A stretch of DNA of 64,000 nucleotides from Christiangramia crocea (GTDB taxonomy: Bacteria > Bacteroidota > Bacteroidia > Flavobacteriales > Flavobacteriaceae): the NCBI RefSeq assembly GCF_022410465.1, contig NZ_JAJSON010000025.1:248001-312000 (forward strand), read 5' to 3'. The notes below the pieces were generated by a model that saw nothing but the letters and a program-made list of their open reading frames with translations, made no database searches and was not told where the DNA came from. Made by a program: the position numbers and the translations under genes. This document shows positions 1 through 64,000 of the stretch, in pieces; within the stretch, counting starts at the first letter, position 1; each line of letters begins with the position of its first letter.

Positions 1-793
1 ACAAACTAAGACCGGGAGCATAGCGAAGTACTGGTGAAGAAACATACTGTAACCATCCATAGGGACTATTTTCAGAGGTCTCTATTTTTGTATCAGGCAG
101 ATCCAGGGTCCGGCTAAGGCTTTTATATTGGGAGACCTCAAGCCTTAAAGGAGAATGCAGGACAAGAAACAACATGGTAATGACAGAAAGAGAAGTTGCT
201 CCTATCCACCAATGTCTTTTTTTTGATGGAAGTATAAAACCCGAAGACAAGATTGCCAATACACCAGTAATAAAAGGTATCTGACCAGGCGAAGCCGTCC
301 AGAAAAGAAATATTGCCACCAGACCTCCCAATCCTGATCCTGCCAGGTTACTAAAATATAATTGCCCTATCCTGCCAGTATATTTAATAAATATCATTCC
401 TATGGCGAGGGCACAAAAAAAGAAAGGAACAAAAAAAAGCAATTCAAACAGCAATAATCGCCAAACCTCCTTTTGCTCAACGAACAGTAAATAGGTATCA
501 AAACTTGCAAAAGGTTGTCCTGACATCCATATGCTTAAAGGCATAAAAATACCTGAAAGAGCCATAAATAAGGGAAGGAGAGTTTCTATTTTCCTGATAA
601 GGGTTTTCCGGAATACCGCCAGAAAAGTGCCGGCTCCTCCAAATCCGAGTAAAGCGATAGCAATCACCATATAGGCAAAATGATACCATTGTACGATAGA
701 AAGATATTGCATCAGGCTTAACTGATATGCAATCATGGAAACCGAAAGAAGCCCAATTGAAAAAAGCAGCCGGATAAAAAACGAAGATCCCAT
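1..793 (-). CDS. Polytopic membrane protein, N-terminal part (spermidine-synthase-like family?)
   Basis: Open frame of 264 codons running off the left edge, so the C-terminus is missing. The ATG overlaps the pcm stop by one base (TGATG), which implies translational coupling with pcm. The visible part has about seven hydrophobic segments (roughly residues 5-25, 36-60, 70-92, 112-136, 146-166, 168-186 and 193-213), with glycine-rich stretches such as ALLGFGGAG and NLAGSGLGG, and then a soluble part begins. This resembles the membrane domain of membrane-bound spermidine/spermine-synthase-like proteins, whose methyltransferase-fold domain would lie outside the window. That assignment is an inference from topology and motif style. 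The reading frame itself is certain, because it is open throughout and coupled to pcm. Confidence 0.6.
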   Translation of the reverse strand, partial: MGSSFFIRLLFSIGLLSVSMIAYQLSLMQYLSIVQWYHFAYMVIAIALLGFGGAGTFLAVFRKTLIRKIETLLPLFMALSGIFMPLSIWMSGQPFASFDTYLLFVEQKEVWRLLLFELLFFVPFFFCALAIGMIFIKYTGRIGQLYFSNLAGSGLGGLVAIFLFWTASPGQIPFITGVLAILSSGFILPSKKRHWWIGATSLSVITMLFLVLHSPLRLEVSQYKSLSRTLDLPDTKIETSENSPYGWLQYVSSPVLRYAPGLSL

Positions 794-1488
794 CAGTTAC
801 GTGTAAAGGGAACAAAACGCACTGGAAGGAGGTTTTTGGTCTTCCATTTCCCGTCCTTCTTTTTCTCCACAAGCATAAGATGCTGAGTAGTGAAAGGAGC
901 ACCTACGGGAATTACCATTTTACCGCCTTCTTTCAACTGTTCTATGAGAGGAGGCGGAATGAATTCGGAAGCTGCAGTAACTACAATGGCATCAAAGGGA
1001 GCATGCTCTTCCCAGCCATAAAAGCCATCGGCCACTTTTGTATATATGTTGTCATAACCAAGTTTATTAAGCTTCTCTTCAGCACTCTTACCCAAAGACT
1101 CAATGATTTCTATAGTATAGACCTCATCTACTGCCTCTGCAAGCACCGCAGCCTGGTATCCCGAACCGGTACCAATTTCCAGAACTTTCATCCCGGGACC
1201 CGGCCGGATAATTTCAGTCATATAAGCTACCATATATGGCTGGGAAATGGTTTGGCCGTGGCCAATGGGAAGTGGGCGGTCCTGATAAGCATTCTTCACC
1301 TGTTCTTTTGGAACCAGCCTGTGTCGTTCTACCTTTCGCATGGCACTGAGTGTTGCCTTATTGGTTATACCGCGAGCTTCGATCTGTCGATCTACCATTT
1401 GCTGGCGATCACGCTCATATTTATCCTGACCAGAAGCGAAAAAAAAGAAATACAGAAAAAACCAAAGTATGTAGAAACTGATTTTCAT
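793..1488 (-). CDS. pcm: Secreted protein-L-isoaspartate O-methyltransferase
   Basis: 231 residues. The enzyme transfers a methyl group from S-adenosylmethionine to L-isoaspartyl residues and so starts repair of damaged proteins. Visible family motifs are the RP-PIGHGQTISQPYMVA substrate-loop region (about residues 71-88) and the SAM-binding VLEIGTGSGYQAAVLA (about 100-115), followed by DAIVVTAA. Residues 1-20 form a strongly hydrophobic signal peptide ending near ASGQ, so this copy is probably exported to the periplasm, where repair of aged proteins is also plausible. It is the upstream gene of a two-gene unit with the membrane protein that overlaps its stop codon. Confidence 0.93.
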   Translation of the reverse strand: MKISFYILWFFLYFFFFASGQDKYERDRQQMVDRQIEARGITNKATLSAMRKVERHRLVPKEQVKNAYQDRPLPIGHGQTISQPYMVAYMTEIIRPGPGMKVLEIGTGSGYQAAVLAEAVDEVYTIEIIESLGKSAEEKLNKLGYDNIYTKVADGFYGWEEHAPFDAIVVTAASEFIPPPLIEQLKEGGKMVIPVGAPFTTQHLMLVEKKKDGKWKTKNLLPVRFVPFTRN

Positions 1489-1644
1489 TTCACCTCACTT
1501 AACTCATTATCAATTAAATATACATAAAATGAGCATGATAAACAGGTTTCATACACTTCGAATTTCATTAGAGAAAGACCGGAAGTTAAAAAGCATCCTG
1601 TTTTGGAAATCATATATTTACAATCTCAAAAATTTAAGATATAT

Positions 1645-2421
1645 ATGACAATCTCGCAGGCAGAGCTAAAGGAATTCTTAGATGAGAAAGTTGCAGAATA
1701 TAATACCCCACACTTCATCGAATCTGACCCTGTTCAGATCCCTCATTTATTTCAGAAAAAAGAAGATATAGAGATCTCCGGGTTTCTTACAGCCACCATC
1801 GCCTGGGGAAACAGGAAAAGTATCCTTAAAAATGCTGAAAAACTGGTGAAGATGATGGATATGAGTCCATATGATTTCGTTCTTCATCATGAACAGAGCG
1901 ACCTTGAGGCCCTGAACGGATTTGTTCACAGGACCTTTAACTCGACAGACCTAAGGTTTTTTATCAAATCTTTGAGGAATATTTATACACAACATGCAGG
2001 CCTGGAGAGGATATTCGAAAAACACTCCGCACATGACACCTTACAGCCAGCCATTCATGAATTTAAATCTGTTTTCTTTGAACTCCCGCATGAGAAAAGA
2101 ACTGAAAAGCATGTGAGCGATCCTTTAAAAAACTCGGCTGCCAAACGCATAAATATGTTCCTTAGATGGATGGTAAGAAGGGATCAAGCCGGAGTTGATT
2201 TTGGAATATGGGAAAGTCTTTCTCCTGCCCTTCTCTCCTGCCCCCTCGATGTACATTCAGGAAATGTGGCAAGAAAATTAGGATTACTAAAGCGTAAACA
2301 AAATGATGCCAAAGCCCTGGCTGAACTGGATGACAATCTTAGAGCTATGGACAGTGAAGACCCGGTGAAATATGACTATGCTCTTTTTGGACTTGGGGTC
2401 TTTGAAAAAGGCCTGTTCTAG
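1645..2421 (+). CDS. TIGR02757 (DUF2400) family protein
   Basis: 258 residues from the ATG at 1645. An in-frame ATG 42 bases upstream exists, but it adds a tail unlike the family, which begins near TISQAELKEFLDEKVAEYN. Conserved features of the family are visible: FLTATIAWGNRKSI, FVHRTFNSTD, KRINMFLRWMVRRD and CPLDVHSGNVARKLGL, ending in DPVKYDYALFGLGV. The arrangement resembles a helical helix-hairpin-helix DNA-glycosylase-like fold, but no biochemical role is established to my knowledge. It is a stand-alone gene followed after about 50 bases by the histidine kinase pair. Confidence 0.85.
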   Translation: MTISQAELKEFLDEKVAEYNTPHFIESDPVQIPHLFQKKEDIEISGFLTATIAWGNRKSILKNAEKLVKMMDMSPYDFVLHHEQSDLEALNGFVHRTFNSTDLRFFIKSLRNIYTQHAGLERIFEKHSAHDTLQPAIHEFKSVFFELPHEKRTEKHVSDPLKNSAAKRINMFLRWMVRRDQAGVDFGIWESLSPALLSCPLDVHSGNVARKLGLLKRKQNDAKALAELDDNLRAMDSEDPVKYDYALFGLGVFEKGLF

Positions 2422-2469
2422 TTTTGTTATTCTAGTTTATTTTAGTTTTCTTTAACAATTAATAAAATC

Positions 2470-3702
2470 ATGTCTTTATCAATGATAAGTCCCACAATAC
2501 CTGCTAACGAGGAAAAGAGACTCGAATCTATACGAAAACTTGATATCATTGATACTTTTGCAGAAGAATCTTATGACAGTATCACTAAACTTGCCAGTGA
2601 GATCTGCCAGACACCTATTGCGCTTATTACAATTCTAGGTTCAGAAAAGAACTGGTTCAAATCCAAACTTGGAACCAGCATCCCGGAATTAGAAAGAGAA
2701 TTTTCTTTTTGCGGTCATGCCATCCTCAACCCAAACGAATTATTTGAAGTACCCAATACCCTGGAAGATGTGCGTTTTAAAGATAACCCCCTGGTATTGC
2801 CCCTGGAAAGCGGAGTTAGGTTTTATGCCGGAGTGCCGATTTTAGATGAAGAAGGCCTACCCCTGGGAACACTTTGTGTACTGGATTCTAAAGAACATCA
2901 TTTAACGGAAAATCAGAAATCTTCGCTTAAAAGTCTGGCCAAGCAGGTTGAGCTTCTTTTTGAATACAGAAGAAAGAACCAGGCGCTGGAAAAAATGAAG
3001 AATGACCTGGATGAAAACAACCGTATCTTGCGGGAGTTTGCCAGTACGGTATCTCATGATCTCAAAATGCCACTCGCAAATATGATCATCACCGCTGATA
3101 TTCTGAAGGCTAAATATTCTGATAAATTGGATGATGATGGGGTGAATTACCTGAATTATCTGAAACATTCCGGACTAACTTTAAGCGAATATATAAACGG
3201 GCTTTTAGACTATTATTCAAGCAGTAGCCTTCATGAAGACACTCACCAGGAATTCTTTCTGAATGACCTGCTGGAAGACATTATAGATTTACTTCAGATA
3301 GATCAGAACTGTGAGATCAACCTTCCGGACAATAACCTTAAAATATTTGGAAACAGTGCAGCATTAGGCCAGATTTTCATGAACCTAATCAGCAATAGTA
3401 TCAAATATAACAATAGCGAAAAGATCATAATTGAATTGGACTGCACCGAAAACCGGGAATTTTACAATTTCAGTATTCGCGATAACGGAATAGGCATTCC
3501 TAAAGAAAAGCAAAACAATATATTTGAGCTTTTTACAACTGCAGCCGATAGAGACAGGCATGGTAAAAAAGGTCATGGGATAGGCCTTTCCACGGTAAAA
3601 AAGCTTATTGGAAGTCTTGGAGGAAATATTACCATAACCTCCGAAGAAGATAAAGGAACTCATTTTGAGTTCAATATAAAACGCTCGCGCAAGGTAGATT
3701 AG
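2470..3702 (+). CDS. GAF-domain sensor histidine kinase (first of tandem pair)
   Basis: 410 residues and no predicted membrane segment. An N-terminal GAF domain (about residues 25-165, with the FYAGVPI and LGTLCVLD signatures) is followed by a short coiled coil, a HisKA dimerisation domain with the phospho-accepting His196 in VSHDLKMPL, and a HATPase domain with N box NLISNSIKYN, G1 box DNGIGIP and G2 box GHGIGLSTVKKL. It is a cytoplasmic kinase sensing a small molecule, redox or light cue through GAF. No response regulator is adjacent, so it is an orphan kinase. The next gene is a paralogue with the same architecture, which suggests tandem duplication. Confidence 0.88.
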   Translation: MSLSMISPTIPANEEKRLESIRKLDIIDTFAEESYDSITKLASEICQTPIALITILGSEKNWFKSKLGTSIPELEREFSFCGHAILNPNELFEVPNTLEDVRFKDNPLVLPLESGVRFYAGVPILDEEGLPLGTLCVLDSKEHHLTENQKSSLKSLAKQVELLFEYRRKNQALEKMKNDLDENNRILREFASTVSHDLKMPLANMIITADILKAKYSDKLDDDGVNYLNYLKHSGLTLSEYINGLLDYYSSSSLHEDTHQEFFLNDLLEDIIDLLQIDQNCEINLPDNNLKIFGNSAALGQIFMNLISNSIKYNNSEKIIIELDCTENREFYNFSIRDNGIGIPKEKQNNIFELFTTAADRDRHGKKGHGIGLSTVKKLIGSLGGNITITSEEDKGTHFEFNIKRSRKVD

Positions 3703-3765
3703 GATTTTTTTATTAGTTTTTTGTTGAATTTTAAATAACTTGTACTCAACATTCTATTTGGGGAG

Positions 3766-4968
3766 ATGCCACATAAATTAGTTCCATTCAATGAAAAGCT
3801 AAGATTAGCTGCCTTGAAGGAGTATAATATCTTGAATTCCGGGCCGGATGAAGATTATGACAATCTCACATTCCTGGCAGCGGCCGTATGCGAAGTTCCT
3901 GTCGCACAGATAAGTATTATTGATAAAAATCGCATCTGGACCAAATCTATTTACGGGGCGAATGTTTCAGAGCTTGAACGGGTCAACTCCATTTGTGACC
4001 AGGTGATACATCAGGAAGAACCTTTCATTAGCCTCAATAAATCTGACAATCCAGAAATATTCTTAAAAACCAAGGAGAGCTACGGCCTCAACTTTGAATT
4101 CTATGCCGGGATACCACTGCACAATCCGCAGGGGCATGCGATCGCCACATTCTGCGTATTCGATACCAAGGAAAGACATCTTAATCCACAACAAATTAAG
4201 GCATTAAAAGCGCTCGCCAGGCAGACGATGAATCTGTTCGAGTTCAGGAAACAAAAGAATAAGCTTTACGAGGTTCAGAAACAGTTGAAACAAAAATATA
4301 AAGAACTGGAGCGCTTCGCAAGTCTGGTATCTCATGACCTAAAGTCCCCTCTCGCCAATATCATTTCATTAAGCGAGCTTTTAAAAGATGAAAATAAAGG
4401 AAAGTTTGACGAAGAAACAGAGCAATACCTTGAGTTCCTTGTAGAATCATCTTATTCTCTCAGGAATTATATTGATGGAATTCTAAGCTTCTATCGTAGC
4501 GATCATGTGCTGCAAAAAGATTATGTGAATGTAGACCTGCATAAGCTTTTAAAAGGAATTGTAGACCTTTATCAGGTTTCTGATGATGTCCAGGTGACCT
4601 ACCCTGATGATGTGATGCTTCACAACGTAAATAAAGCGGCTCTCACACAAGTCTTTCTGAACCTGATAAGCAATGCCCTTAAATACAACAATAAAGAAGT
4701 AAGGAAGGTAGACATTAGATTTTCAAAGGATCAAGAGTACTATTTTTTTGAAGTAAAGGACAACGGTCGGGGAATCCCCAGGGAAAAATTCAGAGAGATC
4801 TTTGATCTTTTCACTACTCTCGATACTGCCGACAGAGAAGGAAACACAGGAAGCGGAATTGGTCTGGCAACCGTAAAAAAGTTAATTGAATCTATGGGGG
4901 GATCTATCTCCCTGGAATCAGAACCCGGCGAAGGCAGCAACTTTAAGTTCCGAATAAAAAGGATATAG
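3766..4968 (+). CDS. GAF-domain sensor histidine kinase (second of tandem pair)
   Basis: 400 residues, collinear with the preceding kinase. The GAF region spans about residues 20-160 (FYAGIPL, ATFCVFD), a coiled-coil linker covers about 162-185, HisKA carries His190 in VSHDLKSPLAN, and the HATPase has NLISNALKYN, DNGRGIP and GSGIGLATVKKL. Both kinases share SHDLK-PLAN and the whole domain order, but the GAF halves differ much more than the kinase halves, consistent with a duplicated kinase that has diverged in input. It is cytoplasmic with no receiver protein nearby. It begins 63 bases after the first kinase and could be co-transcribed with it. Confidence 0.88.
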   Translation: MPHKLVPFNEKLRLAALKEYNILNSGPDEDYDNLTFLAAAVCEVPVAQISIIDKNRIWTKSIYGANVSELERVNSICDQVIHQEEPFISLNKSDNPEIFLKTKESYGLNFEFYAGIPLHNPQGHAIATFCVFDTKERHLNPQQIKALKALARQTMNLFEFRKQKNKLYEVQKQLKQKYKELERFASLVSHDLKSPLANIISLSELLKDENKGKFDEETEQYLEFLVESSYSLRNYIDGILSFYRSDHVLQKDYVNVDLHKLLKGIVDLYQVSDDVQVTYPDDVMLHNVNKAALTQVFLNLISNALKYNNKEVRKVDIRFSKDQEYYFFEVKDNGRGIPREKFREIFDLFTTLDTADREGNTGSGIGLATVKKLIESMGGSISLESEPGEGSNFKFRIKRI

Positions 4969-4990
4969 CCGTCAATCGCATTTCATTTTC

Positions 4991-4998
4991 TATATTTG
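4991..4998 (+). promoter_or_regulatory. Possible -7 element of the BatA-like gene
   Basis: TATATTTG matches the Bacteroidota -7 consensus TAnnTTTG and lies 20 bases before the ATG at 5018. No good TTTG is seen about 19 bases upstream, so the assignment is weak. Confidence 0.35.
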
Positions 4999-5017
4999 AG
5001 AAACCTTTTTCCCGAAT

Positions 5018-6934
5018 ATGCATTTTCAACATCCGGAATTACTCTATGCCCTGTTTCTGCTTATAATTCCGCTGATTGTTCATTTATTCAGGCTTAGAAG
5101 ATTTCAGAAGGAGGATTTTACCAATGTAAAATTCCTGAAAAAGGTGATCCAGGAAACACGAAAAAGTTCGAGGTTAAAGAAATTCCTGATCCTTATTACA
5201 AGACTGCTACTGCTTGCCTGCCTCATCCTTGCTTTTGCCCAGCCATTCCTCCCTGCCAGTGATAAAGCTTTGAGCGATACCAAAACACTCATTTACCTGG
5301 ACAATTCGTTCAGTATGCAGGCAAGCGACGGACAATCTACTATATTTCAGCGGGTAGTGAACCAACTTCTGGAAAATCTGGATGATGAGAATGATTATGC
5401 ACTTCTTACCAATAACGGGGAATTTTACAAACGGTCTACACCTGAGTTAAAAGATGAATTACAGAATATTGAATTTACCGATGATAAGACAGATTTCAGG
5501 GAGATAAAATTAAAAGCGGAAAATTATTTTAAAGACCATCCTTTCGCAGAAAAGGAATTCATCCTGATCTCCGATTTTCCTCAAACACTGGATTTTCCGG
5601 TTGATCTGGAAGGTAAAAAGATCAATTATCACTTTGTGCAGAAAACTCCCGAAGATATTACCAATATCAGTCTGGATTCGGCATATGTAAGTGATACAAA
5701 CCCGGAAAACCTGTCTTTAAACATCAGGTTAAGCACAAATAATCCTGAAGGCCAGCCAGTAGTTGTTTCAGTACTGGATGGTGAAAAACTCCTTGGCAGA
5801 AATAGCGTTCAGTTTGAAGAGGATAATAAGGCAGAAATAAGTTTCAGACTACAGAACCGGTCTATTCCGAATGGGAGAATAGAGATCGATGATTCCGGTC
5901 TCAGGTATGATAATAAGATCTTTTTCAACATCCCGGACAGACGGGCAGCGAAGGTGGTTATTATTTCAAATGGGGAAGATGAATTCCTTCAAAGGATCTA
6001 TACAGAACCTGAATTTGAGATCTTCCTTTTTGGACCATCACAGATAGATTTTAACCAGCTTAATTCTGCAAATCTCATCGTGTTGAATGAAATTGACCAG
6101 TTGCCATCTTCACTGATCAATAATCTCGCAAATGCTCAATCCAACGGAGCATCACTTTTAATCATTCCTTCTGAACAGACTAGCTATGAGCAGCTACTTA
6201 ACAGACTGGGATTTCCTGCGTTTTCTCAAAAGGTAGCTTCTGAACGCTTAATCACAAGTATAGAATATGACCATCCTCTCTTAGAAGGTGTATTTGAAGA
6301 TCGTACGGAAAACTTTGAATATCCCAAGGTTCTCAATTCCTATAACCTGGCCGTTCCAGATGCAATTTTGAGATATGAAGATAATCAGCCCTTCCTTACC
6401 GAATCCAATTCTGCCTATCTCTTTACGGCCCCACTGAACATTGATAACTCCAATTTCAAGAATTCGCCGCTTATAGTGCCTGTTTTTTATCAGATAGGAC
6501 TGCAAGCCTTAAAAAAGAATCAGCTCTATTATCAAACCGACAGGGAAAACAAAATAGATATTGCCGCAGAACTAGGAAAGGATCAGGTACTTCACTTAAA
6601 AAAGCCGGATACAGACCTGATCCCACAACAACAGAATTATAGTACCCGGGTAGAAATAAATACCGGAAATCTACCCCTGGAAGCCGGTAATTATGAGGTG
6701 TCTAATGGCAATTCAGGCCTTGGGAACCTAAGTTTCAATTATGATCGCAAAGAAAGCAATCTTAATTACCTGGATATTTCAGATAATAGGGATCTCCATA
6801 CCTATAATTCGGTAGAAGAATATTTTTCTGAAGCAAATGCAGCATCACAAATCAATGCACTTTGGAAATGGTTTGTTATTTTTGCTTTGTTCTTTTTAGC
6901 TATAGAAATGCTACTCATAAAATTCCTCAAATGA
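5018..6934 (+). CDS. BatA-type membrane protein with vWA-like domain
   Basis: 638 residues. Residues 1-80 form the BatA N-terminal domain: a first membrane helix (ALFLLIIPLIVHLF), a basic RLRRFQKEDFTNVKFLK stretch and a second helix (LILITRLLLLACLILAFAQPF). A vWA-like domain follows, with a MIDAS-type LDNSFSM sequence (about residues 91-97). A long periplasmic part carries beta-rich segments, and a last helix sits at the extreme C-terminus (WFVIFALFFLAIEMLLI). Related Bat proteins take part in aerotolerance or envelope stress, but this double-domain form has no defined role. The next gene overlaps its stop codon (ATGA), so the two are coupled. Confidence 0.8.
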   Translation: MHFQHPELLYALFLLIIPLIVHLFRLRRFQKEDFTNVKFLKKVIQETRKSSRLKKFLILITRLLLLACLILAFAQPFLPASDKALSDTKTLIYLDNSFSMQASDGQSTIFQRVVNQLLENLDDENDYALLTNNGEFYKRSTPELKDELQNIEFTDDKTDFREIKLKAENYFKDHPFAEKEFILISDFPQTLDFPVDLEGKKINYHFVQKTPEDITNISLDSAYVSDTNPENLSLNIRLSTNNPEGQPVVVSVLDGEKLLGRNSVQFEEDNKAEISFRLQNRSIPNGRIEIDDSGLRYDNKIFFNIPDRRAAKVVIISNGEDEFLQRIYTEPEFEIFLFGPSQIDFNQLNSANLIVLNEIDQLPSSLINNLANAQSNGASLLIIPSEQTSYEQLLNRLGFPAFSQKVASERLITSIEYDHPLLEGVFEDRTENFEYPKVLNSYNLAVPDAILRYEDNQPFLTESNSAYLFTAPLNIDNSNFKNSPLIVPVFYQIGLQALKKNQLYYQTDRENKIDIAAELGKDQVLHLKKPDTDLIPQQQNYSTRVEINTGNLPLEAGNYEVSNGNSGLGNLSFNYDRKESNLNYLDISDNRDLHTYNSVEEYFSEANAASQINALWKWFVIFALFFLAIEMLLIKFLK

Positions 6935-8181
6935 AGCTACTTTTAAAATCAGTTACTATTCTGGATGAACAATCTGCTCATCATAATAAAAAACTAGATA
7001 TTTTCATCGAGCAAGGCCTAATAAAGAAGATCGGGAAAAGTCTCAAGGAAAAGGCAAACAAGGAAATAAAAGTTAAAAACCTTCATGTATCCAGGGGATG
7101 GTTTGACAGTAGCGTAAGTTTTGGAGAACCGGGATATGAAGACCGGGAAACTATAGCTAATGGTCTGGATACCGCCGGGAAATCTGGTTTCTCATCAGTG
7201 GCTCTTAATCCGTATACCAATCCGGTCCTTGATCATAGTGCAAGTATAGCATCGGTAAAGGCAAAGGCGGCTACACATCCGGTAAGCATTTTTCCGATTG
7301 GTGCTCTCACTATAAAAAGTGAAGGTGTTGATCTGGCGGAATTACTCGATATGAAAATGGCAGGAGCAGTTAGTTTTGGTGATTACAAACTACCACAGCG
7401 CAATCCTAACCTTTTAAAGATCGCGCTGCAATATGCCCAGAATTTTGATGCTCTCATTCAAAGTTTTCCGCAGGAAAACAGGATATCCACTAACGGAATG
7501 GTGAATGAACATGTGAACAGTACCTATCTTGGACTGAAAGGAATCCCAAACCTGGCAGAAGAACTACAGGTAACCAGAGACCTTTACCTGCTGGAATATA
7601 CCGGAGGGAAGCTTCATATCCCCACGATTTCCACAAAAAAATCTGTACAGCTTATAAAAGAGGCTAAGAAAAAAGGGCTGGATGTAAGCTGTAGTGTTGC
7701 TGTACACAACCTGTTGCTGAATGATGAAGAATTAAAGGAATTCGACACCAATTCGAAAGTCTTACCACCCCTGCGGACCAGCGAAGATTCCCGGACCCTT
7801 ATCAAAGGACTGAAAGACGGAACCATAGATATGGTTACCAGTGATCATAATCCGATTGATGTGGAACACAAAAAAGTAGAGTTTGATAATGCCCTTTATG
7901 GAAGTATAGGATTAGAATCAGCTTTTGGAGCACTGTGTAGGATTTTTGAGACCAACGAAGCCGTTAAGTATCTCACTAAAGGAAAAGAACGTTTTGGAAT
8001 AGACAGGTATGCTATAAGGGAAGGTGAGCCCACAGACCTGAGCTTATTCATTCCTGGCGATAATTTCACCTTTTCTGCCGAGGATATATTTTCCACTTCA
8101 AAGAACAGTATCTTTCTGAATAAGGAATTAAAAGGAAAAGCCTTCGGGGTGATCACCCAAAAAGGTTTTATTAGTAAATAA
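6931..8181 (+). CDS. Dihydroorotase-like amidohydrolase lacking the HxH metal motif
   Basis: 416 residues from the ATG at 6931, which overlaps the stop of the previous gene by four bases. An upstream in-frame ATG inside that gene is rejected because the family starts at MKLLLKSVTILD. The fold is that of PyrC-type dihydroorotases: an N-terminal beta domain, a central barrel, and a late TSDHNPID segment corresponding to the family's final metal or substrate Asp region. Where active enzymes read DxHxH followed by REPG, this protein reads DSSVSFGEPG, so both first metal-binding histidines are gone. It is probably a non-catalytic subunit or has a changed function. Pyrimidine synthesis by this protein alone is doubtful. 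Confidence 0.8.
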   Translation: MKLLLKSVTILDEQSAHHNKKLDIFIEQGLIKKIGKSLKEKANKEIKVKNLHVSRGWFDSSVSFGEPGYEDRETIANGLDTAGKSGFSSVALNPYTNPVLDHSASIASVKAKAATHPVSIFPIGALTIKSEGVDLAELLDMKMAGAVSFGDYKLPQRNPNLLKIALQYAQNFDALIQSFPQENRISTNGMVNEHVNSTYLGLKGIPNLAEELQVTRDLYLLEYTGGKLHIPTISTKKSVQLIKEAKKKGLDVSCSVAVHNLLLNDEELKEFDTNSKVLPPLRTSEDSRTLIKGLKDGTIDMVTSDHNPIDVEHKKVEFDNALYGSIGLESAFGALCRIFETNEAVKYLTKGKERFGIDRYAIREGEPTDLSLFIPGDNFTFSAEDIFSTSKNSIFLNKELKGKAFGVITQKGFISK

Positions 8182-8192
8182 TATATAAAATC

Positions 8193-8516
8193 ATGAATCC
8201 TTCAGGTCAGGCAAAAACAACCGCAATAGTCTCCTATATTACGATTATAGGAACTATCATAGCTTATTTTATGAATCTGGATCCCAAAGATCCTTTTGCC
8301 AGCTTTCACATACGGCAGGCATTTGGAATTCATATTACTTTTTATTTGATTGGTGCATTAATGGGGCTTTTTGATGAAGGCTTTATCGTAGGTGCTTTCT
8401 ATGTTTTTTTCATAGTTTTATGGGGCTACGGGCTGGTAATGGCAATCAAAGGAGAAATGAGAGAGGTTCCTATCATTGGGCCCCTTTTTCAAAAATGGTT
8501 TAGTACAATTTCATAA
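8193..8516 (+). CDS. Small three-helix membrane protein (DUF4870/Tic20-like)
   Basis: 107 residues with three hydrophobic helices (about 9-28, 46-63 and 67-86). The FASFHIRQAFG sequence between helices one and two is typical of DUF4870-like small membrane proteins, in which it follows the first helix. The function is unknown. It begins 11 bases after the dihydroorotase-like gene, and its stop codon overlaps the next ATG (TAATG), so it sits in the middle of a coupled four-gene unit running from 5018 to 9172. Confidence 0.75.
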   Translation: MNPSGQAKTTAIVSYITIIGTIIAYFMNLDPKDPFASFHIRQAFGIHITFYLIGALMGLFDEGFIVGAFYVFFIVLWGYGLVMAIKGEMREVPIIGPLFQKWFSTIS

Positions 8517-9172
8517 TGAACAACAATTTTTCGCTTCAGCATTTAATAAGAAAACCAAAAAAAGAATCTGACAAAGCCCCGGTGTTAATTATGCTACACG
8601 GTTATGGAAGCGATGAGAACGATTTGTTCTCATTTGCTGAAGAACTTCCGGAGGAACTATTCATCATTTCGGCGAAAGCTCCTTATTCCATGCCACCTTA
8701 CGGAAATGCATGGTATGCTATTCACTGGGATAACAATGACGGAAAGTTTAGTGATGATGCCCAGGCTATAACATCACGAGATACTATCAGGGATTTTATA
8801 GATGAGATCATTGAGAACTACCCGGTAGACGCAGATAATATTAACCTGCTTGGTTTTAGCCAGGGTAGCATATTGAGTTATGCAGTGGCACTCTCCTATC
8901 CTGAAAAAGTAAGAAATGTAGTCGCTTTAAGCGGTTATGTAAATGAGGGGATTCTTAAGAATGGATATGAATCTAATGATTTTTCCCAGCTTAAATTCTA
9001 TTGTTCCCACGGTTCAGCAGATCAGGTGATCCCGGTAGAATGGGCCAGGAAAACCAAACCATTTTTGGATAATTTAGGAATCGAGAATTCATATTCTGAA
9101 TTTCCGGTAGGTCACGGAGTTGCTCCCCAGAACTTTTTTGAATTCAAGGAGTGGTTACAGAAACGTATCTAG
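8516..9172 (+). CDS. Alpha/beta hydrolase, phospholipase/carboxylesterase family
   Basis: 218 residues. The oxyanion HGYGSDEND (about 28-36), the nucleophile elbow GFSQGS with Ser115, an Asp in HGSADQVIP and a final His in VGHGV form a complete catalytic triad. The length and motifs fit the cytosolic short-chain carboxylesterase family (EstB/YpfH type). There is no signal peptide. It is the last gene of the coupled unit. It converges with the next gene on the other strand, and the two TAG stops share a single palindromic CTAG. Confidence 0.88.
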   Translation: MNNNFSLQHLIRKPKKESDKAPVLIMLHGYGSDENDLFSFAEELPEELFIISAKAPYSMPPYGNAWYAIHWDNNDGKFSDDAQAITSRDTIRDFIDEIIENYPVDADNINLLGFSQGSILSYAVALSYPEKVRNVVALSGYVNEGILKNGYESNDFSQLKFYCSHGSADQVIPVEWARKTKPFLDNLGIENSYSEFPVGHGVAPQNFFEFKEWLQKRI

Positions 9173-9666
9173 TATCTTGGATAAAGAAATGATTTTTCCG
9201 GAAAGAATTTTAACTCTCCATTTTCCCCGACCTCGTAGGTAAGAAAAACTTCTCCCCAATAGGTCCCATCGGTAAAATCGGCTATGATCCACTTGTGATT
9301 AAGAACTTTAATCCTATTGATGTTCATGTTTCCTTCCATCCCCGCATGTGGCACCAGCGGATTATCCTTTCCGGCCTGATTCTTACTAATAATGGCATCC
9401 TCTATTTTTAGAATAAGGTCTTTGGAATCAATTCCTTTGTTCTCGAAATAGGTAATAGCATCTTCATTATTCTCAAAACCGAAATAATCTTCATTTTCTG
9501 AAGTTTCTGAAAAATTTTCCAGCTCATTCCGGGTTTCGCTGAGCTCCTTTTGAAGCCGGTCTATATCTGCCTGTTTAGAATCTAGAATTCTCTTATCGTT
9601 AACATATATAAAAATTGTGAACAAAGCAGAGAATATAAACAGGTACATCAGGATCTTATTACGCAT
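9169..9666 (-). CDS. Membrane-anchored hypothetical protein
   Basis: 165 residues. A single N-terminal helix (about residues 6-22) is followed by a short coiled coil (about 30-55, acidic and basic heptads) and a globular C-terminal domain containing NPLVPHAGMEGNMNINRIKVLNHKWIIADF-type sequence. It is topologically an inner-membrane protein with a periplasmic domain. I do not recognise a characterised family. It starts two bases before the stop of the MBL-fold gene transcribed upstream of it, so the two probably form one unit. Confidence 0.7.
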   Translation of the reverse strand: MRNKILMYLFIFSALFTIFIYVNDKRILDSKQADIDRLQKELSETRNELENFSETSENEDYFGFENNEDAITYFENKGIDSKDLILKIEDAIISKNQAGKDNPLVPHAGMEGNMNINRIKVLNHKWIIADFTDGTYWGEVFLTYEVGENGELKFFPEKSFLYPRY

Positions 9667-9667
9667 T

Positions 9668-10429
9668 CTAAACAGTAATTTTTAAATTATCGTAAGCAAG
9701 GTGGACATTTGGAGGTAGCTCCTTCTCCACTTCATTATGAAAACCCAGCATATGGCTAATATGAGTAAGGTAGGCTCTTTCCGGTTTTACCCTCTCAATG
9801 AATTCCAGGGCCTCTTCAAGATTGAAATGAGAATGATGAGGCTTTACGCGAAGGGCGCTCACAACAAGTACTTTAAGGTCGCTCAGCTTCTCCACCTCTT
9901 CATTTTCTATAGTTTTGAGATCGGTGAGATAGGCAAAATCTTCCACCTTGAAGCCAAAGACCTGCAGGCGGTTATGCATGAATTCAACCGGTGTCACGGT
10001 TAGGCCGTGAAAATTGAAAGGCTTATTCTCAATAATATTTTCCTTTACTCCTGGAGCGCCGGGATATTTATTCTCTGTAGTAAAAATATAATCGAATCTT
10101 TTTCGAAGAGCTTTTAAGACACGTTCATGTGCAAAGACGGGTATATCGCCCTGCCTGAAAAAGAAAGGCCTTATATCATCCAGTCCGGCGGTATGATCGT
10201 TATGCTCATGCGTATAAAAAATAGCGTCAAGGCGTTTCACATCATTAGCCAGCATTTGCTGCCTGAAATCGGGCCCGCAATCAATAAGTATATTATAATC
10301 GTTCCAGGTGATTAGCACAGAAACTCGGAGGCGTTTATCTTTTGGATTATCACTTAGACATACCGGATGGTCACTTCCGATAATCGGGATTCCCTGTGAT
10401 GTTCCTGTTCCTAGAAATGTTACTTGCAA
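9668..10429 (-). CDS. MBL-fold metal-dependent hydrolase (PhnP-like)
   Basis: 253 residues. The metallo-beta-lactamase fold is shown by FLGTGTSQGIP at the start, ILIDCGPDFR, the dinuclear metal motif THEHNDHTAGLDD (about residues 77-89), the late Asp in AYLTDL and TH in YLTHISHMLGFH. The closest well-known relative is the phosphodiesterase PhnP. No phosphonate genes are present here, so a general cyclic or phosphodiester hydrolase is the safer call. It is cytosolic and transcribed divergently from the gene at 10534. Confidence 0.87.
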   Translation of the reverse strand: MQVTFLGTGTSQGIPIIGSDHPVCLSDNPKDKRLRVSVLITWNDYNILIDCGPDFRQQMLANDVKRLDAIFYTHEHNDHTAGLDDIRPFFFRQGDIPVFAHERVLKALRKRFDYIFTTENKYPGAPGVKENIIENKPFNFHGLTVTPVEFMHNRLQVFGFKVEDFAYLTDLKTIENEEVEKLSDLKVLVVSALRVKPHHSHFNLEEALEFIERVKPERAYLTHISHMLGFHNEVEKELPPNVHLAYDNLKITV

Positions 10430-10465
10430 ACGGTGTTATTTTTAACACAAAAGTAAATATATTTT

Positions 10466-10495
10466 TTTGTATGGCTAGTGCTTTTAGTACTTTTG
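10466..10495 (+). promoter_or_regulatory. Promoter, TTTG-N18-TACTTTTG
   Basis: TTTG at 10466-10469 and TACTTTTG at 10488-10495 (perfect TAnnTTTG) match the Bacteroidota housekeeping promoter with an 18-base spacer. Transcription would start near 10502. This excludes the in-frame ATGs at 10396 and 10471 as starts of the downstream gene. Confidence 0.7.
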
Positions 10496-10533
10496 AAGTA
10501 CACAAAGAACATTGTTTATTTAAAAGAAAAAAT

Positions 10534-11994
10534 ATGCCAATTACTATAATGGGCGACAAGGAATTTGAAAATGTTCCTTCTATTAATAGCAAAGCCCTTC
10601 GCATCAATTTAAATGAAAATATCTACGGGACGTTTTCAGAAATTGGTGCAGGTCAGGAAACAGTAAGAAACTTTTTCCGGGCCGGCGGTGCTTCCGGAAC
10701 TATTGCGAAAGCAATGAGCGCCTATGACAAGGATTTTAGTGATGCCATCTATGGAGTAGAAAACGATCGGCGCTATGTTACGGAAGCAAGATTGAAAAAG
10801 ATGCTTGCTCACGAAACTAACCTTATTGAACAACGTATATCCAGGGAAAAACATCCAAATAAATTATTTTTCACCTATGCCAACACTGTGGCAACTATAG
10901 ATTTCGCCAAGAAATACAAAGGTCATGGATGGGTAGGAATAAGATATCAGGTAGAACCGGGAGAAGATTATAATGAGATCTTACTTCACGTTCGTTTTCA
11001 TGAGAATGATGCAAGACACCAGCAGAACACGCTGGGTATCCTTGGAGTTAACCTTATTTACGGTGCTTATTACAAGTATGATAATCCTAAGAAATTACTA
11101 AGATATCTTTACGATCATATCGATAAAGACCAGATAGAGATCGACACTATCAATTTTTCAGGACCAAGGTTTGAAAAAGTTGATAACCGATTAATGAGTC
11201 TGCAGCTTGTTAAAAATGGAATGACCGAGGCAGTGATGTTCGGCCCGGATGGCAATAATGTCCTGCCGGCAAAGATCCTTTATAAAAAGAATATTCTGGC
11301 CCTTCGTGGAAGCTTTAGACCGGTTACCAAGGTGAATATGGATATGTATGAGCGTTCTAAAGAGCTTTTCTTTAAAGAGAGTAAGGTTTCCAGGGAAAAT
11401 ACAGAGATCATATTTGAGATCACGCTGTCTAACCTAAGAGCTGAAGGTGAAATTGATGAAAGAGATTTTATGGACCGGGCAGAACTGCTTTGTTCCTTAG
11501 GCCAGACTGTAATGATCTCCAATTTCCAGGAGTATTACAGGGTGGTGGAATACTTCTCACGTTACTCAAAACAAAGAATGGGTCTTACCATGGGAGTTCA
11601 GAACCTGGTGGACGTATTTGATGAAAAATATTATCGCCATTTAAGTGGTGGAATTCTGGAGGCATTTGGTAAACTCTTCTTCAAAGACCTTAAAGTATAT
11701 CTTTATCCGCTGAAAGATCCGGAGACCGGAGAGATCACTACCAGTGAAAACCTTAAGGTTCATCCACGAATGAAGGAATTGTATAAATTCTTTAAATACA
11801 ATGGCCGTGTTGAAGATATCACCAATTACAATCCTGATATCATGGATATTTATTCACGAGAAGTCCTTACTATGATAAGTGAAGGTAAGGAAGGATGGGA
11901 AGAAATGCTTCCTGAAAAAACAACAAAAATGATCAAGGAACAAAACCTTTTCCATTATAAGGAGAATAAAAAAAAGGCAGAGACTGAAGTCTAG
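10534..11994 (+). CDS. Conserved Bacteroidota protein of unknown function
   Basis: 486 residues from the ATG at 10534, chosen because a good promoter ends at 10495; 10549 is an alternative. The protein has no signal peptide or membrane segment and looks soluble and cytosolic. Recognisable stretches are GAGQETVRNFFRAGGASGTIAKAMSAYD (about 30-57), LGILGVNLIYGAYY, EAVMFGPDGNN and TMGVQNLVDVFDEKYYRHLSGGILE. I recognise it as a conserved protein of this phylum but know of no characterised member, and I see no nucleotide-binding or catalytic motif I can name. It is monocistronic and followed by a strong bidirectional terminator. Confidence 0.8.
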   Translation: MPITIMGDKEFENVPSINSKALRINLNENIYGTFSEIGAGQETVRNFFRAGGASGTIAKAMSAYDKDFSDAIYGVENDRRYVTEARLKKMLAHETNLIEQRISREKHPNKLFFTYANTVATIDFAKKYKGHGWVGIRYQVEPGEDYNEILLHVRFHENDARHQQNTLGILGVNLIYGAYYKYDNPKKLLRYLYDHIDKDQIEIDTINFSGPRFEKVDNRLMSLQLVKNGMTEAVMFGPDGNNVLPAKILYKKNILALRGSFRPVTKVNMDMYERSKELFFKESKVSRENTEIIFEITLSNLRAEGEIDERDFMDRAELLCSLGQTVMISNFQEYYRVVEYFSRYSKQRMGLTMGVQNLVDVFDEKYYRHLSGGILEAFGKLFFKDLKVYLYPLKDPETGEITTSENLKVHPRMKELYKFFKYNGRVEDITNYNPDIMDIYSREVLTMISEGKEGWEEMLPEKTTKMIKEQNLFHYKENKKKAETEV

Positions 11995-12013
11995 AAATTA
12001 GAAATAGAAGAAT

Positions 12014-12046
12014 AAAAAAAGCTGTTCAAAATGAACAGCTTTTTTT
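12014..12046. terminator. Bidirectional rho-independent terminator
   Basis: Perfect 8-bp stem (12021-12028 with 12032-12039), a 3-base AAA loop, an A-run before and a T-run after. It serves both the gene ending at 11994 and murA, which converge here. Confidence 0.9.
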
Positions 12047-12068
12047 ATCCAATTATTTGTATGAAATA

Positions 12069-13385
12069 TTACGAATCTAATCTCTCAATCTTTGCTCCGA
12101 TAGATTTCAGTCTTTCTTCTATATTCTCATAACCCCTATCTATCTGTTCAATATTATGAATAGTGGATGTCCCCTTTGCAGAAAGTGCAGCAATAAGTAA
12201 TGAAATTCCTGCCCTGATATCGGGAGAAGTCATGGTAGTGGCCTTTAGCTGAGATTTGAAATCATGACCGATAACCGTTGCACGATGCGGATCACAAAGA
12301 ATGATCTTTGCTCCCATGTCGATAAGTTTATCTACGAAGAACAATCGGCTCTCGAACATCTTTTGGTGAATCAATACACTTCCTCTGGCCTGTGTGGCAA
12401 TTACCAGGATAATACTCAAAAGATCGGGAGTAAACCCAGGCCATGGCGCATCACTAATATTCATAATAGAACCATCGATAAAACTCTGCACCTCATAACC
12501 TTGAGTATGTGCAGGAATATGAATATCATCACCCTTTTTTTCTACTGTGATACCCAGTTTTCTAAAAACTGTAGGTATTATTCCAAGCATATCCCAGTTT
12601 ACGTCCTTGATGGTGATCTCACTCCGAGTCATCGCAGCAAGTCCTATCCAGGAACCTATTTCGACCATATCGGGAAGGATACGGTGTTCACATCCACCCA
12701 GCCTTTCCACGCCTTCTATGGTAAGAAGATTGGAGCCAACTCCGCTTATCTTAGCTCCCATAGAATTCAGCATCTTACATAATTGCTGAAGATAGGGCTC
12801 ACAGGCAGCGTTGTAAATGGTTGTTGTACCTTTCGCCAGTACCGCTGCCATTACAATATTAGCGGTTCCCGTAACTGAAGCTTCTTCCAAAAGCATAAAA
12901 CCACCGGAAAGTCCGTCAGGCGCTTCCACTCCGTAAAATCGGTCTTCTTTATTGTACCTGAACTGGGCCCCAAGTTTCATAAAACCTTCAAAATGGGTAT
13001 CCAGTCTTCTCCTTCCTATCTTATCTCCTCCAGGCTTAGGAATAAATCCTTTACCAAAGCGACCAAGTAACGGCCCAACGATCATAATAGATCCTCGCAG
13101 ACCTCCTCCATCAATTTTGAACTGCTCACTGCTCAGGTAATCCATATCAAGCTCATCGCTCTGGAAAGTATAAGTACCCTTACCTATCTTTTCGACCTTC
13201 ACTCCAAGGTTTCGCAGTAAATTGATAAGCTTGTTTACGTCAAGAATATCAGGAATGTTATGTATGGTCACCTTTTCATCGGTTAACAATACGGCACATA
13301 ATATCTGCAGTGCTTCGTTTTTTGCTCCCTGAGGATAGATCTCCCCGCTCAAACGATGCCCGCCTTCAATTCGAAATGTTCCCAT
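12069..13385 (-). CDS. murA: UDP-N-acetylglucosamine 1-carboxyvinyltransferase, Cys-to-Asp form
   Basis: 438 residues, full length. MurA adds enolpyruvate from PEP to UDP-GlcNAc in the first committed step of peptidoglycan synthesis in the cytosol. KNEALQIL (Lys22-Asn23) and the repeated inside-out barrel motifs GGLRGSIMIVGPLLGRFG and ASVTGTANIVMAA are present. In the flexible loop that carries Cys115 in E. coli (PGGCAIG), this protein has PGGDKIG, with Asp121 at the catalytic position. The same change in other bacteria gives an active enzyme that fosfomycin cannot alkylate. It lies 14 bases downstream of the DUF4290 gene on the same strand. Confidence 0.95.
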   Translation of the reverse strand: MGTFRIEGGHRLSGEIYPQGAKNEALQILCAVLLTDEKVTIHNIPDILDVNKLINLLRNLGVKVEKIGKGTYTFQSDELDMDYLSSEQFKIDGGGLRGSIMIVGPLLGRFGKGFIPKPGGDKIGRRRLDTHFEGFMKLGAQFRYNKEDRFYGVEAPDGLSGGFMLLEEASVTGTANIVMAAVLAKGTTTIYNAACEPYLQQLCKMLNSMGAKISGVGSNLLTIEGVERLGGCEHRILPDMVEIGSWIGLAAMTRSEITIKDVNWDMLGIIPTVFRKLGITVEKKGDDIHIPAHTQGYEVQSFIDGSIMNISDAPWPGFTPDLLSIILVIATQARGSVLIHQKMFESRLFFVDKLIDMGAKIILCDPHRATVIGHDFKSQLKATTMTSPDIRAGISLLIAALSAKGTSTIHNIEQIDRGYENIEERLKSIGAKIERLDS

Positions 13386-13399
13386 TAAAAATGTTGAGT

Positions 13400-14038
13400 T
13401 TAGTGGCGTTTCCGGCCTCCTTTTCGGCCAGTTTTTTTTATGTTCTTGGAGTATTTCTTCTTACCTCCACCTCTTATTAACTCTGAAGCCTGACTAAGGT
13501 CTTCGTTAGTGTTTTTCAGGTTTATTTTACCCCCGCTCAATTCTCTAAGATGTTCGAAGATAACCTCGTCGTCCACCGAATCCCTGTTCCAGTTTAGATA
13601 AGACTTCTTCATATGATTAGCTATTGTAAGAACCAGAGCTTCTTTAAACTCTCCCTCTTCATAATCTTTGGCCTCATCTATCATCCTCTTGATATTGTTT
13701 CCATAGAAACGATATTTAGGATTGTTCTCAGGATATTTGAGCATATCCGGTCTTTCGGCCAGCATTTCCGGCGTAGGCTTAGGAAATGGCGATTCAACAT
13801 CCAGTTTAAAATCACTGATGATGAATAGCTGATCCCAAAGTTTATGCTGAAAATCCGGAACATCCCTAAGGTGCGGATTCATATTCCCCATTACTGAAAT
13901 AATGGATTTCGCGACCTTGTTTCTTTCCTTATCATCCTCTATACTTACGGCATGCTCTACCATTTTCTGAAGATGTCTTCCGTATTCGGGAATTATAAGT
14001 TTACTCCTTTCAGAGTTATATTCTAATGCGTTTGTCAA
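13400..14038 (-). CDS. DUF4290 family protein
   Basis: 212 residues. The protein is all-helical and charged, with a strongly basic C-terminal tail (about residues 190-212, rich in KKK, GRKGG and RKRH) that suggests nucleic acid or ribosome contact. The conserved EYGRHLQKMV, GNMNPHLRDVPDFQHKLWDQLF and YPENNPKYRFYGNNIKRMI segments are those of DUF4290 proteins, which are common in Bacteroidota and often lie directly upstream of murA, as here. No function is established. Confidence 0.85.
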   Translation of the reverse strand: MTNALEYNSERSKLIIPEYGRHLQKMVEHAVSIEDDKERNKVAKSIISVMGNMNPHLRDVPDFQHKLWDQLFIISDFKLDVESPFPKPTPEMLAERPDMLKYPENNPKYRFYGNNIKRMIDEAKDYEEGEFKEALVLTIANHMKKSYLNWNRDSVDDEVIFEHLRELSGGKINLKNTNEDLSQASELIRGGGKKKYSKNIKKTGRKGGRKRH

Positions 14039-14138
14039 AATTGAAGTTTAATTAGGTAATTAATCTGAAGTTTACTCCTGCCTGCAAAATAATAAATATT
14101 CCGAAGCAAGCACAATAAAATCTTCCCTTATTCCAATC

Positions 14139-14432
14139 CTAAAGGGATATTACACCCTCCACGTTGGCAGCAACCTCCCTGTACTTTTCTATAACAGCAT
14201 CGGGATTCTTCATCCTTACGTTTATGGACACACTGGTATAAGTGCCTTTTTTAGACTGCCTGGTTTCGATAACCGCACCCATATTATCAAATATATCTTC
14301 CACCTCTTCTACCTGGCTTCCCTTTGTAGGCACGATGAATTTATAAAGATATTCTGACGGCCACATGGCTGTGTCCTGTAATTGCTTCTTAAGTTTCGCG
14401 TAAAATTCTTCCGGGTTCTTCGATTCGCTCAT
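14139..14432 (-). CDS. DUF493 (YbeD-like) family protein
   Basis: 97 residues from the ATG at 14432. An in-frame ATG 36 bases upstream is rejected because the family begins near MSESKNPEEFY. The ACT-like ferredoxin fold is suggested by YLYKFIVPTKGSQVEEVEDIF, the KKGTYTSVSINVRM strand and the closing YREVAANVEGVISL. E. coli YbeD belongs to this family; its role is unclear. It may be transcribed with DUF4290 and murA, although 100 bases separate them. Confidence 0.8.
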   Translation of the reverse strand: MSESKNPEEFYAKLKKQLQDTAMWPSEYLYKFIVPTKGSQVEEVEDIFDNMGAVIETRQSKKGTYTSVSINVRMKNPDAVIEKYREVAANVEGVISL

Positions 14433-14516
14433 AAAATTTCTCCTTCTATTAAAACTGCAAAGATACAAGGAATGATAGCATTTTTATAATCAATTTCAAA
14501 TGTCGAAATTTGCCAC

Positions 14517-15050
14517 GTGAAAACCAGGAGAATTGTTATAACCGGGGGGCCCGGTACGGGAAAATCCTCTATCATCCATAAACTGGAAGAAAAAGGAGAA
14601 CTTTGCTTTCATGAAGTTTCCAGGGAAGTTATACTTGAAGCAAAAAAAGAGGGAATAGATCAATTATTTTTAGAGAAGCCCTTATTATTTAGTCAGAAAT
14701 TACTGGAAGGCAGACTGGACCAGTTTCTGGAGGCCAAAAATATGAACTCTGCGCATGTTTTCCTGGACCGGGGACTGCCAGATGTACTGGCTTACATGGA
14801 TTATTTCAATACAGATTATCCAGACTTATTCCACACTACATGCAAGAACTACCAATATGACAAGATCTTTATCCTCCCTCCCTGGCAGGAAATTTACACG
14901 AGTGATAATGAACGATATGAGAGTTTTGAAGAAGCCTTAAAAATTTCGTCTTATCTTTATTCAACCTATGAGAAGTATGGCTATGAGCCGATTGAAGTTC
15001 CAAAACTGGCCATTAATGAACGTACTGAATTCATTTTGAATAAGATCTAG
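14517..15050 (+). CDS. AAA_28-type P-loop ATPase/kinase
   Basis: 177 residues. Walker A is GGPGTGKSS (about residues 10-18), and a Walker B-like FLDRGLPDVLAYMDYF occurs near residue 83. This is the AAA_28 family of small nucleotide-kinase-like ATPases. The substrate is unknown. Its stop lies seven bases before the TTG start of recQ, so the two are probably co-transcribed, together with fmt. Confidence 0.82.
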   Translation: MKTRRIVITGGPGTGKSSIIHKLEEKGELCFHEVSREVILEAKKEGIDQLFLEKPLLFSQKLLEGRLDQFLEAKNMNSAHVFLDRGLPDVLAYMDYFNTDYPDLFHTTCKNYQYDKIFILPPWQEIYTSDNERYESFEEALKISSYLYSTYEKYGYEPIEVPKLAINERTEFILNKI

Positions 15051-15056
15051 ACGTAT

Positions 15057-16955
15057 TTGCAGAAAGCTTTAGAAATATTAGAAAAATACTGGGGATTCCT
15101 TGAGTTCAGGTCACAGCAGCTGGAAGTCATCGAATCAATCCTTGAAGAGAGGGACACGCTAACCCTTTTTCCAACAGGGGGCGGGAAATCTATTTGTTTC
15201 CAGGTTCCTGCTATGATGAGGGAAGGAATATGCATTGTGGTCTCTCCATTAATTTCTTTAATGGAAGACCAGGTGAACTCCCTTCAGCAAAAGAACATAA
15301 AGGCAATTGCTCTTACCGGGGGGATTTCTTATGAAGACCTGGACCGCAAGCTTGACAATTGTATTTTTGGAAATTATAAATTTCTGTACCTGTCCCCGGA
15401 AAGACTTCAGCAGGAGTTAGTTAGAGAGCGATTCAAGCAGATGAATATCAACCTTATTGCCATAGATGAGGCTCACTGTATCTCTCAATGGGGTCATGAC
15501 TTCAGGCCGGCTTACCGGAATATTTCAGAATTAAGGGATTTATTACCTGATGTGAAAATGGCGGCTTTCACAGCCACCGCAACGAAAGAGGTGGTAAAGG
15601 ATATTTGCGAACAGCTCAATCTTAAAGATCCCGTTATTCATAAGAAATCCTTTGAACGATCCAATCTTCAGTATGATGTGATCAAAACCGAGGATAAGTA
15701 TTTCCGCCTTACTCAGATACTTAAAGGAGAATCGGCAATCATTTATGTGAGAAGCCGAAACGCAACCCAGGAAATAAGTGCATTCCTTAATAAGAATGGT
15801 ATTACGGCCGCGGCCTATCATGGCGGACTGAAAAAAGAAGAAAAAACTGAGAAATTTCAGAATTGGCTTTCTAATAAAGTAAGCGTAATGGTTGCCACAA
15901 CCGCCTTTGGAATGGGCATAGACAAACCCGATGTGAGAACGGTAATACATATTGACCTGCCGGAAAGTATGGAAAGCTATTTTCAGGAAGCTGGCCGGGC
16001 AGGCAGGGATGGCAAACCTGCGAAAGCTATTATTCTTACCAATGCCGGTGATGTTCCAGTACTAAAAAACCAGTTCCTTCACAACCTCGCTACTTTTGAA
16101 GACGTTAAGCTGGTTTATCAGAAACTGAATGCCTATTTCAGTATAGCTTATGGAGAGGGAGAGAATACACAGCATGATTTCAACTTTTCAGGCTTCTGCC
16201 ATCATTATCATTTCAATTCAAATAAGGCCTATAATGCCCTCCAGCTACTGGATAGATGCAGTGTGCTTAGATTATCCCAGAATTATAAGAAGAAAACCGA
16301 GATTATGATCCTTCTGTCCGGGAATCACCTGGATAATTACTTGGATGAAAATCCAAGATATTCTAATATATTAAGGACCATACTGAGGAATTACGGTGGT
16401 GTCTTTGAAAACCTGATCCCTTTTAATGTTGCTTCGGTTTGTGAAAAATCGGGAGTTTCGGAAGAAGCGGCCATAAAGATCTTCGAAGAACTTGCAGAAA
16501 AGGAGATCATTGAGTTCAACATTTCCAGGCATGATGCCAGTATTACTTTTTTAGTACCCAGGGAGGACGAGTCTACATTGAATCCCCTGGCTGGTTTTAT
16601 TAAGGAGTATAATAAGACCAAAAAAGAAAAAATTGAAGCCGTTCTCGAATTTGTTGAAAATGACAGAGTATGCAAACAGATTCAATTACTGGAATATTTT
16701 GGTGAACAGAATCCAGAGCCCTGCGGAAAATGTTCGGTGTGTTCACAGGATAATAAGGAATTATCCAGAGACGATATGAATGAGATCTACCTTGGGATAC
16801 TGAAAATAGTAAAAAATGATCCTAAAAGCTCCAGAGAGATCACTTCCTCACTCCAGTATAAAGAGGATTCTGTCTTGAAAGTATTAGGTTTGCTGTGCGA
16901 AAAGGGAGTTCTGGGACGCACTCCAAACAACAAATATAAAATCATCAAAAAATGA
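15057..16955 (+). CDS. recQ: RecQ-family ATP-dependent DNA helicase (TTG start)
   Basis: 632 residues. Helicase motifs are all present: FRSQQLEVI (motif 0), FPTGGGKS (Walker A), SPLISLMEDQ, the DEAH box IDEAHCISQWGHDFRP, TATATKEV, TAFGMGIDKPDVR and QEAGRAGRDG. The RecQ C-terminal zinc region contains CKQIQLLEYF followed by CGKCSVC. The start is TTG at 15057: an in-frame stop lies six bases before it and no ATG occurs until inside the helicase core. The role is 3'-5' unwinding in recombination and repair. The stop overlaps the fmt ATG (ATGA). HRDC is absent. Confidence 0.92.
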   Translation: MQKALEILEKYWGFLEFRSQQLEVIESILEERDTLTLFPTGGGKSICFQVPAMMREGICIVVSPLISLMEDQVNSLQQKNIKAIALTGGISYEDLDRKLDNCIFGNYKFLYLSPERLQQELVRERFKQMNINLIAIDEAHCISQWGHDFRPAYRNISELRDLLPDVKMAAFTATATKEVVKDICEQLNLKDPVIHKKSFERSNLQYDVIKTEDKYFRLTQILKGESAIIYVRSRNATQEISAFLNKNGITAAAYHGGLKKEEKTEKFQNWLSNKVSVMVATTAFGMGIDKPDVRTVIHIDLPESMESYFQEAGRAGRDGKPAKAIILTNAGDVPVLKNQFLHNLATFEDVKLVYQKLNAYFSIAYGEGENTQHDFNFSGFCHHYHFNSNKAYNALQLLDRCSVLRLSQNYKKKTEIMILLSGNHLDNYLDENPRYSNILRTILRNYGGVFENLIPFNVASVCEKSGVSEEAAIKIFEELAEKEIIEFNISRHDASITFLVPREDESTLNPLAGFIKEYNKTKKEKIEAVLEFVENDRVCKQIQLLEYFGEQNPEPCGKCSVCSQDNKELSRDDMNEIYLGILKIVKNDPKSSREITSSLQYKEDSVLKVLGLLCEKGVLGRTPNNKYKIIKK

Positions 16956-17902
16956 AAGATTTAAGGATAGTATTCATGGGAACACCAGACTTTGCAGTAA
17001 AGAGTTTAGAAGCCATAATAGAAGCCGGATTCAATGTAGTTGGAGTGATCACTGCACCAGACAGACCTGCTGGAAGAGGAAGGAAATTGAAGGAAAGCGC
17101 CGTAAAAAGCTATGCTGTCTCCCATAATTTGAAGGTTTTACAGCCAACCAACCTCAAATCTGAAGCGTTTCAGAAGGAACTGAAGGAGCTGAACCCCAAT
17201 GTACAGGTAGTGGTAGCTTTCAGGATGTTACCAGAATCGGTTTGGGCCTATCCTGAATATGGCACTTTTAATCTGCATGCATCCCTCCTGCCTCAATACC
17301 GGGGAGCAGCACCTATAAACTGGGCAATAATCAACGGAGAAGAAAAAACAGGTGTTTCCACTTTTTTTCTTGATGAAAAAATAGATACCGGAGCAATGAT
17401 CTTCCAGGAAGAAGTTAAGATCAGTGAGACAGAAAATGTAGGTTCACTACACGACAGGTTAATGGAGACAGGCGCCAGGCTTGTAGTAAAAACCCTGAAT
17501 GCAATTGCAAGTAATGAGAAAGTTAAAACTGAGCCCCAGCCAGAAATTAAGGGGTTAAAAGATGCGCCAAAATTGTCAAAAGAGAATACCAAAATAGACT
17601 GGAATGCACCGGTAGATGAAATATACAACCTTATAAGAGGTTTAAATCCCTATCCTGCTGCCTGGTGTTATCTTGAAGACTCTTCAGAAGAGATTCAGGT
17701 TAAGATATATGATATAGAGAAAATAAAACAGGAACACCACCTACCTAACGGTACTGTTACAGTAAATGACAGAACGATTAAAATAGCCGCCATAGACGGT
17801 TATATTATAATTAAGGAAATAAAGCTTCCGGGAAAAAGAAAAATGACCTCAAAAGAACTTCTCAATGGTTTTGATTTCGCCCCGGACGCAAAAATGCGCT
17901 AA
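16952..17902 (+). CDS. fmt: Methionyl-tRNA formyltransferase
   Basis: 316 residues, the usual family length. It formylates initiator Met-tRNA using 10-formyl-tetrahydrofolate. Visible motifs are FMGTPDFAV (residues 8-16), APDRPAGRGRK, the catalytic-region HASLLPQYRGAAPINWAI (about 109-126), TGVSTFFLDEKIDTG and the C-terminal RGLNPYPAAWCYL. Its ATG overlaps the recQ stop codon by four bases, so translation is coupled to the helicase. Confidence 0.96.
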   Translation: MKDLRIVFMGTPDFAVKSLEAIIEAGFNVVGVITAPDRPAGRGRKLKESAVKSYAVSHNLKVLQPTNLKSEAFQKELKELNPNVQVVVAFRMLPESVWAYPEYGTFNLHASLLPQYRGAAPINWAIINGEEKTGVSTFFLDEKIDTGAMIFQEEVKISETENVGSLHDRLMETGARLVVKTLNAIASNEKVKTEPQPEIKGLKDAPKLSKENTKIDWNAPVDEIYNLIRGLNPYPAAWCYLEDSSEEIQVKIYDIEKIKQEHHLPNGTVTVNDRTIKIAAIDGYIIIKEIKLPGKRKMTSKELLNGFDFAPDAKMR

Positions 17903-18006
17903 AGCCTTATTAACACTGAATTTGTTGCATATTAGTAAAAAACAATTATCTTTATTAACAAAACAACCAAGTTATTAACAAATACGGGCTTTTCCCTTGT
18001 CATTAC

Positions 18007-18036
18007 TTGCGTGGACAAGAAATCCGTATAAATTTG
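18007..18036 (+). promoter_or_regulatory. HU promoter, TTG-N19-TAAATTTG
   Basis: TTG at 18007-18009 and TAAATTTG at 18029-18036 with a 19-base spacer match the Bacteroidota promoter consensus. The 5' leader before the HU ATG at 18088 would be about 45 bases. Confidence 0.75.
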
Positions 18037-18087
18037 TATACCAGTTTAACAGAATGTTTAACCAACAATTAATTTAAAATTCAAATT

Positions 18088-18360
18088 ATGAACAAAACAG
18101 ATTTAATTGATGCAATGGCTGAAAACGCTGGAATTTCAAAAGCAGCAGCAAAAAAAGCATTAGAGTCTTTCCTTGAAAACGTAGAGAAATCTCTTAAAAA
18201 AGGAGACAGAGTATCACTAGTTGGATTTGGATCATGGTCTGTATCTAAAAGAGCGGCTCGTGAAGGAAGAAACCCACAAACCGGAAAAACCATCAAAATT
18301 GCTGCTAAAAATGTAGTGAAATTTAAAGCCGGAGCAGACTTACAAAAAGCTGTGAACTAA
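18088..18360 (+). CDS. hup: HU-family DNA-binding protein
   Basis: 90 residues, the classical HU length. [28 protein letters not shown] is the dimerising helical part, and [30 protein letters not shown] contains the beta-arm with the RNPQTG tip that inserts into the minor groove. It is a nucleoid protein that bends and compacts DNA. It is monocistronic, with its own strong promoter and terminator. Codon use is biased to preferred codons compared with neighbours, as expected for a highly expressed gene. Confidence 0.96.
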
Positions 18361-18382
18361 TAATTTGCATTAGTAAATTCTT

Positions 18383-18410
18383 AAAGCCTTCTAAATAGAA
18401 GGCTTTTTTT
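18383..18410 (+). terminator. Rho-independent terminator of HU
   Basis: Eleven-base stem (AAAGCCTTCTA with TAGAAGGCTTT, two-base loop) running into a T-tract, 22 bases after the HU stop. Confidence 0.92.
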
Positions 18411-18480
18411 ATTTAAAAATTTGGGAATAGTATTGCTTTATATCTAATAAATAATTAGTTTAGATTAAAAGACTGCTATA

Positions 18481-19041
18481 ATGATCTCGCTAAAACCAAC
18501 CAAGGGTCATCTTCTTGTCGCGGAACCATCTATCATTGGAGATGTCTCTTTCAATCGTTCTGTGGTTCTTCTTGCTGACCATTCAGATAATGGATCGGTT
18601 GGATTTATCCTGAATAAAATCCTGGATTTTACACTAAAAGACCTTATTCCAGAAATAAAAGGAAATTTCAAGATCTATAATGGAGGGCCTGTAGAACAGG
18701 ATAACCTTTATTTTATCCATAAGATCCCGGACCTTATCCCAGACAGTATAGAGATCGCTCATGGCATCTACTGGGGTGGAAATTTCGAGGTAGTGATGGA
18801 GCTTATTTCAAAAGATCTTATTAATGAAAAGCAGATCAAATTCTTCCTTGGTTATTCCGGTTGGGATGCCAATCAGTTAGATGAAGAACTGAACTCCCAC
18901 TCCTGGGTGATTACTGTGAATGATGATGACACAGATTTACTGGAAAAACCATATAACTCTTTCTGGAAAGATAAAATGCTGGAGTTGGGTGGTGAGTATA
19001 TGCTCTGGTCTAATTCTCCGGAAAACCCAACCTATAACTAG
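18481..19041 (+). CDS. YqgE/AlgH (UPF0301) family protein
   Basis: 186 residues. The family start is clear: PTKGHLLVAEPSIIGDVSFNRSVVLLADH, then GSVGFILNK, YNGGPVEQDNLYFIH and the C-terminal FLGYSGWDANQLDEEL. The protein is cytosolic and its role is poorly defined; AlgH in Pseudomonas was linked to alginate control. Its stop and that of the convergent aminotransferase gene share one CTAG. Confidence 0.92.
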   Translation: MISLKPTKGHLLVAEPSIIGDVSFNRSVVLLADHSDNGSVGFILNKILDFTLKDLIPEIKGNFKIYNGGPVEQDNLYFIHKIPDLIPDSIEIAHGIYWGGNFEVVMELISKDLINEKQIKFFLGYSGWDANQLDEELNSHSWVITVNDDDTDLLEKPYNSFWKDKMLELGGEYMLWSNSPENPTYN

Positions 19042-19883
19042 CCAAGCCTGGCCTTTACATTCAATTTGCCTAAAAGTTCTTTTGCGGTGGTATTTCCGTA
19101 TTCCTTTTTACGGTACCTGCTTACGGGCTGGATTCCCAAGGCCACATTCGTGATAAAAAGTTCATCAGCCTTCTGAAGTTCAAAAGGGGATATTGAAGTC
19201 TCTTCCAGCTGATAATCCTCAGTTTTTTTCAGAATATTGATCAACTGCTTTCTGATTATTCCATTAAGGACGCCATCGCTCAAAGGCGGGGTTTTCACAG
19301 TATTGCCTTTCACCAGGAATAAATTACCATTCAGGGCCTCTACCACACTTTTCTTTTCATTCAGTAACAGGCAGTTATCATAAGAGTTCTCCCTGGCAAA
19401 AATACTTCCCAGTACATTCACAGCCCTGTTATTGGATTTTATGGTAGATAGCAAGCCGCTGGTCACAAAGTGATCTTTAAAAAGCTCGATCTCATATGGC
19501 TTCTCGTTCAGCAGATAAAAAGCATTCTCCATGGCCTCAGTGCTTATCACATACCCAATATCGCGGGTAGCCGGGGTATAATACCCACCTTGCAATCTAT
19601 AGACAGCAAACCTTATACGGGCTGGAGAATTGGTTAGTTCATTCGCCTCAATGATATCGCTTATCTCCTTTTCCAGGAATTCAGGAGAAAAACTGGAAGG
19701 GATTTCCATTCTCATAATTCTCATCGAGGCCATAAGTCTGAAATAATGATCTTCCCAGAACATTATTTTACCGTTCACTACCCTTATGGTTTCGAAAACC
19801 GAATCCCCATAAGCAAAACCACGGTTAAGTACTGGAATGTTGGCCTCTTCCTCCTCTAGTATTTTTCCGTTATGATTGATCAT
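19038..19883 (-). CDS. Class IV PLP-dependent aminotransferase (PabC/IlvE-like)
   Basis: 281 residues. The fold-type IV family is shown by NRGFAYGDSVFETIRV (about 21-36), an Arg-containing PARIRFAVYR, the PLP lysine in TIKSNNRA (about 160) and VEALNGNLFLV near the cofactor phosphate. The size and N-terminus fit aminodeoxychorismate lyase (PabC) or a branched-chain or D-amino acid aminotransferase; sequence motifs alone do not decide. A terminator-like hairpin ends six bases before the ATG, which may restrict its expression. Confidence 0.83.
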   Translation of the reverse strand: MINHNGKILEEEEANIPVLNRGFAYGDSVFETIRVVNGKIMFWEDHYFRLMASMRIMRMEIPSSFSPEFLEKEISDIIEANELTNSPARIRFAVYRLQGGYYTPATRDIGYVISTEAMENAFYLLNEKPYEIELFKDHFVTSGLLSTIKSNNRAVNVLGSIFARENSYDNCLLLNEKKSVVEALNGNLFLVKGNTVKTPPLSDGVLNGIIRKQLINILKKTEDYQLEETSISPFELQKADELFITNVALGIQPVSRYRKKEYGNTTAKELLGKLNVKARLG

Positions 19884-19907
19884 AAAAAACCCCGTTTAAA
19901 AACGGGG
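19884..19907 (-). terminator. Terminator-like hairpin abutting a start codon
   Basis: On the minus strand CCCCGTTT pairs with AAACGGGG, with a two-base loop, and is followed by six T and then directly by the ATG of the aminotransferase. It lies downstream of the START-like gene on the same strand, so it may terminate that transcript or act as an attenuator for the aminotransferase. Confidence 0.7.
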
Positions 19908-19933
19908 CAAAGGTAATATTTATAATAAGATTT

Positions 19934-20320
19934 TTAAGCCGATCCGAGGATCTGTTTAAGATCACCAACCATATTTTCCCAAAGCATCTTTCCTTCATCG
20001 ATCTCATCCTCCTCGGCAAAATCGGTAATCATAAGGGATACATCTTTGGTAATATCGTCTACCTGAATACGCAATTCAAAGAAATATGGAGTATCCTCAT
20101 CATCTACCCATTTAAATTTTATACGCTCATCACTTTTTTTACTGACAAGCTTTGCCTTTTCTTCACTACCTTCCCATATAAAAGTAAAAAATTCCCCCCG
20201 GGAATTCACATTATCGGCATACCATTCACTTAAACCTGAGGGAGTTGATATATATTGGAACAATAATGAAGGAGAAGCTTGAATAGGAAACTCCATTTCG
20301 TATTTTATCTTTTCTTCCAT
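19934..20320 (-). CDS. START/SRPBCC-like domain protein
   Basis: 128 residues. FPIQASPSLLFQYISTPSGLSEWYADNV is the typical opening of AHSA1/START-like ligand-binding domains, and alternating beta strands follow (FTFIWEG, KFKWVDD, YFFELRI). A closing long helix starts at EGKMLWENMVGDLK. It is cytosolic and the ligand is unknown. It is strongly acidic in the last third. It is probably transcribed alone, since the hairpin at 19884-19907 lies just past its stop. Confidence 0.82.
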   Translation of the reverse strand: MEEKIKYEMEFPIQASPSLLFQYISTPSGLSEWYADNVNSRGEFFTFIWEGSEEKAKLVSKKSDERIKFKWVDDEDTPYFFELRIQVDDITKDVSLMITDFAEEDEIDEGKMLWENMVGDLKQILGSA

Positions 20321-20402
20321 TTTTGATTAATTAGTTTCGGGCAATATAGATATTAATTGGAAAGATAAAAAGAAATCAAAATAAATATTTTAGAAAATAA
20401 AG

Positions 20403-20433
20403 TTTGCGCCAAATTAAATTGTTTTTATATTTG
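20403..20433 (+). promoter_or_regulatory. tRNA promoter, TTTG-N19-TATATTTG
   Basis: TTTG at 20403-20406 and TATATTTG at 20426-20433 separated by exactly 19 bases form a perfect Bacteroidota promoter. It would begin a transcript near 20440 carrying a roughly 70-base leader before the tRNA. Confidence 0.88.
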
Positions 20434-20511
20434 CACCCGCATTAGCAAAATCCTGAAAAGCCTTTCATGATAAGGCCTCGAGCGAATTTCAAGTTGCGAA
20501 AATTATTATAC

Positions 20512-20585
20512 GGCGAGGTAGCTCAGTTGGTTAGAGCGTCGGATTCATAACCCGGAGGTCCCGAGTTCAAATCTCGGTCTCGCTA
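20512..20585 (+). tRNA. tRNA-Met (CAT anticodon)
   Basis: Complete cloverleaf: acceptor stem 20512-20518 with 20578-20584, D stem GCTC/GAGC, anticodon loop TTCATAA at 20544-20550 with anticodon CAT, T arm CCGAG-TTCAAAT-CTCGG and discriminator A at 20585. CCA is not encoded. G1 faces T72, and A31 faces C39 at the top of the anticodon stem, so two pairs are weak. An elongator Met tRNA is most likely, because the three consecutive G-C pairs of initiators are incomplete. An Ile2 (lysidine) identity cannot be excluded by eye. Confidence 0.93.
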
Positions 20586-20596
20586 CAAGTAAAATC

Positions 20597-20631
20597 AAGG
20601 CTTTCGAGAAATCGAGAGCCTTTGTTTTTTT
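20597..20631 (+). terminator. Rho-independent terminator after tRNA-Met
   Basis: AAGGCTTTCGA pairs with TCGAGAGCCTT around a GAAA loop (one mismatch), followed by a T-rich tract. Confidence 0.88.
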
Positions 20632-20636
20632 CACTT

Positions 20637-20658
20637 AGTACAGAATAAGTACAGAATG
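20637..20658 (+). repeat. 11-bp tandem repeat beside the tRNA
   Basis: AGTACAGAATA is immediately followed by AGTACAGAATG, 10 of 11 bases identical, right after the tRNA terminator. It marks the junction between the housekeeping block and the accessory block. No further copy was noticed in the window. Confidence 0.6.
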
Positions 20659-20815
20659 GTCATATTTTTTTGCATTAATTTAGTCTGACACCGTTTAATT
20701 TTATTTAAACGCAAATTTAATTCCAGCTAAAAATATTATGCTCATGTAGACTTTTTGTTGGTTGCAATTGAAAAACCGATTCCTCAACGATCTTTATTAC
20801 TCGCCCTTCAGAATT

Positions 20816-21736
20816 TTAAAAATTATCGGCATCCTTGTAAGCATTAATAACTGCAAAGGCACCTTCTTCACCAATTATAGAGTTTCCATGTTCCATCCCG
20901 ACAAGCCCATTGAAACCCTTACTGTAAATATGCTTGAAAATATTTCTATAGTTAATTTCTCCGGTTCCAGGTTCGTTCCTACCGGGATTGTCCCCTACCT
21001 GAAAATAAGCAATTTCATCCCAGCATTTATCAATATTCGGAATAAGGTTACCTTCCTGGATTTGTTGATGGTAAATATCAAATAATATTTTACAGGAGGG
21101 ACTGTCGACTGCTTTGCAAATCTGGTATGCTTGCGGACTTTCATTTAAAAACATGCCTGGATGATCCCTGAAATTTAATGGCTCAAGTACCATAATCAGG
21201 TTATGCGGCTCTATAATTTCCGAAGCAGCTTTCAAAGATTCTACAACATTTGCCGTTTGGTATTCAAATGCTAGCTTAGGATCTATAGCGCCGGGAACGA
21301 CTGTCATCCATTTGGCTCCAAGTCTTTTCGCTACTTGAATTGAAGATTTAATTTCATCCAGAAATTCTTCACGTTTTTCTTTATTACCACTAGCCAAGTT
21401 GGGCTCTTTCCAGCCAATAGTATGGGCCACAAAAACACCCATGATCATGTTATTTGTTTTTAGGGTTTCTGCTATTTCATTCTGAAGGTCGACATCACGA
21501 TCTTTCATATTGTTATCCTCAAAAGCTGTAAATCCCTGAGACGCCATAAACTGAAGCTGGTCAATGGGATTATCACCGACAACACTTTTAAACATTTCCA
21601 AATGTGGAGCATAGTGAAGATTAAAAATCTGTTCTTTAATGTTTATTATCTCTTTAGCTTCACTATAAAAACCGCCTCCCAGTATGAGGCCGGAGCCGGC
21701 AGCGATAGTTTTTTTAAAAAAAGATCTTCTTTGCAT
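20816..21736 (-). CDS. Tat-exported hydroxypyruvate-isomerase-like TIM barrel
   Basis: 306 residues. The N-terminus MQRRSFFKKTIAAGSGLILGG is a twin-arginine signal peptide (RRSFFKK). The rest is an AP-endonuclease-2/sugar isomerase TIM barrel of the Hyi type: FNLHYAPHLEMF, VVPGAIDP, LVLEPLN-like MVLEPLNFRDHPG with the metal Glu, FDIYHQQIQEGN, QVGDNPGRNEPGTGEINY and a late GMEHGNS. It may isomerise hydroxypyruvate/tartronate semialdehyde or another keto-sugar; export to the periplasm suggests a sugar substrate. It is the first gene of the accessory block. Confidence 0.82.
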   Translation of the reverse strand: MQRRSFFKKTIAAGSGLILGGGFYSEAKEIINIKEQIFNLHYAPHLEMFKSVVGDNPIDQLQFMASQGFTAFEDNNMKDRDVDLQNEIAETLKTNNMIMGVFVAHTIGWKEPNLASGNKEKREEFLDEIKSSIQVAKRLGAKWMTVVPGAIDPKLAFEYQTANVVESLKAASEIIEPHNLIMVLEPLNFRDHPGMFLNESPQAYQICKAVDSPSCKILFDIYHQQIQEGNLIPNIDKCWDEIAYFQVGDNPGRNEPGTGEINYRNIFKHIYSKGFNGLVGMEHGNSIIGEEGAFAVINAYKDADNF

Positions 21737-22079
21737 AAGAAAAAATTAAGATTATAAGTGACTATTTGCTCAGGCTCAACCTCATTAAATTTTAATAAAA
21801 GAAGTTGAAGAGGTGAGAAAATATTAATTGAGACCATTCATTTACCAAGTTAAACTTTATCTATCCATACTTATTATAGAAAAGAATATAATGAATTACT
21901 GACTAAATCGTTAACCAAAAAGTCAAAACCGAACTACTAGCAATTCTTGGTTCTTTTATAAAGCATTAGATACATACCTTCGAAATTTCATCTTATTATA
22001 ACTGTAAAAATTTGAATGATTAATTTCTAATTTAAAATTAGTTGGATCATTTAGTTCATGAGGGGATATATAATTCAAT
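21737..22079 (-). other. AT-rich gap with no recognisable gene
   Basis: 343 bases. Short frames here start or end without family signatures. The left part is the promoter side of the Tat isomerase gene. The right part follows the decayed phosphatase. I see no RNA or repeat structure. Confidence 0.5.
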
Positions 22080-22834
22080 TTAAATGGCAGGTCCTGCAAA
22101 ATCAAAACTGCCATCTTCAAAATTATCAACTCCATACTGAATAAAAGAACCAAGATATTGATCCCCGGCAATATGGAAGGCCATTGCTTTGCGTATTATT
22201 TCTACAGCCTTGTCCCTTTTTAGTTTTGGCCAACCATTAGAATCCATATCTACTGTTGGTCTGTCCCCCTTAATATATTCTCCCCTTGCAGGAATTTTTA
22301 GCCCAGGAATGACACTACCATCTTTAGATCCTTTAGGTAATGTCGCTACGGTAGCGAAATTGGTCTGTGATAATACAGCTTTCATTAGAGTTTCCTCCTC
22401 CCAGTCTTCAACCCAGTGTTCTAGAAACTCCTCCTGTCTTACACCCAGAAGATCAGCTTTCACGTGTTAATATTTCTTTATATCGAAATCTTCGTTATTG
22501 ATCCATCCATTATGGACTTCAGCTTCTGCCGGCCGGACATGTTTAGGAGCGGATTTGAATTTTCGATTTTCTAGTATAGCAAAACTTATTACAGCATAAT
22601 TCCATTTCGTATAATAAACGCCAATATTGTTTTTTCAGGCGTTGGATCATATGGATTTGGAAAATGGCTTGTCTGGGTAAATTGAACCATGTTCACCCAT
22701 TCTGGATTCATTTTATACCCACCGCTATCCTGAGCGTAGGCTCCAAAACCTTTGGAAACATCTGCTTTTTTGCCCTTTTCTCCCCACGAATTTCCGTAAT
22801 ATACATCGTGATCATCGGGAATTATCGCACAGGG
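22080..22834 (-). pseudogene. Decayed PhoD-like alkaline phosphatase/phosphodiesterase
   Basis: Joining frames on the minus strand gives a recognisable PhoD-type metallophosphatase: IPDDHDVYYGNSWGE (from about 22834), DSGGYKMNPEWVNMVQFTQTSH, then after a frameshift at a six-T run (22630-22635) NYAVISFAILENRKFKSAPK up to an in-frame TAA (22467-22469). It then continues as KADLLGVRQEEFLEHW and QTNFATVATLPKG to FAGPAI. The amino-terminal domain and the C-terminal end are missing, and the metal motif AGDQH reads AGDQY. The last open part (22080-22463, GTG start, 127 codons) could be mistaken for a gene. Bases 22835-23066 to its right hold nothing I recognise. Confidence 0.85.
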
Positions 22835-23066
22835 AATCTATCTCATAATCAGTGGTTCCTCCACCAGGAAGGTTTCATGCACTTTACGAATTTTGAACTC
22901 ACTATTTACTTCTAAAATAAATGGAACGGTGCCCCCAGAAAACTGTAAAATTTATTGAAAAATATACTGGCAATGGAAAAGAAATTGTCATCGAAGGTAA
23001 ACTTGTTTACTTTAAATATTTTAGAATTTTCACATAGAATTGAGTTATTAACGACTAATAAAATAC

Positions 23067-26000
23067 TTATTTTTTTTGAATGGTTTTTTTATATTTCGAG
23101 GGTAGGCATCCGAATTGTTTTTTAAAAGATTCACGAAAATATTTATAATCATTAAAACCAACCTCTAAAGCAACTTGTGATAATTTAAGATTTTTACTTA
23201 ATATTATTTCTGCTGCATTTTTCAAGCGAATAGATCGAATGAATCCAGTTAATGATAAACCTGTTAAGGATTTAATTTTTCGGTAAAGAGTAGATTGGCT
23301 CATACAAAGTTCATCCATAAGGGTTTCTATTAAATTATCATCTAAAAGATTTTCTTCTATAAGCTTTACCGCCTTAGCTATAAATATACTTTCTGCATCC
23401 TCGGAGTTAATTTCATTTTTTGATGGCTCAAAACGAACTTTATTCAAAAAATATTTTCGTAATTTTTGTCTATTGTGCAATACAGTTGCTATGCGAGCTT
23501 TGATAATCTTAGGTGCGAAAGGTTTAGTTATAAAGTCATCTGCCCCCGTATTAAGACCTTTGATCTCATAAATATTTGAACTTCGTGCAGTTAATAGTAT
23601 TACTGGGATATGCGAAGTCCCGATCTGTTTTTTTAATTCCTTACATACAGTTAAACCATCTTTACCAGGCATCATGATATCACAGAGTATAAGATCTGGT
23701 ACATGTTCGGAAGCTAATTCTATTCCCTTATCGCCATTTTCTGCTTCAATTAACTCATAATGGTTACCAAGCAAAGACCTTAAATATTTTCTGATATCGG
23801 CATTATCATCAATTATTAAAATAGTATTCTCATGAACCTTCTTGTCGGGATCTAATGAAATACTTCCTTTGGATAATTCTTTATAAGTATCAACACTTTT
23901 TGCATTTCCCGCTCGGTTGTTTTTTAAATAATTTTTAATTTCTTCTGCATAAGGAAGTTTGATATTAAAGTGAGAACCTTTATTAATTTTACTTTCAACT
24001 GTGATATGCCCCTTATGTAATTCAATAATTTTTTTAGAAAAGGTCAGCCCAATTCCACTTCCTATAACATGAGCAGTATTGGTATTTTTTATTTGGTAGA
24101 ATCTATCAAAAATTTTTTGCTGATCTTCTGGTGCTATGCCAATTCCATTATCTTCAATGGACAATAAGCAATAATCTTTCTTCTCTATAATTTTAAAAAT
24201 AATACGTCCACCAGGTTTAGTATATTTTAGGGCATTAGAAATCAAATTACAAATTACAATTTCCATTTTACTATGATCAAAAGATAAATTAATTAGGTCC
24301 CTATCACTTTCAAATCGATAATCTATATTCTTATTAAAAGCCTGCTCCTTGAAATACATAAAAACTTCCAATGAAAATTTGACAATATTTCCCTTTGAAG
24401 CATTCAATTTTAATATCCCATGCTGAGCTTTTCTAAAATCAATCAATTCATTTGTCAATTTCAGCATGCGATTAGCATTTTTTTCTACAGTTATTAATTT
24501 TTCTCTAATTTCTCCATTCAATTTTTCTGAACCTAAAATCTCTTTTAAAGGTCCTAAAACTAGTGTTAAAGGTGTTCGGAATTCATGAGAAATATTTGTA
24601 AAAAAAGTTAGTTTCGCTTCATTAAGATCATTTTCCTTTTCCTGAGTTATTTCTGATAATTCTAATTTATGGCGGAAATGTCTTTGTCTTAGATAAACCA
24701 AAATGAAACTAAGGAATATTAATATAAAAAGAATCACATATATTAGGTATGCCAAGGGGCTCAACCATGGTGCATGGAGTACGTTAATCTCAAGTGATTT
24801 TGGGTCTGACCACTGTTTATAATCCTTGGACGAACTTACCTGAAATTCATAATTTCCAGGAGCCAGCCCCACGAAGTTGACATTCTTCTGATTTTTAATA
24901 TAATTCCAATCCTTTTGATATCCCAATAATCTGTACCGGTAACTTATAGTTTCCTGATCTGAAAAATTATTATTTATAAACCCAATACTGAAGGATTTCT
25001 CCCTGTGTGTTAACTCAATCTTATCTGCATAACCAATATTTTTATTCAGCAACACCCGTCCATTAATAGAATCATACGCATTTATCCTCCTATTATTCAC
25101 CTTCAAAGCAGTAAAAATAAGTTCATGAGGATTTTGTTTATCCTCTATATCATCAGGATTAAAGTAAGTAAGATTATCAATCCCCCCAACATAAATCATG
25201 GATTTATTCTTTCCCTCATAGATACTTCTCAAATTAAATATAGAAGTCGCTATTCCATCTTCTTCTCCATAATTAATAAGGGATTCCTTTGTTGGATTTA
25301 AATTTACCAGATTCGTTGAAGTGCTTATCCATAAATTATTATTTCTATCTGAAGAGATTCCACAAATGAAATCGTTGATAAGCCCATTAACGACAGTATA
25401 GGTTTTTTCAACCTCCAGAATCTCGTTCTTGAATTTTAATTTATATAGACCATTAGGTGTTCCTAACCATATAAACCCTGAATTGGCATATATACAGTTT
25501 ATGATTTGGGGAATTCTTGTATCCATAAATTTTGTATGATGAACAAAGTTTTTAGTATTCCTATCATACAAATGCAAGCCATTATAAGTCCCAACCCACA
25601 AATTGCCAACCGCATCATATGCCATAGAGGTTATACGATTGCTTTCAAGCTTTTGTTCTTCGCCACGAAGCCTATAGTGTTTAACGATCTTGGGAGCCTT
25701 AAAATTCGAAACATTAATTAAATACAGCCCATTATGCTGGGTCCCTATCCATAAGTATTCATCATTTTCCGAAAGAAAAAAAGTTGGTTTAGATATATCC
25801 AGCTTACTTATCTCATTCTGATTTTTATCCATAAATACAGTAGAAGCTGAAGTCCCGAATACTATTACGTCATTATGCTCATATATCCTAAAAACTTTTT
25901 GATCATTTTCAATATTTACTTGTTGCAGGGAGTTTAACTTCGCACCAAAAAATAAACCGCTTCTTAAAGTCCCGAGATAAATTCCATTCTCATTTTTATA

Positions 26001-27071
26001 AACGGAATTTACATTTAGCTCTTTAGTCAACACTGGATTATCAAGAGTACTTGTTATATTTTTAAAGCCCTGGTTTTGCATAAGTTTGACACCTCCATTA
26101 CTGGAAGAAATCCAGAGTACATTATTTTTATCACTATGAATATCGAGGATAATATCATATTTGTACCCCTCTTTCTCTCTTTGGGGAAGAACCAGATCTT
26201 GTTTATAAAACTTTTTTAAATTCTTACTGCTGTAATAAAGGCCAGAACCCCATGTTCCTACCCAAAGCCTATCATCTTGGTCTAAATAAAGTGAAGTTGC
26301 ATAATTTGACGAAATATTCGTGGTAACAGTGCTTAACTTTTCATTTTCTAAATCAAAACGACTTAAATTTAAGTTACCATTCTTTTCCTGATCAATAGTA
26401 CTTATCCACAAGCAGTTACGGGAAATATCCTTTATTAATGTAGTAATATAATTATCTAAAGTATAGGTGAAAATTGAGTCTGAGGAGGTGTCAATTTTAA
26501 TTAACTTATTTTGCGAACCAATCCATACTATATCTTTTTCATCTGCTATAATACTTTTCGCTCTGAGCGATTTAAACCGATTTACAACTTTTTTTTGAGA
26601 ATCATTTAAAACGAAAACCCCATTGTCCTGACTTCCTATCCAAATATTTCCTTTCTTATCTTCAGTTATAACTCGAATTCTTAAGGCGCCCTGTATATCC
26701 TCATCAAGTATATAGTTATAATTAGTTAGTTTATTAGTTTCTATTTCAAGTTTGGAAAGTCCGCCACTTTTTGTCCCAATCCATAAATTATTTTTACTGT
26801 CAATATATAATGTTTCAATATTTTCGTTCCGTAGACCAGGATACTCTTCTCCCGGTTTTATTGCGGTGTAATTCAGGCCATCATACTTCGTGATACCATT
26901 TTCAGTAGCAATCCACTTAACATTTAACGAATCACTAACTATTTTAGTTACGTAGTTATGGGAAAGGCCTTCTTTTTGAGAAATATAATCGTATACAAAT
27001 CCACCATTGGATTTTTGTGCGCTAACAGTTGAAAATATTATCAAAAGAATATTAAATAAATACTTTCTCAT
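23067..27071 (-). CDS. Hybrid two-component system regulator (HTCS) of the PUL
   Basis: 1334 residues. After a signal peptide (1-18) come two seven-bladed reg_prop beta-propellers with repeated W-GT-GL motifs (about 25-690), a Y_Y_Y domain (about 705-765), one membrane helix (about 767-797), HisKA with the phospho-His near residue 828 in ISHEFRTP, a HATPase (DNGIGI, GSGIGLTFSKKI), a receiver domain with the phospho-Asp near 1129 in LCDIMMPGKDG, and a C-terminal AraC-type HTH (about 1240-1330). It is thus an outer sensor and a DNA-binding regulator in one chain. Such proteins sense oligosaccharides in the periplasm and switch on the linked PUL. It is encoded just downstream of the SusCD/sulfatase unit. 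Confidence 0.95.
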   Translation of the reverse strand: MRKYLFNILLIIFSTVSAQKSNGGFVYDYISQKEGLSHNYVTKIVSDSLNVKWIATENGITKYDGLNYTAIKPGEEYPGLRNENIETLYIDSKNNLWIGTKSGGLSKLEIETNKLTNYNYILDEDIQGALRIRVITEDKKGNIWIGSQDNGVFVLNDSQKKVVNRFKSLRAKSIIADEKDIVWIGSQNKLIKIDTSSDSIFTYTLDNYITTLIKDISRNCLWISTIDQEKNGNLNLSRFDLENEKLSTVTTNISSNYATSLYLDQDDRLWVGTWGSGLYYSSKNLKKFYKQDLVLPQREKEGYKYDIILDIHSDKNNVLWISSSNGGVKLMQNQGFKNITSTLDNPVLTKELNVNSVYKNENGIYLGTLRSGLFFGAKLNSLQQVNIENDQKVFRIYEHNDVIVFGTSASTVFMDKNQNEISKLDISKPTFFLSENDEYLWIGTQHNGLYLINVSNFKAPKIVKHYRLRGEEQKLESNRITSMAYDAVGNLWVGTYNGLHLYDRNTKNFVHHTKFMDTRIPQIINCIYANSGFIWLGTPNGLYKLKFKNEILEVEKTYTVVNGLINDFICGISSDRNNNLWISTSTNLVNLNPTKESLINYGEEDGIATSIFNLRSIYEGKNKSMIYVGGIDNLTYFNPDDIEDKQNPHELIFTALKVNNRRINAYDSINGRVLLNKNIGYADKIELTHREKSFSIGFINNNFSDQETISYRYRLLGYQKDWNYIKNQKNVNFVGLAPGNYEFQVSSSKDYKQWSDPKSLEINVLHAPWLSPLAYLIYVILFILIFLSFILVYLRQRHFRHKLELSEITQEKENDLNEAKLTFFTNISHEFRTPLTLVLGPLKEILGSEKLNGEIREKLITVEKNANRMLKLTNELIDFRKAQHGILKLNASKGNIVKFSLEVFMYFKEQAFNKNIDYRFESDRDLINLSFDHSKMEIVICNLISNALKYTKPGGRIIFKIIEKKDYCLLSIEDNGIGIAPEDQQKIFDRFYQIKNTNTAHVIGSGIGLTFSKKIIELHKGHITVESKINKGSHFNIKLPYAEEIKNYLKNNRAGNAKSVDTYKELSKGSISLDPDKKVHENTILIIDDNADIRKYLRSLLGNHYELIEAENGDKGIELASEHVPDLILCDIMMPGKDGLTVCKELKKQIGTSHIPVILLTARSSNIYEIKGLNTGADDFITKPFAPKIIKARIATVLHNRQKLRKYFLNKVRFEPSKNEINSEDAESIFIAKAVKLIEENLLDDNLIETLMDELCMSQSTLYRKIKSLTGLSLTGFIRSIRLKNAAEIILSKNLKLSQVALEVGFNDYKYFRESFKKQFGCLPSKYKKTIQKK

Positions 27072-27225
27072 CCCCGAAATTTAATAAGAATATGTACCGT
27101 TTCCAGAAAAAATAGAACTTTAATGGATTAGTAGCTATACCAAATTACACTTATCACTCAAAGTAACTAGGTCTATTTCTGTAAACTACTTAACCAATTA
27201 CTGTTTTTTATGAATAGATAAAATT

Positions 27226-28800
27226 TTATTCTAGTCTTATTCTTTGAATTTGCATTTTTAGTGCTTTTTTATGAGCCACTATTTTATCTTTATATTTAGG
27301 ATTTTTTATCTGGTTATCCCATTCATAAGGATCATTCCTATGGTCATAGAATTCCTCCGATCCGTTGGAGTATCTTACATACCTATAATTTTTCGATCTA
27401 ACAGAATAGTTTTGATCCTCACTATCTGAAGACTCGTTATTCTTTATAACCGTTAAGGCTATATCTGGGCCTTCCCAAATTGTATTATCAGGATCCTCTA
27501 AAAAAGTTTTCAAACTATAACCATCTATCTCTACTCCTTTGTCATTTTTCAAGGTACTACCCTTCATTTCACAAAGGTCTGCGATAGTGGGATAAAGATC
27601 TATCAAACTTACAGGATGATTAACCTTTTTTCCCGCATTGGCTTTATACTTTGGATGCTTTATAATGAAAGGTATCCTGGTACTTTCCTCCCAAGGAGAG
27701 TTCTTGAATAAATATTCTTTCTCTCCCATATTATAACCATGATCACTTACTAGAATTATGATAGTATTTTCACTGAACTTACTTTCTTCTATACTATTCA
27801 AAACTTCCCCAACAATATCATCTGTAAAAGTTACTTCAGCCAGATAGGCTTGTAAATAGGCTTTTAAACCATCCTCTATTTGAGGATACGAATCTTTCAA
27901 GGCTTCAAAATGAGATCTCCCTTTTCCAGAAAGAACCTCATCATAGCTACAATCTTCATTATCATTATCCTTAATAATTGGGATTTCAAGAGACTCCATT
28001 GGATACATATCGAAATATTTCTGAGGTGCAACATGAGGAGTATGAGGATTCATAATTCCAAAAGCTATAAAAAAAGGCTCCTTCGTTTTTGATTCTTCTA
28101 ATTCCTCAAGTTTATTCTTTAACCAACGAACACTTTTTTCATCGGTCATTAGATCCCGATCTTGGTCGGTATTGTAATAAAAGGGGGTTTCTTTTTTATG
28201 GTTCCACCACCCGGTGTAACCGGGTGTTTCTCTACTTTCCGGCACTGAGGGAATATCTGCTAATGAGGCAAACGTTCCATCCAGCAGACCAATTGCTGCG
28301 AAGGCCTCTGGTACTGAAGGATGAATAACGGGTTTTATACCATTATATGCAACGGGGCCCTGATATTTGGGCACTCCCATTTCGGTCCAATCTGCTGCTC
28401 GACTGTGATGCTGAATTTTCCCTGTTTGAAAGGCTTTGTAACCATTTTCTATTGCGTATTCCGAAATGGTTTTGGAATTGGATAATATTGAATTTTTTTT
28501 TCGATTTTCAAAACCATAATTCCCTGAACTAGAAGGCAGTATCCCAGACATAAAACTGGATCGCGAAGGTGCACAAACAGGAGCATTGCTATGAGCATTG
28601 GTAAAAAGCACTCCTTCCTTTGCCATTTTATCTATATTCGGAGTTTTAGCCTGAGGGTGTCCACCCAGAACTCCTACATAATCGTTCAGATCATCTAATA
28701 CTATAAGTACTACGTTAGGTTTTTCCTGTGTGAATGCATTTAAGCCAACCAACAGGATAAATAAATTGAAAATAATTTGTAATGTAACTCTAGATCTCAA
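27226..28800 (-). CDS. S1 sulfatase, iduronate-2-sulfatase-like, exported
   Basis: 524 residues with a signal peptide (1-24). It hydrolyses sulfate esters. The metal DD (36-37) in IVLDDLND and the maturation motif CAPSR (Cys76) are present, so Cys76 must be converted to formylglycine. GYKAFQTGKIQHH, FGIMNPHTPH and LVSDHGYNMGEKEYLFKN place it with the iduronate-2-sulfatase type, called S1_7-like in carbohydrate sulfatase schemes; the subfamily is my estimate. It is the last gene of the SusCD unit, 96 bases after the previous sulfatase. It resembles the sulfatase at 30430 most closely. Confidence 0.92.
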   Translation of the reverse strand: MRSRVTLQIIFNLFILLVGLNAFTQEKPNVVLIVLDDLNDYVGVLGGHPQAKTPNIDKMAKEGVLFTNAHSNAPVCAPSRSSFMSGILPSSSGNYGFENRKKNSILSNSKTISEYAIENGYKAFQTGKIQHHSRAADWTEMGVPKYQGPVAYNGIKPVIHPSVPEAFAAIGLLDGTFASLADIPSVPESRETPGYTGWWNHKKETPFYYNTDQDRDLMTDEKSVRWLKNKLEELEESKTKEPFFIAFGIMNPHTPHVAPQKYFDMYPMESLEIPIIKDNDNEDCSYDEVLSGKGRSHFEALKDSYPQIEDGLKAYLQAYLAEVTFTDDIVGEVLNSIEESKFSENTIIILVSDHGYNMGEKEYLFKNSPWEESTRIPFIIKHPKYKANAGKKVNHPVSLIDLYPTIADLCEMKGSTLKNDKGVEIDGYSLKTFLEDPDNTIWEGPDIALTVIKNNESSDSEDQNYSVRSKNYRYVRYSNGSEEFYDHRNDPYEWDNQIKNPKYKDKIVAHKKALKMQIQRIRLE

Positions 28801-28896
28801 AATGAATGTTGTTATATAGGGGCTAGAAGTCCCTTTGGGGGATGCCTCCTGTTTTTCTGTTATTTAATAGTATCTTCTTTTTGCAAGCCTATTTTA

Positions 28897-30396
28897 TTAA
28901 TAGATCAATTTTTCATCTATTAAAATAGGATCATTGAATTTTGTGACCATTTCTAATAATTCTTCCCTGTATTCTTCTGCAATATCCTGGTAGTCATTAT
29001 GATTATAGTAGTTTATCTCTTCGTTAGGATCTTTTCTGAGGTCGAATAACCAGGGTTCATCATTTGGTGAAAGCACTAACTTATAGCGATCGCTTACTGC
29101 CGCCACCCATCTCGCTCCAGCATTGGTAATATAGGTGATCCTATCTTCATTAATCTCTTTTTCATCATTCAAAAATAATTCTGAAGCATCTATCCCGTGA
29201 TATTCTGGTTGTTCTCCTTCCACTTCCATAATATTTAAAATTGTGGGAGCAAAATCAACATTAGTTAATGCTTTATGGATTTTTTTCCCGGCAAGGATTT
29301 TTTCGGGGTATTTAATTACGAAAGGAATACCAGCCGATGTTTCGTAAGGCAGTCCTTTGTTATGTTTTTTATGCTCTCCCATTAGATCACCATGATCGGA
29401 CGTGAAGACCACAATAGTATTTTCTTCAAGTCCACTTTCTTCTAAATAATTTAAAATCTTTCCAATATTATCATCAATCAATTTTACCATTCCAAAATAT
29501 TGAGCCATAGCATGCTGATTTAATTTTCTACCGGCCACGTTCTTCCTTCCATTAATATTATTCCACTTTGGGTTAGTCTCTGGATCCACATCCATACTAG
29601 CAGGATTTTCAAAATACATATCTTCATACATAGTGTCATAAGGAGGTCTTACTTTATTGCCCCCATGAGGATCGGGGATAGAAAGCATTAAACAGAAAGG
29701 CCCATTTTTATCTCTCTCTATAATCTCCAAAGCTTTCTCAAATAAGAAATCTGTAGCATAAGTTTCTTCAGTAGCATTTTTAGTATCATAGCTATAACTG
29801 TTTTTTTCAGGTTTGAACTCACCAAGAAACTTCATTCCTTTTGGGGTTTCCCGGAAAGCTTTCCAATGTCCCCGGTTAAACATATACCGGTTATCTTCGA
29901 ATCCAAATTTTCTTTCAGGAGCAAAACCCGGTTTAGCATTCCCATCCAGGTGCCATTTTCCAACATAGGAAGTAGAATATCCGTTTCTTTGTAGAGTTTC
30001 TGCAAATGTCACTATTTCATCATTCATAGGTTTGTTATTTGACGGTGATCCGGTTGCTACTGGATAAAGACCGGAAACAAATGATGCCCGGGACGGTGTA
30101 CACACTGGAGAAGATGCATAGAAACTGGTACACAAAGCTCCTTCATCAGCCATTTTATCGATATTAGGAGTGGTAACGTAAGATTCTTCCCCCCATATAT
30201 AAGCCATCTCTTTAGACATGGTCTCCCTATAACATCCTAATGTTCTATAGTTATGTTCATCTGTTTGAATAATCAATAAATTAGGTTTAGTTTCCTGAGC
30301 CTGTAGAATGGTAGTCTTGAAAATAATCAAGAATATACCAAGAAAACTTATAAAAAATCCTTTTATAATATCTCTTTTGTTCACCATTAATTTCAT
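28897..30396 (-). CDS. S1 sulfatase, exported
   Basis: 499 residues with a long signal or anchor segment (about 10-34). The first metal site reads IIQTDEHNYR rather than the common DD, the maturation motif is CTPSR (Cys99), and a second metal site is VFTSDHGDLMGEHKKHNKG. Histidines of the substrate pocket occur in GKWHLDG and SIPDPHGG. This pattern (TDEH with DHGDLMGEH) is that of choline-sulfatase/heparan-sulfatase-like S1 members. It is the second of three consecutive sulfatases downstream of SusD, 33 bases after its neighbour. Confidence 0.9.
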   Translation of the reverse strand: MKLMVNKRDIIKGFFISFLGIFLIIFKTTILQAQETKPNLLIIQTDEHNYRTLGCYRETMSKEMAYIWGEESYVTTPNIDKMADEGALCTSFYASSPVCTPSRASFVSGLYPVATGSPSNNKPMNDEIVTFAETLQRNGYSTSYVGKWHLDGNAKPGFAPERKFGFEDNRYMFNRGHWKAFRETPKGMKFLGEFKPEKNSYSYDTKNATEETYATDFLFEKALEIIERDKNGPFCLMLSIPDPHGGNKVRPPYDTMYEDMYFENPASMDVDPETNPKWNNINGRKNVAGRKLNQHAMAQYFGMVKLIDDNIGKILNYLEESGLEENTIVVFTSDHGDLMGEHKKHNKGLPYETSAGIPFVIKYPEKILAGKKIHKALTNVDFAPTILNIMEVEGEQPEYHGIDASELFLNDEKEINEDRITYITNAGARWVAAVSDRYKLVLSPNDEPWLFDLRKDPNEEINYYNHNDYQDIAEEYREELLEMVTKFNDPILIDEKLIY

Positions 30397-30429
30397 TTCA
30401 ATATTATTTTAAATGTGCTAAAAAATGAT

Positions 30430-32022
30430 CTAATTATTTTCTTTATCTAATTTCTTTAGTTGCTCAACTTTTTTGCGAAGTCTTTGCTTTCTTAACTTTT
30501 TTTCTTCTATATTCTTTCTAATCATCTCTTCCTTTTCCTTTTGTGTCAATTTTTTTTCCATTAACTCTTTATCTGCACCATATACACTCCATAAGGCAAC
30601 ATGTTCTTTTACCATAGGAGCTTCTGATTTTGGAAGGTTTTTTTTCAATTCAGCTATTTTAGATTGAAACTTTGAAATCTCAGCAAGATTATTCCATTCA
30701 TTAGCATCTGTCTTATGATTGTAGAGTTCCTCAGTACCATCAAAATATTTAATATATCTCCAATCTTTAGTTCTCACCGCATAGTTCCCACGTCCCCAGG
30801 ATATAATTGCAGGATTTTTAATCTCTGCTTCAGCATCTTCCAATTGCGGAAGAAGGCTGATCCCATCAACATATTCAGGAGTTTCCAGGCCACTCATTTC
30901 TGCAAGCGTTTTGTATATATTAATCAAGGATACAGGCTGATCTATAGTAAGACCCTGCTGATCTCTTCCTTTCCTTAAGTCTTTAATAATAAATGGTACA
31001 CGGGTAGCTTCCTCCCATAGAGTGAATTTTTTAAACGTCTTTTTCTCTCCTAAATGAAAGCCGTGATCGGACCACAAAACTACTACTGTGTTATCGGCGT
31101 ACGGACTTGCCTCTAGGGCATCAATCACCCTTCCGACATTATAATCTGCCCAGGAGATACATGCTAAGTAGGCACGTCTTACCTCCTCCCATGCATCTGC
31201 TTTCGTTAACGTCTTATAATTACCCACCCTTCTAAAGTGGTTTCCTTCCTTAGGAATATCTTTTATATCACTATCCAGTATTTCAGGAGCTAGTATCTCT
31301 TTAGGTAGTGCATCAAAAAATTCTTTTGGACTATCAAAAGGCAAATGAGGTTTCACTATACCCACTGCTAAAAAGAAAGGTTTATTATGCTCATTTTTAA
31401 TCACATCGAGTCCGTAAGATGCAACCTTATAATCTGTATGATCTTCATAAGCATTGATTGTAGGTCTAAAAGACATTTTATTATCATTACCTACTATGTA
31501 ACCTTCATTTGGAGCAAATTCCTTATTTCCCTTTGTAGGCAATAAATAATCTGTCCATTCCTCCGGATCTGCTTTGGAACCATGGTGAATTTTACCTGCT
31601 CCATAGGTTTCATATCCATTCTCTTTTAGGAACCTTGGCAGGCTAACATATTTTTTGTTTAGATCTTCATGAATTTCAGTACTATAAAATGGATACAGAC
31701 CCGAATTAAATGGTTCTACTCCAAACAAGATGGCGTTCCTACTTGGTGAGCATCCCGGAGCGGGACAATGAGCATTTGTAAAATTCACTCCCTCTTGGGC
31801 AAGCTTATCCATATTTGGGGTGATCGTCTGGGGGTGTCCCCCCAAAAAGCCAGTCCAGTCATTCATATCATCAATCGCGATAAAAACTATATTTGGCTGC
31901 TTTTTATCTATCTGAGCATGAAAGGTTTTTGGATATAAAAACAGTATTAAAATTAAACCTATCAGCAATCCTTTCCTATTTTGTCCAATTTTGAATTTTG
32001 ATCCCTTCTTAAGATTATTCAT
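30430..32022 (-). CDS. S1 sulfatase, iduronate-2-sulfatase-like, exported
   Basis: 530 residues. The N-terminus has a basic stretch and then a hydrophobic segment (about 18-36). Metal DD at 51-52 (IAIDDMND), maturation motif CSPSR with Cys91, GAGKIHHG, GIVKPHLPF and LWSDHGFHLGEKKTFKK are all intact. It shows clear family similarity to the sulfatase at 27226 (same DLND-type start, HGxHLGEK and GGHPQ). The C-terminal 35 residues are a lysine/glutamate-rich helix, unusual for the family and possibly a surface tail. First sulfatase after SusD, 105 bases downstream. Confidence 0.92.
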   Translation of the reverse strand: MNNLKKGSKFKIGQNRKGLLIGLILILFLYPKTFHAQIDKKQPNIVFIAIDDMNDWTGFLGGHPQTITPNMDKLAQEGVNFTNAHCPAPGCSPSRNAILFGVEPFNSGLYPFYSTEIHEDLNKKYVSLPRFLKENGYETYGAGKIHHGSKADPEEWTDYLLPTKGNKEFAPNEGYIVGNDNKMSFRPTINAYEDHTDYKVASYGLDVIKNEHNKPFFLAVGIVKPHLPFDSPKEFFDALPKEILAPEILDSDIKDIPKEGNHFRRVGNYKTLTKADAWEEVRRAYLACISWADYNVGRVIDALEASPYADNTVVVLWSDHGFHLGEKKTFKKFTLWEEATRVPFIIKDLRKGRDQQGLTIDQPVSLINIYKTLAEMSGLETPEYVDGISLLPQLEDAEAEIKNPAIISWGRGNYAVRTKDWRYIKYFDGTEELYNHKTDANEWNNLAEISKFQSKIAELKKNLPKSEAPMVKEHVALWSVYGADKELMEKKLTQKEKEEMIRKNIEEKKLRKQRLRKKVEQLKKLDKENN

Positions 32023-32127
32023 TCTTTATAATTTATTTTTTTGCTAACAGCAGATAGAGCAAAAATTGGTCTCAGAATAATTTAAAAAAACCCCACGTTC
32101 ACTTAGATAATGAACGAGAAGATAGTC

Positions 32128-33795
32128 TTACCACCCTGGTTTTTGATCTAACTTATTATTGATCTGGACTTCCTGCGCTGGATAGGGCAGTGATAAATGC
32201 TTCTCCGGAACAAAATTATCTACACATCTTAAGTAACCAATTATAGCATTTCGAGATGGATCATAATTAGGATGACCTTTAATCACCTCCTCCAAATACT
32301 CGAGACGATCACCTAGTAAACCCCACCTAATTAAATCTTGTTTTCTTAGCCCTTCAAAGCAAAGTTCCCGCATACGCTCATCCACCAGCTCATCAAAAAA
32401 GCTTTCTTTACTCGCGATTGCTTCAGGGTTTCCTTCTTCAGCATCTTCAATATTTGCAACGCCCGCTCTGTTTCTCACTTGGTTAAGTGCATCTATAGCT
32501 TCAGGGGTGGGACCTTCATTTACCTCATTAGAAGCCTCAGCATACATTAAAAGTACATCCGAATATCTTAGCACAGGAAAATTAATTCCTGTTGTACCTT
32601 TATTTGGAGAACTGGTATTTTCCAATAATACGAAGGAAGGAGAAACTGCATTACTGGCTTCCAGATCATCTCTGAATACCGGTTCCCACCTTCTAAATTT
32701 CCCTAAAGAATACGCAAAATCAAGAGGTCCTTGTTCTCTTATAGTTCCATTATTATGAAAAATCCCTGGTAGATTCCAGTCCAGTCTTTGATCCTCTTCC
32801 TCATACAACGATTCTACAACCGGAGAAGGTACAACTTTCACTTTGGCCACGGGATATCCCACATCCGGATTATTCTTAAAGTTCAAACCATTACTAGTGC
32901 CTATCTTGCCATGAATTCCGACGCCCAAATCAGAACCATCAGCAAAGGCAATTTCGAAAAGTGATTCCCTCGTATCATATTTATTCTCGATGTAATTAAG
33001 AAAAACCTCTCTATAGCCATTTTCTCCCATAACCAGGGTATGATAAGGATCATCTATTACTTTCTTTGCACTTTCCATTGCTTGTTGGTACTTGGAAGTA
33101 TCCTGCAATGGATATCCCGCCATCTTTAAATAGGTCCTAGCCAACAATCCATGGGCTGCCATACTATTGGCATGACCCGGGATATAATCACTATCACTGG
33201 CATGGGGCAAATTTTCAGCTGCAAATTCAAGATCTGCAATAATCTGATTATATATTTCTTCTAAAGATGCAGGTGGTATATGGTTAGATTCTGGTCCCAC
33301 TGTTGGTTCCAATCTTAAAGGCACTTCATTAAACCATGATACCAGTTGCAAATAGGCAAATCCTCTTAAGAATCTTGCTTCTGCAATGAATATATTGGCT
33401 TCATCTCCGTCAAATTTTGAGGGGTCCAAATTGGCAATCAAAGAATTAGAAAGATTGATTGCACTATAAAAATTTTCCCATACATCCTGAATCACATATG
33501 TACTTGGTGAATGATTATAGATATTAACCTGTGGTTCTGAGGCAAAGGCTCGACCATTATAACCTTCATCGGTTCCGTAATCCATCATCATGAATTCTTC
33601 TCCATATACTCTATTAGAGGAGAATTGAGAATAAATTCCGGCAAGTGCAATATTAACCTCTGATTCATTGGAATAAAAGTTCTTAACATCCCAGTCAGTT
33701 TCCGGCTCCAAATCCAGATATTCTGTACAGGAGCTGGTTAACCCGGCAATAAGAAGTAACCCGAATGCGAGACGTTTTATTAATAAAATTTTCAT
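32128..33795 (-). CDS. SusD/RagB-family glycan-binding lipoprotein
   Basis: 555 residues. The lipobox ends at Cys23 (GLTSSC), followed by TEYLDLEPETDWDVKNFYSNESEVN, the standard SusD start. TPR-like helices carry AEARFLRGFAYLQLVSWFNEVPL, and the C-terminal RWGLLGDRLEYLE and YLRCVDNF-LPYPAQEVQINNKL are typical. The protein is anchored on the outer face of the outer membrane and closes over the SusC porin to capture oligosaccharides. It lies 35 bases downstream of susC, as in nearly all PULs. Confidence 0.95.
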   Translation of the reverse strand: MKILLIKRLAFGLLLIAGLTSSCTEYLDLEPETDWDVKNFYSNESEVNIALAGIYSQFSSNRVYGEEFMMMDYGTDEGYNGRAFASEPQVNIYNHSPSTYVIQDVWENFYSAINLSNSLIANLDPSKFDGDEANIFIAEARFLRGFAYLQLVSWFNEVPLRLEPTVGPESNHIPPASLEEIYNQIIADLEFAAENLPHASDSDYIPGHANSMAAHGLLARTYLKMAGYPLQDTSKYQQAMESAKKVIDDPYHTLVMGENGYREVFLNYIENKYDTRESLFEIAFADGSDLGVGIHGKIGTSNGLNFKNNPDVGYPVAKVKVVPSPVVESLYEEEDQRLDWNLPGIFHNNGTIREQGPLDFAYSLGKFRRWEPVFRDDLEASNAVSPSFVLLENTSSPNKGTTGINFPVLRYSDVLLMYAEASNEVNEGPTPEAIDALNQVRNRAGVANIEDAEEGNPEAIASKESFFDELVDERMRELCFEGLRKQDLIRWGLLGDRLEYLEEVIKGHPNYDPSRNAIIGYLRCVDNFVPEKHLSLPYPAQEVQINNKLDQKPGW

Positions 33796-33830
33796 GTCTT
33801 ATATATTTTATAATTTTTTATTTGAGTATT

Positions 33831-36800
33831 TTAGAATTTAGCTGATACTCCCAGAGTTATAGTGGTACTTTGGGGGTAAGCAGAGAAGTCTAAATTTTGG
33901 ATTAATGGGTTTCCACTAATTGAAACATCTGGGTCAAAACCCGAGTATTCTGTCCACGTATAAAGGTTCTGTCCAGATAAAGAAAATCTCAGATCCTTTA
34001 ATTCCATTCTTTTAAGAAAATCCTTAGGCAACGAATATCCGATTGAAACAGTCTTTAACTTTAAATAACTCCCATCTTCAATAAATCTATCATCTAATTT
34101 ATTGCCACTTGGTGCTAATGCTGAATGCCCGTTGGAGTAGGTTGTGGCCACATTGGTATCTGTATTTGTTGGGGACCAAGCATCTGCAATATCCGCTAGT
34201 CCACTATAGCCCTTATCTACCCGCGGCATACCAAATGCAACTCGATTGGCATTAAAGACATCAAAATCGTATGACCATTGGAATAAAAACCTTACATCAA
34301 AGTTTTTTAACTTAAAATGATTTTCGAAACCTCCATAGTGTTTAGGGTGAGGATTACCAATAATTACCCTATCCTTTGCATCGATAGTTCCATCTCCATT
34401 TTGGTCTATGTATTTTGGATGTCCAGGGCCCACGCCAATTCTACCATTGTTTGGAATTCCCTCCTTAAGTTCATATTGAGACCCCTGAGGCTTTTCAGGA
34501 TGGTAAATAAAGTCTTCCGCCTGATATAGTCTATCGAATTGCAGCCCGTACATCATACCAACCGGTTTACCTATTTTCGAGATATAATGATACTCGTCAT
34601 TATAATCATAATTGGCATCTGTTTTAATATCTATTTGACCGTCATTCAACTTTAAAATTTTATTCTTATTAGTTGAAATATTAAAACTAGTATTCCAATC
34701 AAACTCATCTTTAGAAATAATAGTAGAATTCAACGTTAATTCAAAACCTTCATTCGAAACAGTCCCTACATTTTGACTAACTCTATTAAAACCAGTACTA
34801 AGAGCCATATCTGCATTTAAAAGAAGATCTGTCGTTTTTTTATTATAGTAATCCAATGTACCAGTGAATCTCCATTTAAAAAGTGAAAAATCTAGGCCAA
34901 AATTACTTTGTTTAGTAGTTTCCCATTTTAAGTTTGGCACGGCCAAATTATTTTGGGTGGCACCCGGCTGATACTCTTCATTATTGCCGAAGACATAATT
35001 GTTGAAAGGTGAAACCCCAAAGGTATTATAGGCTGCAAAATCATTAATCCTATTATTTCCTGTAACCCCATATCCGCCTCGAATTTTAAGATTAGATATC
35101 CATTTAATCTTTTTAAGAAACTTCTCATTGCTCATTCTCCATGCCGCAGAAAACGATGGGAAATAACCCCAGCGATTTTGTTTGGGAAATTTTGAAGACC
35201 CATCTGAACGAAAACTTGCTGTTAGTATATATCGTTTATCGAACGAATAGTTCACCCTACTAAAAAACGAAAGTAACCTATTGGTGGAAGAGTTTGATAA
35301 TGCTATAGTAGGAGTTGTTGCGATCCCAATATTGGAAATACCAAACTCATCAGTGGGTATATTATTATTTTCCAGGCTATTTGCAGAAATACTATTTTCT
35401 GAGGCCTCTGTACCTATGAGGGCAGTAAAACTATTGTTGTTGGTTTTCTTTGTATAGGTTAAGGTATTAGAGGCAGATAAAACAACATCTTCAAAATTTT
35501 CTATGATAGCCGTTATACCAGTGTCAGATCTTTCTGCTCTTCCTGTATTAGAACCGAAAAAAGTATTTTCTTCTGACTTTTTTATTCTGTAATTAGCAGA
35601 ACTATTTAATTCAAAATTTTTGTTGAATTTATGGATTAGTGTAAAATTAGCTCCAAATAGATGTTGCGTATTATTCCTATCAGTATTCGTTAAATTATCT
35701 ACGGGATTATAAGTGTCATTAAAATCATTACTCAAAGGATCATACCCCCCTACTTCAAGTCCATCATCCACAATGGGTTCAACGGGTCTAAATCTTAGAA
35801 CATTTTTAAAAGTTTGAAATTGTTTGGAAGCTCTTAGCCTGGGCCCTATTCTTTTTGCATTGGAATAAAATAAATTTGTAGCAATTGAGGTTTTCTTATT
35901 AAAATTATGGTTCAGCTTTAAACGATTGTTTATTTTTTCAAACCCCGTATTGATCAAGGTCCCTTCTTGATCCACATATTCACCAGATAAATAAAAATTA
36001 GTTTTAGAATTACCTCCGCTCACGGAGACATTACTTTGAGTAATAAGGGCCTCCTGAAACACCTCTTCCTGCCAGTCCGTACCATTGACAGTTCGGTAAA
36101 GTTCTGGATCTCCCCACCTATTCAAAAATTGCTGTGTTGAAGATCCTGAAGCCCAGTTATCTAAAGCAAAAGCTTGTAATTGCTGATACTTAACATATTC
36201 ATACGGACTTAATACGTCTAATTTATTGGGGATAAATTGCATCCCATTATCTAGAGATACAGAAATGTCTGTCGTTCCGTCGGAATTTCCATTTTTCGTA
36301 GTGATCAATACAACACCATTTGCCCCACGAGATCCATAAATAGCAGTTGCCGAAGCGTCCTTCAGTATATCGATGGTTTTTATATCATTTGTGTTCATAG
36401 TTGCAGGATCAAAATTTTCCAATGGAATTCCATCTACAACATATAGTGGCGAATTATCTCCAGTTATAGAGTTTCCTCCTCTAATAACGATATTCAGAGG
36501 TCCACCAGGAGTACCTTCAGAGGAGGTAATATTCACACCTGCAATTCGACCAACTAAAGCCTGGTCGAAATTGGCTGTAGGTGCTACATTTAATTCTTCA
36601 GATCCAACAGAAGAAATAGCTCCTGTTAAATCCCTTTTTTGAGAGGCCCCATATCCTATCAAAACAATTTCATCAAGTCCTGCAACGTCATAATTGAGAG
36701 TTACATTTATAGTTTTCTGGCCAAGAACTTCTACCTCCTTAGTTTCCATTCCAACCATAGAAAAGATTAAAATATCCTCTTCAGAAGGTACCTCAATAGA

Positions 36801-36980
36801 GAAACTACCATCAAAATCTGTAATTGAACCTATATTAGTACCTTCAACTATAACATTCACTCCCATTAAGGGTATGTTATTCTCATCTACTACTTTTCCT
36901 ATTATTATCTCCTGAGCAAAAACTGTTAGGTTGAAGCCAAACAGTAATAAAAGGCTTAATATATTCTTATTAAAAATCAT
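33831..36980 (-). CDS. SusC/RagA-family TonB-dependent outer-membrane transporter
   Basis: 1049 residues. Signal peptide (1-22), a carboxypeptidase-D-like regulatory domain (about 25-100, GKVVDENNIPLMGVNV and STD-FDGSFSI style), then a plug domain (VLIGYGASQKRDLTGAISSV to LKDASATAIYGSRGANGVVLI) and a 22-strand barrel ending in an aromatic residue (ITLGVSAKF). It imports large oligosaccharides with energy from TonB. It is the second gene of the transcription unit, after the glycan-binding lipoprotein. Confidence 0.96.
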   Translation of the reverse strand: MIFNKNILSLLLLFGFNLTVFAQEIIIGKVVDENNIPLMGVNVIVEGTNIGSITDFDGSFSIEVPSEEDILIFSMVGMETKEVEVLGQKTINVTLNYDVAGLDEIVLIGYGASQKRDLTGAISSVGSEELNVAPTANFDQALVGRIAGVNITSSEGTPGGPLNIVIRGGNSITGDNSPLYVVDGIPLENFDPATMNTNDIKTIDILKDASATAIYGSRGANGVVLITTKNGNSDGTTDISVSLDNGMQFIPNKLDVLSPYEYVKYQQLQAFALDNWASGSSTQQFLNRWGDPELYRTVNGTDWQEEVFQEALITQSNVSVSGGNSKTNFYLSGEYVDQEGTLINTGFEKINNRLKLNHNFNKKTSIATNLFYSNAKRIGPRLRASKQFQTFKNVLRFRPVEPIVDDGLEVGGYDPLSNDFNDTYNPVDNLTNTDRNNTQHLFGANFTLIHKFNKNFELNSSANYRIKKSEENTFFGSNTGRAERSDTGITAIIENFEDVVLSASNTLTYTKKTNNNSFTALIGTEASENSISANSLENNNIPTDEFGISNIGIATTPTIALSNSSTNRLLSFFSRVNYSFDKRYILTASFRSDGSSKFPKQNRWGYFPSFSAAWRMSNEKFLKKIKWISNLKIRGGYGVTGNNRINDFAAYNTFGVSPFNNYVFGNNEEYQPGATQNNLAVPNLKWETTKQSNFGLDFSLFKWRFTGTLDYYNKKTTDLLLNADMALSTGFNRVSQNVGTVSNEGFELTLNSTIISKDEFDWNTSFNISTNKNKILKLNDGQIDIKTDANYDYNDEYHYISKIGKPVGMMYGLQFDRLYQAEDFIYHPEKPQGSQYELKEGIPNNGRIGVGPGHPKYIDQNGDGTIDAKDRVIIGNPHPKHYGGFENHFKLKNFDVRFLFQWSYDFDVFNANRVAFGMPRVDKGYSGLADIADAWSPTNTDTNVATTYSNGHSALAPSGNKLDDRFIEDGSYLKLKTVSIGYSLPKDFLKRMELKDLRFSLSGQNLYTWTEYSGFDPDVSISGNPLIQNLDFSAYPQSTTITLGVSAKF

Positions 36981-37011
36981 TTAGTATTATTTGAGTTATG
37001 GTTAGTTGATT

Positions 37012-38517
37012 TTATAATTCATTAGCCTTATAGTGCACATCAGAAATTTGATGTCCTCCAGCAAATCCGTCTTCTCCGGCTATAATTTTACCCTGGAAGT
37101 AGCTCGCATATTTAAAGGCCAGAACAAAGTTCTCCTGACCTAAATAAGGCGTAAGGTCCAAGGTGCATTTCACCCATTCTCCATCGGCATTTCTAGTTGG
37201 ATCTTTTAATCCATCAGGATCCGGACCTTCCTGATTGCCAGGATATGGCGTACCTAAAAATACTTCTCCCTCATTATTGATCTGGCAGCTTAATATGTCG
37301 TTAATTTGGGTGAAATTGGTTGTTTCAATTTCTCCGGTAAAGTTGTCGGTTACAAAAATTTCAAGACCGGAAGGTGTTCTTCCATCATTAAGATATTCTA
37401 TTCCGTAATTTCTAATCCAGAAGGTAGCTTCAGCTCTATAGCATCCGGCATATGTCGTAAGATTCTGAGGATTCATAATCACCCAAGAAACATGTCTCTT
37501 ACTTCCTTTTGGACCCCAATCAACATTAAAAGTAGATAAGGCTTTAGTGCCATTAACCCCTGCATCACTTCGAATTGAATCCGCCAGACTTGTAGGCTTT
37601 ATTCGTTTCCATACCTTGTTTTTCTTATTTGTAGTCACTTTTAAACCACCACGTTCCTCTACAATCCTGGTATATCCAAATCTGGTGCTAGTCTCCTCTA
37701 GGGTTGGATAGAAAAAATAATTGGTGGGAGTTTTTACATTCTCAGCCTCTTTTGAGGCAAAAATTCTAATTATGCCACTTTCCATGGTTACAACCTCCTC
37801 ACTAATATTACTGATCACATTTATGGAAGGTTCAATTTTTTCGGTTTCTGAAACTTGATAAGATGGTTTTAATGATATAACCCCTGTAGTCGGGTCTATT
37901 GTAAGTTTATCTGTATCGCTGGCTAATTCATATCGGACATCCGGGTTACCTGAAGCAACTGTAGCCTCACTCGTAGCTAATCCTTCACCTTCAACGAGGT
38001 TATAGGTTACAGGACAATAGTTTATTGCACTAACCAATTGGGGGCCAATATTAAGATGTAATACATCTTCAAAGACATTGGAGTATTCTTTACCATCTCT
38101 TTTTATTGTAGCCTTCACGGTAAAATAATAATCACCATAACCAAAATTATTTCCTTCCTCTATGATTATGGTACCTGCACCTCCAGGATCAACAAAATTA
38201 ATATCTCCGTAATCCTCAGAAACTATTGTATCCTCAACTGGATTCATAATAGTAACGTGTTCCAAATAAGTTTCGTCAAGAATTCCTTCCTCATTTCTTA
38301 CACTTACCACCTCAAAGTATACAGTTTCATTATTGGCAGAAACAAAAGGAATCCCGGAGGTAATCCTACTATATTCACGAACATTTGTAAGGTCGACATA
38401 AGACATGGAAATAGGAGCAATAGAATCTTTGGATGTACTTCCCTTTATAGGTTCTTTTTCACAATTGAAAAAAAGTAGGGCAGTTACAAAAAAGATGACT
38501 AGACGTAAAGTTTTCAT
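37012..38517 (-). CDS. Probable surface glycan-binding lipoprotein (SGBP)
   Basis: 501 residues with a lipobox at Cys19 (LLFFNC). It starts with two Ig-like beta-domains (about 30-240) that contain a cadherin-type YELASDTDKLTIDPTTGVISL segment. A C-terminal beta-sandwich follows (about 270-501, rich in Trp and aromatic residues such as VSWVIMNPQ and FWIRNYGIEYL) that would bind glycan. The layout matches SGBP/DUF4958-type proteins that assist SusCD at the cell surface. Unusually, it precedes susC instead of following susD. It is the first gene after the P3 operator. Confidence 0.78.
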   Translation of the reverse strand: MKTLRLVIFFVTALLFFNCEKEPIKGSTSKDSIAPISMSYVDLTNVREYSRITSGIPFVSANNETVYFEVVSVRNEEGILDETYLEHVTIMNPVEDTIVSEDYGDINFVDPGGAGTIIIEEGNNFGYGDYYFTVKATIKRDGKEYSNVFEDVLHLNIGPQLVSAINYCPVTYNLVEGEGLATSEATVASGNPDVRYELASDTDKLTIDPTTGVISLKPSYQVSETEKIEPSINVISNISEEVVTMESGIIRIFASKEAENVKTPTNYFFYPTLEETSTRFGYTRIVEERGGLKVTTNKKNKVWKRIKPTSLADSIRSDAGVNGTKALSTFNVDWGPKGSKRHVSWVIMNPQNLTTYAGCYRAEATFWIRNYGIEYLNDGRTPSGLEIFVTDNFTGEIETTNFTQINDILSCQINNEGEVFLGTPYPGNQEGPDPDGLKDPTRNADGEWVKCTLDLTPYLGQENFVLAFKYASYFQGKIIAGEDGFAGGHQISDVHYKANEL

Positions 38518-38567
38518 AATTTATCTCATTTACATTTTAATTCAAAAATTCAGCCTATTTAACGGAA

Positions 38568-38634
38568 CTAATTTATATATATGTTAAAAAAATTAGCATT
38601 ACAGATAATTCAGAATAAAGGGGTATATGGTCAA
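38568..38634 (-). promoter_or_regulatory. PUL operator-promoter P3 (SGBP-SusC-SusD unit)
   Basis: On the minus strand TTGACC-ATAT-ACCCCT occupies 38634-38619. Exactly 43 bases later comes TAAATTAG (38575-38568), a -7-like element. The SGBP ATG follows at 38517. The same layout occurs at four other units of the locus. Confidence 0.72.
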
Positions 38635-38639
38635 AAACT

Positions 38640-38653
38640 CCCATTTTAATGGG
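38640..38653. repeat. Palindrome CCCATT-TT-AATGGG
   Basis: Perfect 6-2-6 inverted repeat, five bases outside the P3 operator (on its upstream side). It could be a second protein site. It is not seen beside the other operators. Confidence 0.5.
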
Positions 38654-39022
38654 TTTTGTAGACTTATTGAGAATAACTTAAACAAATTATAAGAAAATGA
38701 CCTTTAATAAGAGATCATTAAATTTTTTCATTTTATTTCGCAATAATTAAATAAAAGCTTACTATTTGTTAGAATATGTAATTTCAAATACTCAAAACAG
38801 ATTCTAATTATAAGACATAATATTACAGTGGAACAAGTGTAAATTTTTAAAGAAATTGCTATTAGAATATAGAGGTATCTTCTGGGAAAATTTTCTGAAA
38901 ACCAAATGAAAAGAAATTCCTGAAACTTTAAATTCCGAATTTGTTTTAACTTATTAAAAATGGAAATAAGAATTAACCCTAGCAAAACATATTATAGCAG
39001 ATCAGGAAAAAGTAAAAATTGA
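38654..39022. other. AT-rich gap, no gene seen
   Basis: About 370 bases between the palindrome next to P3 and the end of the GH2 gene. Very AT-rich, without a supported coding frame, RNA fold or clear terminator. Confidence 0.5.
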
Positions 39023-41494
39023 TTATTCAGAAATGATCTCCACAGAGGCCAGATTTAAACCATTAGATTTTGCAGTTACTTTAATTTCTCCAGCCATATC
39101 TTTCTTGGATCGGATTACTAAAAGACACAGGCCATTAAAGGCTCTCCGATTATCTGCCTGAAAGGAAGTTATGGAAGTAGGATCTCCATTTCCAACGGCC
39201 TCTATAATGGCAGGTCCGGATACTTCAAATTCCACAAGATTGTCTGCAGTAGGACAAAAATTTCCATTTTTATCCTCTATTTGAACTTTTATGAATGACA
39301 GATCTTCCCCATCCGCATCAATGAAACTTCTATCTGGACTTAATTTTATCTGTGCAGGTTTTCCAGCTGTAATAATTGATTTGGTTGCCTTAACCTTCCC
39401 ATTTGAATAGGCAACCACTTTGAGCTTACCGGGCTGATATGGAACTTCCCAGTTTAAACGATATGGTGAGTCCCATGTCTTTTCAGGTTGCTTCCACCAC
39501 TTAAAGTCAGCAGGAATTGTAGTTTTATCCACTCCCATTTTCTTTTTACCCAATGATTCACCATTAAGAAATAGCTCTGCTTCTTCACAATTTGTATAGC
39601 AATATACAGGGATTGTAGTATTCTTCTCAACATCCCAGTTCCAGTGAGGCAGTATATGCACCATTGGTTCATCAGTCCAAATGCTTTGATAAAAATAAAA
39701 TCTATCCTTTTTAAACCCTGCAAGATCCAGCATTCCAAAATAAGAACTTCTCGACGGCCAATCGCCACCCCACTTTCCGTGAGTTTCGTTATCCCGTCCA
39801 TTAAAAGGTGTTGGCTCTCCAAGATAATCAAAACCAGTCCAAACGAATTGACCTAATGACCGGGGATTCATTTCCTGAGCATAAACTTCAAAATCAGGTG
39901 GGTAAGCCCAAGGTGGACTTATGATATCATAACTTGATATTTGTAAGGAAGGATGTTTTTCATAATTTTCTACCGGTAAATGATAAATTCCACGGGAACT
40001 CACACAGGATGACGTTTCAGAACCGTAAATGATCCAGTCTGGATGTTCCTCTAATATCTCATCATACTGCGTAGGCTTGTAATTAAAGCCTTGAATATCC
40101 AGTGGATCTGCGAGTCCATTCTTTATGGCTTGTAAATGTTTGCTTAGCCCTGCAGTTACAGGTCGAGTTGGATCCATTTCATGACAAATCCCAGTTAAGA
40201 TTTTAGCGAGTTCACCACCCTTTGGAGAAGTTTGCTCTTTTACCTCATTGCCGATGCTCCACATCACAACAGACGGATGGTTACGATCTCTTTTAATCAT
40301 ATCTCGCAGATCGGTTTGAAACCATTTGTCCCAATGCTTAGAATAATCATTTTTGGTTTTTGGTGCTGCCCAACCATCGAAAGCTTCTACCTGAACCAAA
40401 ATTCCCATTCTATCGCACAAATCTAGCTGCTCTGGCGAAGGCGGGTTATGGGCGGTTCTTATGGCATTTACTCCCATAGATTTTAATAATTCTAATTGTC
40501 TCTGGGTGGCCCTGTAATTTACGGCAGCTCCAAGGGGACCTAGATCGTGATGCATACAAACACCTTTAAATTTTAGCTGCTTTCCATTTAAGAGAAAACC
40601 TTCCGTATTGCTATATTCAATACTTCTAACCCCAAAATCTGTAGAATAAGTATCTATAACTTTACCATTTTTCTTTAAAAATGAGATGGCGGTATACAAA
40701 TATGGATTATCCAGATCCCATTTAATTGGATTATCCATTACCATATCCTGGGCAACTTCAACACTTGTATTAGCAGATAATTCTATTTTGGAGAAATTAC
40801 TCACAACTTCAGCCCCATGAGTATTAATTATACTGGTCTTAAGCTCAAATTCACCCGGGCTATTTGTGGTATTGTTTAAAATGGTTTGAATATTTATCTC
40901 AGCCTTATTCTCCGTAATTTTGGGGGTTGTAATGTAAGTTCCCCTATGAGCAACATGCACGGGGTTTTTAATTTTTAACCATACATTTCGGTAGATACCT
41001 GCTCCTGGATACCATCTGGCGGCAAGATCCTCGGGGTTAACTTTAACCGCAATAATGTTTTCTTCACCAAACTTGATGTGGGAGGTGAGATCTACTTCAA
41101 ATCCTATATAGCCATAAGGTCTGCCTCCAACTTTATGCCCATTTATCCAAACAGTAGAATTATTCATAACTCCGTCGAATTCAACGATAACCTTTCTTCC
41201 CTTATGTTTGGCATCAATGACAAAATGTTTGCGATACCATGCTGTTCCTGAAATGGGGAGTCCGCCGGTACGGGTGTCATGAATGGAGTCAAAGGGACCC
41301 TCAATTGCCCAGTCATGAGGCAAATTAAGTTGCCTCCAGTTCTTATCAGGAAAGTCCTCACTTTGGGCCCTACCCTGTACAGCCTTTTGGAATAACCAGC
41401 CGTCGTTGAATTTATGGGTATTTTTATCTATAGACTGAGCTTCCCCATAGTAGAAGGCAAGTAAAAAAACCGGAAGCAATAATCTTATTTTCAT
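39023..41494 (-). CDS. GH2 glycosidase with DUF4982 (exo-beta-galactosidase-like)
   Basis: 823 residues with a signal peptide (1-19). The GH2 sugar-binding domain begins at WLFQKAV and contains NLPHDWAIEGPF, followed by an immunoglobulin-like domain and the catalytic barrel (about 295-600). The acid/base Glu is in MWSIGNEVKEQ (about 416) and the nucleophile Glu is in IYGSETSS (about 493). A DUF4982-type domain follows, with NCEEAELFLNGESLGKK. GSETSS-type GH2 enzymes are commonly beta-galactosidases of marine galactan loci. It is transcribed with the sulfatase six bases upstream, implying desulfation then removal of a terminal sugar. Confidence 0.9.
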   Translation of the reverse strand: MKIRLLLPVFLLAFYYGEAQSIDKNTHKFNDGWLFQKAVQGRAQSEDFPDKNWRQLNLPHDWAIEGPFDSIHDTRTGGLPISGTAWYRKHFVIDAKHKGRKVIVEFDGVMNNSTVWINGHKVGGRPYGYIGFEVDLTSHIKFGEENIIAVKVNPEDLAARWYPGAGIYRNVWLKIKNPVHVAHRGTYITTPKITENKAEINIQTILNNTTNSPGEFELKTSIINTHGAEVVSNFSKIELSANTSVEVAQDMVMDNPIKWDLDNPYLYTAISFLKKNGKVIDTYSTDFGVRSIEYSNTEGFLLNGKQLKFKGVCMHHDLGPLGAAVNYRATQRQLELLKSMGVNAIRTAHNPPSPEQLDLCDRMGILVQVEAFDGWAAPKTKNDYSKHWDKWFQTDLRDMIKRDRNHPSVVMWSIGNEVKEQTSPKGGELAKILTGICHEMDPTRPVTAGLSKHLQAIKNGLADPLDIQGFNYKPTQYDEILEEHPDWIIYGSETSSCVSSRGIYHLPVENYEKHPSLQISSYDIISPPWAYPPDFEVYAQEMNPRSLGQFVWTGFDYLGEPTPFNGRDNETHGKWGGDWPSRSSYFGMLDLAGFKKDRFYFYQSIWTDEPMVHILPHWNWDVEKNTTIPVYCYTNCEEAELFLNGESLGKKKMGVDKTTIPADFKWWKQPEKTWDSPYRLNWEVPYQPGKLKVVAYSNGKVKATKSIITAGKPAQIKLSPDRSFIDADGEDLSFIKVQIEDKNGNFCPTADNLVEFEVSGPAIIEAVGNGDPTSITSFQADNRRAFNGLCLLVIRSKKDMAGEIKVTAKSNGLNLASVEIISE

Positions 41495-41500
41495 TCTATA

Positions 41501-43093
41501 CTAGTTAGTTGTTAATTCTTTTTCAGAAGTTGAACGATGGTCTTTGGATCTGATTTCGTCTAATTTCTCCTGAAGTGCGTTAACCATATTTGGGTTAGCT
41601 GCAGCGATATTTCTTTTCTCACCAGGATCTTTAGCCAGGTCATATAACTGAGGATCATGACTGGTTCCACCTTCAATTTTCTTTTTGGCCATTATGAATT
41701 TGGGTTCCTTTTGCCCCTTGGAAAGCGGCTCAATATATTTGAACTTACCTTTTCTTATAGCTAGAACCGAAGCTTCTTCAATTAAATATTCTGTACCTTT
41801 TTCCTGTGCAGATAGTAGTGCTTTGGAAATGTCCTGGCTGTCTATAGCTTCATCTTTCGATAGGTCTGAACCTATGATTGAAGCTATACTAGCATATAAA
41901 TCTACCTGACTCCATAATGCTTCACTAACACCGGGTTGAATTTTTCCTTCCCAGTAAACAATCGTGGGAACGCGTGTACCTGCTTCAAAAATACTGTATT
42001 TCCCACCTCTAAAACCACCGGCAGGATCATGGTCTCCAAGCTTTTCAACTGCACTATCTTCATATCCATCATTAAGTACAGGACCGTTATCGCTGGTAAA
42101 GATCACAAGGGTATTTTCTAATAAATCCCTTTCTTTAAGAGCCTCCATAACTTTACCAGTCATCCAGTCCATCTGTACTATAGCGTCTCCCCGAACCCCC
42201 ATATTGGTCTTTCCTTTGAACATCTCATGAGGTAACCGAGGTACATGAATATCGTGAAATGAAAAGAATAAAAAGAAAGGATTTTTTTTGGCTGAATCCA
42301 TAAATTCTACCGCTTTATTTGTCATTACAAATGGAAAATTCTCATCCTTCCATAAAGCGCTTTCACCTCCGTCCATATAACCTATTCTACTTACACCATT
42401 TACAATTGTCATATTATGTTGTGAGTCTGCAGAATACCTAAGCAATTCAGGATTTTCGTAGCCGGTGGGCATATCGCCTATCTTCTTGTTTTTATAACTA
42501 ACTACAATAGGATCGTCATGTTCTTTCAGGTTAATAACTCTATGGTTTTCAACATAAACTGCAGGCACCCTGTCTCCAGTCGCAGGAATAAGAAATGAAT
42601 AGTCAAATCCAACTTCTAGTGGTCCAGGTTTTATATCTTGATTCCAATTAACATTACCGTTTCCAAGACCCAGATGCCATTTTCCAACCACGCCGGTTTT
42701 ATATCCACATTCACTAAGCATACTGGCTATGGTAGGCGTTTTTTCGTCAATGAGTAAAGGTGCATCTCCTGGGAGAACACTCGCATTCTTTCTAAAGGCA
42801 TGTTGACCCGTTAATAAGCTATATCTAGAAGGTGTACAAGTAGACGCTGTACTATGTGCATCTGTGAACCTGATTCCGTTCGCCGCTAATCCATCTACAT
42901 TTGGGGTATTTACACTTTCCGAACCATAAGAACTTAAATCTCCGTATCCAAGATCATCAACATAGAAAATTATGATATTTGGTTTTGCTGGTTTTTCCGG
43001 ATCTACAGGTTTGAATGACATTAATGAAAAACAGATCGTAAATACCATCCCAAAAGTAAGGGACATGTTTTTTATATTAAGATTATTACTCAT
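41501..43093 (-). CDS. S1 sulfatase, arylsulfatase type, exported
   Basis: 530 residues with an N-terminal hydrophobic segment (about 10-28). Metal DD in FYVDDLGYGD (46-47), maturation motif CTPSR (Cys86), GKWHLGLG, FFSFHDIHVPRLPHE and FTSDNGPVLNDGYEDSA are intact, the classic arylsulfatase A type. First gene of a two-gene unit with the GH2 at 39023, preceded by its own operator P2. The 209-base gap upstream holds that promoter. Confidence 0.93.
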   Translation of the reverse strand: MSNNLNIKNMSLTFGMVFTICFSLMSFKPVDPEKPAKPNIIIFYVDDLGYGDLSSYGSESVNTPNVDGLAANGIRFTDAHSTASTCTPSRYSLLTGQHAFRKNASVLPGDAPLLIDEKTPTIASMLSECGYKTGVVGKWHLGLGNGNVNWNQDIKPGPLEVGFDYSFLIPATGDRVPAVYVENHRVINLKEHDDPIVVSYKNKKIGDMPTGYENPELLRYSADSQHNMTIVNGVSRIGYMDGGESALWKDENFPFVMTNKAVEFMDSAKKNPFFLFFSFHDIHVPRLPHEMFKGKTNMGVRGDAIVQMDWMTGKVMEALKERDLLENTLVIFTSDNGPVLNDGYEDSAVEKLGDHDPAGGFRGGKYSIFEAGTRVPTIVYWEGKIQPGVSEALWSQVDLYASIASIIGSDLSKDEAIDSQDISKALLSAQEKGTEYLIEEASVLAIRKGKFKYIEPLSKGQKEPKFIMAKKKIEGGTSHDPQLYDLAKDPGEKRNIAAANPNMVNALQEKLDEIRSKDHRSTSEKELTTN

Positions 43094-43130
43094 GGCTTAA
43101 TACTTTTTATATTATTGCAGATATTTATAT

Positions 43131-43198
43131 CAATTTATTTTCCCCGAGATTACAAAGTAACCAACTACTACTTTAGTTTATGGGGTCATATATTGCAA
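43131..43198 (-). promoter_or_regulatory. PUL operator-promoter P2 (sulfatase-GH2 unit)
   Basis: Minus strand: TTG (43198-43196), then ACCCCA (43186-43181) and, 43 bases later, TAAATTG (43137-43131). The left half of the motif is less conserved here (TTGCAA-TATATG), and the -7 box is one base short. The position and spacing still match the other four sites. The ATG follows at 43093. Confidence 0.55.
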
Positions 43199-43302
43199 TG
43201 AACAGGACAAGCCCACCTATATAAGCACTTTTCGGTAATTATTTGGAGATTAATATTGATATGACTAGAGTATTTCAGTAGACATTCTCATAAAAGAACA
43301 GA

Positions 43303-44805
43303 TTACATTCCTTCCAAAATTTCTTCTGAAACTCCTATGTTTCTATCTCGTAATGGCGATGATTTTTTCAGTAAAAAGTTTTTCAAAATCTCAAATCCAT
43401 CTCCTCTAGAATGTGCATTTAAAATTTCGGGTTTTTTGAAAACAGCTTTAGGATCCTTTGGCAAACCCTCAATCTTCCCATAATAGACATTATTTTCAAA
43501 TCGGGTTTTTTTATCCTTTCCAAATTTGAATTCAAAAGCCTCATTACCTACATAGAAAATATTATTCTTGACCAGGGTATTTTTCGGCCAAGGACCTCCC
43601 CAATTATCCATTTTCACTATAGTACGACCCAAATTACCAAATCGTTTTTGGGGAACAATTATGATATTATTATATATCTTGGTATTCTTCACAGGACCGG
43701 TAATATGAAATATCGGTGAAAAAACACCCCTCCTTTCTGTAGGGTACGGCCGGATGCCATCATTAACACTAATATTGTGCCTCACTACAGTTCCCGCATT
43801 CCCAATATTTTTTGAGGTTCCATAACTATCACCATTGTTGCAAATAAGTAAAAAACCGCCGTAATTATCATGACTATAATTGTATTGAATAATTGTTCCA
43901 AGACAATTCCAGTCCGAGTCGTAAGCCTGTCCATCCCATTTAGCTTTATGACCGCTAACCTCATTAAATTGAATTAGGGTATTATCTGAACTCCATGGCC
44001 AAATTCCCGCTGCAGCTTCACTATGTGGGAGCACATCTAGGAAATCCCGCAATATATTGCCTTCAATTAAGGCTCCCTCACATCCAACGGGAACGATCCC
44101 ATCCCCAGGCACTCTTTCAATCAAGTTATCTCTAATTATTACACCAATACTCGGATGCCAATTCTCCCTATCTGTATACCCCCTGGAATTGATAGCATTT
44201 CTCGCGCTATCATGTATATATGAATTTTGTATGATCAGGTTCACAAATCGGGTTTTAACCCTATCTCCCGAATTCTTCCAAATTATGGCACTACCTCCGC
44301 CCTGCTTTTTATTCAAACTTCCATTAACCCGATGTATCTCCAAATTGTCCAGCACAATATGGTGGCAATCTCCAAAATTCTCTGCTTCGATGGTCACGCC
44401 TCGTCTACCAGCTTTGCTCTCTTTACCCTCATTGGTGATTTCTAAATTTCTTATTTCCCAATATTCCACATTATAGAGGAATAGAGTGTAATCTTTTTTA
44501 CCTTCTCCATGTATGGCCGGCTTATCGCCCTCCCCATAGCTATCTATGATTATAGGATTATTTTCACTTCCGCTGCCCTTAACCCGGAGCTGTCCAAAAT
44601 AGCTGGTTCCTGCTTTAAAAAGTATTTTATCACCAGGTTTAAAACTTATTTTGTTCAAATTCTCGAGTGAACTCCAGGCATTTCCAGGTGAATTACCCGA
44701 ATTGGAGTCTTTTCCCGTTTCGCTATCTACATAATAAATTTTTGCAAAAATTGATGTCGAAAAGAAAAAATAGAGTATTAGTATTGCTGAAATTGTATTT
44801 TTCAT
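43303..44805 (-). CDS. Secreted right-handed parallel beta-helix protein (paralogue A)
   Basis: 500 residues with a signal peptide (1-21). YYVDSETGKDSNSGNSPGNAWSSL begins the fold; then come many short turns typical of parallel beta-helices (HHIVLDNLEIHRVNG, VIIRDNLIERVPGDGI, TIIQYNYSHDNYGGF, VRHNISVNDG). Beta-helix proteins of this style include glycoside hydrolases (such as GH110 or GH141) and polysaccharide lyases (such as PL6). I cannot place it by eye. It shares WNC or FNC, then QYN, N-GGF and NISVNDG or NVSINDG with the beta-helix at 48075. It is co-transcribed downstream of a LacZ-type GH2, 14 bases away. Confidence 0.85.
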   Translation of the reverse strand: MKNTISAILILYFFFSTSIFAKIYYVDSETGKDSNSGNSPGNAWSSLENLNKISFKPGDKILFKAGTSYFGQLRVKGSGSENNPIIIDSYGEGDKPAIHGEGKKDYTLFLYNVEYWEIRNLEITNEGKESKAGRRGVTIEAENFGDCHHIVLDNLEIHRVNGSLNKKQGGGSAIIWKNSGDRVKTRFVNLIIQNSYIHDSARNAINSRGYTDRENWHPSIGVIIRDNLIERVPGDGIVPVGCEGALIEGNILRDFLDVLPHSEAAAGIWPWSSDNTLIQFNEVSGHKAKWDGQAYDSDWNCLGTIIQYNYSHDNYGGFLLICNNGDSYGTSKNIGNAGTVVRHNISVNDGIRPYPTERRGVFSPIFHITGPVKNTKIYNNIIIVPQKRFGNLGRTIVKMDNWGGPWPKNTLVKNNIFYVGNEAFEFKFGKDKKTRFENNVYYGKIEGLPKDPKAVFKKPEILNAHSRGDGFEILKNFLLKKSSPLRDRNIGVSEEILEGM

Positions 44806-44819
44806 TCTAATATTTCTTG

Positions 44820-48029
<3,210 letters not shown>

Positions 48030-48074
48030 CTAATCCCTATTCTACTTCAGATTCATTTATTTAGGCTCTCTGTG

Positions 48075-49712
48075 CTAATTATTAATTTCAATGGCACCTA
48101 AATCTGGTTGGCTTTTGATTTCATTACCAAGAATATCCACTTTCACCTTCATGCCGTACTTTAAACCGTCTGGATCATTTAGAAGCTTAGGAATAGAGAT
48201 TCCTTTGTTCCTTATTAAGGCAGTATTAGTAGGCACAAAATCTTCAATATTTTCACCATTTTTATTTTTAAAGGCTGGGGTTCCATATATTGGTTGGGTA
48301 TCTCGAATCTGAATTTCAGAGGGCCAATTCTCAGGTTTCAGAAACAAATTCCTCTTAAATATTATATCTCCAGTAAACTTCCCTCCAGTTTTTTCTGGGC
48401 GATATTGATCACCCTTAACAAGGGATGAAGGCCCTTCTATATAAAAGATGTTATTTGCTATCAATATTCCATTGGAAGCTTTGTCTATTGCTATTTTAGC
48501 TTCGATCCCTTTTTTTAAATAGATCGTGTTATTATAGAAATAGGTATTAAAGGGCCCTTTTCTTTTTCTATCCTTTCCATTAAATCCACTCAACCAAAAT
48601 GTTTTACCCTCCTGGAATGCTCCATTTTTACCTTTTATTCTATAACCATCATTTATACTTACATTATATCTATAGGAACAGTTATAATTATTACCCAATA
48701 TTTCACAGAAACCTCCTGCATTGTTACGGCTTAGGTTGTATTGCACGACTACATCTCTACAATTAAAATCTATATGTATGCCAGCAGAATCTCCCGGACC
48801 CCTTGCATTTAAAAATTGATTCTTTTCTATCAAAATTCCTGTACAGCCCCATGTCCAAAGTCCACTGCCTCTCCCCCACTTCCTGGGATCGTTCCCAGAA
48901 CCTGACCTGTCAATTTTATTTTTATAAACATGGCCATTATTAGCTGAACCTATCTGAATTCCTGGCCCTCCTGTATTAAAAACTATATTATTAAAAACTT
49001 TAAAATCCCGAATCCCCCCGTTTCTCCTAGAGGTAAACTTCAAACCGGTGTGCCCTACATTACTAATACTGGAATTCAAAACTTTAACATCTCTTATCAA
49101 TGCTTTTTCTGAGGTATTAATAAATCTTATCCCGTAACCGTATCCCTGAGTACCATTAGCAGAGTATACTTCAGATTCAGGTCTTTTATAACCGAGGTTT
49201 TCGTAAAATATGTCTGAAATATCCACATCGGAAATTTCTATATTTTCAGAAATTATATCTCCGCTGGTTCTCACCAGGATACCGCATCTCATTCCTTTAC
49301 CTGTATTTTGAATAGATTTCCTTCCTCCATTAGCTCTTATTTCCAGATTTGAAATGCGAATATGGCTGGAGTTTTCAATCAGGATGCCATTATTAAAATC
49401 TGCCGCGTTAATTATGGCTTTTTTACTTTTCGCCCTCCCATCTTTATATGATCTTATCACAATTGGCTTCTCTGAATCTCCATATATATTTTTTAAAATC
49501 AATGAGCCTTTGATCTCAATTCCCGCAGCGAGGTTAATAGTATCACCTGGTTCTAATTTGATTCTACTAAAATTGGAAAAAGATTTCCATGCTTCAGTTT
49601 TATGAAGTCCGGAATTTGTATCAGATCCCTTTTCCGCATTAACGTAAAATGTTTTGGAATAGGAAAAGTTGCAAAAAAAAATAAAAATGAAAGAGAGAAT
49701 TTTTAACTCCAT
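48075..49712 (-). CDS. Secreted right-handed parallel beta-helix protein (paralogue B)
   Basis: 545 residues with a signal peptide (1-19). FYVNAEKGSDTNSGLHKTEAWKSF opens the beta-helix. Repeated coil motifs include IRISNLEIRANGG, FKVFNNIVFNTGGPGIQIG, VVVQYNLSRNNAGGF and YRYNVSINDGYR. It shows obvious common ancestry with the protein at 43303, and both are transcribed with the LacZ-type GH2 between them. The catalytic type is unknown; glycoside hydrolase or lyase are both possible. It is the first gene after operator P1. Confidence 0.85.
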   Translation of the reverse strand: MELKILSFIFIFFCNFSYSKTFYVNAEKGSDTNSGLHKTEAWKSFSNFSRIKLEPGDTINLAAGIEIKGSLILKNIYGDSEKPIVIRSYKDGRAKSKKAIINAADFNNGILIENSSHIRISNLEIRANGGRKSIQNTGKGMRCGILVRTSGDIISENIEISDVDISDIFYENLGYKRPESEVYSANGTQGYGYGIRFINTSEKALIRDVKVLNSSISNVGHTGLKFTSRRNGGIRDFKVFNNIVFNTGGPGIQIGSANNGHVYKNKIDRSGSGNDPRKWGRGSGLWTWGCTGILIEKNQFLNARGPGDSAGIHIDFNCRDVVVQYNLSRNNAGGFCEILGNNYNCSYRYNVSINDGYRIKGKNGAFQEGKTFWLSGFNGKDRKRKGPFNTYFYNNTIYLKKGIEAKIAIDKASNGILIANNIFYIEGPSSLVKGDQYRPEKTGGKFTGDIIFKRNLFLKPENWPSEIQIRDTQPIYGTPAFKNKNGENIEDFVPTNTALIRNKGISIPKLLNDPDGLKYGMKVKVDILGNEIKSQPDLGAIEINN

Positions 49713-49734
49713 AATAATGCCATTAATTTTTACT

Positions 49735-49803
49735 CAATATTAAAAATCATATAAGCCACTGCAGGGGTAATATCAATTAATTAATGGTATTATTAGGTCA
49801 AAA
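49735..49803 (-). promoter_or_regulatory. PUL operator-promoter P1 (beta-helix-GH2 unit)
   Basis: Minus strand: TTGACC-TAATA-ATACCA, a diverged copy (49801-49785), then TAATATTG (49742-49735) after 42 bases; the ATG is at 49712. TGACCTAATAA here closely matches TGAACTAATAA in P5. A second motif-like sequence, TTGATATTACCCCT, lies between (49776-49763). Confidence 0.65.
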
Positions 49804-49874
49804 TCCACTATTATTAAGCAAAATGAAAAGTTTTCAGAGAGTTTTTACAGGTTTTGAGTGATTTCCCACATTAA

Positions 49875-49941
49875 TTGACCTTTTACCCCTAACGATTAAA
49901 GTGTTGATTAAATTCCAGCCGATTTAAATACTATATCTTTG
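49875..49941 (+). promoter_or_regulatory. PUL operator-promoter P4 (FGE gene)
   Basis: TTGACC-TTTT-ACCCCT at 49875-49890, then TATCTTTG (perfect TAnnTTTG) at 49934-49941 after 43 bases. There is no TTG at the -33 position, so the promoter probably needs an activator. Divergent to P1. Confidence 0.75.
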
Positions 49942-49973
49942 AGATATAATCATTTTAAAAGTTAAAAATCACC

Positions 49974-51086
49974 GTGAACCATAGAATAAATATTATCGCC
50001 CTGCTTATCCTTGGCATTATTTCCTGTAAAGAAAATAAGTCGAGACAAGTTCAGGTATTAAATTCTTCAGAAGAATCTACGGCCCAGATGGGCCTTATTG
50101 TTCAAGCTCCCGAAGATATTCAAACACCTAAAGGAATGGTTTGGATCCCGGGAGGTAAATTTACTCAAGGTGCAATTGAAGGAGACCAGATGGCGATGGA
50201 ACATGAAAAGCCAGCTCACCCAGTTGCAGTAGATGGATTCTTTATGGATATTACAGAAGTGACTAACGCCAATTTCAAAAAATTCGTAGATGAAACAGGA
50301 TATATCACACTAGCTGAACGGGATATTATTTGGGAGGAGATCAAAAAACAATTGCCTCCCAATACTTCGAAACCTCATGATTCTATCTTGCAGCCCGGTT
50401 CACTTACATTTAAAAAAACACAGAAGTCTGTCCCTAATTTGTATGACTATTCTCAATGGTGGAACTGGAAGGTTGGCGCAAATTGGAAGCATCCAAAAGG
50501 GCCCGGAAGTTCTATCGAAGGCAAAGAGGATCACCCTGTAGTCCATATTGCTTTGGAAGATGCTAAAGCCTATTGTAAATGGGCCGGTAGACGTTTACCC
50601 ACCGAAGCAGAATGGGAGTATGCTGCTCGTGGCGGACAAGAAGATGCTTTATTCAGCTGGGGAATGGATCATGGCAAATTATCAAAACAAGCGAACACCT
50701 GGGAAGGAGAATTTCCAACACAAAATACGGAACGGGATAATTTTGAATCCCGCGCACCGGTGCGATCTTATCCTCCAAATCCATATGGGTTGCACGATAT
50801 GGCCGGAAATGTATGGGAATTCACTCAGGACTGGTACAATGTAAATTATTATAAGAAACTGGATCGTCAAGGCTTGGTAAAAAATCCTAAAGGTGCAGAA
50901 CAAGCATTTAATCCCAATAATTCCTCCACACCGGAAGTAGTTATCAAAGGGGGGTCCTTTTTATGCAATGCGTCTTATTGCGCCAGTTATAGAATTTCAG
51001 CCCGAATGGGAAATTCTCTCGATTCTTCTCAGGAGCATCTGGGATTCCGCACTATAGCAACACCAGAAATGTTGAGATCAGAATAA
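49974..51086 (+). CDS. Lipoprotein formylglycine-generating enzyme (SUMF1/FGE family)
   Basis: 370 residues starting at GTG (49974); there is no in-frame ATG between P4 and this codon. A lipobox at Cys18 (LGIISC) makes it a membrane-anchored periplasmic or surface protein. The FGE-sulfatase domain spans about 50-365: GMVWIPGGKFTQG, AHPVAVDGFFMD, CKWAGRRLPTEAEWEYAARGG, and GLHDMAGNVWEF. Both catalytic copper cysteines are present (Cys331 and Cys336 in GGSFLCNASYC). It would oxidise the Cys of CxPSR in sulfatases to formylglycine, the step every sulfatase in this locus needs. It has its own promoter P4. Confidence 0.9.
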   Translation: MNHRINIIALLILGIISCKENKSRQVQVLNSSEESTAQMGLIVQAPEDIQTPKGMVWIPGGKFTQGAIEGDQMAMEHEKPAHPVAVDGFFMDITEVTNANFKKFVDETGYITLAERDIIWEEIKKQLPPNTSKPHDSILQPGSLTFKKTQKSVPNLYDYSQWWNWKVGANWKHPKGPGSSIEGKEDHPVVHIALEDAKAYCKWAGRRLPTEAEWEYAARGGQEDALFSWGMDHGKLSKQANTWEGEFPTQNTERDNFESRAPVRSYPPNPYGLHDMAGNVWEFTQDWYNVNYYKKLDRQGLVKNPKGAEQAFNPNNSSTPEVVIKGGSFLCNASYCASYRISARMGNSLDSSQEHLGFRTIATPEMLRSE

Positions 51087-51341
51087 TCTTAGAGTTATCA
51101 CTCTCTCACCAATTCTATCGAATCAAAATTCTGAACCTTTAGCAGGTGACTAAAAATTTACTATTTGAGACAGTTACCAAAATAATCCTTATACTCTTAG
51201 TATTACTTTTCTTTTTCAACTCAGATTTCAATTCTGAAATTCCGGGAAGATCGCCTTACGCTTTTTTGAATTTTTAAGTCAAAATAGAAATCGATGTTCA
51301 TCGAAAAATGCCTCTTCCCATTTAGTCTTAAACCTCAAAGC
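51087..51341. other. Intergenic gap before P5, no gene seen
   Basis: About 255 bases without a supported frame, RNA fold or terminator. It leads into the P5 region. Confidence 0.5.
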
Positions 51342-51424
51342 CTAATAATTAGCAATTATGAACTAATAACCCCTTATTCTAACTGATTACACCTTCGATA
51401 ATAAACATACTATTAATAAAATTG
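51342..51424 (+). promoter_or_regulatory. PUL operator-promoter P5 (sulfatase-GH2 unit)
   Basis: ATGAACTAAT-AACCCCT lies at 51358-51374, preceded 21 bases upstream by a direct CTAATAA repeat (51342-51348 and 51363-51369). TAAAATTG follows at 51417-51424, 42 bases after ACCCCT. A transcript start near 51431 excludes the in-frame ATG at 51426. Confidence 0.72.
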
Positions 51425-51464
51425 AATGGACAATACGCATCTCAATTCAATGACACTCATACCA

Positions 51465-52883
51465 ATGTTCAAAAGCAGTATCTTATTAATAATATTCTTA
51501 TTATTTACCAGCACTCATACAGCTCAACCTAACGAAAAGCCAAATGTGGTATTTATCCTTACCGATGATCTGGGATATAAAGATGTTGGATTTAACGGCT
51601 GTGAAGATATCGCTACTCCTAATATTGATAGAATCGCTAGTAATGGAGTAAAATTCACCAATGGCTATGTGAGCTATCCTGTTTGCGGACCTAGTAGAGC
51701 GGGATTAATAACAGGCCGATACCAGGACAGATTCGGATTTTCTAAAAATCCGCTTTTTGCCCCTAAAGATCCAAATATGGGTCTTCCCCTTTCTGAACAA
51801 ACCATTCCGGAGTACTTAGATAAATCGGGCTACCACAGTCTTGCTGTAGGGAAATGGCATTTTGGGGCTCATCCGGTGTTTCATCCACTTAACAGAGGTT
51901 TTGACGAATTCTTTGGATTTTTAGGAGGCGGTCATAGATATTTTCCAGAAGAATGGACTGTGAAAAATATAGAGGAGGCGAAAAAGGAGACTAGTGAATA
52001 CCGAACGAGATTGCTGCATAATCACACAAGAGTTGATGAAACCGAATATCTTACAGACGCTTTAAGCAGGGAAACCGTATCATTTATAGACAGAAATGCA
52101 GATAGGCCATTTTTTATCTATCTTGCCTATAATGCTCCTCATTTACCACTTCAGGCAACCGAAAAGTATTTAAAAAGATATGCACATATTAAAAATAGAA
52201 AAAGAAGGATCTATGCGGCCATGATAAGTGCTGTAGATGATGGTATAGGTCTGGTTTTAAATAAGTTGGAGGAAAAAGGAATTTCAGAAAATACTATCGT
52301 GATCTTTATGTCAGATAATGGTGGTCCGGAACATAAAAATGCTTCAGAGAATGATCCCTTAAAGGGAGGAAAAGGAAGTCTCAACGAGGGGGGTGTGAGA
52401 GTACCTTTTGCTATGCAATGGCCCGCTAAAATTAAAAAAGGAATGGTCTACACTAAACCTATTATATCCCTTGATATTTTTGGAAGCATAGTCGGAAATA
52501 TTTCACCTGAGATCTCTACCCAAAATCCAATAGACGGTGTAGATCTCATTCCATTCCTGACAGGAAAAAAAGCCGGCAAACCTCATGCAAAGTTATACTG
52601 GAGAAAATATATTCAGGAAGGTAAAGGAATGCGTAGTGACAACCACAAACTGGTAATTAAAGGTTCACAGAATGCCCTTTACGACCTTGAAAATGATATC
52701 AATGAAACCCATAATATAAAAAACAAGAATCCGGAAAAATATAATGAAATGCTGACTGAATGGAGTAAATGGCAATCTCAGTTAAAAGAACCAGCATTCC
52801 TGGGTCTTATGGAAAAAGAGAGATACAACAAAAAGCATCCAGACAGATTTGAATCTGATGAATCTGAAAATAAAAAAGAATAA
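51465..52883 (+). CDS. S1 sulfatase, exported
   Basis: 472 residues from the ATG at 51465, which gives a clean signal peptide (1-21). The ATGs at 51426 and 51450 are unlikely given the promoter. Metal DD in ILTDDLGYKD (34-35), maturation motif CGPSR (Cys74), GKWHFGAHPVFHPLNRGFDEFFGF, AYNAPHLPLQ and FMSDNGGPEHKN are complete. It is of the arylsulfatase/N-acetylgalactosamine-sulfatase kind. First gene of a six-gene unit of five sulfatases and one GH2. Confidence 0.93.
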   Translation: MFKSSILLIIFLLFTSTHTAQPNEKPNVVFILTDDLGYKDVGFNGCEDIATPNIDRIASNGVKFTNGYVSYPVCGPSRAGLITGRYQDRFGFSKNPLFAPKDPNMGLPLSEQTIPEYLDKSGYHSLAVGKWHFGAHPVFHPLNRGFDEFFGFLGGGHRYFPEEWTVKNIEEAKKETSEYRTRLLHNHTRVDETEYLTDALSRETVSFIDRNADRPFFIYLAYNAPHLPLQATEKYLKRYAHIKNRKRRIYAAMISAVDDGIGLVLNKLEEKGISENTIVIFMSDNGGPEHKNASENDPLKGGKGSLNEGGVRVPFAMQWPAKIKKGMVYTKPIISLDIFGSIVGNISPEISTQNPIDGVDLIPFLTGKKAGKPHAKLYWRKYIQEGKGMRSDNHKLVIKGSQNALYDLENDINETHNIKNKNPEKYNEMLTEWSKWQSQLKEPAFLGLMEKERYNKKHPDRFESDESENKKE

Positions 52884-52915
52884 CCATGCCAGTATTAAAT
52901 AAAATTAAGGTAAAC

Positions 52916-54340
52916 ATGAAGCTCAAATTTTTCAATATATTTTTAATATGCCTAATCATTATTGGCTGCAAATCCAATAAGGATAAGAATGATGAGAACC
53001 TAGAAACACGCCAACCGAACATTATTGTGATTCTTTTAGATGATGCCGGATATGTGGATTTTGGATTTATGGGAAGTAAAGACCTAGAAACACCTCATAT
53101 TGATGAATTAGCCAAAAAAGGGGTAGTGTTTACGGATGCACATGTAAGCGCAAGTGTCTGTGCACCTTCCAGAGCAGGTCTATTATCGGGAACCTACCAG
53201 CAACGATTTGGGTTTGAAGCCAATCATACAGGTGATGCAAAATCCGGGGATCTTGGCCTAGGAGACGATGTAATCACTCTGGCTTCAACTCTACAAAAAA
53301 ATAAATATAAAACCATTGCTCTTGGAAAATGGCATCTAGGGGCCAGTCAGGATGATCAGCCCAACAACAGAGGATTTGATGAATTTTACGGATTCCTGGA
53401 TGGTGCACGTTCTTATTTTCCTTTGAAGGATCCTAATGAAAAAAGAATGTTGCAACAAAATGGGAAACGTATCAAATTTGAAGGATATCTTACCGATGTC
53501 CTTACCGACAGTGCTATAGCCTTTTCCGAAGAAAACAAGGATGCGCCCTACTTTATGTATTTAGCATATAATGCTGTGCATACACCTATGGAAGCGAAAA
53601 AAGAACATTTAGAAAAATACAAGGACCACCCACGCCAAAAACTTGCAGCTATGACCTGGTCTCTGGACGAGAATATTGGAAAATTAATGGCTGCTCTTAA
53701 AGCACAAGGAATCTATGAAAACACACTAATCTATTTTTTGAGTGATAATGGTGGTTCCTACGCGAATCAATCGAGCAACGGATATTTGAAAGGCTCAAAA
53801 GGAACAAAATTTGAAGGAGGACATAGAGTCCCATTCATTGTACAATGGCCCGGCAAAATCACAGCAGGGCAAGAGTTTGATGGCTTAACTTCCTCCTTAG
53901 ACATCTACCCTACATCTCTTGCTGCTGCGGATATTAAAAAAGATGAAACTCTAAATTTGGATGGAGTGAACCTCCTGCCTTATTTGAAAAATGAAAAGCA
54001 AGGAGATCCTCATAAGGAATTATATTGGAGAAAGCTTAATAAGTCTGCCGCCAGGGTGGGAGATTTCAAATTAATTAGACTTGAAGGCTATGGCAGTAAT
54101 CTTTACAATCTTAATGAAGATCTAGCTGAACAGCATGATTTGTCTCAATCTGATAGTCTAACCCTAAATGAGCTTAGCTCAAAATTAGAAACCTGGGAAT
54201 CTGGATTAATCCCCCCTCTCTGGAAAGAATCTGAGGAATGGATGGCTGTCATAGATCATGTTCATAAATCTCTAATGCAGAACGAGCCGATCAAATACAG
54301 GAACCCAAGGCAGATGCGACAATTCAATAGAAATAATTAA
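52916..54340 (+). CDS. S1 sulfatase, lipoprotein
   Basis: 474 residues from the ATG at 52916, where a lipobox signal begins (Cys18 in LIIIGC). An in-frame ATG at 52886 is possible but adds a non-hydrophobic tail. Metal DD in ILLDDAGYVD (42-43), motif CAPSR (Cys82), GKWHLGASQDDQPNNRGFDEFYGF, AYNAVHTPME and FLSDNGGSYANQ are complete. The C-terminus ends RNPRQMRQFNRNN. A close paralogue is cut off at the right window edge (63458). It is probably on the outer membrane or in the periplasm. Confidence 0.93.
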   Translation: MKLKFFNIFLICLIIIGCKSNKDKNDENLETRQPNIIVILLDDAGYVDFGFMGSKDLETPHIDELAKKGVVFTDAHVSASVCAPSRAGLLSGTYQQRFGFEANHTGDAKSGDLGLGDDVITLASTLQKNKYKTIALGKWHLGASQDDQPNNRGFDEFYGFLDGARSYFPLKDPNEKRMLQQNGKRIKFEGYLTDVLTDSAIAFSEENKDAPYFMYLAYNAVHTPMEAKKEHLEKYKDHPRQKLAAMTWSLDENIGKLMAALKAQGIYENTLIYFLSDNGGSYANQSSNGYLKGSKGTKFEGGHRVPFIVQWPGKITAGQEFDGLTSSLDIYPTSLAAADIKKDETLNLDGVNLLPYLKNEKQGDPHKELYWRKLNKSAARVGDFKLIRLEGYGSNLYNLNEDLAEQHDLSQSDSLTLNELSSKLETWESGLIPPLWKESEEWMAVIDHVHKSLMQNEPIKYRNPRQMRQFNRNN

Positions 54341-54358
54341 AAATAAATATTGATTATA

Positions 54359-55870
54359 ATGACTTATAAGAACATATATCTAATTACATTTCTGGTTACT
54401 ATAATATTTATATCCAGCTGTAATTCACAAGAAAAGAGAACTCAAAAGCCTAACATCCTATTGATCTTAGCAGAGGATATAAGTACAGACCTGGAAACTT
54501 ATGGGATGCCAGCGGTTAAGACCCCGGTTCTTAATGAACTAGCCAGCAGCGGAGTTCAGTTTATGAATGCTTATGGGAACAATTCAATTTGCTCTCCAAG
54601 CAGATCCAATATGATGACCGGTGTTCATCAAAATATAATCAATGCCCAGCATCACCGCTCGAATCGGGAAATCCCTCTCGAGAAACCTTACCAACCTATT
54701 ACTACTTATCTACGCGATGCTGGCTATACTTGTATCATTGGAAACAGAATTGCTAAAGGAATGGGTAAGAAGATTGATGTCAATTTTAAACATAGTACTC
54801 TTGGCGAATGGAACGGAGAGACCGAATTCGGACTCTTTGATAAAACTAATGGCTTTAATGTTGAAGACCAGCCATTCTTTAATCAAGTCACACTAAAAGT
54901 CACCCACCGAGGTGATTGGTGGGATGAAGTAAGAGCTAATTCCAAGCATAAAGTTGATCCGGATAATGTGGTTTTACCTCCGTATTATGCTGACACACCA
55001 GAAGTAAGACTTGACTGGGCCAAATATCTGGACCAGATAGAATACATGGATCATGAGGTAGGGCTATTGTTAGATGATCTGGAAAAGAAAGGAATGCGTG
55101 ATAATACTATTGTTATTTTTATAGGAGATAATGGCAGGTGTAATATTAGAGGAAAAGGTTATCTATATGAACCAGGCTTACACCTACCCTTAATAGTTAA
55201 CTGGCCTGCTGGCCTAACGGGAGGGAAAAAAGATGATCGCCTTGTAGCCTCCGTGGATGTTGCTGCCACGATCCTTGAAGCTGCCGGTGTAGAATTACCT
55301 TCATATATGACGGCAAGATCTGTAATAGAAGAAGATGAGAATCCACGTGAATATATTTATTCAGCGAGGGATCTTTGGGATGAAATCCTGGAGGAGTCAA
55401 GAGCAATTACTACTCATAATTTCAGATATATCAAGAATAATGTTACAGATAGGTCTTATGATGCTCACCAGGCTTATCTTGAATTCTACAGACCAGCTGT
55501 ACATGTGATGAGAGAACTCGATAAAAAAGGAGAGTTAACTAAGTTGCAGGGTAAATTCTTTGAAGATTCCAAGGAACCGGAGGAACTCTACGACATCGTT
55601 AATGATCCCTACGAACAGAATAACCTCATCAATGATCCTGCATATAAACAAGTAGTCGAAAAAATGAGAGCCTATTATAAAGATTGGAATGCTAAGTATC
55701 ATGACCATGGTTTCGACCCCATTGACTGGAAAAATTGTCAGTCACCGAGAGCGGTGGAGGTGATAGAATGGGTCAAAGAAGAAAGACCCGAGATCTTGGA
55801 GCAAATGAAGAAAGGTATTGAACCAGGCTTCGGAAAACTTCTTAAAGAATACAAGCAACAGTCTGAATAA
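54359..55870 (+). CDS. S1 sulfatase, lipoprotein, variant first metal motif
   Basis: 503 residues from the ATG at 54359, with a lipobox at Cys21 (IFISSC). A TTG nine bases upstream is in frame but less likely. The first metal site is ILAEDISTDLETYG instead of the usual DD, and the maturation motif is CSPSR (Cys78). FIGDNGRCNIRGKGYLYEPGLHLP carries the second metal Asp-Asn. The C-terminal 130 residues are long and helical. The AED start and the GLHLPLIVNWP style are shared with heparan-sulfamidase-like S1 members. It lies 18 bases downstream of its neighbour. Confidence 0.91.
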   Translation: MTYKNIYLITFLVTIIFISSCNSQEKRTQKPNILLILAEDISTDLETYGMPAVKTPVLNELASSGVQFMNAYGNNSICSPSRSNMMTGVHQNIINAQHHRSNREIPLEKPYQPITTYLRDAGYTCIIGNRIAKGMGKKIDVNFKHSTLGEWNGETEFGLFDKTNGFNVEDQPFFNQVTLKVTHRGDWWDEVRANSKHKVDPDNVVLPPYYADTPEVRLDWAKYLDQIEYMDHEVGLLLDDLEKKGMRDNTIVIFIGDNGRCNIRGKGYLYEPGLHLPLIVNWPAGLTGGKKDDRLVASVDVAATILEAAGVELPSYMTARSVIEEDENPREYIYSARDLWDEILEESRAITTHNFRYIKNNVTDRSYDAHQAYLEFYRPAVHVMRELDKKGELTKLQGKFFEDSKEPEELYDIVNDPYEQNNLINDPAYKQVVEKMRAYYKDWNAKYHDHGFDPIDWKNCQSPRAVEVIEWVKEERPEILEQMKKGIEPGFGKLLKEYKQQSE

Positions 55871-55912
55871 CCAAAATAGATTAAGCCCCATATGTTAAGA
55901 ATAAACAATTGA

Positions 55913-59116
<3,204 letters not shown>

Positions 59117-59194
59117 TTGATAATCGAAGTCATTCTTGTAAAATAGCCTGTTTTCCGGTGTTTCATGAGCTAACTAAATTAACATCATTGTATT

Positions 59195-60592
59195 ATGCGA
59201 TTAAAAAGTATTTTCTGTCTTCCATTATTCATTTTCGTTCTGAATGTATTTTCTCAGGAAGTAAGCAAGGGAGATTTCAAAAAACCCAATATCCTGTTTT
59301 TACTCGCAGACGATCTTGGCTACGCCGAGCTTGGTAGTTATGGCCAGCAAATGATCCAGACACCAGTATTGGATGATCTTGCCGCTAATGGCATGCGTTT
59401 TACCAATTTTTATGCCGGGAGCGCTGTTTGTGCTCCATCCCGCGCTGTACTTTTAACCGGTAAAAGTATTTCTTATAGCACTGTTAGAGGAAATAAGGGT
59501 ATTTATGCGCAGAACCAGTGGAAACGAGTTCCTTTAAATAAAGATGAACTCAGCCTTGGAGAATTGTTACAGAAAGCATGTTATCAAACCGGTTTTATTG
59601 GTAAATGGCATCTGGGTGTTCCAGAAGATGTAAACACCTGGGCCTATAATCGAGGTTTTGCTTTTGCTATTCAGGAACAATGGGGCACAGGAAAATACGG
59701 AAGAACCTTTACCAAGAATATGGAGTATATAAATGGCATAAAGGACAGCATCTATTATAAAATTGATAACTATAACTCTAAGGATGAATTTAGAACAGAT
59801 CTCGCTTTGGAATATCTGGAAAGGATAGATACGAACAAACCATTTTTCCTGTTCATGTCTTTTAGGGCGCCTCATGCCCATGAATATCAGATAGGCAATA
59901 AAGAGCTGTATTCTAATAAAGACTGGCCAGAGGAGGAAAGAAAACATGCAGCTAAGATCACCTTATTAGACAAACAAATAGGAAGATTACTTGAAAAGCT
60001 CGATGATCTTGGCAAGCTGGATAATACCCTTATTATTTTCACCAGTGACAATGGACCTCATAATGTAAAACATAACTATGAGTTTTTTGATAGCAATGGA
60101 AATTTGAAAGGCTTTAAACGTGATCTTTATGAAGGGGGGATTAGGGTTCCTTTTATTGCCTATTGGAAAGGAAAAATAAAAGCCGGTGCTGTTAGTGATC
60201 ATGTAGGTAGCTTTCAGGATATTATGCCCACACTAGCTCAAGTTGCCAGAATTGAAATTCCAGAGCAAACCAATGGCATCTCAATTCTACCCGAACTTAT
60301 TGGAAAAAGTCAGCCAGAACATGACTATTTAAATTTTGAAATTCAGTTGATAAAGAATAAAAATAGATCTAAATCTGATATTTTCCGACAATCAGTCAGA
60401 ATAGGAGACCTAAAAGCAGTGAGATATGGTATACATTCTGAAATCGAAATTTTTGATCTTAAAAAGGATATTTCCGAAACCTATGACATTGCATCCGAAC
60501 ATCCTAAAATAGTTGAAAAAGCGGAAAAAATCTTTAGAGAAGATCGTTCGGAAAATAAATATTTCCCTTATGGTGGATTAGAAAAAGAATAA
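59195..60592 (+). CDS. S1 sulfatase, exported
   Basis: 465 residues with a signal peptide (1-20). Metal DD in LLADDLGYAELGSYG (39-40), motif CAPSR (Cys79), GKWHLGVPEDVN, FMSFRAPHAHEY and FTSDNGPHNVKHNYEFFDSNG are intact; the type is arylsulfatase A-like. Fourth sulfatase of the P5 unit, 78 bases after the GH2. Confidence 0.93.
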   Translation: MRLKSIFCLPLFIFVLNVFSQEVSKGDFKKPNILFLLADDLGYAELGSYGQQMIQTPVLDDLAANGMRFTNFYAGSAVCAPSRAVLLTGKSISYSTVRGNKGIYAQNQWKRVPLNKDELSLGELLQKACYQTGFIGKWHLGVPEDVNTWAYNRGFAFAIQEQWGTGKYGRTFTKNMEYINGIKDSIYYKIDNYNSKDEFRTDLALEYLERIDTNKPFFLFMSFRAPHAHEYQIGNKELYSNKDWPEEERKHAAKITLLDKQIGRLLEKLDDLGKLDNTLIIFTSDNGPHNVKHNYEFFDSNGNLKGFKRDLYEGGIRVPFIAYWKGKIKAGAVSDHVGSFQDIMPTLAQVARIEIPEQTNGISILPELIGKSQPEHDYLNFEIQLIKNKNRSKSDIFRQSVRIGDLKAVRYGIHSEIEIFDLKKDISETYDIASEHPKIVEKAEKIFREDRSENKYFPYGGLEKE

Positions 60593-60644
60593 TTTAAACC
60601 CATTCAGTATAGGACCCAAATAAAACAGAAATAAAACTACCTAA

Positions 60645-62075
60645 ATGAAAACTCTCTTTTCCTTTCTATTGATATTTACACTATATTTTTCTGCAGGAGC
60701 TCAGGAACAAAATTTCGTATTCATTCTGGTAGATGATCTAGGCTGGAAAGATCTGGGATATATGGGAAGTGAGTTTTATGAAACCCCTAATATAGATTCC
60801 TTAAGCAGAGAAAGCATACAATTTGATAATGCCTACTCTTCTGGCTCTGTATGTTCTCCTTCAAGGGCTGCTATACTTACTGGTAAACATCCTGCCAGAT
60901 TAAAAATAACCGACTGGATCCCGGGTGCACGCTTCCCAAATAAGAAATTAAAGGAGCCTCCCATTTTAAATGAGCTCCCTCTTGAAGAGATAACAATCGC
61001 AGAAAAACTCAAAGAAAATAATTATTCTACATTTTATGTCGGTAAATGGCATCTTGGAAAAAAGGCATACTCTCCGGAGCATCAGGGTTTCGATAAAAAT
61101 ATAGGTGGATTTCATAAGGGAAGTCCTGCCGGTGGATATTATTCACCTTATAATAATCCAGCCTTAACCGACGGTCCAAAAGGGGAATATTTGACCGACA
61201 GGCTCACGAATGAATCCATCAATTTTCTGGATAGCATTGGTAAAAAACCATTCTTTTTGTATTTATCATTTTATTCAGTTCATACACCAATTCAGTCAAA
61301 TGAAAAATATATTAGCAAATTCAAAAAAAAATTAGCCAGCCTAAATAATCCAAAGTCCAATACAAGAAAGGAAAGAAAGGGCATTACCACACTAGAACAA
61401 TACAACCCCAATTATGCCTCTATGGTGTATGCGATGGATAAAAATATTGGTCGTCTTATTCAGAAATTAAAGGAAGAGGGATTATATGAGAATACCACCC
61501 TTATTTTCACCTCAGATAATGGCGGACTTACAACCATAAAAAATACAAAAAAGCGTATAGCACCTACCGCCGTAATTCCGTTAAGAGCAGGGAAAGGCTG
61601 GTTATATGAAGGTGGGATCCGTGTACCGCTTTTAATAAAACCCGCAGGTTACAATGAGGGTATAAAAATTATAAGTGAACCTGTCATTGGACACGATTTC
61701 TTCCCTACAATTTTGTCAATGGCGGAGATAGCCTATGAAAGTAATAATTTGGATGGTAATGATATTTCTCCTTTAATAACCGGAAAGGGAAATTTTGAGA
61801 ACCGAGATCTATTTTGGTATTATCCACATTATCATGGAAGTGCCTGGTCGCCCGGCGCAGCCATTAGACATCAGAACTGGAAACTTATCCAATTTTACGA
61901 AACCGGAAAAAAAGAATTGTATAATCTCAAATATGATATTTCAGAGATCAATGACCTATCCTCAAAATATTCCGATAAAGTAAAACAATTAGAAAATCGA
62001 TTACAAAAACTTCAAAAAAAAACCAGTGCAAAGAAGATTCTGCTAAGAAGTAGCGTAGAAAGTCAAATTAGATAA
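60645..62075 (+). CDS. S1 sulfatase, exported
   Basis: 476 residues with a signal peptide (1-20). Metal DD in ILVDDLGWKDLGYMG (30-31), motif CSPSR (Cys70), GKWHLGKKAYSPEHQGFDKNIGG, YLSFYSVHTPIQ and FTSDNGGLTTIKN are intact. GFDKNIGGFHKGSPAGGYYSPY is typical of the N-acetylgalactosamine-6-sulfatase-like group. It ends with a basic coiled tail of about 30 residues. Last gene of the P5 unit. Confidence 0.93.
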   Translation: MKTLFSFLLIFTLYFSAGAQEQNFVFILVDDLGWKDLGYMGSEFYETPNIDSLSRESIQFDNAYSSGSVCSPSRAAILTGKHPARLKITDWIPGARFPNKKLKEPPILNELPLEEITIAEKLKENNYSTFYVGKWHLGKKAYSPEHQGFDKNIGGFHKGSPAGGYYSPYNNPALTDGPKGEYLTDRLTNESINFLDSIGKKPFFLYLSFYSVHTPIQSNEKYISKFKKKLASLNNPKSNTRKERKGITTLEQYNPNYASMVYAMDKNIGRLIQKLKEEGLYENTTLIFTSDNGGLTTIKNTKKRIAPTAVIPLRAGKGWLYEGGIRVPLLIKPAGYNEGIKIISEPVIGHDFFPTILSMAEIAYESNNLDGNDISPLITGKGNFENRDLFWYYPHYHGSAWSPGAAIRHQNWKLIQFYETGKKELYNLKYDISEINDLSSKYSDKVKQLENRLQKLQKKTSAKKILLRSSVESQIR

Positions 62076-62130
62076 TAATATAACTTTGAGAATTATCAAC
62101 CATTACCGCCATTATCGGAGGTCAATATGA

Positions 62131-62490
62131 TTAAGTATACTTTTCAAGGCCAAAATCTTTCAAATATTTCAGTATCCATCTCAGGTTTGTATCAACGGTC
62201 TCTACCATCTCCCCATAAACAGAATTGTTCAGATATTCATTCCTATCTTTTCCTTTTAATAAGTATCGAAACCGGTAAATTTCCCTCCTTTATACACTGA
62301 CTGTTCGCCACCAAGATGGGGCTCTTGTAGGTTCATCAAACTTTCATTTAGATGATCCTCAAAGGCATCGTCCATCGCAAACAATTCTATATTTTTATCA
62401 GCCTGCAAAGTCTGGTTAGCCACTCCTCTTTGTCAATCACATCCCAAAGAGTCTTATTTGAAATTACTTCGTGCTGAAGGCCATGAGTTA
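62131..62490 (-). pseudogene. Decayed sulfatase-like fragment
   Basis: Minus-strand frames joined across at least two frameshifts read KNIELFAMDDAFEDHLNES and SVYKGGKFTGF, then, after a shift near 62262, NNSVYGEMVETVDTNL and RWILKYLKDFGLEKY, then a stop at 62131. The last part resembles the middle helix of S1 sulfatases (Y-M-VD-N-ILDYL-GL-NT). The CxPSR part is missing. The upstream piece is only weakly assignable. The rest of the 600-base gap (62076-62673) holds no gene I recognise. Confidence 0.4.
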
Positions 62491-62673
62491 CCTGACTCTA
62501 AGTATTTATTGCGACCACGCCTATTAATAGAAAGCTAATTACCATTTTCTTCTTTTCACTTCATAAGTAAAAAACAATAGCATTACTATAATACTTTTAG
62601 ATTTCATTTTGATTTCCTCCAATCTTCTCTGTACTTTATAGTATTTATAATACCTTCTAACTAAGCTATTAGC

Positions 62674-63378
62674 TTAAAAAATATGCCCCAATTTTAATGA
62701 TTTTTCATACCTGCCCATGTTGAACTTATAAAGAAAAGCTCCTTTTCTACTGGTAGATTTATCTTTTTCGTTCAGCTTCTTTAGCATTTTTAAGGAACCC
62801 ACCTTTTTGCGGAAGTTCCTTTCATCAAATTCAGTTCTGAAGATAGCTTCATACAACTTTTGCAACTGAGTAAATGTAAATTTCTCCGGAAGAAGTTTTA
62901 ACCCTATGGGTTTATGTCTGGCATCTTGTTTTAATTGTAAAAATGCATCTTTTACCATTTCGTCATGGTCCAGGATAAGATTTGGAACTTCATCTATTTC
63001 AAACCAACGAGCATCATACTCCTTAGTTTCATCCATAACATGATCTGGAATATTAATTAGTGCATAATACGCTATAGAAATAAAACGACAACCAGGCTCT
63101 CTATTCTTTTTCCCATAAGTTTTTAATTGCTGCATGAACACTTTATCTAATCCTGTACTTTCTTTCAAAATTCTTTGTGCGGCTGCATCAATATCCTCAT
63201 TAAGTCTTATCGAACTTCCTATGAGAGACCATTCTCCCTTCATAGGTTCTATCTTTCTTTTAAAAAGAAGCAATTTCAGTTTTTGTTCTTCAAACCCAAG
63301 AATTATACAATCGGTAGCAATATGTAATTTCTCGTTATTGTCATAGCGACCATTCTCGTCTATTTTCTTCATATGCAT
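62674..63378 (-). CDS. Nudix-fold winged-helix transcriptional regulator
   Basis: 234 residues. The N-terminal half (about 15-150) has a Nudix fold, but the catalytic box GX5EX7REUXEEXGU is degenerate (GSSIRLNEDIDAAAQ, then RILKESTGL), with Arg-Glu and Glu-Glu replaced. It therefore probably binds a ligand without hydrolysing it. The C-terminal half (about 160-234, LQKLYEAIF, FRKKVGSLKMLKKL) is the winged-helix domain of NrtR/AraR-type regulators. Nudix-related AraR in Bacteroides senses a sugar, so a sugar-sensing repressor next to the PUL is plausible. Start is ATG at 63378 (63372 also possible). Confidence 0.85.
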   Translation of the reverse strand: MHMKKIDENGRYDNNEKLHIATDCIILGFEEQKLKLLLFKRKIEPMKGEWSLIGSSIRLNEDIDAAAQRILKESTGLDKVFMQQLKTYGKKNREPGCRFISIAYYALINIPDHVMDETKEYDARWFEIDEVPNLILDHDEMVKDAFLQLKQDARHKPIGLKLLPEKFTFTQLQKLYEAIFRTEFDERNFRKKVGSLKMLKKLNEKDKSTSRKGAFLYKFNMGRYEKSLKLGHIF

Positions 63379-63457
63379 TCAGTTTTAGAATCCTGCATGG
63401 ATGGTTAACATTACTTCATCATAATTTCTTTGTACTAAAAGGGTTCATGCTATTATT

Positions 63458-64000
63458 TTACTGATATTTCTCTGAATTTATTCTGCGCATCGTATAAGGA
63501 TCGGCATATTCAACAGGTTTATTCTGCATAAGTTGCCTATGTATATAATAAGTAACTTCCATCCAGTCACTCTCTTCGGCCCACAAAGGCTTTCTGATTT
63601 GAGATTCCCAGGATTCAAGTTCTTTCATCAGATTCTGATGAATTGCAGGTTCCCGGGTAGAAAGATCCTGGGTTTCACCCCGATCATTTTCCAGGTCGTA
63701 CAACACAGAACCATAATTTTTAAGTCTAACAACCTTATTATCGCCTATCCTTACGGCTGCCTCCTCTAATTTGCGCCAAAACAATTTCTCATGCGGATCT
63801 CCCTGCTTCTCCCCTTTTAGAAAAGGAATCAGGTTAACCCCGTCAAGCTTCAGAGAATCTGTTTTTATTCCTGCCGCAGCAAGGGATGTAGGGAAAATAT
63901 CAAGAGACGAAGTAAGCCCTTCAAAAGTCTCCCTTCCCTCTATATTCCCAGGCCAGCTTAAAATAAAGGGTACGCGATGGCCCCCTTCAAATTCATTGCC
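63458..64000 (-). CDS. S1 sulfatase, C-terminal part (cut by window end)
   Basis: 180 residues visible, open at the right edge. FEGGHRVPFILSWPG, GLTSSLDIFPTSLAAAG, LDGVNLIPFLKGEKQGDPH and FWRKLEEAAVRIGDNKVV are near-identical in order and spacing to the sulfatase at 52916. The end (ESQIRKPLWAEESDWM, HRQLMQNKPVEYADPYTMR) matches too. The active-site Cys lies outside the window. An internal ATG at 63784 is not the real start. Confidence 0.93.
   Translation of the reverse strand, partial: GNEFEGGHRVPFILSWPGNIEGRETFEGLTSSLDIFPTSLAAAGIKTDSLKLDGVNLIPFLKGEKQGDPHEKLFWRKLEEAAVRIGDNKVVRLKNYGSVLYDLENDRGETQDLSTREPAIHQNLMKELESWESQIRKPLWAEESDWMEVTYYIHRQLMQNKPVEYADPYTMRRINSEKYQ

Follow-up and report, generated by a model that had tools for sequence, protein, structure and literature searches.

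Operators of HTCSs in Bacteroides were predicted by Ravcheev et al. (2013, PMC3878776) to be direct repeats with an average spacing of 21 bp, and binding of these regulators as head-to-tail dimers on one face of the DNA was proposed in the same work. The response-regulator parts of BT4663 and BT4124 were studied by EMSA on the bt4662 and bt4114 susCD promoters (PMC11253607). Primary-sigma promoters of Bacteroidota are described as carrying TAnnTTTG at -7 and TTTG near -33 (PMC7366714, PMC9723704); TAnnTTTG is the primary-sigma -7 consensus in Flavobacterium psychrophilum (PMC9723704), and no -33 element was found in Flavobacterium johnsoniae (PMC7366714). The operators discussed here are like those of Bacteroides in that two direct sites, 12 to 16 bp long in Bacteroides, are located upstream of the operons of HTCS-linked polysaccharide utilization loci (PULs). 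In contrast to that work, the lineages here are Flavobacteriia, Cytophagia, Saprospiria and Chitinophagia, and the likeness rests on architecture and spacing. Its sections on HTCS operators report no constant spacing between operator and -7 box (PMC3878776). As with BT4663 and BT4124, the promoters in question include those of susCD operons, but the HTCSs are different ones and binding is predicted here (PMC11253607).

The window, the whole stretch of 64,000 nucleotides that was analysed, comprises bases 248001-312000 of contig C17 in the 3.9-Mb genome of Christiangramia crocea. It harbours a sulfatase-rich PUL (PUL1) with genes for SusC, SusD, GH2 enzymes, beta-helix proteins and an HTCS. The transcription units, delimited tentatively from gene spacing, and the regulator gene are as follows:

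49712 down to 43303, minus strand: P1 unit, beta-helix protein, GH2 and a second protein with weak beta-helix matches
43093 down to 39023, minus strand: P2 unit, sulfatase and GH2
38517 down to about 27226, minus strand: P3 unit, weakly surface-glycan-binding-like protein, SusC, SusD and three sulfatases
49974-51086, plus strand: P4 gene, sulfatase-modifying-factor-like protein
51426 up to 62075, plus strand: P5 unit, five sulfatases and a LacZ-like GH2
23067-27071, minus strand: HTCS gene, 1334 aa, candidate activator

The HTCS possesses Reg_prop repeats, Y_Y_Y, HisKA and HATPase_c domains, a response regulator and an AraC-type HTH; sensor, kinase, receiver and AraC HTH are thus united in one protein, with susC and susD in the same locus. 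The proteins encoded by 48075-49712 and 43303-44805 show partial similarity to lacto-N-biosidase (by NCBIfam for both and by solved structures for 48075-49712), and they may serve the PUL by cleaving glycans. For the beta-helix protein 48075-49712, no close orthologue was present in 23 other genomes of the same genus, and therefore no footprint could be obtained within the genus. A second sulfatase PUL (PUL2, C17:311458-336160), with an HTCS of its own, lies at the end of the window and beyond.

A sequence-only reading of the window had described five sites, on both strands, each pairing a motif near TTGACC-N4-ACCCCT with a -7 box 42 or 43 bases further on. Every string that it quoted is present in the sequence, and the gaps are correct by its own way of counting; counted from one base later, the gap is 41 at P1 and 42 at P2. 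In the whole genome the exact motif has two occurrences, those of P3 and P4. When the printed consensus with three mismatches was tried as a site detector, 26 matches were obtained in the window against a mean of 40.9 in shuffled sequence, and it was rejected. The relaxed consensus does not exceed chance, so P1, P2 and P5 are not recognisable by it alone and needed independent evidence.

That evidence was sought in other genomes. Ten of 396 other genomes of the family sample encode a DNA-binding domain closely related to that of the HTCS (63-70% identity). Around PULs, 73 regions preceding probable unit starts were taken, five of them from PUL2 and none from the window, and the EM motif search was run on the 68 foreign regions from the ten other genomes, with the genome of C. 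crocea itself excluded. Seven regions (G411 C1:1337001-1377000, G343 C1, G185, G157, G172, G354 and G027) were left out of motif finding because a closely related HTCS is missing from the stretch; G261 C42, which has an unrelated HTCS, and one G269 region with a 32%-identical HTCS were kept. The search returned (TTGA-N3-ATTT-N2-CCC) x2, a direct repeat of two 16-bp half-sites with a 21-bp period. The TAnnTTTG box, which was not used in the search, is found at +21 or +22 in 25 of the 29 sites (27 foreign, two from PUL2) that score at least 13. When the de novo matrix was applied to the window, P4 ranked first, P1 second, P5 seventh, P3 tenth and P2 54th; the third rank belongs to a sixth operator that had escaped the sequence-only reading. 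The five sites of that reading are genuine without being the full set.

Of 25 foreign sites with at least 17 bits, 24 went into profile R1; the omitted one lies upstream of the G411 HTCS. Profile R2 and the composite matrix, which scores operator and box together, were derived from 84 sites, all from other organisms. The held-out sites in this set were picked with a box matching at least 5/6 fixed letters at +20 to +23 (63 sites, 61 without near-duplicates), so the composite matrix is tuned to the box; a foreign site that lacks a box, located before a GH2 gene in G092, was omitted from the 84. The operators in the window are:

49764-49801, minus strand: P1 operator, both halves clear, TTGACCTAATAATACC and TTAATTGATATTACCC, 21 bp apart; composite 26.6
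43182-43219, minus strand: P2 operator, strong downstream half TTGCAATATATGACCC and weak upstream half; composite 20.0, operator alone 14.3
38597-38634, minus strand: P3 operator, strong upstream half TTGACCATATACCCC and degenerate downstream half; composite 19.1, operator alone 11.6
49854-49891, plus strand: P4 operator, both halves clear, TTGAGTGATTTCCCAC and TTGACCTTTTACCCC; operator 25.5 bits, the best in the window
51358-51395, plus strand: P5 operator, both halves clear, ATGAACTAATAACCCC and CTAACTGATTACACCT; composite 22.4
22062-22099, minus strand: sixth operator, strong downstream half TTGAATTATATATCCC and weak upstream half; composite 26.7, the highest in the window

In the half-site scan, P1, P4 and P5 show both halves clearly, and P2, P3 and the sixth site each have a single strong one. 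The motif first described by eye marks real sites and corresponds to one half of the 21-bp direct repeat: at P1, P3 and P5 it coincides with the upstream half-site, at P2 and P4 with the downstream one. The distance of about 75-110 bases to a start codon ascribed to each site does not extend to P5, as the motif ends 71, 86, 101, 83 and 51 bases upstream at P1 to P5, respectively. The claim that every unit has a site fails at the HTCS gene, where the best upstream composite is -3.9; in the half-site and composite scans, no operator was detected upstream of the HTCS gene, at five starts inside units or at one neighbouring gene.

The -7 boxes belonging to these operators are:

49735-49742, minus strand: P1 box, TAATATTG at +21
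43153-43160, minus strand: preferred P2 box, TTACTTTG at +21
38568-38575, minus strand: P3 box, TAAATTAG at +21
49934-49941, plus strand: P4 box, TATCTTTG at +42, exceeding the rule by one 21-bp unit
51417-51424, plus strand: P5 box, TAAAATTG at +21
22033-22040, minus strand: possible box of the sixth site, TAATTTTA at +21

At P1, P2, P3 and P5 the best box anywhere within +10 to +65 is situated at exactly +21. For P2 this is the preferred box, with 5.7 bits, and TAAATTG, the box assigned previously (at +44, 1.8 bits), is probably wrong. The P4 box matches TAnnTTTG completely, and there is a single mismatch in each of the boxes of P1, P2, P3 and P5 and in the +21 box of the sixth site. The P5 box is located 9 bases before ATG 51426, the first ATG of the sulfatase frame; with so short a distance the start is probably further on, at the in-frame ATG 51450 or 51465. 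At the sixth site, TAAATTAG at +27 outscores TAATTTTA at +21, and the next gene, 20816-21736, begins about 300 bases on. Between that gene and the HTCS gene, 22080-22970 (minus strand) resembles a decayed gene, the end of which overlaps the sixth operator; no Pfam match was found for its 127-aa fragment 22080-22463. The account of the sites needs correction as to the shape of the motif, the P2 box, the P4 spacing and the presence of a site at every unit.

Since the genome scans with R1 and R2 are lossy (150 of 2964 and 150 of 3511 candidates scored, respectively), a full matrix scan of 428 kb of contig C17 with 853,052 background positions was added. Across the 64 kb the five highest composites belong to the sixth site, P1, P5, P2 and P3 (19.1-26.7 bits), and the highest background composite is 15.6, so that none equals P1, P2, P3 or P5. 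These four sites reach a composite of at least 15, as compared with none of the 298 further upstream regions scanned on the contig. P4 read in the regular register gives 12.4 bits and is equalled by seven background positions; judged on the operator alone, it is equalled by none, P2 by six and P3 by 20. Among the 32 matches listed from the R2 genome scan (150 of 3511 candidates scored), the PUL2 susC promoter comes first (E 2.6e-5), followed by P4 (E 0.0011) and the PUL2 sulfatase promoter (E 0.0014). The remaining E-values are singly weak (P2 0.09, the sixth site 0.38, P3 1.5, P1 4.1, P5 4.3) with other matches interspersed, and position 48598 on the plus strand, inside a gene, has an R2 score like those of the weaker sites. 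Eight of the 32 matches listed fall within 67 kb, or 1.7% of the genome, and it is from this clustering, not from individual E-values, that the genome scan derives its weight. In these scans the motif geometry was not found at many unrelated genes, in keeping with what the sequence-only reading had anticipated of a true regulatory element. Elsewhere on the contig, the intergenic segment C17:664854-664924 (L139) contains two TATACCCCC halves (19.0 bits) between a further HTCS-like gene and one for a SusC-like protein; as a guess, it could be an operator of the same class serving another HTCS.

These figures bear on the view that the sites are a chance resemblance of A+T-rich promoter regions without a common regulator. 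The failure of the relaxed consensus against shuffled sequence and the weakness of most sites when taken singly across the genome are what such a view would lead one to expect, but the empty count among the 298 upstream regions, the absence of any background position matching the four composites and the recovery of P1 to P5 with foreign training data make it scarcely credible. The held-out loci described below contradict it as well. A common cis-element at a fixed distance from the -7 box, with the linked HTCS as its candidate regulator, is the reading that the recovery by models trained without the organism's own genome supports.

A scan of public genomes, with the aligned domains as query, yielded 80 loci, of which ten are from the training genomes, 58 were held out (domain identity 54-69%) and 12 served as controls (42-48%, with two at 56% over a 78-residue segment). 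At a threshold of at least 20 bits, 57 operator matches were observed in 41 of the 58 held-out loci and none in the 12 controls; of the 57, 45 have a box with at least 5/6 fixed letters at +21 or +22, and each other offset accounts for three at most. At 17 bits or more, the held-out loci give 73 matches in 45 of 58, 57 of them with a box, and the controls one match without a box in one of 12. No match was seen in 17 of the 58 held-out loci at 20 bits and in 13 at 17 bits. Profile R1 reaches E<0.01 in 38 of the 58, the best control having E 0.3. The held-out loci include close relatives, which makes the counts non-independent. The domain resides in an open frame of at least 1000 aa in all 12 controls and in 55 of the 58 held-out loci. 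Loci with matches include those of Zobellia (Flavobacteriia), Algibacter, Leeuwenhoekiella, Aquimarina, Algoriphagus (Cytophagia), Belliella, Flavihumibacter (Chitinophagia) and Saprospiraceae MAGs (Saprospiria). In a further set of ten comparison genomes, which include G002 and G005 that may carry a close relative of the HTCS domain, R1 gives weak matches in six (E 0.05 to 2.8e-4), and its best values in the ten training genomes are E 4.6e-5 to 8.4e-9. The operator class is thus found upstream of PUL operons and is conserved together with similar HTCS DNA-binding domains.

The SGBP-SusC-SusD genes behind P3 have counterparts of 34-54% identity in two other genomes, located beside HTCSs of 29% and 32% identity; in one of these genomes (G269) a related HTCS lies about 60 kb away from the counterparts. 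No R2 match was found at the promoters of these counterpart SGBP-SusC-SusD genes, and the training sites at related HTCSs in these two genomes score as expected. By these sequence comparisons, the operator appears to go with the type of the HTCS DNA-binding domain. The sites could in principle be used by another activator, such as a stand-alone AraC-type or LacI-type regulator or an ECF sigma factor, the binding of the HTCS being a prediction. We regard this as quite improbable, because the sites track the similarity of the HTCS DNA-binding domain across four Bacteroidota classes, the period equals the average published for HTCS operators (PMC3878776) and the box belongs to the TAnnTTTG type of the primary sigma factor (PMC9723704).

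A rival nearer at hand is the regulator of PUL2. HTCS2 (C17:325624-329640) is a paralogue of the window HTCS, with 44% identity overall and 55% in the DNA-binding domain, and it may act on P1-P5 alone or together with the window HTCS, in which case PUL1 and PUL2 would form one cross-wired regulon. The model also fits the PUL2 operators, one of which gives its top match in the genome scan, and P1 and the PUL2 sulfatase operator have 29 of 38 bases in common. On the other hand, the window HTCS is the one located in PUL1, and its DNA-binding domain is closer to those of the ten operator-bearing genomes (63-70%, identities being for the window domain) than to that of HTCS2. We consider action of HTCS2 on P1-P5 unlikely, though far less so than the involvement of an unrelated activator; cross-regulation of PUL1 and PUL2 may nonetheless occur.

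With high confidence, we favour an HTCS as the activator that would switch on the five PUL units through a 21-bp direct-repeat operator at a fixed distance from the -7 box; the window HTCS is the candidate, and HTCS2 may act at some of the promoters. The repeat, its period, the fixed distance and its co-occurrence with this type of DNA-binding domain were computed directly. Evidence against this explanation includes the departure of P4 from the +21 rule, the single good half-site at P2 and at P3, the weak individual E-values of all sites but P4, the missing operator upstream of the HTCS gene, the weak R1 matches in comparison genomes and the held-out loci that gave no match. In the proposed mechanism, a sulfated glycan would be the signal, and the response-regulator/AraC part of the HTCS would bind as a head-to-tail dimer to the two 16-bp half-sites, which, being 21 bp or two helical turns apart and in the same orientation, would present themselves on one DNA face. 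The operator ends 21 bp before the primary-sigma -7 box and thereby has its downstream half at the position of a -33 element, where the HTCS dimer probably contacts RNA polymerase. The P4 operator stands exactly one 21-bp unit further upstream, on the same helical face.

From the downstream CCC of the operator it is about 23-25 bases to the TA of the -7 box, which puts this CCC near -33. These promoters are like other primary-sigma promoters of Bacteroidota in the type of the -7 box and unlike them in that no conserved -33 element is present: TTTG was not detected near -33, and between operator and box no base reaches 50% among the 61 sites. It is plausible that the activator replaces the -33 element. 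This can be put forward only as a proposal, because F. johnsoniae promoters are likewise without a recognisable -33 element (PMC7366714), and for the same reason its absence is not peculiar to the promoters described here.

Direct-repeat HTCS operators were already known, and the fixed operator-to-box distance is the addition made here; in the open-licence literature, no published report of such a distance was found. We tentatively suggest, at somewhat less than even confidence, that one HTCS lineage across Bacteroidota classes has its operator rigidly tied to the -7 box at exactly 21 bp and shifted by whole 21-bp units only. If so, the position of the promoter and its regulator could be deduced from the sequence itself, and one operator code would serve two neighbouring PULs whose HTCSs are paralogous. 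What began as a motif spotted by eye has become an operator-promoter model that is tested and portable and applies to a group of PUL regulators outside Bacteroides. With it, -7 boxes can be predicted at single-base precision and HTCS regulons proposed from sequence alone, and the fixed spacing offers a simple genetic handle on how HTCSs contact RNA polymerase.
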